33,807 bases of DNA, taken from contig PAVT01000024.1 in the NCBI GenBank assembly GCA_002713165.1, positions 1-33,807 of the forward strand, in the 5' to 3' direction. This stretch comes from Verrucomicrobiota bacterium. GTDB taxonomy: Bacteria > Bacteroidota > Bacteroidia > Flavobacteriales_E > Vicingaceae. This document shows positions 1-33,807 of this stretch, piece by piece; position 1 is the first letter of the stretch; each line of letters opens with the position of its first letter. The notes under the pieces were generated by a model. It did not search any database. It was not told the DNA's origin and saw only the letters and a list, made by a program, of their open reading frames with translations. A program made the translations under genes and the position numbers.

Positions 1-1619
1 AGCCCTTGGAATTGGATGAAAAAACCGCCAAAATACTCAAGGGGATGCACCTCGCCAATCCCTTACTCTTTCGAAATGAGCTGTATTTTTCTGCTTGCGA
101 CACCCAGCTTGTTTGCTCCATCTACAAAGGCGAGTTAATTGACAATGTGATTACTAATGCAACTCAACTCAACAACAACATTAACTTCCCTAACAGCAAC
201 AATACACAAGCCCATTTGGTGCAATTAGACAGCACCCCCCACCTCTTTTTTAGTTCAGATCGACCTGGAGGAATGGGCGGCATGGATCTCTGGGTAGCCA
301 AGGAGGAATCTTTTGGATTTGACGAGCCCCTTAACCTTGGTCCCATCATCAACAGCCCAGACGATGAAATCACACCATATTACAGCATAAAAAGCAAACG
401 CTTGTATTTTAGTTCCAACTGGCACAATGGTTTCGGTGGCTTTGACGTTTTTCAAAGTGAACACCGCAATCATGCCTATGAAACGCCCAAAAACATGGGA
501 TATGGGATCAACAGCCCTGCAGATGATTATTATTTCAGTCTGGCAGATCAAAAAGCCCTGTTCAGCTCAAACCGCAGTGAGGGCAATGTAGCCAAAGGAG
601 CTAGTTGCTGTAATGACTTATTTGCTGTTGATTTTGAAGAAGAAATCATGGAGGATAGCCTCAACCAAGAAGAGAAAGAGGTGAACGTAGTGGTTTTGAA
701 CAAATACCTTCCCTTGCAGCTGTATTTTCACAATGATGAACCCAATCCAAATTCCAGAGACAGCAGCACGGAAGCCAATTACATGGCTTTAGCTGAAGGC
801 TATGTAGCCTTGCAAAGCGACTATGTACAAGAATACGGTTCACTTTTCTCTGGGAAGAAAGCAGCTGAAGCAAAGGAAGAGATTAATGCATTTTTTGAGG
901 AGCTGCAAGAAGGATTGGCAGAATTGGAAGAGTTTACTCCCCTATTGCTAAAAGAATTGGAAAAAGGCAGCCAGATCGAATTGGCGGTAAAAGGTTTTGC
1001 CAGTGCCTTGTCTGCGGCTGATTATAATTTGACCCTGACCAAAAGAAGGATAAACAGTATCGAGAACTATTTTGAAGAAGTCCTAGAGGGTGCTTTTGTT
1101 CCCTATATGCAAGGAGAAGCCGAAAATGGAGGTTTGTTGAGCATAAAAGCGGTTCCCTATGGGGATTTAGCGGTACAAGAAAGCATCGATGACAACAATA
1201 AAATTGCCGCCATTTATAGCCCTGCTGCTGCCCGACAAAGGCGCATTGAATTGATCGCTGTCACCAATTCCTTCGACGATTCTCAGATTAATTTAGAGAA
1301 ATTGGGCGAAGTGTCCTTTGCAAAAACAAGCTACGATTTGGGAGAAGTCACCCGAGGCATCCTTATTGAACGCTTTTTTGAACTGAGCAATACTGGAGAA
1401 GGAAACTTGAGCATCTACAACATCAGTAGCAATTGTGCTTGTGCCACCCTTGAGTACGAAGAAAGTTTGGAAGCAGGGAAAAATCAAAAATTATGGACGG
1501 CCATAGAAACCCAGGACTTAAAAGGCGCTCAAAGCATACGCTATACAGTAGTCACGGATAGCCAAGAGAACATTCATGAATTGGAGCTGCGTTTTGAGGT
1601 AGTGGATACCGATGAGTAA
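1..1619 (+). CDS. PD40 propeller / OmpA-like / DUF1573 fusion protein, 5'-truncated
   Basis: The reading frame is open to the window edge, so the N-terminus is missing; the TTG at base 6 is probably internal. The first ~210 visible residues carry WD40-like PD40 repeats, with motifs such as LFFSSDRPGGMGGMDLW and RLYFSSNWHNGFGGFDVF. Next comes an OmpA-family region that opens with LQLYFHNDEPNPNSRDSS and carries the helix motif YNLTLTKRRINSIENYF, the usual peptidoglycan-contact segment. The last ~100 residues look like DUF1573, with the signature ISSNCACATLEY. The order suggests a periplasmic or outer-membrane anchor protein; that role is inferred from the domains. Similar PD40-OmpA proteins include the T9SS component PorE, but a DUF1573 tail is not part of that architecture. 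Its stop codon directly abuts that of the convergent neighbour. Confidence 0.85.
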   Translation, partial: PLELDEKTAKILKGMHLANPLLFRNELYFSACDTQLVCSIYKGELIDNVITNATQLNNNINFPNSNNTQAHLVQLDSTPHLFFSSDRPGGMGGMDLWVAKEESFGFDEPLNLGPIINSPDDEITPYYSIKSKRLYFSSNWHNGFGGFDVFQSEHRNHAYETPKNMGYGINSPADDYYFSLADQKALFSSNRSEGNVAKGASCCNDLFAVDFEEEIMEDSLNQEEKEVNVVVLNKYLPLQLYFHNDEPNPNSRDSSTEANYMALAEGYVALQSDYVQEYGSLFSGKKAAEAKEEINAFFEELQEGLAELEEFTPLLLKELEKGSQIELAVKGFASALSAADYNLTLTKRRINSIENYFEEVLEGAFVPYMQGEAENGGLLSIKAVPYGDLAVQESIDDNNKIAAIYSPAAARQRRIELIAVTNSFDDSQINLEKLGEVSFAKTSYDLGEVTRGILIERFFELSNTGEGNLSIYNISSNCACATLEYEESLEAGKNQKLWTAIETQDLKGAQSIRYTVVTDSQENIHELELRFEVVDTDE

Positions 1620-2987
1620 TTATTCTTTGATAAATTTCACAGCACTACGTTTCTCTCCCACCATATGCAAGAAGTAGACGCCTTTGGGTAAGTAACCCAC
1701 ATTGAAACGATAGCCTACATCACTTTTTACAGGAGTAATGGGGAATTGTTGACCAAAGGCGTTGTACAATTGAAACGTTGGATCGTATTTCTCTGTGATT
1801 TCAATTGTAAAATATTCTTTTACTGGATTGGGAAATAATTGAATGGGAGCTTGCTGTTTTTGATTTTCAGAAAGGCCTACAGTAGTTTTGCCTCCATTAT
1901 ATGTCGCAAAAAATTGGTGACCGCCTCCTACATAAACCGTATCATTTCCTATCAAATGCAAATTTAGGAACCACCTTGCTGAGTCAAATGTTATAGGTGC
2001 TGCTTTTTGTTTTTGCCATGTTCTTCCAGCATCCTCAGATTTTAATATTCCATTGTAGCCGTAATAATAGTTAACACTTGCATAAAATGTTGTATCATCT
2101 TGAAATACCATCTCATGAATAAAATAATAATTTGAATCTAGTCTTATCCTATTCCATGTTCTACCACTATCTATTGATTCATAGATATAGTTATAATTAG
2201 AACGATTTTGACTTGTTGTTAAATAAATCTTTGAATTATTTCTAAACATACGCCCATTCGAAAGATTTAATGTATCGACCATTGCGCTATCAGAAATTTG
2301 CATACGTCCATTTATAAAATACACTTTTGAATTGTCATTACCTCCACTCATTATTCCCATTGAATCATTTAAAAAAGTAACTGAAGGCCGAACTAAATGG
2401 GGTATTGATGAAGGTATTGTATCCCATGTTAACCCCTTATCTCTGCTAACTAAAAAATTAAATAAGTTCAGTGTATCTGAACTTATAAAAGGTATCAAAA
2501 CGGTAGAATCATTGTTATTAATCAATAAATCTCGCCTTAGATCAAAACTGACAACCATATTCTTAAAAATGGTTGTATCCCATGTCAATCCTCTATCTGT
2601 AGTTCTTAAAATTAAAAAAGAACTATCCATAGGATATCCTGCATTATCGTACATAAACGAACCACTAACTATTGCAGTGTTCTCGTCAAAATCAATTATG
2701 GATTCAAAACTTACTATTTGGCTGATCATCACTGTGTCCCAAGTATAACCTCCATCTTGAGTAACTAATATTTGACTGTTATCAGGATTTATCCTATGAT
2801 AATAATGATCACCAAAACCACATGCGGCGATGCCATGATCTTTATCGAAAAAGAATATATCGTTTATGTTCTGTAATGAATCACCTATTATTGGTGAACT
2901 ATGCACAGTCGTCCATTGTGCGGATGCAGAGCTATATATGAACCCTATTGAAAATATTATTAGGCTTTTAATAAAGGGTTTCAACAT
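1620..2987 (-). CDS. T9SS type A sorting domain protein with Ycf48/BNR-like propeller
   Basis: I chose the ATG at 2987 (455 aa) because it places a signal peptide, MLKPFIKSLIIFSIGF...ASAQ, at the extreme N-terminus; the longer frame adds 11 unlikely residues. Several Asp-box-like repeats of the form S/T-x-D-x-G-x-T-W follow (TQDGGYTW, TTDRGLTW, SRDKGLTW, SIDSGRTW, SEDAGRTW), typical of Ycf48/BNR propellers. The final ~75 residues form a type A T9SS C-terminal domain: FPNPVKEYFTIEI, LYNAFGQQF, then LPKGVYFLHM and a Lys-rich end. By family knowledge the protein crosses the outer membrane through T9SS and is released or attached at the surface. The propeller's ligand cannot be told. The propeller-coding part is visibly more AT-rich than its neighbours. 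Confidence 0.9.
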   Translation of the reverse strand: MLKPFIKSLIIFSIGFIYSSASAQWTTVHSSPIIGDSLQNINDIFFFDKDHGIAACGFGDHYYHRINPDNSQILVTQDGGYTWDTVMISQIVSFESIIDFDENTAIVSGSFMYDNAGYPMDSSFLILRTTDRGLTWDTTIFKNMVVSFDLRRDLLINNNDSTVLIPFISSDTLNLFNFLVSRDKGLTWDTIPSSIPHLVRPSVTFLNDSMGIMSGGNDNSKVYFINGRMQISDSAMVDTLNLSNGRMFRNNSKIYLTTSQNRSNYNYIYESIDSGRTWNRIRLDSNYYFIHEMVFQDDTTFYASVNYYYGYNGILKSEDAGRTWQKQKAAPITFDSARWFLNLHLIGNDTVYVGGGHQFFATYNGGKTTVGLSENQKQQAPIQLFPNPVKEYFTIEITEKYDPTFQLYNAFGQQFPITPVKSDVGYRFNVGYLPKGVYFLHMVGEKRSAVKFIKE

Positions 2988-3058
2988 GCTAAACTCTATC
3001 GTTATGATAAAGACGCTCATGTGGTTTATTAAGTTGCAGAAAGCGAAATTGTGGTTCG

Positions 3059-4144
3059 TTACCTCCCCAACTGATACAACATTCTCCCATGAGAAGCCAA
3101 AGCCTGGAAGAAAGAAGGAATGCTGTTGTATGGCAGTTGAAACTCCTGAGCAGTTTTGCGTACAATGGGTGCAATTTTTCGGTAATGCACATGGCTAATG
3201 TGCGGAAACAAATGGTGTTCTACCTGAAAATTCAATCCACCAATCAACCAAGTTAGTAAACGACTGCCGTTGGCAAAATTGAGTGTAGTCTGTAATTGAT
3301 GCACTGCCCATTGATTCTTGATGTCACCATCTTCGGGTGTGGGAAATACAGTGTCTTCCATCACATGTGCCAATTGAAAAATCAATGCCAAAGTAAGGCC
3401 CGCAACAAAATGAACAGTCAAGAAGCCTATGATCAATTGCCACCAACTAACTTCTAGCAACATTGCTGGGATCACAAGCATGTAAATGAAATAGATGACT
3501 CTTGTGGCAATGATTAACCACAATTCCTTTGTAAAGGATGTTCTCAATTGCTTAAACAGCCCCATTTTCTTGTAGCGAATGACATCAGTAAAATCTTTCT
3601 TGAAGGTCCATGACATGGTCATCAATCCGTACAAGAACCAGGCAAAATAATGTTGATAGCGGTGTATTTTTTTCTTTTCGGCATTTGGTGAGAAGCGCAG
3701 TATACTTCCAGGCTCAATGTCTTCATCGTAACCTTCGATGTTGGTGTATGAATGATGCAAAATGTTGTGTTGCGCTTTCCAGTTGTTCACATTTCCACCC
3801 AAGAAATTGATAGAGAAACCCGCAATCTTGTTCAACCATTTCTTGCGCGAAAAGCTGCCATGATTGGCGTCATGCATTACAGAAAGTCCTATGCCTGCCA
3901 TGCCAAAACCCATTAAAACTGCCATGCCCCACATTATCCAAACATTCTCAATCACTCCAAAAAGCAATAAAAAATAGGGTACAGTGTAGAGTGACAACAT
4001 GAAGATGGCTTTAATTTTAATTCTTAATCCACCAGTTTTGGGCAATTGATTTTCCTTAAAGTAAGCATCAACTCGTTTACGCAAGGTTTTTACGAAGTCA
4101 GATTGTTCACGGTTTTTAAAGGTAATGGGTGTAATGGATTTCAT
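3059..4144 (-). CDS. Membrane fatty acid desaturase (acyl-CoA/acyl-lipid type)
   Basis: This 361-residue protein has the three histidine clusters of membrane di-iron desaturases: HDANH (H91, H95), HNILHH (H126, H130, H131) and QVEHH near residue 305. Hydrophobic segments lie at about 45-90 and in the centre. It introduces a double bond into a fatty acyl chain at the inner membrane. The QxxHH form and the HVMEDT segment resemble the delta-5/delta-6 'front-end' or linoleoyl-CoA desaturase branch, but no cytochrome b5 domain is fused, so an external electron donor is implied. Substrate and double-bond position cannot be read from the sequence. The gene is divergent from the TMTC-like gene across a 151 bp spacer and lies 71 bp upstream of the T9SS-sorted gene. 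Confidence 0.92.
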   Translation of the reverse strand: MKSITPITFKNREQSDFVKTLRKRVDAYFKENQLPKTGGLRIKIKAIFMLSLYTVPYFLLLFGVIENVWIMWGMAVLMGFGMAGIGLSVMHDANHGSFSRKKWLNKIAGFSINFLGGNVNNWKAQHNILHHSYTNIEGYDEDIEPGSILRFSPNAEKKKIHRYQHYFAWFLYGLMTMSWTFKKDFTDVIRYKKMGLFKQLRTSFTKELWLIIATRVIYFIYMLVIPAMLLEVSWWQLIIGFLTVHFVAGLTLALIFQLAHVMEDTVFPTPEDGDIKNQWAVHQLQTTLNFANGSRLLTWLIGGLNFQVEHHLFPHISHVHYRKIAPIVRKTAQEFQLPYNSIPSFFQALASHGRMLYQLGR

Positions 4145-4235
4145 AGATTGATCGTATGATTGCTATTTGCGGCTCCTAAATTAAGCCCAGAACAAGGAAC
4201 ATAAAAACTTATTGTCCAAATAGTATTAACAAGGT

Positions 4236-4247
4236 ATTCTTAAGAAT
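4236..4247. promoter_or_regulatory. Perfect 12-bp palindrome in divergent promoter region
   Basis: ATTCTTAAGAAT is exactly self-complementary. It lies in the 151 bp spacer between the desaturase (start 4144, -) and the TMTC-like gene (start 4296, +), about 91 and 48 bp from the two starts. Its position suits an operator for a dimeric regulator or a shared promoter element, but AT-rich palindromes also arise by chance and I see no second copy. Confidence 0.25.
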
Positions 4248-4295
4248 GTTGCAATGTGCTATATTGGAAGGGTCGGTTTGCTTATAATTGTATAA

Positions 4296-6122
4296 ATGAA
4301 GCTAAAAGCAAACCGTACTCAGCTCTTGCTAATCTTGGGGCTTGGTTTCCTCTTGTATGCCAACACCTTGAATCATGGCTATGTCTTGGATGATTTTTCT
4401 GTCATTAAAGACAATTTTGTTGTAAAAAAAGGCATAGAAGGAATCCCTACCATTTTCAAAACACATTATCGGTACGGCTATGGGTTTGTGCAAGCCAATT
4501 TATATCGTCCATTAAGTTTGAGCCTTTTTGCCATTCAATGGGAAATTGCTCCAGACAATCCCTCCTTCGCGCATTTATGCAATGTATTGGCATATATGCT
4601 AATGTCCTGTTTGTTGTTTGTGTTTCTGCAATTGCTTTGGGGTAAAGAATATAAATGGTTAGTCATGATGGTTGTACTGCTTTTTGTGGCCCATCCTATT
4701 CACACAGAAGTTGTCGCAAACATCAAAAGCATTGATGATATACTTGCCTTTGGTCTTTCACTTGGCGCCATGATATTGTTACTTCAGCATGTAGACCAAC
4801 CCAATAAAAAGAAACTCATGTTGAGCCTTGTCCTTTTTGGATTGGCATGTTTCGCCAAAGAAAGTGCCGTGAGTATTGTTCCAATTATTGGTTTGATTTT
4901 GGTCATGTTTCGGGGCTTAACTTGGAAAATAGCGATATCAAAAGCTGCAGTTTACCTTTTGCCTTTCTTGACCTATGTAATGGCAAGAATTGCAGTTTTG
5001 GGATCATTCAGTGGCAACAAAACCATTGCTAAAATTGACAATATGTTGATGGCAGCACCCACTGAAGCGGTAAGGTTGGCTACAGCGATCAAAATTCTAG
5101 GTCTGTATTTATGGAAATTGATTTTTCCACATCCCTTAATGAACGACTATTCGCTCAATCAAATTAGCATGGTTGATTTTGGTAACCAGTGGGTGTGGTT
5201 CAGTATTTTGATCTACCTTTCCTTGGCATTTGTCATGGTGAAATTGTGGAGAAAAATGCCCATCATTTCTTTTGGAATAGCCTTCTACTTCATTGCCATC
5301 TCCCTGTATTCTAACCTTGTATTTACCATTGGTACTTCATTTGGAGAACGCTTATTGTTCATCCCTTCTCTTGGTTTTTGTGTGGTATTGGCTTATTTGA
5401 TTTATGCTCCCTTCCAACAAAAGATTCTTCCCAACAAAGGCATTATAGCAGCAAAGCAACCATTGCTGTTTGTAGGGTTAATCGTCATGGCATATGGCTT
5501 TAAAACCATTGATCGCAATCAAGCTTGGAAAGACAATTACACCCTCTACACGACTGATGTTGAAAATTGCGACAAGAGTGCCCGTTGCCATTACTACCAT
5601 GGATTGGGCTTGATGAAAGAGAAAGCCATGCAGTTGAAAGATCCTCAAATGAAGAACAATTATTTAGCACAAGCAGTGCAGGCCTTTGATCAAGCGATTC
5701 AAATTCTACCTAAATATTCTGATGCCTGGGGACAAAAGGGATTGGCGTATTACCGTTTAGGTGACTTTCAGCAAGCTGATGCTGCCTACAAAGAAGCCAT
5801 AAAACACAATCCTAACAATGTCAATGTGCTGTCGAATTGGGGAAGCATGTACTTCGAAAATAAACGATACCAAGAGGCAAAGGTAGTTTACCAACAAGCG
5901 CTAAAAGCCAACCCTAATCACTTGGATGCCTTGGCCAATTATGGTGCTACCTTAGGCACTCTTGGTGAATATCAGCAAGCCATTGTTTATTTTAAAAAGG
6001 CCATTGCACTGCGTCCGAACGAACCCAACTATTACCGTATGGTAGGCATCACCTACCAAAATCTTGGCAACCAACAGCAAGCAAACATCTATTTGCAGAA
6101 AGCGCAACAGTTGAGTCGCTAG
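4296..6122 (+). CDS. TMTC-like polytopic membrane protein with C-terminal TPRs (candidate GT-C O-glycosyltransferase)
   Basis: The protein has 608 residues. The N-terminal ~410 are strongly hydrophobic with many membrane spans. The last ~180 hold about four to five TPR units, with motifs such as AWGQKGLAYYRLGDFQQA. The membrane part has landmarks I know from eukaryotic TMTC O-mannosyltransferases: an acidic pair after the first span (LDDF, D32-D33), LYRPLSLSLF, AHPIHTEVVANIKSIDD (from about 132), a PHPLMNDYSL segment like the DUF1736 region, and GERLLFIPSLGF. GT-C enzymes of this type use a lipid-linked sugar on the periplasmic side, so protein O-glycosylation is a reasonable inference, not a demonstrated function. 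The HEAT-like gene follows after 3 bp, suggesting one operon. A plain TPR membrane scaffold remains possible. Confidence 0.8.
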   Translation: MKLKANRTQLLLILGLGFLLYANTLNHGYVLDDFSVIKDNFVVKKGIEGIPTIFKTHYRYGYGFVQANLYRPLSLSLFAIQWEIAPDNPSFAHLCNVLAYMLMSCLLFVFLQLLWGKEYKWLVMMVVLLFVAHPIHTEVVANIKSIDDILAFGLSLGAMILLLQHVDQPNKKKLMLSLVLFGLACFAKESAVSIVPIIGLILVMFRGLTWKIAISKAAVYLLPFLTYVMARIAVLGSFSGNKTIAKIDNMLMAAPTEAVRLATAIKILGLYLWKLIFPHPLMNDYSLNQISMVDFGNQWVWFSILIYLSLAFVMVKLWRKMPIISFGIAFYFIAISLYSNLVFTIGTSFGERLLFIPSLGFCVVLAYLIYAPFQQKILPNKGIIAAKQPLLFVGLIVMAYGFKTIDRNQAWKDNYTLYTTDVENCDKSARCHYYHGLGLMKEKAMQLKDPQMKNNYLAQAVQAFDQAIQILPKYSDAWGQKGLAYYRLGDFQQADAAYKEAIKHNPNNVNVLSNWGSMYFENKRYQEAKVVYQQALKANPNHLDALANYGATLGTLGEYQQAIVYFKKAIALRPNEPNYYRMVGITYQNLGNQQQANIYLQKAQQLSR

Positions 6123-6125
6123 GTC

Positions 6126-6647
6126 ATGAATATAGAAGATCAATTACTCCAAGAACACTCTAAAGAAAACACGCAATGCATCGTTCAATATATAGGCACA
6201 GATCAAAACCGTCTGAAAGAATTGATGCAATGCTTTTTCAGTGATACCTATAGAGTAAGTCAGCGCGCTGCTATGGCTGTCTCTCATTGTTTTGATGAAC
6301 ATCCGGAAATGATGCAACCTTACCAAATAAGGATGATTGAATTGTTGGAAACCCCCAAGCTTCAAATCGCACTCAAGCGCAACATCGTCCGCATCCTGCA
6401 ATTTATGGAGTTTCCTGAGCAGTATGAGGCACAGCTCTTTGATCGCTGTTTAGGGTATTTAACAGATGCCAAAGAAGCCATTGCAGTAAAAGCCTTCAGC
6501 ATGACAATATTGTATAACATCTGCAAAAATCACCCAGACTTAAAACACGAATTAATTCCAATCCTGCAAGAGCTTTTGTTACAGTCTGAAAGTGCGGGTA
6601 TTCAAAATAGAAGTAGAAAAGTATTGCAGGCATTGTATCGCTTATAA
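6126..6647 (+). CDS. Small HEAT-repeat-like helical protein
   Basis: This 173-residue soluble protein has no signal peptide or membrane span and is predicted almost wholly alpha-helical. The spacing of helices (RVSQRAAMAVSHCFDEHPEM, then QIALKRNIVRILQFMEFPEQ, then EAIAVKAFSMTILYNICKNH) fits about four HEAT or Armadillo-type units, a protein-binding scaffold. It starts 3 bp after the TMTC-like gene, so the two are almost certainly co-transcribed and probably translationally coupled. With no export signal it would act in the cytoplasm, perhaps on the cytoplasmic face of its membrane partner; that link rests only on position. No catalytic residues are recognisable. Confidence 0.75.
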   Translation: MNIEDQLLQEHSKENTQCIVQYIGTDQNRLKELMQCFFSDTYRVSQRAAMAVSHCFDEHPEMMQPYQIRMIELLETPKLQIALKRNIVRILQFMEFPEQYEAQLFDRCLGYLTDAKEAIAVKAFSMTILYNICKNHPDLKHELIPILQELLLQSESAGIQNRSRKVLQALYRL

Positions 6648-6710
6648 AAATGGAATTCACCGTTCAGCATGAATATTTTATCATCTCCTTAAATTTCTGA
6701 TAATTCAAAC

Positions 6711-6890
6711 ATGAATAATACAAAATTGGGATACCACAGTCGATAGGCATTGCTATATGTTTTGCTATTGGTGTCCACAGATAAATTGGCTTTGTGGATG
6801 GGAATGGGCCTTGTGATTGGACTGGCCATTGGAACCACAATCGAACAGCATAAGAAAGACAAGAGAAAAAATCAGGAGAAAAAGGATTAA
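6711..6890 (+). pseudogene. Glycine-zipper small membrane protein, broken by two frameshifts
   Basis: An ATG at 6711 opens MNNTK and then hits a stop at 6744 (MNNTKLGYHSR). Shifting frame inside the A-run at 6722-6725 gives IGIPQSIGIAICFAIGV up to about 6775, the first half of a glycine-zipper membrane segment. Returning to the original frame at about 6774 gives STDKLALWMGMGLVIGLAIG followed by a Lys-rich tail, ending at TAA 6888. Joined, the pieces make one coherent ~59-residue protein with two GxxxG-like hydrophobic segments and a charged C-terminus, a layout common in small Bacteroidota membrane proteins. One lost A and a second compensating indel explain the break. Alternatives are sequencing error at the A-run, or a functional short product from the ATG at 6798. 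Confidence 0.6.
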
Positions 6891-7009
6891 GTTCTTTTCT
6901 TTAAACTTAGGTAATCAATAAAATACAATACTTTGATGGACAGATTATTGAATTGTCGTGATTACAGTGTTAGTTATAAGTCATGATATTAGTTTTTGTA
7001 AAATGGAAC

Positions 7010-7147
7010 TCAAGCAGGAATTACTATAAATTTTTCCTCATTGATTCCATCACTGTATGAATTGATATTAACAATAAACCAATCTGAATTTCCATACCTA
7101 TTGCGTTCATTGAGGTTTTTGTATAGAAACCTCTGAACAAAAAACTG
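7010..7147 (-). pseudogene. Fragment resembling a CBM9/DUF5916-family protein
   Basis: Between stops on the - strand is a 45-codon open stretch without a credible start. It contains LNERNRYGNSDWFIVNINSY followed by SDGINEEKFIVIPA. This resembles, from memory, the segment of CBM9-like/DUF5916 Bacteroidota proteins of the form 'L.xRD.xGN.DxF.V.ID.Y.DG.N...F.V.PxGVQ'. The stop at 7010-7012 (TGA) falls where that family has a Gly codon (GGA), so a single substitution could have made it. Nothing continuous extends on either side, so it would be a leftover of a gene that was otherwise lost. The match rests on pattern memory, and a chance ORF in AT-rich DNA cannot be excluded. Confidence 0.45.
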
Positions 7148-7169
7148 TTAACAATACTAGATTAATATA

Positions 7170-7200
7170 TTGATAATAAGTCACTAAATAACTAAATTGG
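7170..7200 (+). promoter_or_regulatory. Possible Bacteroidota-type promoter for the DUF5686 gene
   Basis: TTG at 7170-7172 and TAAATTGG at 7193-7200 (6 of 8 to the pattern TAnnTTTG, counting the two n positions) are separated by 20 bp, the right spacing for a -33/-7 pair. The -7 element ends 38 bp before the chosen ATG. The -7 match is imperfect, so this is weak. Confidence 0.25.
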
Positions 7201-7238
7201 CAGTGATAATGCATTGCAGACTTCAAAATAGAATAAAA

Positions 7239-9887
7239 ATGCTTCGACCTCTACTCGTTTTCTTCCTTTGTACGTTATTCTTCAAGTTGCACGGGCAATC
7301 TTATTACAGAATCGAAGGAAAAGTGGTCGATGAAAATGAAGAAATAGTTCCCTATTGCAGCATATATATCCCTGCTTTAGGAAAAAGTAATATGGCCAAT
7401 GTTGCTGGTGAATTTTCACTTTCTTTGCCTCAGGGACAGTACGAAATTATTTTTCAAAGCATTGGTTTTCAAAAAAGAACACTTAAGCGTAACATTGACC
7501 AGAACCTAAAGGCTTTCACTGTTCAACTCCAATCCATGGCAGTGCAAATCAAAGAAGTTACTGTAGACCCTTCTAGCGAAGATCCTGCTTACAATATTAT
7601 CAGAAAGTCCATTGCGATGGCTCCCTTGTATAAAAAGCAAATTGAGGCTTATCGTTGCAGCATTTATGTTCGAAGTTTTTACAATACTGATGACATTCCT
7701 TGGTTTGTTGAAAAATTGGCTGATGATGAGGACATTGAAGACATGAAAGCTGGAGATATCAATGAAACGATTACGTTGTATTCTTTTCAGCGGCCCAACA
7801 AAACTGTAGAAAAAGTATTAGGAGAAAAATCTGGCACAAGAGATACCCTCAAAAGTGGGTCCTCTTACATCAATTTAAATTTTTATGACCTAGGAGGACC
7901 TGAGATCATCAACCCACTTTCTCAATATGCTTTGTCTGTGTATCGTTTTGAATTCCAATATTCGTTTTTTGAAGAAGAAAAAAAGGTGCATAAAATAAAG
8001 ATTATTCCTCGTCGCAAAGGCAGTGACCTTATGCGAGGTACAATCTACATCAATGATGGTTTATGGAACCTCAATAAAGTGGATGTTGAGTTTGATTTGC
8101 CGCTTTCCAAGGTCAAATACAAGCAAATCTACAATGAGGTAACTTCAAATGTCTGGATGCCTACCAATCATAATTTCCGTGTAGACCTAGGAGCTGTTGG
8201 TTTTAAAATGCACCTAGAATATTTAGCCACATTGAATAATTTGACTGTTGAAACGAATACCAAAGTGCAATCCAAGATCATTGATCAGTTAAAATTGGCA
8301 GTAAAGGAAGACAGTCTAACGGCAGTTCAAATGGAGTATCCTGCGCGCGTTGAGAAGAAATTGGTCGTCATAGATGACAAGATTGATGCTTTACTCGACA
8401 AAGATAAATTGAGCAATCGCGAAGCCGTTAAACTCGTCCAACTGTATAAAAAACAAGAGCGATTGGAACGAGATGAAGAGAAAGAAGACAGTTTGAATAG
8501 CATGGAAGTTACTTCAAACAGAAAAGTTGAGTATGCCAAAAATGCCTTTGAATTGTCTGATAGTCTTTGGAATGCTAATCGTGAAATACCTCTAAGCAAA
8601 GAGGAACTAGACATTTATTCTGCACGCGATTCAATCAATAAAAGAGATGATGGTGACACTGTCTACAATGCAAAAAAATCAACGCTTGGCAAATTGTTGT
8701 TTTTTAGAGGTCAATTGCAAAGTGAAAATAAAAAGGTTTTTTATCGACCAAAAGGCATTTTGGCTGAGATTCAACCGACATTCAACACAGTGGATGGGTT
8801 TCATCTGCGAAAAACTTTGTTTACAATGACTGCATACAATGAAGCTGCACAATCATTTGATGTAAAACTCGATGGGGTGTATGCTTTCTCAAGAGAGCGC
8901 TTGATGGGTGATTTGAGTTTCGTATATGCTTATTCTCCCGAAAACAGGGGTGAATTGTCCTTTTTGACGGGTCGTAGAAGTCAAGAATACAACAGAGTCA
9001 ATGGCTTTGTTCCTGAATTGTTTAACTCCATTTCCACACTCCTGTTCACTGACAATTATTTTAAACTATATCAGGAAGATTATTTTCAACTAATACATCA
9101 GCACGACATTCTAAATGGATTGGTATTGAAAAGTCAGCTATTGTATTCCGACCGCCGTAGATTAAAGAATAATTCTTCTTTTGCATTAATTGGTGATTCG
9201 AAAGACTACAGTACAAATACTCCGACCAATGATGCTGTATTGAGGAACAATGCATTGCTCGATAATAACACTTCTTTCGTCTTCGGAAGTTCGATTGAAT
9301 ACACCATAAAACAGTACTATAGAATGTGGGGGAAAGAAAAAAAACTCATTCCTTCCTCTGCGCCTATGTTTAAGCTACGTTACCAGCAGGGCATTCATGG
9401 AGTCATAAATAGTCAATCCCAGTTCAAAGCATTGCATTTTTCTATTCAACAGAAGCGTTCTTATCGATTGCTGGATGAAATCAGTTATAAAATTGGTGTT
9501 GGTAAATTTCTAGAAAGGAAAAACGTCTTTTTTGCAGACTATTATGGATTTGAAGTTGAACCCTTTTATTTGATGCAATCTGCATCAACATATACCTTTA
9601 AACAATTAGATTATTATCAGGGAAATACTGCTACAAATTATATGGAAGCACATTTTTCAATCAAAAATGATCACCTTTTATTTAAATATTTACCCTTCCT
9701 TAATTCGACCAATTTAAAGGAGAAAATTGAATTGCGCACACTTTTGCAGCCCGAGCATGCTCCCTATTATGAGGTGGGGTACTCTTTAGACAGAATCTTT
9801 TTATTGTTTAATGCAGGTGTGTATTCTGGTTTCAACGGCAATGCGCATCAAAGCACTGGAATTAGAATCAGCATGAACATAGAGTAA
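7239..9887 (+). CDS. DUF5686 / carboxypeptidase-regulatory-like outer membrane protein
   Basis: I take the ATG at 7239 (882 aa) rather than the upstream TTG at 7197, because it begins a clean signal peptide (MLRPLLVFFLCTLFFKLHGQ). Residues ~23-105 form a CarboxypepD_reg-like beta-sandwich (YRIEGKVVDENEEIVPYCSI, then GEFSLSLPQGQYEIIFQSIG). The region from YNIIRKSIAMAPLYKKQIEA onward matches the DUF5686 family, with a charged helical insert around residues 370-450. The C-terminal half is rich in alternating beta strands ending in aromatic residues, consistent with an outer-membrane barrel. These proteins are widespread in Bacteroidota and their role is not established. The gene stands alone on + and converges on the M48 gene with a 2 bp gap. 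Confidence 0.87.
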   Translation: MLRPLLVFFLCTLFFKLHGQSYYRIEGKVVDENEEIVPYCSIYIPALGKSNMANVAGEFSLSLPQGQYEIIFQSIGFQKRTLKRNIDQNLKAFTVQLQSMAVQIKEVTVDPSSEDPAYNIIRKSIAMAPLYKKQIEAYRCSIYVRSFYNTDDIPWFVEKLADDEDIEDMKAGDINETITLYSFQRPNKTVEKVLGEKSGTRDTLKSGSSYINLNFYDLGGPEIINPLSQYALSVYRFEFQYSFFEEEKKVHKIKIIPRRKGSDLMRGTIYINDGLWNLNKVDVEFDLPLSKVKYKQIYNEVTSNVWMPTNHNFRVDLGAVGFKMHLEYLATLNNLTVETNTKVQSKIIDQLKLAVKEDSLTAVQMEYPARVEKKLVVIDDKIDALLDKDKLSNREAVKLVQLYKKQERLERDEEKEDSLNSMEVTSNRKVEYAKNAFELSDSLWNANREIPLSKEELDIYSARDSINKRDDGDTVYNAKKSTLGKLLFFRGQLQSENKKVFYRPKGILAEIQPTFNTVDGFHLRKTLFTMTAYNEAAQSFDVKLDGVYAFSRERLMGDLSFVYAYSPENRGELSFLTGRRSQEYNRVNGFVPELFNSISTLLFTDNYFKLYQEDYFQLIHQHDILNGLVLKSQLLYSDRRRLKNNSSFALIGDSKDYSTNTPTNDAVLRNNALLDNNTSFVFGSSIEYTIKQYYRMWGKEKKLIPSSAPMFKLRYQQGIHGVINSQSQFKALHFSIQQKRSYRLLDEISYKIGVGKFLERKNVFFADYYGFEVEPFYLMQSASTYTFKQLDYYQGNTATNYMEAHFSIKNDHLLFKYLPFLNSTNLKEKIELRTLLQPEHAPYYEVGYSLDRIFLLFNAGVYSGFNGNAHQSTGIRISMNIE

Positions 9888-9889
9888 TC

Positions 9890-10681
9890 TTAGGGAGCGT
9901 ATTTGCGTGCCTCTGGAATAAACGCTTTGATGTCGCTAATTCTTCTCTCGTCACTAGGGTGAGTACTCATAAATTCAGGTGGTGCTCCTCCCCCTTTGTT
10001 TTCAGACATGCGTTTCCAAAAATCTATGGCGGCTTCTGGATTGTAACCTGCCATGGTCATAAATACCAATCCCATTTTATCAGCTTCAGATTCATGCATG
10101 CGGGAGTATTTCAATATACCCAATTGAGAGCCAGCACCGACAGCAGACATCAATATATTTTTGGTCATTTCTGGTTTCTGTTCTAAAGCCATTGCTAAGC
10201 CCATACTTCCTAATTGAACAGGTATTTGTTGGCTCATGCGTTCGTTTCCATGACGCGCTACTGCATGAGCAATTTCATGACCCATCACTGTGGCAATTCC
10301 CTCTTCACCATCACATATCGGAAGTATGCCGGTATAAAACATAATTTTTCCACCGGGCATAGCCCAAGCATTGACTATGTTCTCATCGATCACATTGATC
10401 TCCCATTCAAACTCCTCTACTCTTTTCTTCTCTCCATTTTCTGTCAAATATTTATTTACAGAAGCGGATATTTTATTCCCTACTTTACGCACCAACTCAA
10501 CTCTTTTGTCATCGTCAGGTAAAATATTTCCTTCTTTCTTCACTTGATCATACTGATCAAAACTCATGCTTGACATTTGTGATGATGGAAACAGTTTTAA
10601 TTGTTTTCTTCCTGTAATTGGCACTTTCGCACAATGTGCAAATAATCCAATTATGCTTAGTACGATAATTATTTTTTTCAT
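9890..10681 (-). CDS. M48 family metallopeptidase, probable lipoprotein
   Basis: This 263-residue protease carries the zinc motif HEIAH (H135, E136, H139) and the downstream ligand motif ESEAD (E197 likely third ligand). The N-terminus MKKIIIVLSIIGLFAHC is a signal peptide ending at Cys17. The residue before it, His, is unusual for a lipobox. VPITGRKQLKLFP after the Cys is characteristic of Bacteroidota M48 lipoproteins. It lacks the TPR tail of BepA-like members. By family it would degrade or quality-control periplasmic or outer-membrane proteins. Its ATG overlaps the clpS stop in ATGA, so the two are translationally coupled, at the end of a gene run that includes two giant envelope proteins. 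Confidence 0.93.
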   Translation of the reverse strand: MKKIIIVLSIIGLFAHCAKVPITGRKQLKLFPSSQMSSMSFDQYDQVKKEGNILPDDDKRVELVRKVGNKISASVNKYLTENGEKKRVEEFEWEINVIDENIVNAWAMPGGKIMFYTGILPICDGEEGIATVMGHEIAHAVARHGNERMSQQIPVQLGSMGLAMALEQKPEMTKNILMSAVGAGSQLGILKYSRMHESEADKMGLVFMTMAGYNPEAAIDFWKRMSENKGGGAPPEFMSTHPSDERRISDIKAFIPEARKYAP

Positions 10682-10947
10682 TTTATTACTACAGATAGTT
10701 GTTGCTCAAGAAGAGCTGTTTTCATTGGCTTTAATGCTTCAAAGCTACCATTTTTTACAGTACATTGACCTTTATAATGCACCAAATAAGCACATTGTTC
10801 AGCCTGTTCAGGTGAATGATCACATATCGCAATTAAACAGTCAATAACATGGTCAAATGTATTGACATCATCATTGTACAAGACCAAGGCACTTTCTTTC
10901 AGTGCTTTTTCTTTTAAATGCTGTTTGTGTTTTGGTTTTGCCTCCAT
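10678..10947 (-). CDS. clpS: ATP-dependent Clp protease adaptor ClpS
   Basis: This 89-residue protein is of typical ClpS length. It has the N-degron pocket signature LVLYNDDVNTFDHVIDCL, the helix EQAEQCAYLVHYKGQ with the conserved His, and the closing VKNGSFEAL segment. ClpS binds proteins with destabilising N-terminal residues in the cytoplasm and hands them to ClpAP or ClpCP for degradation. The N-terminal extension is short and Lys-rich, as usual. The gene begins 9 bp after the stop of the 1841-residue envelope protein and overlaps the M48 gene by 4 bp (ATGA), so it looks like an internal operon member. Confidence 0.95.
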   Translation of the reverse strand: MEAKPKHKQHLKEKALKESALVLYNDDVNTFDHVIDCLIAICDHSPEQAEQCAYLVHYKGQCTVKNGSFEALKPMKTALLEQQLSVVIK

Positions 10948-10956
10948 TCAGATGAA

Positions 10957-13900
10957 TTATTTATTGTTTTTGATATTCGCAGCTTCGTTCAAACTAATGC
11001 GTTCACCATTATAGTATGCAACAACAAATGCATCTTTTATGTTTGGTTGAATGTTAATTTTTACTTCCGCTGCTGCTATTGCACTGCTATACTTACCAGT
11101 ATTGTAGCGGAATAAACCATTGCTCAACTGAACTACATGCATATCTTGATATTCAAATGTCCCAGAGGGCAATACTTTCGAATACACACCAACTTGAACA
11201 GTGAAAATTAATCCCTCAATGGTTTCTGTATTTACGACAGCCTGACTTCCAGCAAATCTAAATGCTTCCTTTAGACCGTCTTGACTTCCACCTGCCACTT
11301 TCGTAAGCTTTGGCACACTATTGATTTCAGATTTTGGTGGTGCCGCATTCGTTTGAAAGGCTTCAATTTCCTCAGGACTTGAATCCCCGCCACCAGAATT
11401 TCTCGCCTGGCTGATGGAAATGCGTTCACCATTCAAAAAGGCGACAACAAAAGCATCAGGATAACCCTTGGCTCGAATTTCATCTCTAGCTCTAACAGCT
11501 ACACCTTCACTTAAGAAAAAACCCGCCGTATAGCGTGTAATGCCTGAGTTTGTTTGTTCAGCCATCAAAGGTGCAAACCCTTTGAACAAATCTTGCGGAA
11601 TTGGATTTCTAAATGCTCCTATTTGTACTTTATAAATCAATCCTTCAGGCATCGGTGTATTCACAGGAATAGGTCTTGCATCACTGTAGGCTGACTGGTT
11701 TCTATCTAAACGTAAAAATATTGGACGATCTACGACTGTTGGTATCTTGTCTATTTTTTCTAAAGTCAAGGCTGGAAGCTCAGAAGCGCTTGGCTTAATC
11801 TCATTTGGCTCTGTTCGTGAATTATTGTCAGTTTGAAGTTGTCCTTCATTTAAATTTCTTTCTGTCGTATTATTTTCAATTTGTCTTTGGCCATCAGTTG
11901 TGATGGTAGATTCACTCGAATTAACATTCGGATAATCTTCTCCAGTGCCTCTTATTCCTGTATCTTCCCCTTCAGGACTTTCATTGAATTTCAACTCCGA
12001 TACTCCATCATCTGTTCTTTCATCTTCTATGGCGCTCTCTGAAAGAGGCACCTCCCCAATTTCTGTTTGATCACCTTCCAAAGACTGCAATTGTTCTATT
12101 GTCTCACTAGATTCTTGAGAGCTCAATATGTCCTCGCCCGCGATTAAACTATCTGAAGGAGTAAGGTCTACCCATTCAGCCAATATCGGGTCATTTTCAT
12201 ACTTACTGTAGGTAATTAAAAGGGCCTGTTTTTCTTCTTGTGGTATATTGGTAAGTGCATTTTTCTTTTTAGTCTCGTTTGCAGAAATTAGGTAGTTTTT
12301 GATCTTGACGATTGTTTCAATAGAGTCGATCTTAGATCTGGTACGCTGGGCATTTAATTCGATTACTTCTGCCGATTTAATGAGTCTTTCTTTCTCAGCC
12401 TCATCTTGGGTATTTTCGGCTTGAGTCCTTTGATTTTTGGCTTGTTTCTCCAATTGTATTTTTTCCTTCGTTAACTCAACCGCCTGCAAGTATTCTGTTT
12501 CTGCTTCTTTCAATAACTGCTTGTTCTGTTGATCGCTTTTAGCGTAAACACTGAAAGCAGCAGATTCAATAAGCAATCGTTCTTGCTCTTCAGAGACATT
12601 TACCGTATCAAGTTCGATCACTTGGGCATCAACTACTTTTCTAGGTTTTGTAATATTTGAGACCATCTGAGCCTGTCTAGCCTCCTCAATGACTTTTGCC
12701 TCTTTCAATTGTTGTTCTCGAAGATAAAAATTGCTTGCCTTTGTTTCTTTTTCTGACAGTTGTTGCTTCATTAATTCAACGCTGGCTATTACGCTGTCTC
12801 TTTGAGGCCCTACTTCCAATCCTTCCGCTGTCTCGCTTTGAACTTGTATTGCTGCTCTTAATTCTGTTAATTCTGCTTGTAAAGCATCTCCTTGCTGTTT
12901 GGCAGATTCAGGATTCGTCACAGCCATCACTTCCGCATCATTGATCTGCTGTGATTCAAATTGAGATGTGGCAGCTGAAGAATTACTCACATTTTGTGCT
13001 AAGGTGGCACGATTTACATATTCATCATCGACTATTTTAAGCACTTTCAATGCTTCTCGTTGTTTGTTCAAAGCCAACATTTCAAAATCATACGCCTTTT
13101 GAATATCTGTTTGTTTTCTAGAGAGACGATCATTGGGATCTATTGCTGCTCTTATCTCAGCAGCATTTTGAAAATACACTTCTGCCTCCTCTGCAAGAAG
13201 GTTGGCGATATCTAAATTGTTTGATTCAAATTCTTCATCATATTCTTTGGCATTGTTCAATCTATCTACATTCAATTGGTATTCTGTCTCATTATAATTC
13301 CGGAAATACTCAGCAGCCTCCAATTGTTTGGCTTCGGAAAGTCGTTCTAGTTCATTCGCTCGGTCAAAAGCGTTTTGCCTTTCTCCAATCGTTGGTAGGT
13401 TATATGCTGCCTGTCTTGCCTCTTCCGCTTGTGCAGAAATTCCGCTAGCTTGAAATAAACTTCTTTTTGCATTGAGTAAATCCGGACTGTCTGTTTGATT
13501 GCCCACATCGTAGGTCTGATCAAAGGTGAACTTAGAAAAGGAATCATCAATTACACTGAATTGATCAACCTCTGATATGTCTACCGGTTGAGCAATGCTC
13601 TTATCAAGTGAAGATTTAACATTTGTATTCTTGGATGAATTTTCCTTATCCACTTGGTTTTGCGTTATTCCACTCTGCTGTGCAAATTCATTGTTTAAGT
13701 CATCACGTACACCCTGTTTCTCGTTGATTTCTTCCAACAAAAGGTCCATTTCTTCTTGAAGTTGAGTACGTTCTTCGTTGGTTTGGGCTTGCGTAATGCC
13801 GTTCTCTTTTTGAACAAGCTTTTGCTGTAATCCATCAATCCATTGGTCGTACAATTGAATGCGCTGAGCATCTTGAACATCTGCATCGCCAATGTTTGCA

Positions 13901-16482
13901 ATGGATTCTAATTGATTCTCAAAATGAGTATTGATTTCTTCTCTCGTTGCTACTTCAGGATCAATGGATGCATTTGAAGGTTCTTGAACAATTTCATCAT
14001 TATCTACAGTGGATGAATTTAAATCTTCTGGCAAGCCTTTGACTTCAGAATATGCTATTAGCCCCTTGTCTTCATAAGATTTCAGGTCGGAAAGGATTTG
14101 AGCCTTTCTGTCATCACTGTATTGCTCAGACGTTGTTTTGTTCTGAATTTTGGTACTAATCTTATCATAGACTGACTTTTCTATCCCTAAATCTGCTACT
14201 TCTTCATTGGATTCTTCTATCGCTTCCTCATTTCGTTGCAATCTGTATTCTAAATCTTTTAGATCCAATTGTAACTCCTCTTCCTGGGTTTGCAATTCAA
14301 CTCTCTTCTGTCCACTTGCACTTTTAAGCTGCTCTCCAATTACATCCAATTGCTCAATCAATTGTTCCTTTTCAGCTTTAAATGCTGCTTCTTTGTCTAT
14401 AAGGTCCATCAATGCAGTATTCTTTGAAATGAAAGATTCTGCTACTTCATTTCTTCTTTGCTTAAAGAACACTGATTTTTGCGGGCTTACAGTTGATTTG
14501 TTCTCAACTTTGCTCAATAATGCATCTGCCAATTCCGATTGATTATTACTGAGAGCGTCTTCAATCTCATCAATTGTTTTTTGAACATCAGTTTTTGCTT
14601 GATTCCTGTTCTTTTCAACCTTATCTATGGCATTTCCTAATCTTGCAGCATATGCAGCCGCTAAAGCTGTTTCTTTAGCCTCCAGTAATTTTTCAGCAAT
14701 TTCAGTAGAATCTGAATTGGCACTCTTAAGTTGCTCATGCTGTGCAAAATGATCATCCGCTTCTTTCTTTAATTCTAAAGAGGTGTTAAATGCAATATCG
14801 CTGCTATTTTCTTGATCATCAATTGCGTTCCATTCATTTTTCAGGTCTACTAATCTTTCTCTAATTGCTGCGAGGGCACTTTCATCGATGCCTGAAGATT
14901 CGGTATTTTCAATAGCTTCATTGTCCTTATTTATTGAAGCGGTATTCTCAACATTGTTTTGAGATGAATTACCTTGAACATCATTGCTTACACCTCTCGC
15001 ATTCCCATTTGCCAATAATGAAGCCAATTTTTGGGGATCATAATTCACTTCTAGTTTTGCTTTTTCTCGTAACAATTGAGCAGATACTTGAGGTCCAGTG
15101 CCTTTCGAATTTGCTGCTGTCGTTCCATCAAATATGTTCTTAATGACAAGTGTTTCCTGCCCATCTTGTTCAACTAAACGTAGCTCTTGACCCAACACTT
15201 CAAATTCATCTTGATCAGGAATGGTAATGCTAGAAGTATGAATTGGAGCATCATCTGTCGTTTCCACTAAAAATTTATATGTCCCTCCTTTCTCGTTGAT
15301 TTCTATATTGTATTTGCCGTTTTCATCAGTATTGAATACCCCAACTGTTTCATTACTTACAGGATCAATCACAGTAATTTTTGCTGTTTTTAACTCCGGA
15401 TTATTTTCAGCTACAAACTTTCCTTTAATCACAGTAACAGCGGCTGGGGCCTTTTCTACAAGTACCTTATAAACAGTTATCTGACCACTCTCATTAGCGC
15501 GATTTGAAGCGAAGTATGCCAACACTTGATTTTCGTCTGTGATAAATAGGATATCATCATCGGCAGAACTAAAAGCGAAATCCATATTTTCAGGAGCTTT
15601 CCAACTGTTGGTTTGTTGATCGAAGGTGCTTTTAAATAAATCATATCCGCCCATACTGCTATGTCCCTTGGAGGCAAAAAAAAGCGTTCTTCCGTCAGGA
15701 TGTATAAATGGATAATCTTCATCATAAGGTGTGTTTACCCCGCTCCCTAGCGCAACACCCTCACTCCATTCGCCATTTCCAAGTTTTACTGATTTATAAA
15801 TGTCTTTTCCATTTTCCCCCTTTTTTCCAAAGGATGAATAATATACCTCTTTGGCATCGTTCGGTAAATAGATGACGGAGCGTTCATTTATTTTTTCATC
15901 ATATTTACTTCTAAAGTCAGCAGGTTTCGTGATTATTTTTCCATCAATTCCCTCCAAGTCATATATCCTAAAAAAGTTATCTGAATTGATCACTTGTCGA
16001 TCAAGCACTTGAACATCATTAAGTTTTGAAAGCAATTGATTGCCATTCTTGCACATTTCAATTTGCCGATCAACCATGTATTTCTTCATATTTTCTGAAG
16101 AAGCATTTCGTTTAAAACGACTGTAGGCTTTAACGGCTTTCGCAAAATAATAATTCAGGTGATACGCTCTTCCCAAATAATATTGGGCAAGATCATCTAC
16201 AGATCCTCTTTTTGTAATCGCAAATTGCAGGTATTTTAGTGGTTCTTCCTTATCAGAGGAAGATTCTAGCAGACAAGCGCCATATTTATAATTGTAATTT
16301 GGGTCTTTAGGATAAAGGCTTAAAAGCTGTGCAAACAATGGTTTAGCCTCAGCAAATTCATCCATTTCAAATAACTCATTTGCCTTCTTTTTTAACTCAT
16401 CTTCAGAAGATATGTTATCTTGTGCTTTTGCATAAGAACAGAAAAGCATTAAACAAATAAAGATGTATAGGGGTCTCTTCAT
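10957..16482 (-). CDS. Giant TPR / PD40 / coiled-coil / double-SPOR envelope protein
   Basis: This 1841-residue exported protein starts with signal peptide MKRPLYIFICLMLFCSYAKA. Next come TPR-like helices (about 28-130), a PD40 propeller segment (about 195-340; EVYYSSFGKKGENGKDIY, RTLFFASKGHSSMGGYDLF), and a carboxypeptidase-regulatory-like beta domain (about 355-420). Residues about 540-1480 are Glu/Gln/Lys/Ala-rich and strongly coiled-coil. After a polar Ser/Thr/Asn-rich linker, two SPOR-like domains close the protein (about 1610-1687 and 1757-1832). Each starts YKVQIGAF or FTVQVGVY and ends in DAFVVA...NGERIS. SPOR domains bind denuded peptidoglycan, so a long periplasmic tether or scaffold is a plausible inference. 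The gene lies 124 bp after the 1480-residue gene and 9 bp before clpS. The exact role is unknown. Confidence 0.85.
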   Translation of the reverse strand: MKRPLYIFICLMLFCSYAKAQDNISSEDELKKKANELFEMDEFAEAKPLFAQLLSLYPKDPNYNYKYGACLLESSSDKEEPLKYLQFAITKRGSVDDLAQYYLGRAYHLNYYFAKAVKAYSRFKRNASSENMKKYMVDRQIEMCKNGNQLLSKLNDVQVLDRQVINSDNFFRIYDLEGIDGKIITKPADFRSKYDEKINERSVIYLPNDAKEVYYSSFGKKGENGKDIYKSVKLGNGEWSEGVALGSGVNTPYDEDYPFIHPDGRTLFFASKGHSSMGGYDLFKSTFDQQTNSWKAPENMDFAFSSADDDILFITDENQVLAYFASNRANESGQITVYKVLVEKAPAAVTVIKGKFVAENNPELKTAKITVIDPVSNETVGVFNTDENGKYNIEINEKGGTYKFLVETTDDAPIHTSSITIPDQDEFEVLGQELRLVEQDGQETLVIKNIFDGTTAANSKGTGPQVSAQLLREKAKLEVNYDPQKLASLLANGNARGVSNDVQGNSSQNNVENTASINKDNEAIENTESSGIDESALAAIRERLVDLKNEWNAIDDQENSSDIAFNTSLELKKEADDHFAQHEQLKSANSDSTEIAEKLLEAKETALAAAYAARLGNAIDKVEKNRNQAKTDVQKTIDEIEDALSNNQSELADALLSKVENKSTVSPQKSVFFKQRRNEVAESFISKNTALMDLIDKEAAFKAEKEQLIEQLDVIGEQLKSASGQKRVELQTQEEELQLDLKDLEYRLQRNEEAIEESNEEVADLGIEKSVYDKISTKIQNKTTSEQYSDDRKAQILSDLKSYEDKGLIAYSEVKGLPEDLNSSTVDNDEIVQEPSNASIDPEVATREEINTHFENQLESIANIGDADVQDAQRIQLYDQWIDGLQQKLVQKENGITQAQTNEERTQLQEEMDLLLEEINEKQGVRDDLNNEFAQQSGITQNQVDKENSSKNTNVKSSLDKSIAQPVDISEVDQFSVIDDSFSKFTFDQTYDVGNQTDSPDLLNAKRSLFQASGISAQAEEARQAAYNLPTIGERQNAFDRANELERLSEAKQLEAAEYFRNYNETEYQLNVDRLNNAKEYDEEFESNNLDIANLLAEEAEVYFQNAAEIRAAIDPNDRLSRKQTDIQKAYDFEMLALNKQREALKVLKIVDDEYVNRATLAQNVSNSSAATSQFESQQINDAEVMAVTNPESAKQQGDALQAELTELRAAIQVQSETAEGLEVGPQRDSVIASVELMKQQLSEKETKASNFYLREQQLKEAKVIEEARQAQMVSNITKPRKVVDAQVIELDTVNVSEEQERLLIESAAFSVYAKSDQQNKQLLKEAETEYLQAVELTKEKIQLEKQAKNQRTQAENTQDEAEKERLIKSAEVIELNAQRTRSKIDSIETIVKIKNYLISANETKKKNALTNIPQEEKQALLITYSKYENDPILAEWVDLTPSDSLIAGEDILSSQESSETIEQLQSLEGDQTEIGEVPLSESAIEDERTDDGVSELKFNESPEGEDTGIRGTGEDYPNVNSSESTITTDGQRQIENNTTERNLNEGQLQTDNNSRTEPNEIKPSASELPALTLEKIDKIPTVVDRPIFLRLDRNQSAYSDARPIPVNTPMPEGLIYKVQIGAFRNPIPQDLFKGFAPLMAEQTNSGITRYTAGFFLSEGVAVRARDEIRAKGYPDAFVVAFLNGERISISQARNSGGGDSSPEEIEAFQTNAAPPKSEINSVPKLTKVAGGSQDGLKEAFRFAGSQAVVNTETIEGLIFTVQVGVYSKVLPSGTFEYQDMHVVQLSNGLFRYNTGKYSSAIAAAEVKINIQPNIKDAFVVAYYNGERISLNEAANIKNNK

Positions 16483-16606
16483 TTATATATTGGAAGTTGC
16501 GCGCATCTGTACACAAATATTGTAAGGATTGCGCCTACGAAAGTTTATTTAGTTTTATTTAATCAACAGCGTTCTGTGCAAATCGAAGCAATTTGAAGAT
16601 TTAACT

Positions 16607-19600
16607 TTATAAATCACTCTGCATTTCTCTATCAAAATCTCTCTTCTCTTTTTCAACACCAAACATATAGGTGAAAGGTTCTTCTCCTTTCGCATTTTGA
16701 TATTTACGGTCACTTCGTTTCATCTCCTTAATTTTGGTATTAAATTCTTCATTCGAAGAAATTACTTTCATCAATCCACGTCTGTAATTAAAATAATACC
16801 AATTATTTGCGTCCATTTTTAGGAGGACATCAACAACATCTCCACTTCTCTTCTTACTTATCATTACACCACCCTCTACGTATTTATTAACCTGTTCTTT
16901 GTTAAAATTGGTAATCCCTATTTTCCCGAAAGACTTAAACGCTTCTATATCTTCATTCCACCTCATTTTTAATTCACTCAAAACCATTATTTTATCTAGT
17001 TCGTCAGGCAAACGTTTTATTTTGCCATTCAAGCTCAATTGTGAGATTATTTCATCTGCCTCTTCCTGTCCAACAATTTCACGCAATCCCTTTTCGTAAG
17101 AAGGTTTACTGAAATCAAAGCCTTGAAGGTTTATATTTTCATTAAAATCATCTGCCATTCGTTTGATCAAACTCTTTTCGAAAAAGAAGTCAATGGCCAT
17201 CATAACGTCCAATACGGCTGTGTTGTCCTTTAATGTGTGCGCAATGCTACCCGCGGCATCGAATTTCACGTTTCCAGTGCGGGCTCCCATGTCTATCAAT
17301 CCTTCTCCATACACCTTGCAATTATTGACATCAAGACTTAAATAATTGCCTGGAAGGGTGTTTTCCGCAATTTTTTCCTTGCTTGAAATGCGGTATTCTT
17401 TTGCATTCTCATTATAATTGACAAATCCGTAAGCTGGCAGCAATTTCACATCACTGTAATTCGTGCGTGGAGAGAGAAAGGCAGAATAAAAAAAGATGGA
17501 ATCGACATTCATGCTTATACTCGATGATAGAAATGCATCATTTCTATCTTTTAAATTGGTATCAACTGGAATAAAAATTTTATCTGGATCAATTTCAGCT
17601 TCAAATTTTATCCAAGGACGTGGTATACTTTCACAATTATGATTGATCTGTGTCGCGCCATCAAAGACTAAATTCTCTTTGCTTCCATAAAGTTTCACCC
17701 CTCCTTCAAATGCAAATTGAGGACTTAGTGTAAAGGTGACCGTGTCAGAAATATCGCCCACTCCAATGGTTTGTCCTGTTGTGTCTACACTGATGGAATG
17801 TAAATAGATCGTTTGTTTATTTTGCGCTTGATCGATATAATCTATATTTCCAGCAGACGTATAATTTTTTCTGCCAAAAATGTTTGTGTTTGCGTTGTAC
17901 ACTGTATGAAATTCAGTAACACTGTTAGCCACAATTTTAGAATCAACCAAGGGATCCATCTTCGCTTTCTTTTTAATCGTTACTAAGCCACTATCAGGAT
18001 AGACTTTAGCATCTGCAGAATTGATAAAAAGGACATCTCTTGCTTTAATGACGTGCCTTCTTGAATCATACCTTGCCAAGGGTGAATAGAAAAACAAGCT
18101 GTCTTGATCTGGATGCGTAGAAATAAATTTTGACCCTTCTAATTTCACATCCGCTGCAATGCTTCTGGAGGAGGAACTGCTTAAATCAATGGCGCCATTA
18201 TCCATGTACCATTTAAACTCCTCCATAAAGCAGAGGTATTGATTGATCGGAAACTCAATAGGTTCGGCTCTTCCATTGGCTTTGAATTTAGCAAATCGAC
18301 CTTTGTAGTCGACATGTGCATTTACGTCTTTTGTTTTTAGGGCAAATCCGCTTGTGTTTTCATCCTTTAATTGAAAATCTGCAGTGTCGGCATCAAAGAC
18401 AATTTCTTTAAAGACAAACTGATTTGACATAAGATCTGCTCGCTCAAAATGATAGGTTCCATCTCCTATCATTTGCGAAGGGGTATATGTAGTAGTTCCT
18501 TCAAAATTGGCCTTGTTGTCATACATGATCATACCTGATGATTGGGTGGTTGCGTACATTTCGTCCTCTCTTGGCAGCCACTTCATCTTCGTTCCTTCTG
18601 CTTTCACAGGAGGATATTGAATACCCCCTCCTTGTTTCTCAACAAAATACTGATCAGCAGTAGTTTGCATTGAATCTGGAAAAAATATAAAATCCTTCGA
18701 GTAGGTAGTTGAAGTGATGTACTTCAATTCACCATCCCCACGGAGTCCATTGTGGCTGAGTCGAATTTCGTTGGTAAACACTCCTTTGCCTCCATACATA
18801 GGGTAGCCATTTGGAGGTGTTTTACGTTTAAATCCTAATGAAAAATCTTCCTGTAATCTTAATGTTTCTCTAAACTCCGGAAAAATATTCGCTGAAGTAA
18901 AGGTTCCATCAAAAGCCAGTTGCTCATTAGAGAAATTGTCTAAACTATCAATGGTAAATGGATCTACTTGAAAGTAAAAATTGTCTTTTTTATATACCCC
19001 GTTTAAAATCTCTTTGCTGTTGTAAAACACATAACTCTGGTCAACACTATTAAATATAGGGTATTGAGGGAAGTCTTTCAATCCTGACTTGTTTGAGAAA
19101 TGATCAATTAGCAAGTCTCCTTTAACATCTTGGATCACTGTTTTCACAGGTTTCAACACTGGCCTGCCTTCTCTGTCCTCTTCCCCACTTTCTGCTTTGA
19201 TGCTCAATGAGTCCACATTGATCAAATCAATTTTAAAATTGTTGTAATCAAACTTGAATTCTTTTCCATAAAAATCAAATCGTCCCGCTTTCACCGTTCC
19301 TCCAAATTCAAAATTCCTGTCTTTTTTCATCTTGATCTGACCAGCTGATGGAAGTATAACCACCTTCTGGGAATCACTTAATACAATGCCACGAATGCCG
19401 TTGATGGAAAGGTCATAATTCAACAGATTTATCTTCGCGTTGGCGCTTCCTTCGATGTTTGAATAAATATTGATCACATCATAATCGACCTTTTTGGCTG
19501 CAGCATCCACATAGTCGAATAATTTTTGCTTCACAGTAAAGGTTCCTTCATCAAAATCAAAATCCAAAAAGCCCATGGTGCTGAAGCGTATGATTAAGTT

Positions 19601-21049
19601 CTGAGCTGCCGAGGGTGAAATGTTCATGAAATGCGTCATATGTTGAACATCTAATTTTCTTTGCTCATATTTATCTACCATTTTGCGAATGGTATATAAG
19701 GGATTAACGTCTGCCATTCCACCAATCTGGAAATACAATTCTTCTTTAAAGTAATCTTTGGAGGTAAATCGCGCGTCTGTTTTTGTTCCTCCCAATAGGT
19801 TAGTTAGTGTAATGATGGGTTCATCGGTTTTCCAATTGAGAACCTCAAAATCCATGTCAATGTTGTGGTAAGAATTGGTGTAAGGGGTTATCGCCACACC
19901 TTCATTTGCTTTATATAATGTAACTAACTTATCTGGAACTAAATATTTAAAATCGAGGCCTGGGTGGGTAATAGAGTCTTGTTCAAAATAGATGCTAATC
20001 GATGCTTTAGTTGATATAATACGGTCGGTGCGAATAGAGAAACTTTCAGAAGCTGCCTTCAAAAACAAGGTATCTCCACTAATAAACTCAATAAATGCAT
20101 CTTGTTTTTCATTACCTCTTCCTAACAATTTAGCTCCCACCATAGAAAACCCTCCATCAAAATTGACGTTTGGGGAAATGTTTTCAATCCGAATACGCTT
20201 ATTGTAAGAGTCAAAACGAGGATAAGTAGATTTCTCTGCCTTTACATTCGCGAGAATTTTATCCGTCAGGGTACCTTTTAATGGTCGATTCAGGTAGAAA
20301 GAATTGTAAAAATTAACAGAGTCTGCAGTGTAACTGTAAGTTCTTGTCTCTAATTCATAGCTGGATAGCTCAGCATATACTTCATCGGCCAAAAGACCTG
20401 CCTTTTGCCAATTCACCGTACCTCCTTCGCCTTTCCATACTCCTATCGTAGGATAATACACCCCTTTGGTGTTCCATATCTTCATACTGTCGCGTTTTGC
20501 GAAACAGATCAAATCCAATTGATCAAAAGTGATTTTTGGCAGGCTATCATATCCAAATTTATAATCCTTGTTACTCGAGCCCCATGTTGTTGAAGCAGAC
20601 TTATAAATGGCATTGTCAACAAACAATGAATTGCAGAAGTCTAAAAACTCAGTGAAATCTCTTTTTTTACGTTGATCTAGTAACTTTAGAATAATACTTT
20701 GCCATTCCTGATAACTTTCTTTTGTTTGATTTGGATCTGTCACAAAACTACCCACAGTAAAGAGGTAATTTCTAAAGTCAGGAAATGCCCTAAATTTTTT
20801 CTTGAGCATAATGTTGCTCACATTGTAAACACCTTTTCTTTGATCTTCGGTAAAGTAGCCACCGTACCAAACCTTTTCAAATTCTTTCATGAAAGGTTTC
20901 CCTTCCTTTCGTGCCTCCTCAAGAAAGGTTCTCATCGTCTCAAAATAAGCAATTGAATCCGTCGGAAACTCTTTCAGTCGTTGAGCTTGAGAAAGATTTG
21001 CAAAGAAAAGCAGTGCAACTAGAAATACAGGAACTAAAAACTTATGCAT
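16607..21049 (-). CDS. Giant exported beta-rich protein of unknown function (1480 aa)
   Basis: I do not recognise a named family. A signal peptide is clear (MHKFLVPVFLVALLFFANLS, then QAQ). The first ~200 residues are mixed helical (FLEEARKEGKPFMKEFEKVW). From about 230 to 1330 the protein is a long series of short beta strands with recurring phrases such as 'F.G..', 'FDG' and 'L.AD..' (VNFDGGFSMVGAKLLGRG, FEFGGTVKAGRFDFYGKEF, LAFDGTFTSANIFPEF, FAFEGGVKLYGS). This suggests a repetitive beta-helix or beta-taco fold like those of AsmA/LptA-type lipid-handling proteins, though that likeness is only structural impression. The C-terminus is helical and charged. No T9SS tail, lipobox or membrane anchor is seen, so periplasmic or peripheral outer-membrane placement is likely. 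It follows prmA by 72 bp. Confidence 0.7.
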   Translation of the reverse strand: MHKFLVPVFLVALLFFANLSQAQRLKEFPTDSIAYFETMRTFLEEARKEGKPFMKEFEKVWYGGYFTEDQRKGVYNVSNIMLKKKFRAFPDFRNYLFTVGSFVTDPNQTKESYQEWQSIILKLLDQRKKRDFTEFLDFCNSLFVDNAIYKSASTTWGSSNKDYKFGYDSLPKITFDQLDLICFAKRDSMKIWNTKGVYYPTIGVWKGEGGTVNWQKAGLLADEVYAELSSYELETRTYSYTADSVNFYNSFYLNRPLKGTLTDKILANVKAEKSTYPRFDSYNKRIRIENISPNVNFDGGFSMVGAKLLGRGNEKQDAFIEFISGDTLFLKAASESFSIRTDRIISTKASISIYFEQDSITHPGLDFKYLVPDKLVTLYKANEGVAITPYTNSYHNIDMDFEVLNWKTDEPIITLTNLLGGTKTDARFTSKDYFKEELYFQIGGMADVNPLYTIRKMVDKYEQRKLDVQHMTHFMNISPSAAQNLIIRFSTMGFLDFDFDEGTFTVKQKLFDYVDAAAKKVDYDVINIYSNIEGSANAKINLLNYDLSINGIRGIVLSDSQKVVILPSAGQIKMKKDRNFEFGGTVKAGRFDFYGKEFKFDYNNFKIDLINVDSLSIKAESGEEDREGRPVLKPVKTVIQDVKGDLLIDHFSNKSGLKDFPQYPIFNSVDQSYVFYNSKEILNGVYKKDNFYFQVDPFTIDSLDNFSNEQLAFDGTFTSANIFPEFRETLRLQEDFSLGFKRKTPPNGYPMYGGKGVFTNEIRLSHNGLRGDGELKYITSTTYSKDFIFFPDSMQTTADQYFVEKQGGGIQYPPVKAEGTKMKWLPREDEMYATTQSSGMIMYDNKANFEGTTTYTPSQMIGDGTYHFERADLMSNQFVFKEIVFDADTADFQLKDENTSGFALKTKDVNAHVDYKGRFAKFKANGRAEPIEFPINQYLCFMEEFKWYMDNGAIDLSSSSSRSIAADVKLEGSKFISTHPDQDSLFFYSPLARYDSRRHVIKARDVLFINSADAKVYPDSGLVTIKKKAKMDPLVDSKIVANSVTEFHTVYNANTNIFGRKNYTSAGNIDYIDQAQNKQTIYLHSISVDTTGQTIGVGDISDTVTFTLSPQFAFEGGVKLYGSKENLVFDGATQINHNCESIPRPWIKFEAEIDPDKIFIPVDTNLKDRNDAFLSSSISMNVDSIFFYSAFLSPRTNYSDVKLLPAYGFVNYNENAKEYRISSKEKIAENTLPGNYLSLDVNNCKVYGEGLIDMGARTGNVKFDAAGSIAHTLKDNTAVLDVMMAIDFFFEKSLIKRMADDFNENINLQGFDFSKPSYEKGLREIVGQEEADEIISQLSLNGKIKRLPDELDKIMVLSELKMRWNEDIEAFKSFGKIGITNFNKEQVNKYVEGGVMISKKRSGDVVDVLLKMDANNWYYFNYRRGLMKVISSNEEFNTKIKEMKRSDRKYQNAKGEEPFTYMFGVEKEKRDFDREMQSDL

Positions 21050-21121
21050 GAGGAAGGATTGTTTTGTAAATTAAGCAATTTTGAGTCTTTTATCAAAACC
21101 TGTTCCATACTTCAGGCATGA

Positions 21122-21970
21122 TTAGAATCCAACAATCTTTAAAAAGGATTTTGCCATCCAATTTTCTGTGCTTAGCGCATTGCCTTCAAGACATTGTTGA
21201 TTGATCTCATCCATCGAATTCAACTCTTTTTCATCCTCAGGCAAGAATCCACTCAATATTAGTAGACCTTGCTTGTTTAAGAATTTTAAATATTCGGGAA
21301 CATCGGCCATCAATACGTTTTTATTGATGTTCGCCAAAACTATGTCGTACTGAAGATTCACCAATCTGAGAAAAGAAACATCTCCTTGGTGAACATTGAC
21401 CTTTGCATTATTTCTAGTGATGTTTTCTAAAATATTTTCAAAAGCCCAATCATCAATGTCAACAGCATCAACCCATTCAGCGCCCATCTTATTTGCCAAG
21501 ATGCTCAAGACACCGGTGCCACTTCCCATATCAAGCACTTTTTTATTCTTGAAATCAATCGAACGCATTAAGCGAATCATCAATTGCGTCGTATCATGGT
21601 GGCCTGTCCCAAACGACATTTTGGGTTCGATGTTCAGAGTGTATTCAAATCCATCTTTTTGTTGATGAAAAGGAGCCGTAATTTGACAAAATTTATCAAT
21701 GTAAATGGGTTCGTAATTTGACTCCCATTCCTTGTTCCAATTACGGTTCTCAAGCCGAAGTACAGTAAATTCATAGTCCTTCAAAAAAGAAATTGATTGA
21801 TGAAAAGCTGACCAATCCTTCTCATGAAAAATTTCCTCCGAAATAAAAGCATTTAAATGCGTTTCTTCTTCTTCGAAACTATCAAAGCCATAATTACTTA
21901 AAAGTGCAACAAGTATGTCTGTTTCCCCTTCTTTTCCAACGAGGGTATGTCGAATATTGAAGTATCTCAT
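21122..21970 (-). CDS. prmA: Ribosomal protein L11 methyltransferase
   Basis: PrmA is the SAM-dependent enzyme that trimethylates ribosomal protein L11. The SAM-binding core is plain: LDMGSGTGVLSILANKMG, the acidic strand AVDIDDWA, and YDIVLANINKNVL, which carries the N-I/P-N type catalytic loop. The upstream NIEPKMSFGTGHHDTTQLM is the PrmA family signature. The N-terminal ~110 residues form the substrate-recognition domain. I start at the ATG at 21970 (282 aa); the TTG one codon earlier would only add a Met. That ATG shares one base with the tpiA stop (TGATG), so translation is coupled to tpiA. Confidence 0.96.
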   Translation of the reverse strand: MRYFNIRHTLVGKEGETDILVALLSNYGFDSFEEEETHLNAFISEEIFHEKDWSAFHQSISFLKDYEFTVLRLENRNWNKEWESNYEPIYIDKFCQITAPFHQQKDGFEYTLNIEPKMSFGTGHHDTTQLMIRLMRSIDFKNKKVLDMGSGTGVLSILANKMGAEWVDAVDIDDWAFENILENITRNNAKVNVHQGDVSFLRLVNLQYDIVLANINKNVLMADVPEYLKFLNKQGLLILSGFLPEDEKELNSMDEINQQCLEGNALSTENWMAKSFLKIVGF

Positions 21971-22725
21971 CAATCAATAGCAGATATAATGTATGCGAAG
22001 TCTTCAGCATTTAAGGAGGCTCCTCCAATTAACCCCCCATCAACATCTTTTTGACTGAATAATTCTTTGGCATTTTTTGGATTGCAGCTCCCGCCATACA
22101 GGAGTGATGTATTTTGGGCAATCTCATTGCCAAATTTGTCCTGCAATAGACTTCTGATGTAAGCATGCATTTCTTGCGCCTGTGCTGATGATGCGGTTTT
22201 CCCGGTACCAATGGCCCATACTGGTTCGTAAGCCACAACTGTATTTTCGACCTGTGCATTGCTCTTCTCAAACAACACACTCAATTGTTGTTTGATCAGT
22301 TCAAAGTGGCTTCCGTTTTCCCTATGTTCCAAGTGCTCTCCTAAACAATAAATGGGGCGTATACCAGCATGATAAAGTGCATCTAATTTCTTGGAAAGCA
22401 CCTCGTGATTTTCATGATTATAAGTTCTTCGTTCTGAATGGCCAACCAAGCAAAAGTTTACATTTAGAGAGGCCAACATAGTTGCAGACACCTCTCCGGT
22501 AAAGGCACCGCTCTCCATAGGATGATTGTTCTGGGCACCAATTTTTATTTCAGATTCTTGCAGCAAATCAATTAAAGTGCTCAGGTGAATGAACGATGGA
22601 AATAGAATTACTTCTATAGCATCATTGATTACGATATCCTTTTTCAATAGGTCTTGGACAAGGGTTTCTCCTTGATGTATGTCTAAATTCATCTTCCAAT
22701 TCCCTGCTACAATTTTCTTTCTCAT
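21970..22725 (-). CDS. tpiA: Triosephosphate isomerase
   Basis: TIM interconverts dihydroxyacetone phosphate and glyceraldehyde 3-phosphate in glycolysis. The 251-residue length is standard. All catalytic landmarks are present: GNWKMN with the electrophilic Lys near the N-terminus, VGHSERR with the catalytic His, YEPVWAIGTGKTAS with the base Glu and the mobile loop, and the phosphate-binding LYGGSCNPKN and DGGLIGGASL. The start is an ATG 6 bp after the OppB-type permease stop, and the gene runs into prmA with a 1-base overlap, so it lies inside a tight operon. Confidence 0.98.
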   Translation of the reverse strand: MRKKIVAGNWKMNLDIHQGETLVQDLLKKDIVINDAIEVILFPSFIHLSTLIDLLQESEIKIGAQNNHPMESGAFTGEVSATMLASLNVNFCLVGHSERRTYNHENHEVLSKKLDALYHAGIRPIYCLGEHLEHRENGSHFELIKQQLSVLFEKSNAQVENTVVAYEPVWAIGTGKTASSAQAQEMHAYIRSLLQDKFGNEIAQNTSLLYGGSCNPKNAKELFSQKDVDGGLIGGASLNAEDFAYIISAID

Positions 22726-22731
22726 ATTGAA

Positions 22732-23805
22732 TTATTTAAGGCTTACTCTAGGGTCAATAATTCCGTAAAGGATATCCACCAATATATTTATAAACACAAA
22801 AATAAGGGCAATTACTAAAACTGCTCCCATGACAATAGGCAAGTCGTATTTTTCAAGCGCATTTACAATCTCCCACCCAATGCCTTTCCATGAAAAGATG
22901 ATTTCTACAAAAACTGCTCCTGCCATTAAGCTAGCAAACATCCCAGAGACTGCAGTAATGACTGGATTAAGGGCATTCTTCAATGCATGCTTCATAACAC
23001 TTACTCTAAATTGCAATCCTTTTGCGCGTGCAGTACGCATGTAATCCATTGAAAGCACTTCCAAAAATGCATTCCTACTTAATTGCAATACTACAGCAAG
23101 CGGACGTATTCCCAATGTAACTGCGGGCAAAAGTAGGTTTTTCCATTGTATGTATTCTCCTTTCCCTAAGTCATCTACCTCATATAAACTCCCACTCATA
23201 GGCAATCCAGTAAAATCAGCTAAAACGAAACCAAACAACCATGCAAACAAAACACCCACAAAAAAAGAAGGCAATGCCATGCCAAGAGTTGCAACGAACA
23301 ACAATATTTTATCAAGCCAACTGTCTTTTTTGAATGCTGCGACAATCCCCATAAGAACGCCAATAATTGTGGAAATGAAAATAGATGCAAGTGCCAAGAT
23401 TGCAGTTTCCGGCAAACTTTCATTCAAAATCTCTGCAACCTCTTTCTTCGATTGATAAGACTTTCGAAGGTAGGGCATCTTTAACGAAAGCGAATACTCT
23501 CCTATATCAAATGCTTCAATTCCTTTGTATTTATTGGTGGAAAAATATATTGCGCTGTGTGGGTCAGCGTGGTGAATGGACAAAGGCAATAAATCGTTTA
23601 TGTAGAGGGCATACTGGTACAATAGACTTTTGTCAAGACCTAATTCGTGATTAATCTCATCAATTGCTTCTTGGTCGGCCCTTTGTCCTAGCATCATCCT
23701 AGCAGGATCCCCTGGAAGAATATTGAAAATAAAAAAGACAAGTGTGATGACTCCCCATAGAACAAGAAGCCCATAAAATATTCTACGAATGATAAAAGAA
23801 ATCAA
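22732..23805 (-). CDS. OppB/DppB-type ABC transporter permease, without partner subunits
   Basis: This 357-residue inner-membrane permease has the N-terminal FIIRRIFYGLLVLWGVITLV span and ILPGDPARMMLG, both typical of the OppB/DppB branch of peptide/nickel importers. A ~60-residue periplasmic insert precedes the main membrane block. The EAA loop that contacts the ATPase is recognisable (DYMRTARAKGLQFRVSVMKH). It appears to start at a TTG at 23805, since no ATG lies near the conserved N-terminus; TTGA overlaps the stop of the DoxX gene. No oppC, ATPase or binding-protein gene is present in the window, so its partners must be encoded elsewhere. Its substrate is unknown. Confidence 0.92.
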   Translation of the reverse strand: MISFIIRRIFYGLLVLWGVITLVFFIFNILPGDPARMMLGQRADQEAIDEINHELGLDKSLLYQYALYINDLLPLSIHHADPHSAIYFSTNKYKGIEAFDIGEYSLSLKMPYLRKSYQSKKEVAEILNESLPETAILALASIFISTIIGVLMGIVAAFKKDSWLDKILLFVATLGMALPSFFVGVLFAWLFGFVLADFTGLPMSGSLYEVDDLGKGEYIQWKNLLLPAVTLGIRPLAVVLQLSRNAFLEVLSMDYMRTARAKGLQFRVSVMKHALKNALNPVITAVSGMFASLMAGAVFVEIIFSWKGIGWEIVNALEKYDLPIVMGAVLVIALIFVFINILVDILYGIIDPRVSLK

Positions 23806-25085
23806 CGTGGAGACAATAATTTGACAATTTCCTCTGCTGAAGGAAGATCATTAATGTGCCACTTTCCTTTTACGACACCTCGGTCAATGAAAATTAAGCC
23901 CGGATTTGATCTCACTATGGTTTTTAACACAATGCCATCCACTGTCATAAATGGAAATTCTAAACCATGTTCCAATCTAAAGGCGTTGTTCTCCTCATTG
24001 TTAGCTGAAGACATCCCGCCAATTCTCATTTTTGCATTTTTTAACTCTTTGTAAAGACTTACAATCCCCTCAAGTTTATCGATCTCTGTCTTACTAAAAT
24101 CGTACATTATGACTAGTAATACATTGGGTTCTCCCAGAACTCTTTCAGTAATGTCCTCGCCATTGGGCGCTAAGATGGAGAGGTCAGTTATTTTAGGTTC
24201 ATCTCCTTCTTGAATCAATTTGCTGTCGGTACTTACCCATTCCCAATCTTTGTCTTTCCATATTTGAGAAGCAGTGTATTCTTCATCATTGAAACTTTTT
24301 TCCTCTCCGGTTTGAGTGTTTTTGTAGGTAAGTCGATTCTCATAAATTGCAGGCTTTGCATTGAGCGGTAAAACCATTTGTTCTGGAATGCTTTTCCCAA
24401 TGGCATAAGGTCTAAAATCTTTGAAAGGCAAATGATTAATTGACCAAATACAGAGGTATAGGGAATAAGCCAAACTAATGACCATTGCTACTGGTGCTGC
24501 AAAGTCCTTCTTCTTATAAAGCCATTTGACCAAGACAGCCAGCCACAATAAAATAAGCACTTGTACTTCCATATCCCATTCAAGCATGTTCGCGAGTACG
24601 AACATTGCACCTGTAGATATGATAAAAACGTACATCAATGACATTATATCTTTCCAGGGCTCTATCTCTTTTCTTTTAACAAAAATGACGCCTATAAGCC
24701 CCAATAGAATTAAATCCTTATAGAAGGATTGCCACGGGGTCAATGGAATTGCATCTCCAAAGCATCCGCAAGAACGGACAATTTCAAAAATGGCAGAAGC
24801 TCCAGTCAATATTGTAAAAAATACAATCATGAGTAACAAGGACCAAGAAACCAACTTCATTTTATACCCCACTAAAACGGCTACTCCTAATACTATTTCT
24901 ACAATACACAATATGGCCGCCAGGGGAACTAAAATGTCATCCAAAAATGACCAGTGCATGCCAAACTCATGAAAGTATTCTTCCAATTTGTAAGAAAATC
25001 CCAAGGGATCATTGGCTTTGACTACTCCTGAGAAAATAAATAAATTTCCTACGAAAAGGCGCGAAAAGTGTAAAAGGTATTTCAT
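23802..25085 (-). CDS. BT_3928-type DoxX/MauE membrane protein with thioredoxin-like tail
   Basis: The 427-residue protein starts with four DoxX/MauE-type spans (RLFVGNLFIFSGVVKANDP; CGCFGDAIPLTPWQ, whose Cys pair is typical of MauE-like redox membrane proteins). Further hydrophobic segments follow to about residue 220. The C-terminal ~190 residues look like a thioredoxin fold (NVLLVIMYDFSKTEIDKLEG, FPFMTVDG, NPGLIFIDRGVV) but with no CxxC at the active-site position. Bacteroidota genomes commonly carry this protein next to tpiA and DUF1599, as here. Family knowledge points to a redox-linked membrane role, not experimentally clear to me. It overlaps the permease start by 4 bp. Confidence 0.88.
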   Translation of the reverse strand: MKYLLHFSRLFVGNLFIFSGVVKANDPLGFSYKLEEYFHEFGMHWSFLDDILVPLAAILCIVEIVLGVAVLVGYKMKLVSWSLLLMIVFFTILTGASAIFEIVRSCGCFGDAIPLTPWQSFYKDLILLGLIGVIFVKRKEIEPWKDIMSLMYVFIISTGAMFVLANMLEWDMEVQVLILLWLAVLVKWLYKKKDFAAPVAMVISLAYSLYLCIWSINHLPFKDFRPYAIGKSIPEQMVLPLNAKPAIYENRLTYKNTQTGEEKSFNDEEYTASQIWKDKDWEWVSTDSKLIQEGDEPKITDLSILAPNGEDITERVLGEPNVLLVIMYDFSKTEIDKLEGIVSLYKELKNAKMRIGGMSSANNEENNAFRLEHGLEFPFMTVDGIVLKTIVRSNPGLIFIDRGVVKGKWHINDLPSAEEIVKLLSPR

Positions 25086-25101
25086 TTAAATAAGCTTTGT
25101 T

Positions 25102-25109
25102 CAAAAATA
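25102..25109 (-). promoter_or_regulatory. Bacteroidota -7 element upstream of the DoxX-permease-tpiA-prmA genes
   Basis: Read on the - strand this is TATTTTTG, an exact fit to TAnnTTTG, ending 16 bp before the ATG at 25085 in the 61 bp gap after DUF1599. A TTTG lies further upstream, but only 10 bp away instead of the usual ~19, so the -33 element is not convincing. Confidence 0.4.
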
Positions 25110-25146
25110 ACTAACAACGCAAAAAAAGGTTCGTCTTTAACAAGCA

Positions 25147-25698
25147 TTAACGCTCATTTGCTGCTTCATGTAATTTGATTAATGCAAAAACTGCATAATT
25201 GAGCATATCCATATAATTGGCATCTATTCCTTCAGAAATTAAAGTTTTACCATCGTTTTCCTCTATCTGACGAATTCTTAGGAGTTTTTGTAAAATTAAA
25301 TCCGTCAATGAAGAAACACGCATTTCACGCCAAGCTTCGTCATAATCATGGTTTTTATTTTCCATCAAACCTTTAGAAGTACTCACAAAATGCTCATATC
25401 GATCCATCACTTTCTTTTGTGGTGCTTTGGCTTCTTCTCCAGTGCCCCAATCCAATTGAATCAAAGCCATCACTGAATAATTAACAATGCCGATAAATTC
25501 ACTCAGGATGCCTTCTTCTACTTTACTTGCCCCTTTTTCTTGAATACTTCTTATTCTTTTGGCCTTGATGTATATTTGATCAGTCAATGAGCTTGTGCGT
25601 AGGATTCGCCAAGCAGTGCCATAATCCATCATTTTTTTTTCAAATATCTCACGACATTGATCAATCGCCTGGTCATATTGAGCAGAAGTTTTCGACAT
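25147..25698 (-). CDS. DUF1599 protein with two tandem copies of the domain
   Basis: The 183-residue protein consists of two related ~85-residue halves. In the first, KMMDYGTAWRILRTSSLTDQ is followed by KAKRIRSIQE and FIGIVNYSVMALIQL. In the second, NHDYDEAWREMRVSSLTDLI is followed by KLLRIRQIEE and YMDMLNYAVFALIKL. This is the DUF1599 pattern, which I recall as also named nucleotide modification-associated domain 1. The Asp/Glu-rich helical layout recalls all-alpha nucleotide pyrophosphohydrolases, though function is not established. There is no signal peptide, so it is cytoplasmic. It is divergent from folP over a 22 bp spacer. Confidence 0.9.
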   Translation of the reverse strand: MSKTSAQYDQAIDQCREIFEKKMMDYGTAWRILRTSSLTDQIYIKAKRIRSIQEKGASKVEEGILSEFIGIVNYSVMALIQLDWGTGEEAKAPQKKVMDRYEHFVSTSKGLMENKNHDYDEAWREMRVSSLTDLILQKLLRIRQIEENDGKTLISEGIDANYMDMLNYAVFALIKLHEAANER

Positions 25699-25708
25699 GC
25701 TTTTCTAC

Positions 25709-25716
25709 TAAATTTG
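25709..25716 (+). promoter_or_regulatory. Bacteroidota -7 element immediately before folP
   Basis: TAAATTTG exactly fits TAnnTTTG and sits only 4 bp before the folP ATG, inside the 22 bp divergent spacer. If used, transcription would begin at or near the start codon, giving a leaderless or nearly leaderless folP-cdaA mRNA. The -33 candidate (TTTT/TTTC near 25689) would lie inside the DUF1599 start region. Confidence 0.35.
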
Positions 25717-25720
25717 ATTT

Positions 25721-26587
25721 ATGAAATTAAAAAACGAAAATAATCCTTTTCAAGGCAATTTCACTATCAACCTCATGGGTGAATTGATGGATTTATCAAC
25801 GCCAAGGGTGATGGGTATTTTAAACCTTACACCAGACTCATTTTACGATGGTGGTCAGCACCAAGAGAAGGATGCTTACTTATTTCAAGTTGAAAGAATG
25901 CTTTCTGAAGGGGCAGATTTAATTGACATAGGTGCCGTTTCTTCGAAACCTGGGGCAGACATAGTAGATGAAAAGGAGGAACGAAAACGTCTAATGCCAG
26001 CTTTAAAGAAAATTGTTTTGAGTTTTCCAGAAGCCAAAATTTCCATTGACACGTTTAGAAGTAAGATTGCTGCTGAGGCTCTAAATGAGGGTGCCTCAAT
26101 GATCAACGACATTTCTGCGGGAAGTTTTGATTCAAATATGTTTTCAATCATTGCTAAATATAATTGCCCTTATGTACTCATGCATATGCAAGGTGAACCA
26201 CAAAACATGCAAGAGAACCCAACATATGATGATGTAGTAAAAGAGGTCTTTGCTTTTTTTACTGAAAAGATTGAATCATTGCACACTTCTGGGGTTAAAG
26301 ACATCCTCCTTGACTTGGGTTTTGGTTTTGGAAAAACACTTGATCACAATTATCAACTCTTGAATGAATTGGATTACTTTATTCATTTAAAATATCCTGT
26401 ATTGGCTGGACTTAGTCGTAAGAGCATGATTCAAAAGACATTGAACACTTCAGCCTACAGTAGCATAAATGGAACCACTGCAGCCCATACCATTGCCTTA
26501 ATGAAAGGCGTCAAGATATTGAGAGTGCATGATGTTTTAGAGGCTAAGCAAGCCATTGATATTGTAGAGATGTGTCAAAAGCATTAA
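25721..26587 (+). CDS. folP: Dihydropteroate synthase
   Basis: FolP condenses 6-hydroxymethyl-dihydropterin pyrophosphate with p-aminobenzoate in folate synthesis. The 288 residues contain the full set of family motifs: VMGILNLTPDSFYDGG (Asn and the flexible loop), DIGAVSSKPGA, ISIDTFRSKIAAEA, MINDISAG, YVLMHMQGEPQNMQ, LDLGFGFGKTLDHNYQLL (pterin Asp and Lys pocket) and LAGLSRKSMI. It lies just upstream of cdaA, an order conserved in many Bacteroidota, and the two are evidently co-transcribed. Confidence 0.97.
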   Translation: MKLKNENNPFQGNFTINLMGELMDLSTPRVMGILNLTPDSFYDGGQHQEKDAYLFQVERMLSEGADLIDIGAVSSKPGADIVDEKEERKRLMPALKKIVLSFPEAKISIDTFRSKIAAEALNEGASMINDISAGSFDSNMFSIIAKYNCPYVLMHMQGEPQNMQENPTYDDVVKEVFAFFTEKIESLHTSGVKDILLDLGFGFGKTLDHNYQLLNELDYFIHLKYPVLAGLSRKSMIQKTLNTSAYSSINGTTAAHTIALMKGVKILRVHDVLEAKQAIDIVEMCQKH

Positions 26588-26598
26588 TATTGTCTTAT

Positions 26599-27417
26599 AT
26601 GCTTTCTCCTCTTAATCACATATTGCTTTTTCTTGATTTACGATGGTTGGATGTCCTTGACATTCTTTTCGTTGCATTGTTGCTCTATCAATTGTATAAA
26701 TTGGTAAAGGGTACTGTTGCTATCCGCATATTTTTAGGCATACTTGCCATTTATCTATTTTGGAAATTAGTTTCAGCATTACAAATGGAATTGCTTTCTG
26801 AAATTCTTGGTCAATTCATTGGTGTTGGGGTTTTGGCTTTGATAATCGTCTTTCAACAAGAATTGCGCAGGTTTCTTTTACTTCTTGGTTCTCAAAGCCC
26901 TTTTGCAGGTCAAGGCTTGATTAAAAAAATCATGAATTGGTCTAAACAAACTTCCGACGGTCAGAAAATGAACATTAATGCCATAGTAAAGGCCTGCCAA
27001 AATATGAGTAAAAGCAAAACTGGTGCCTTAATAGTTTTAGCAGCGGCGACAGAACTGAAATATCACTTAGCTTCAGGCGATAAAATAGACGCTGTATTGT
27101 CAGCTGATCTATTAGAGTCCATCTTTTTCAAGAACAGTCCATTGCATGATGGAGGAACCATCATAGTAGGCAATAGAATTAAAGCGGCACGTTGTATATT
27201 ACCAGTGACTGAAAATATGAATCTCCCTCCACGATATGGCTTACGACATCGTGCAGCACTTGGCATCACTGAAAATTCAAATGCCGTAGCCATCATCGTC
27301 TCTGAAGAAAGTGGTGAAATTGCTTTGGCAAAAAATGGAGAAATAAGCCCACAATTGTCCATAGAAGAATTACGAACAAAGCTTCTACTTATGGAAAATG
27401 AGCAGGAGATTTCCTAA
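26599..27417 (+). CDS. cdaA: Membrane diadenylate cyclase (c-di-AMP synthase) CdaA
   Basis: CdaA joins two ATP into c-di-AMP. I chose the ATG at 26599 (272 aa), 11 bp after the folP stop; a GTG at 26572 would overlap folP and add nine non-conserved residues. Three membrane spans occupy the first ~95 residues, followed by QQELRRFLLLLG and the DisA_N catalytic domain. The two nucleotide motifs are SPLHDGGTIIV and YGLRHRAALG. The usual form of the first is D-G-A; here it is D-G-G. A conserved SEESGEIALAKNGEI closes the domain. Target pathways of c-di-AMP in this organism cannot be told from the window. Confidence 0.95.
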   Translation: MLSPLNHILLFLDLRWLDVLDILFVALLLYQLYKLVKGTVAIRIFLGILAIYLFWKLVSALQMELLSEILGQFIGVGVLALIIVFQQELRRFLLLLGSQSPFAGQGLIKKIMNWSKQTSDGQKMNINAIVKACQNMSKSKTGALIVLAAATELKYHLASGDKIDAVLSADLLESIFFKNSPLHDGGTIIVGNRIKAARCILPVTENMNLPPRYGLRHRAALGITENSNAVAIIVSEESGEIALAKNGEISPQLSIEELRTKLLLMENEQEIS

Positions 27418-27419
27418 TA

Positions 27420-28022
27420 TTAGCTTGCTTTTTGAGCTGCTCTAATGCTGTCTTGTATTTCAAACTCTCGAATCAACTCCTCAGCTGATTTTCCCATATT
27501 CTTAATCGAGTATTGTGCATCGTCCACCATTTCATGGTTTGGAAACTCTTCAATAAAGTTCTCATAAGTAATGCGCGCCTCATCATAATTTTTTGCTTGA
27601 TTTTCAAGAATAAATGCCTTTAAAAACAAAGCATAAGGTCTTTTCTCGTACTTTTTGTATTGTTGATAAACCTTGTCAAAATGCTTCAAGGAGGCAGGTG
27701 TATTGTTGAGGCTCATGGCCAATTCGCCTGCCTTAAACAGATAGACCGGGGCCATGTTTGTATTGCTAAACCTGCGTTCGAATGTAAGGTATGCCTCCAT
27801 TAATTGTTGTGCTTTTAGGCGATCAACCTTTTGAGTTACATCTGTAAGGGCCAATTCTCTCCTTTTAATTTCTTCGGCTAAACCTTCCATATTTAAATTA
27901 TTTAGCGCAATTCCTGCCGTATCCAACGCTTCAGAATTTTCCGTTTGAGTAGATGAATCTGAATTACAGGCCATAAAACCAAGAGTGACCGCTGTGATCA
28001 GGAGTAGATTTTTAATATTCAT
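27420..28022 (-). CDS. TPR lipoprotein
   Basis: The 200-residue protein has a lipoprotein-type signal peptide (MNIKNLLLITAVTLGFMAC, lipidated Cys at 19) followed by a short Ser/Thr/Asn linker. The rest is helical, with TPR-like units in the C-terminal half (NTPASLKHFDKVYQQY, NYDEARITYENFIEEFPNHE, DDAQYSIKNMG) that resemble the BamD/YbgF style of periplasmic TPR. A role in envelope assembly is possible but unproven. It begins 3 bp after the def stop, so it is co-transcribed with peptide deformylase, and it converges on cdaA with a 2 bp gap. Confidence 0.85.
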   Translation of the reverse strand: MNIKNLLLITAVTLGFMACNSDSSTQTENSEALDTAGIALNNLNMEGLAEEIKRRELALTDVTQKVDRLKAQQLMEAYLTFERRFSNTNMAPVYLFKAGELAMSLNNTPASLKHFDKVYQQYKKYEKRPYALFLKAFILENQAKNYDEARITYENFIEEFPNHEMVDDAQYSIKNMGKSAEELIREFEIQDSIRAAQKAS

Positions 28023-28025
28023 AAT

Positions 28026-28583
28026 TTAAGCTTTTTGGTATTTCATTCTGTAAGGCACCTTAACGTTTCCTCTTGAGATATTATTGAGTTTATTCTTTAA
28101 TAATCTTCTTTTTAATGGACTTAAATGATCCGTAAATAGAATTCCTTCAATGTGATCATATTCGTGTTGAATAATTCTTGCAGCAATTCCATCAAAGGTT
28201 TCTTCAATCAAATTAAAATCTCTGTCATAATACTCTACTGTTACATGGGTTTGTCTTTTTACGTCTTCACGAATGCCTGGAATACTTAAACAGCCTTCGT
28301 TGAATGCCCATTCCTCCCCTTTTTCTTCTACAATAATTGGGTTAATGAATACTTTTATAAAATCTTTCAACTCAGGCTCATCTTCTTCAAAAGGTGATGC
28401 ATCAACAATGAACAAACGGATTGATTTTCCAATTTGTGGTGCTGCCAAACCGACCCCTTCGGCATTGTACATGGTCTCAAACATATTGTCTATCAATTCC
28501 TGCAAAAAGGGAAATTCTTTGGCGATATCTTCTGCCTCCTTTTTTAAAATAATATCTCCGTATGCAACAATGGGTAAAATCAT
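28026..28583 (-). CDS. def: Peptide deformylase
   Basis: Def removes the formyl group from the N-terminal Met of nascent proteins. The start is the ATG at 28583 (185 aa), giving the standard N-terminus MILPIVAYGD; the longer TTG frame adds six residues not found in the family. The three active-site motifs are intact: GVGLAAPQIG (motif I), EGCLSIPG with the metal Cys (motif II), and QHEYDHIEG with the HExxH-type metal ligands (motif III). It is divergent from the E1 dehydrogenase gene over 98 bp and leads into the TPR lipoprotein gene. Confidence 0.98.
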   Translation of the reverse strand: MILPIVAYGDIILKKEAEDIAKEFPFLQELIDNMFETMYNAEGVGLAAPQIGKSIRLFIVDASPFEEDEPELKDFIKVFINPIIVEEKGEEWAFNEGCLSIPGIREDVKRQTHVTVEYYDRDFNLIEETFDGIAARIIQHEYDHIEGILFTDHLSPLKRRLLKNKLNNISRGNVKVPYRMKYQKA

Positions 28584-28651
28584 AAGTGCAAAAGTAACCA
28601 AAGAATGAATTTCAACAGCCTCAAACGACCTGTTCGTTGTTGTGTTTTAAT

Positions 28652-28659
28652 TAATTTTG
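28652..28659 (+). promoter_or_regulatory. Bacteroidota -7 element upstream of the E1 dehydrogenase gene
   Basis: TAATTTTG exactly fits TAnnTTTG and ends 22 bp before the ATG at 28682, in the def/E1 divergent spacer. A -33 element is less clear: TTCG at 28633 has 15 bp spacing and TTG at 28637 is closer than usual. A short leader of about 15 bases would result. Confidence 0.45.
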
Positions 28660-28681
28660 CAAACACTAAAAATAGTGTCTT

Positions 28682-31111
28682 ATGAGTACGTCTACTAGCA
28701 TTGAAGAGCCACAAAATCAATCCCTCAATAAAGAAGATTTCAAAACCATTGTGTTGCAAGATTATCGTTTGGCCAATATCAGCAGGGAGACTTCGCTATT
28801 GGGACGAAGAGAGGTACTCACTGGAAAAGCCAAATTTGGCATTTTTGGAGACGGTAAAGAGGTACCTCAATTGGCGATGGCTAAATTTTTTCGAAAGGGG
28901 GATTTTCGATCAGGATATTACCGTGATCAAACCTTCATGATGGCCATTGGTCAACTGACTGTTGAGCAGTTTTTTGCTCAATTGTATGCCAATCCCAATA
29001 TCGAAGAAGAGCCTTCTTCAGGAGGTCGTTCAATGAACGGACACTATGCGACAAGAAGTTTGGATGAGCACGGACATTGGAAAGCGTTGAAAGACATGAT
29101 GAATTCGTCTGCTGATGTTTCTCCAACAGCAAGTCAAATGCCACGCTTGCTTGGGCTTGCACAAGCATCAAAAATCTATCGGAATCATACAGGTTTGCCC
29201 GAAGAAAACCTATTTAGCCGAAAAGGCAATGAAGTCGCTTTTGGAACCATAGGTGATTCAAGTACCTCAGAGGGACACTTTTGGGAAACAATAAATGCAG
29301 CAGGAGTTTTGCAAGTGCCCATGCTTGTCTCAGTATGGGACGATGGACATGGAATTTCAGTCCCCAAGAAATACCAAACTACAAAAGAAAGCATTTCTGA
29401 GGTCCTAAAAGGATTTCAACGAGAAGGGAACACTACTAATGGTTACGAAATTTTCAAGGTCAAAGCTTGGGATTATCCTGCTTTGATGGAAACCTATGAA
29501 AAGGCGGTACAAATTGCACGTACTGAACATGTTCCTGTCCTTATTCATGTTGAGGAAGTAACGCAACCACAAGGTCATTCTACTTCAGGATCACATGAAC
29601 GCTATAAGTCTGAGGAACGATTGCAATGGGAAACAGATTTTGATTGCATATCCAAAATGGGAGAATGGATGCTTTCTAAAGGTCTTGCTTCTGAAAAAGA
29701 ACTGAAAACAATTCGGGATGATGCAAAGGAACATGTGCGTGATGCGAAAAAGGCTGCGTGGAACAGTTTTTTAGGTGCCATCAAGGAAGAACGAAAACAA
29801 GCAGTGGCTCAATTGGAGCTTTTGGCAAAGGTAAGTGTGCAAAAAGAAAGCATTCAAAAGATCGTTGACGACTTGAAAAACAATCCAGAACCCATCCGAA
29901 AGGACTTGCTGAATGCTACGAGAAAGGCGCTGCGTCTTTGCCGGCATGAGGAGCTCTCGGAAAAGAGCACATTGAGTCAATGGGTGAAAGATTATCAAGC
30001 ATTGAACGCAGAGCGGTTCAGCAGTAAATTATACAGTCAATCTGACCTTTCTCCCTTGAACATTGAAGGCAATGATGTGGAGTACGATGAAGATGCACAA
30101 TTGGTGGACGGCAGAGTTGTGCTTCGTGAAAATTTTGAAGCTTTACTTAGCAAGTATCCAGAGGTGCTTATTTTTGGGGAAGATTCTGGAAAAATTGGTG
30201 ATGTAAACCAGGGCTTGGAAGGATTGCAAGAGAAATATGGTGAATTACGTGTAAGTGATACAGGAATTCGAGAAGCTACCATTGCAGGACAAGGAATAGG
30301 CATGGCAATGCGTGGTTTGCGACCAATTGCGGAAATCCAGTATTTAGATTACCTGCTTTATTGCTTGCAATTGATGAGTGATGATTTGGCAACAGTACAG
30401 TACCGTTCTGCTGGTGGACAAAAAGCTCCCCTTATCATTCGCACTCGTGGACACCGTTTAGAAGGAATTTGGCATTCAGGATCACCGATGGGTGTTATAT
30501 TGAATGCTGTAAAAGGTATCCATGTTTGTGTTCCTCGAAATTTAACAGATGCCGCTGCATTTTACAATACTTTACTGCAAGGAGATGATCCTGCCTTGAT
30601 CATTGAACCATTGAATGCCTATCGAAGCAAGGAGAAACTGCCACAGAATTTGGGAGAGTTTACCCTAGCCCTTGGAAAAGTTGATGTTGTCAAAGAAGGC
30701 TCAGACATCACTCTTGTTACCTATGGATCAACCTGTAATTTGGCTGAACAAGCCGTCGAAGAATTAGAAGAAATGAGCATTTCAGTGGAATTGATCGATG
30801 TGCGTACTTTAATGCCATTTGACAGAGGGCATGAGATTTTAGAATCTTTGAAGAAAACAAATAAAGTACTGTTCTTGGACGAAGACGTCGCGGGCGGTGC
30901 CAGTGCATATATGATGCAGCAAGTTTTAGAGGTTCAAGGTGGATATTACCATTTGGATGTTGAGCCCAAGACGCTGAGTGCAAAAGACCACAGGCCTGCC
31001 TATGGAACCGATGGTGACTATTTCTCTAAACCGAGCATTGACGATATTGTCGAAACATGTTATGGAATACTGCGGGATGTATCTCCGGATAATTTTCCTC
31101 CGCTTTACTGA
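28682..31111 (+). CDS. 2-oxoacid dehydrogenase E1 component, fused alpha and beta subunits
   Basis: The 809-residue cytoplasmic enzyme joins E1-alpha (about 25-370) to E1-beta (about 475-809). In the alpha half, AFGTIGDSSTSEGHF (GDS at 191-193) begins the ThDP/Mg site, and the metal-ligand strand reads VSVWDDGHGISVP. In the beta half, VLIFGEDSGKIGDVNQGLEG, DTGIREATIAGQGIGMAM and HRLEGIWHSGSP are typical transketolase-like pyrimidine-domain motifs, and LIDVRTLMPFD marks the C-terminal domain. By family it decarboxylates a branched-chain or related 2-oxoacid and acylates the lipoyl E2. No E2 or E3 gene is near. Substrate is not certain; pyruvate or 2-oxoisovalerate are the main options. Its end overlaps the convergent DUF3667 gene by 7 bp. 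Confidence 0.9.
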   Translation: MSTSTSIEEPQNQSLNKEDFKTIVLQDYRLANISRETSLLGRREVLTGKAKFGIFGDGKEVPQLAMAKFFRKGDFRSGYYRDQTFMMAIGQLTVEQFFAQLYANPNIEEEPSSGGRSMNGHYATRSLDEHGHWKALKDMMNSSADVSPTASQMPRLLGLAQASKIYRNHTGLPEENLFSRKGNEVAFGTIGDSSTSEGHFWETINAAGVLQVPMLVSVWDDGHGISVPKKYQTTKESISEVLKGFQREGNTTNGYEIFKVKAWDYPALMETYEKAVQIARTEHVPVLIHVEEVTQPQGHSTSGSHERYKSEERLQWETDFDCISKMGEWMLSKGLASEKELKTIRDDAKEHVRDAKKAAWNSFLGAIKEERKQAVAQLELLAKVSVQKESIQKIVDDLKNNPEPIRKDLLNATRKALRLCRHEELSEKSTLSQWVKDYQALNAERFSSKLYSQSDLSPLNIEGNDVEYDEDAQLVDGRVVLRENFEALLSKYPEVLIFGEDSGKIGDVNQGLEGLQEKYGELRVSDTGIREATIAGQGIGMAMRGLRPIAEIQYLDYLLYCLQLMSDDLATVQYRSAGGQKAPLIIRTRGHRLEGIWHSGSPMGVILNAVKGIHVCVPRNLTDAAAFYNTLLQGDDPALIIEPLNAYRSKEKLPQNLGEFTLALGKVDVVKEGSDITLVTYGSTCNLAEQAVEELEEMSISVELIDVRTLMPFDRGHEILESLKKTNKVLFLDEDVAGGASAYMMQQVLEVQGGYYHLDVEPKTLSAKDHRPAYGTDGDYFSKPSIDDIVETCYGILRDVSPDNFPPLY

Positions 31112-31117
31112 GGAGAA
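31093..31117. terminator. Stem-loop spanning the overlapping convergent 3' ends
   Basis: TTTTCCTC (31093-31100) pairs with GAGGAGAA (31110-31117) around a 9-base loop: 8 pairs, one of them G-T. It covers both the E1 stop (31109-31111) and the DUF3667 stop (31105-31107). No T-run follows on either strand, so it is not a classical intrinsic terminator; it may protect 3' ends or be coincidental. Confidence 0.3.
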
Positions 31118-31908
31118 GGAGCCTGTTCGAAAGGATTCTCCAATCCCAAAAACTTTGCGGCAATAGCGATAACTATAACGACAATTACCCCGATGATCGA
31201 AGCTGAAAGGAAGGTGAATGCGAAGGTGAGAACATATTTAAGGAAAGCAATAAATCCATTCACCTCAAAAAAGAACTTATAAACCCTTATCATCACGAAG
31301 GCCCCAATCGAAAAACTTAAAGTACTTATTAACGTAATGTTATCAGTGAAGAAATAAAACACGAGCAAGGGCAATCCAATAACAATAGAACTTGCATTCG
31401 CATATGCATTGACAATTAAATGTTCCGCATAATTGTATTTTTTCTTTTTGAACAATAAATAGCTGAAGAAAGACATAAATGGAATCGTCGCCATGATTAC
31501 CAAACTCATGTAATTTCTAATTACTTCGTTCGATTTTTTGGTAAATTCAATCTGTTCTTCATTGTAATTGGCTTCTTCTCCAAAAGTTTGACTCATCATT
31601 TCTTGAGAATCCTCAAAAAAACCAAAATACACATTCAAAATAGCCGAAATTGTAGCCCAAATAAAAACGAATCTAAAGGGATGTGCATAACGAACAGTAA
31701 TGCCGCTTAAATAATTGCGAATGGTGACCCCCGGTTTAGTGATCAGTTGAAGTGTTGTAGGCACAAATCCACGCTCTAAATTAAACACGCTCGAAAAAAG
31801 CCAAACAATGGAATCTTTTAGTGTAAATCGTTTTTCAATGTACCGTTGACCACATCTTGGACAGAAATTTCCTTCGTAATTGTTTTCACAATTCTTACAA
31901 ACTATCAT
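31105..31908 (-). CDS. DUF3667 membrane protein with zinc ribbon
   Basis: The 267-residue protein starts with a two-CxxC zinc ribbon (CKNCENNYEGNFCPRCGQRY). The DUF3667 core follows: SVFNLERGFVPTTLQLITKP, GVTIRNYLSGITVRYAHPFR. After it come about four to five membrane spans between residues ~85 and 260. The family is common in Bacteroidota and has no assigned function that I know of. The N-terminus is probably cytoplasmic, given the ribbon and the lack of a signal peptide. The 3' end overlaps the convergent E1 gene by 7 bp. Confidence 0.93.
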   Translation of the reverse strand: MIVCKNCENNYEGNFCPRCGQRYIEKRFTLKDSIVWLFSSVFNLERGFVPTTLQLITKPGVTIRNYLSGITVRYAHPFRFVFIWATISAILNVYFGFFEDSQEMMSQTFGEEANYNEEQIEFTKKSNEVIRNYMSLVIMATIPFMSFFSYLLFKKKKYNYAEHLIVNAYANASSIVIGLPLLVFYFFTDNITLISTLSFSIGAFVMIRVYKFFFEVNGFIAFLKYVLTFAFTFLSASIIGVIVVIVIAIAAKFLGLENPFEQAPSPQ

Positions 31909-31927
31909 GGTGCTGAGTTTAGAATCT

Positions 31928-31935
31928 CAAAACTA
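31928..31935 (-). promoter_or_regulatory. Bacteroidota -7 element upstream of the DUF3667 gene
   Basis: On the - strand this reads TAGTTTTG, an exact TAnnTTTG match, ending 19 bp before the ATG at 31908. A TTTA at about 31955-31960, 3 of 4 to TTTG, lies roughly 20 bp upstream at the end of the GDPD gene and could be the -33 element. Confidence 0.45.
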
Positions 31936-31952
31936 GAAAATCAAGTTGAATT

Positions 31953-32831
31953 TTACTTTAAAGGCATCAAATAGTCATTCAATGCCTCTAGGTTGTTGGA
32001 TTGAATAATGTCTGCTTCAACTTTAATCATGTGTAGATTACCTTTAGCACTATTCCCGCCAAAAGTGATAATTTTTACACCTTCATTCCTCGCTTTTTGT
32101 GAAAATTGCTTACTCAATAATTCGGGTTTAATTGTCAAGTAAGACATTCTATGCTTCATTGCAAAATCCAAGGCCTCATCAGGCTTTTCATACACTTCCA
32201 AGGACAATGGAAAGCCATCATCCGCTTTGATGGCTTTCGAAAGCATATCTCTTGCAAAGGTGTTGATGATTACTTTCTCCTTAGGAACATTCTTTTGCTT
32301 AAGGAAGCTCGCTAAAGATTGGAAAATTTCCATTTCCCATTTGTAATTGCTTTCAGCATTGAAACACGGTGAATGAACACGTAAATCAATGTGCAAGTGA
32401 GGAAAGTCCTCGAATGTTTTCAGATAATCAATCAAATCTTCCAAGCCCAATATGAATTCTTCTTGAAAAAGATCAAATGGGAAACCCAATGCATACTTTA
32501 CCTGAACTAGGTGTTCATAATTGTATATTTCAACGCAGCTGTCTAGCAAAGTTGAGGATGAGAGATCCTTGTCGTGATAGAGCACAAATTTTTTATCTTT
32601 TGTCATCCTCACATCAACTTCCAAACCGTCTGCACTATGTTTCTCTAAAGCTAAGCGCAAAGAAGTCATGCTGTTGATTGGGTATGGGTTCCATGGCAAA
32701 AAAGAGGCGAAGCCCAACCCTCCATGACCAATACGCAAGATATTTTTTGCTTGTTCTTTGTCTATGCCCTCCAAATTCGAATTGCAGCCAAAGGATAAAA
32801 GCAAGAAGCATGAAAAAATCCATTTTTGCAT
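31953..32831 (-). CDS. Divergent glycerophosphodiester phosphodiesterase-like lipoprotein
   Basis: The 292-residue protein has a lipoprotein-type N-terminus (MQKWIFSCFLLLSFGC, Cys16). It then has a GDPD-type TIM barrel, recognised from GLEVDVRMTKDKKFVLYHD (E71, D73, H86) and the closing DIIQSNNLEALNDYL. GDPD enzymes hydrolyse glycerophosphodiesters to glycerol 3-phosphate and an alcohol. Here the usual His-Arg-Gly motif reads H36-Gly-Gly, the usual ENT is replaced by INS, and the later Glu-x-Lys pair reads D149-x-R151. The metal pocket is therefore only partly conserved, and activity or substrate may differ. It begins 26 bp after the typA stop and may be co-transcribed with it. Confidence 0.82.
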   Translation of the reverse strand: MQKWIFSCFLLLSFGCNSNLEGIDKEQAKNILRIGHGGLGFASFLPWNPYPINSMTSLRLALEKHSADGLEVDVRMTKDKKFVLYHDKDLSSSTLLDSCVEIYNYEHLVQVKYALGFPFDLFQEEFILGLEDLIDYLKTFEDFPHLHIDLRVHSPCFNAESNYKWEMEIFQSLASFLKQKNVPKEKVIINTFARDMLSKAIKADDGFPLSLEVYEKPDEALDFAMKHRMSYLTIKPELLSKQFSQKARNEGVKIITFGGNSAKGNLHMIKVEADIIQSNNLEALNDYLMPLK

Positions 32832-32857
32832 GCCTTCGAAATTAAGGATTAGGGGGG

Positions 32858-33807
32858 TTAAGCGATTTCTTTGGAAGCTCTTTTTCGATCATTTTCATCT
32901 AACAATACTTTTCGAAGCCTTAAAGAATCTGGTGTAACTTCAACATATTCATCTTTTTGAATGTATTCCAAGGCCTCTTCCAAGCTAAATTTTTGCGCTG
33001 GTGCCAATTTTAATTTATCGTCAGCACCTGAAGAACGCATGTTGGTTAGCTTTTTAGTTTTTGTCACATTGATTACCAAGTCTCCTGCGCGTGTATTTTC
33101 TCCGATAACTTGTCCCCGGTATATTTCTTCGTTTGGGTTTACAAAAAACTTCCCTCGGTCTTGTAGGTTGCTCAATGAATAAGGTATGGCCTTCCCGGTT
33201 TCCATAGAAATAAGGGATCCATTTTGACGTCCTGTTATTTCACCTTTAAAGGGTTGAAATTCTTTAAAGCGGTGTGCCATAATGGCCTCACCTGCTGTTG
33301 CAGTCAATAAATAGTTTCTTAAACCAATGATGCCTCTTGATGGGATTTCAAATTCCAACAAAGTACGATCACCTTTAGGTTCCATGTTCAACATTTCGCC
33401 TTTTCGTTGGTTGACCACCTCAATGGCCTTTCCACTCACCTCTTCTGGCAAATCAATGGTAAGTTCTTCAATGGGTTCGTGCTTTTGTCCATCAATTTCT
33501 TTGATGATCACCTGTGGTTGACCAATTTGTAATTCATAACCTTCTCTTCGCATTGTTTCGATCAATACAGAAAGGTGCAAAACTCCCCTTCCATACACAT
33601 TAAAGGTATCTGCTGAGTTTGTTTCTTCCAATCGCAAGGCTAAGTTGCGTTCCAACTCTTTGTTCAAGCGGTCCAATATGTGTCGAGAGGTAACATATTT
33701 TCCTTCTTTGCCAAAAAAGGGTGAATCATTGATGGTAAACAACATACTCATGGTAGGTTCATCTATGGCAATGGTCGGCAAGGCCTCTGGTTGTTCAATG
33801 TCTGCAA
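32858..33807 (-). CDS. typA: GTP-binding protein TypA/BipA, C-terminal part (5' end outside window)
   Basis: TypA is a translational GTPase of the EF-G family that binds ribosomes and helps 50S assembly under stress. The frame stays open to the window edge, so the GTPase domain is missing. The visible ~316 residues begin in domain II/III (ADIEQPEALPTIAIDEPTMS) and include INDSPFFGKEGKYVTSRHIL and GRGVLHLSVLIETMRREGYE. They continue with the EF-G-like domain V (EIPSRGIIGLRNYLLTATAG) and the TypA-specific C-terminal domain (RAGDLVINVTKTKKLTNMRS, KLAPAQKFSLEEALEYI). The C-terminus is complete. Confidence 0.97.
   Translation of the reverse strand, partial: ADIEQPEALPTIAIDEPTMSMLFTINDSPFFGKEGKYVTSRHILDRLNKELERNLALRLEETNSADTFNVYGRGVLHLSVLIETMRREGYELQIGQPQVIIKEIDGQKHEPIEELTIDLPEEVSGKAIEVVNQRKGEMLNMEPKGDRTLLEFEIPSRGIIGLRNYLLTATAGEAIMAHRFKEFQPFKGEITGRQNGSLISMETGKAIPYSLSNLQDRGKFFVNPNEEIYRGQVIGENTRAGDLVINVTKTKKLTNMRSSGADDKLKLAPAQKFSLEEALEYIQKDEYVEVTPDSLRLRKVLLDENDRKRASKEIA

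Follow-up and report, generated by a model that had tools for sequence, protein, structure and literature searches.

The window, by which we mean the whole stretch of 33,807 nucleotides analysed here, carries on its minus strand an open reading frame of 1480 codons plus a stop codon (16607-21049), which encodes an exported protein with predicted jellyroll modules of the Lpt type, referred to below as the jellyroll protein. All features with coordinates below lie on this strand. The conserved neighbour prmA (21122-21973) lies upstream of it, and on the other side is a giant gene for a TPR-PD40-SPOR protein of 1841 aa (10957-16482), which is present in part of the carriers of the jellyroll gene only.

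Residues 1-22 (20984-21049) form a signal peptide according to the hydrophobicity pattern and the alignment, with cleavage before Q23 assigned by eye. Signal and lipobox calls were based on simple sequence patterns in 29 distinct family sequences including the window protein, and revealed an N-terminal hydrophobic signal region in all 29, a cleavage-like site in 21 and a lipobox-like motif in none. Moreover, a T9SS C-terminal sorting domain had no Pfam or NCBIfam match in the window protein. The original prediction of a signal peptide without lipobox or T9SS tail thus agrees with these data. The start of the protein is signal-peptide-like and lacks an inner-membrane anchor of the LptC type. 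Since the signal is found in every member, the lipobox in none, and the window protein has no second 19-residue stretch above 1.6 on the Kyte-Doolittle scale, a periplasmic location would fit. A C-terminal Phe is frequent in barrel proteins; Phe is the last residue in six of the 29 sequences, five of which have a charged tail, and the remaining 23 end in a residue other than Phe, Trp or Tyr.

The jellyroll protein represents a new family. As originally proposed, the family went unrecognised in sequence searches: no Pfam or NCBIfam family passed its cut-off for the window protein, no match to an OstA, LptC or LptD family was found in either collection, and searches of the PDB gave a best E of 0.81 with the single window protein and no match at E<=10 with a 20-row family profile. 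A TamB or AsmA Pfam domain at E<=1 was found in none of 20 members. In hhalign comparisons, the family profile reached probabilities of 1.9 with OstA_2, 0.3 with LptD_2 and 0.4 with TamB (whose rows were pieces of 946-1071 aa), compared to 2.4 with the unrelated control M48; among 11 profiles, the highest raw score was that of OstA_2 (30.1 vs 28.6). The top single Pfam match among the 20 members, RNase_P-MRP_p29, was obtained in three of them with a best E of 0.00012 and was taken as a chance likeness of a small beta fold; the window protein matches it below the cut-off, with residues 548-600 at E 0.15. At the level of titles and abstract starts, our literature search found nothing on the family.

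Recurrent Gly/Phe/Asp motifs, which had been noted from the sequence, were confirmed in part. Phe makes up 7.7% of the residues compared to 5.1% in the other window proteins, and Asp 7.8% compared to 5.4%, whereas Gly is barely raised (6.2% vs 5.7%). Out of seven short patterns, all picked after inspection of the sequence, only D[ST][LIV] occurs clearly above shuffles (9 vs 2.5, with 2 of 500 shuffles reaching 9), and [FYI].[FYI].[FYI] falls under the shuffle mean. Comparison of the whole family profile with itself revealed no repeat, whereas comparison of slices gave one, between residues ~535-580 (19310-19447) and 989-1031 (17957-18085), with an hhalign probability of 80 as the best of 45 slice pairs apart from pairs of overlapping slices.

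Two overlapping AlphaFold2 models, covering the N-terminal and the C-terminal part, had a pLDDT of 77.8 and 76.9 and a moderate confidence, with a pTM of 0.51 and 0.54, respectively. The secondary structures of the two separate runs are identical at 300 of the 341 overlap positions and at 255 of 265 positions within residues 580-844. The long beta architecture suggested by the original prediction is reproduced, as strands make up 57% of residues 147-433 and 54% of residues 521-1290 in the models, which contain 24 + 62, or about 86, predicted strands of at least three residues. Alternation of hydrophobicity in the strands is modest (mean z 0.67; z >1 in 18 of 47 strands). Stacked in two sheets with a strand spacing of 4.8 Å in each, the predicted strands would extend over some 20 nm. 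Beyond this region, the model contains C-terminal helices (residues 1292-1341; 17027-17176) and a C-terminal beta segment (residues 1355-1431; 16757-16987).

Structural comparison of the C-terminal model listed LptA, LptC or LptD in all of the first 22 places (Z 7.7-12.4), including 4q35, which is titled only "membrane protein" and which we take to be LptD, and the first match outside the Lpt proteins had a Z of 6.8. Identity to these 22 chains is 5-12%. With the N-terminal model, LptC, LptA and LptD account for seven of the best 50 matches, and most of the others are winged helices. Three stretches, the first two in the N-terminal model and the third in the C-terminal one, were assigned to the jellyroll-like fold: residues 155-289 (20183-20587; LptC 3my2, Z 9.1, rmsd 3.7, 120 aligned), residues 753-872 (18434-18793; LptA 2r1a_E, Z 8.8, rmsd 3.5, 114 aligned) and residues 883-1032 (17954-18403; LptC 6mjp_C, Z 12.4, rmsd 2.5, 130 aligned; LptA 2r1a_G, Z 10.6). 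The modelled LptD N-domain 9a39 aligns through residue 1097 with a Z of 10.4. According to the tool itself, models without a clear match often have a best Z of 7-8; for our predicted models, the values of 8.8 and 9.1 are little above this level and that of 12.4 is clear.

Foldseek, which the original prediction had proposed for comparison with AsmA, TamB, LptA/D and adhesin folds, placed the LptD chain 4q35_A first for the C-terminal model (E 2.6e-4, prob 0.87), followed by a teneurin-like protein, and matched LptA chains with a prob of 0.99-1.00 and TM-scores by target of 0.55-0.67. TM-scores to LptD chains were low (0.07-0.16; by query 0.08-0.13), with no superposition of the barrel. The first match of the N-terminal model was an apoptosome chain with a prob of 0.13. 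TamB and adhesins are absent among the structural matches listed, although this absence excludes nothing. Overall, a fold with Lpt-type jellyrolls is moderately supported by the models. The lipid-groove type of fold considered earlier is favoured by the predicted models, with LptA, LptC and LptD at the head of the matches of the C-terminal model, but it is not accompanied by significant sequence similarity. Likewise, the earlier statement that no known domain is present holds for the Pfam, NCBIfam and PDB profile searches, but not at the level of the predicted fold, where Lpt jellyrolls and a winged helix appear.

This winged helix (residues 434-519; 19493-19750) and an N-terminal domain of six helices in the AlphaFold2 model (residues ~32-146; 20612-20956) had both been missed before. 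The winged-helix insert, with a pLDDT of only ~50-86 in blocks of ten residues, matches 1zar (Z 9.6, rmsd 2.6, 82 aligned) and MntR 2hyg (Z 9.4, rmsd 2.3, 71 aligned), and thus shares the fold of MarR and MntR regulators and of the Rio2 N-domain. Weak matches to six winged-helix/HTH Pfam families were also obtained, each family being matched by between one and three of the 20 members, with E values no better than 0.0057; the position of the match was seen for the window protein only. Unlike in the MarR and MntR regulators, the winged helix is embedded here between jellyroll stretches of an exported protein. Since DNA binding is implausible in such a protein, we infer a docking role for this domain.

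The jellyroll gene was found in 33/33 genomes of one order draw and in 57/60 near relatives, but in only 11/296 genomes from the phylum as a whole; each of these counts includes the genome of the window. Full-length relatives of at least 1461 aa reach down to 23% identity, which is far more than chance would give for the open frame. Cultured carriers include Hymenobacter busanensis and Acidiluteibacter ferrifornacis. Since 27 of the 36 loci looked at have prmA immediately upstream, the jellyroll gene seems to be ancient and to have been lost many times, which would reflect vertical inheritance with losses. The distance correlation with prmA (rho 0.695, 26 loci) exceeds the permutation maximum of 0.531, and that with tpiA (rho 0.505, 18 loci) is not above the maximum of 0.526 from 999 permutations. 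Directly after the jellyroll gene, plsY is found in 10/36 loci, and the four of these ten genes that were scanned are all PF02660. However, plsY occurs in 6/16 carriers vs 7/20 non-carriers, and the seven non-carrier loci comprise two with the order prmA-plsY-M48, three with plsY-M48 and two with neither; three plsY loci lack prmA. As the cluster stands without the jellyroll gene in non-carriers, plsY was rejected as specific lipid evidence, and no lipid-specific gene link survives. An M48 protein in the same cluster as the jellyroll gene has partial similarity to BepA (103.4 bits vs a cut-off of 570). Furthermore, sprA is present in 20/20 carriers and 19/20 non-carriers, so that the T9SS was rejected as a deciding correlate and a dependence on T9SS is not suggested.

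The likeness to LptA, LptC and the LptD N-domain lies in the beta-jellyroll-like fold predicted for the three stretches and in export. In contrast to the Lpt proteins, the jellyroll protein is a single chain in which several jellyroll stretches occur together with a helical domain and with a winged helix; it has no LptC-type anchor, and an LptD outer-membrane barrel was not seen among the structural matches. With TamB and AsmA-like proteins it shares size and an extended beta architecture, but neither an inner-membrane anchor nor a TamB domain. A published study describes the AsmA-like proteins as tubes of the beta-taco type and reports TamL and TamB to be essential in F. johnsoniae and C. canimorsus (PMC12045153). 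In a set of 24 genomes, 13 with and 11 without the jellyroll gene, TamB was present in all, with open frames of 1416-2457 aa for full matches, as was LptD_2, and OstA_2 was found in 23, missing only from the incomplete window assembly. Replacement of TamB, LptA or LptD by the jellyroll protein was rejected because of this coexistence. Because the LptD, OstA_2 and TamB families already occur beside it, the jellyroll protein is an extra component.

We tentatively favour, with a probability of roughly 0.42, a soluble periplasmic protein with several Lpt-type jellyrolls that would act as a lipid slide in the manner of LptA or of the LptD jellyroll. In this lipid slide or chaperone, several jellyroll modules would be arranged in one periplasmic chain, and their grooves, if continuous, could cover the acyl chains of an amphipathic molecule of the envelope on its way through the periplasm. 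Candidate cargoes would be phospholipids, other lipids found in the phylum or intermediates of LPS, and the helical domain and winged helix might dock the chain, which may span the periplasm, to its partners. An extension of this proposal, a single-chain intermembrane lipid conduit of Bacteroidota that is separate from Lpt, TAM and Mla, with tandem jellyrolls and winged-helix/helical docking, old and often lost, is more doubtful.

Instead of carrying lipid, the protein could serve as a scaffold or chaperone for outer-membrane proteins or LptD-type complexes, with its jellyrolls pairing with the edges of LptA or LptD and its winged helix and helical domain holding protein partners. Lpt jellyrolls are known to join one another by edge pairing, the helical domain and the winged helix are modules of a putative docking type, and the partly BepA-similar M48 protein lies in the same cluster. 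However, this M48 link is unspecific, as the gene stands beside plsY in five of the seven plsY-bearing non-carriers looked at, and nothing indicates a protein client; the scaffold is somewhat unlikely. An elongated structural or surface protein, such as a spacer or an adhesin with beta modules that merely resemble Lpt jellyrolls, is unlikely. Long beta proteins are often structural and the identity to the leading Lpt chains is very low, but in the comparison of the C-terminal model the Lpt proteins are well separated from other beta folds and, since neither a lipobox nor a T9SS sorting domain was found, there is no known surface route.

The original prediction had also suggested joint action with the giant TPR-SPOR neighbour, and the two could form one working unit, for example a peptidoglycan-anchored bridge. 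The genes are adjacent or one gene apart in 16/36 loci, and a long giant-like frame was found in 0/20 non-carriers. However, among 44 carrier genomes the giant orthologue is clear in 23, ambiguous in four and absent in 17, and five genomes have the two genes on separate contigs. The genomes with the giant form a subset of the carriers, so that the co-occurrence check named beforehand revealed no strict co-occurrence; the giant is not an obligate partner and, with 17 of 44 carriers lacking it, not needed for the core function, which makes a joint unit quite improbable. Finally, a diverged AsmA-like or TamB lipid-transfer protein beyond the reach of sequence searches, which the length near that of TamB and the long beta structure would suit, is very unlikely given the lack of TamB/AsmA Pfam matches, the signal-peptide-like N-terminus, the presence of TamB itself in all 24 genomes and a structural list headed by LptA, LptC and LptD, although the absence of TamB from that list is no proof.

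Lipid passage through the periplasm of Bacteroidota is, to our knowledge, still poorly understood. The jellyroll protein, which is large, has no name and occurs in every genome of one order draw but in few others of the phylum, provides a concrete gene and a concrete predicted fold for this question. The presence of a winged helix within a beta protein that is exported is also unusual. If the proposed lipid slide is correct, some Bacteroidota may use the jellyroll protein as a so far unstudied carrier of lipids from one membrane to the other.

The gene at 16607-21049 (minus strand) is an open frame of 1480 codons, present as a single copy in the 1.77 Mb source assembly (66.7% complete), of which the window is contig C24. 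Its N-terminal signal peptide was confirmed, with the hydrophobic region kept in 29 of 29 distinct sequences checked, the window protein included; a lipobox, which the original prediction had also denied, was found in none of the 29, and the window protein has no second hydrophobic segment. The absence of a known domain held by sequence: no Pfam or NCBIfam family scored above cut-off for the window protein, and PDB sequence searches gave no match worth naming. Among 20 members, 13 Pfam families appeared at E<=1. Six of the 13 are of winged-helix or HTH type, each matched in one to three members and with 0.0057 as the best E among them; RNase_P-MRP_p29 was matched in three members (best E 0.00012).

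By fold, recognisable domains are predicted. Models built from alignments of 15 and 16 sequences, taken from the window and related loci only, covered residues 24-900 (model 1; pLDDT 77.8, pTM 0.51) and 560-1480 (model 2; pLDDT 76.9, pTM 0.54), with the same secondary structure in 300 of 341 overlap positions. Six helices (residues about 32-146) precede a first beta part from residue 147, a winged helix (434-519), a second beta part (521 to 1290), helices (1292-1341) and a last beta part (1355-1431), in agreement with the long beta architecture read from the sequence. In comparisons with VIA-align 2, residues 883-1032 of model 2 resembled LptC 6mjp_C (Z 12.4, rmsd 2.5, 130 aligned), and the first 22 matches listed for this model were LptA, LptC or LptD, the first other reaching Z 6.8. 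In model 1, residues 155-289 matched LptC 3my2 (Z 9.1, rmsd 3.7, 120 aligned) and residues 753-872 matched LptA 2r1a_E (Z 8.8, rmsd 3.5, 114 aligned); since, by the tool's own guidance, models that match nothing clearly often reach a best Z of 7-8, these two are weaker evidence than the Z 12.4 match. The winged helix matched Rio2 1zar (Z 9.6, rmsd 2.6, 82 aligned) and MntR 2hyg (Z 9.4).

Foldseek agreed locally with LptA (probability 0.99-1.00, TM by target 0.55-0.67). Because TM-scores against LptD chains were 0.07-0.16 and unrelated chains rank first or second in the Foldseek lists, we propose the Lpt likeness for the separate matched modules and not for the whole chain. Comparison with profiles from the same genomes gave non-significant probabilities for OstA_2, LptD_2 and TamB (1.9, 0.3 and 0.4, the TamB rows being partial sequences; unrelated control 2.4). 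The proposed lipid-groove fold has the support of the predicted models, and what links the protein to Lpt proteins is fold, through remote homology or convergence. An internal repeat (residues 535-580 versus 989-1031, probability 80) fits repeated modules. A barrel-like C-terminal end is possible from the sequences, with 6 of 29 members ending in Phe, although in five of these six the end is a charged tail. Six distant members, including that of Hymenobacter (L062), have C-terminal tails that are rich in Lys, in most cases in Lys and Glu, and end in or near DGF, EGF or DPF.

Across the phylum, 11 of 296 genomes carry the gene by both single-sequence and profile searches, compared with 57 of 60 relatives and all 33 genomes of an order-level draw restricted to 90% completeness (own genome counted throughout). 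Of the three non-carrying relatives, one is a genome from the same family that is 87% complete; the other two belong to other families and are complete. Carriers include Vicingaceae, Acidiluteibacter ferrifornacis (Cryomorphaceae) and Hymenobacter busanensis (Cytophagales). Protein distances track those of PrmA (rho 0.695, 26 loci, higher than in any of 999 permutations); the agreement with TpiA is less clear (rho 0.505, permutation maximum 0.526). On the simplest reading the gene would be old, inherited vertically and lost from many lineages.

The neighbourhood was surveyed in 36 loci, a set of 16 and 20 more picked by us among carriers. prmA lies directly upstream in 27, including the Hymenobacter locus; the other nine include one that starts within the gene (L061) and one close to a contig end (L076). 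plsY is the next gene in ten. We discounted plsY as a lipid link, since prmA-plsY-M48 or plsY-M48 stands without the gene in five of seven plsY-bearing non-carriers and plsY is not commoner in carriers beyond chance (6/16 versus 7/20). The neighbourhood itself looks old, as two genomes without the gene (L144, L147) retain prmA-plsY-M48. In the M48 metalloprotease of the window (9890-10681) a lipobox can be seen by eye, and the protein resembles BepA and LoiP in part, with scores below the cut-offs of both. Elsewhere, the protein encoded at 6-1619 is, by eye, presumably of PD40 type, one part of it being like OmpA and its C-terminal domain like DUF1573.

The suggestion that the protein acts together with the 1841-residue giant (10957-16482) is weak, since their co-occurrence is not strict. 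A clear orthologue, an open frame of at least 1700 aa among the matches listed, occurs in 23 of 44 carriers; four (G348, G339, G334, G340) are ambiguous, with shorter frames, and 17 lack one; in these, the matches listed for a C-terminal query include nothing stronger than weak hits of SPOR size, in frames no longer than 1150 aa. None of 20 non-carriers has the giant; in three (G029, G041, G053) there are matches of SPOR size, in frames that reach 743 aa (best E 2.5e-23, G041). In 16 of the 36 loci the giant adjoins the gene or is separated from it by one other gene. The giant may have joined in lineages close to that of the window and is not needed for the protein's core role. Orthologues of the giant reach 2344 aa, and it shares TPR and PD40 with PorE/CHU_0125 (NCBIfam match partial, far below cut-off), whereas its C-terminus matches SPOR weakly (E 0.0058, below cut-off) and, by eye, holds a second SPOR-like copy in place of an OmpA domain.

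Type IX secretion was set aside as the deciding correlate, as sprA does not separate carriers (20/20) from non-carriers (19/20). Nor would the protein be a substitute for known envelope families: TamB (24/24 genomes), LptD_2 (24/24) and OstA_2 (23/24, the sole gap being the incomplete window assembly) occur both in carriers of the gene and in genomes that lack it, and the protein is therefore an addition to them. The original observations were thus largely right and their interpretation partly supported. What best fits the predicted fold, export signal and absent anchor would be a soluble lipid slide or chaperone of the periplasm. The protein would represent a new family of the jellyroll lipid-slide kind, a reading that we hold with moderate confidence for the fold and with less for the function.
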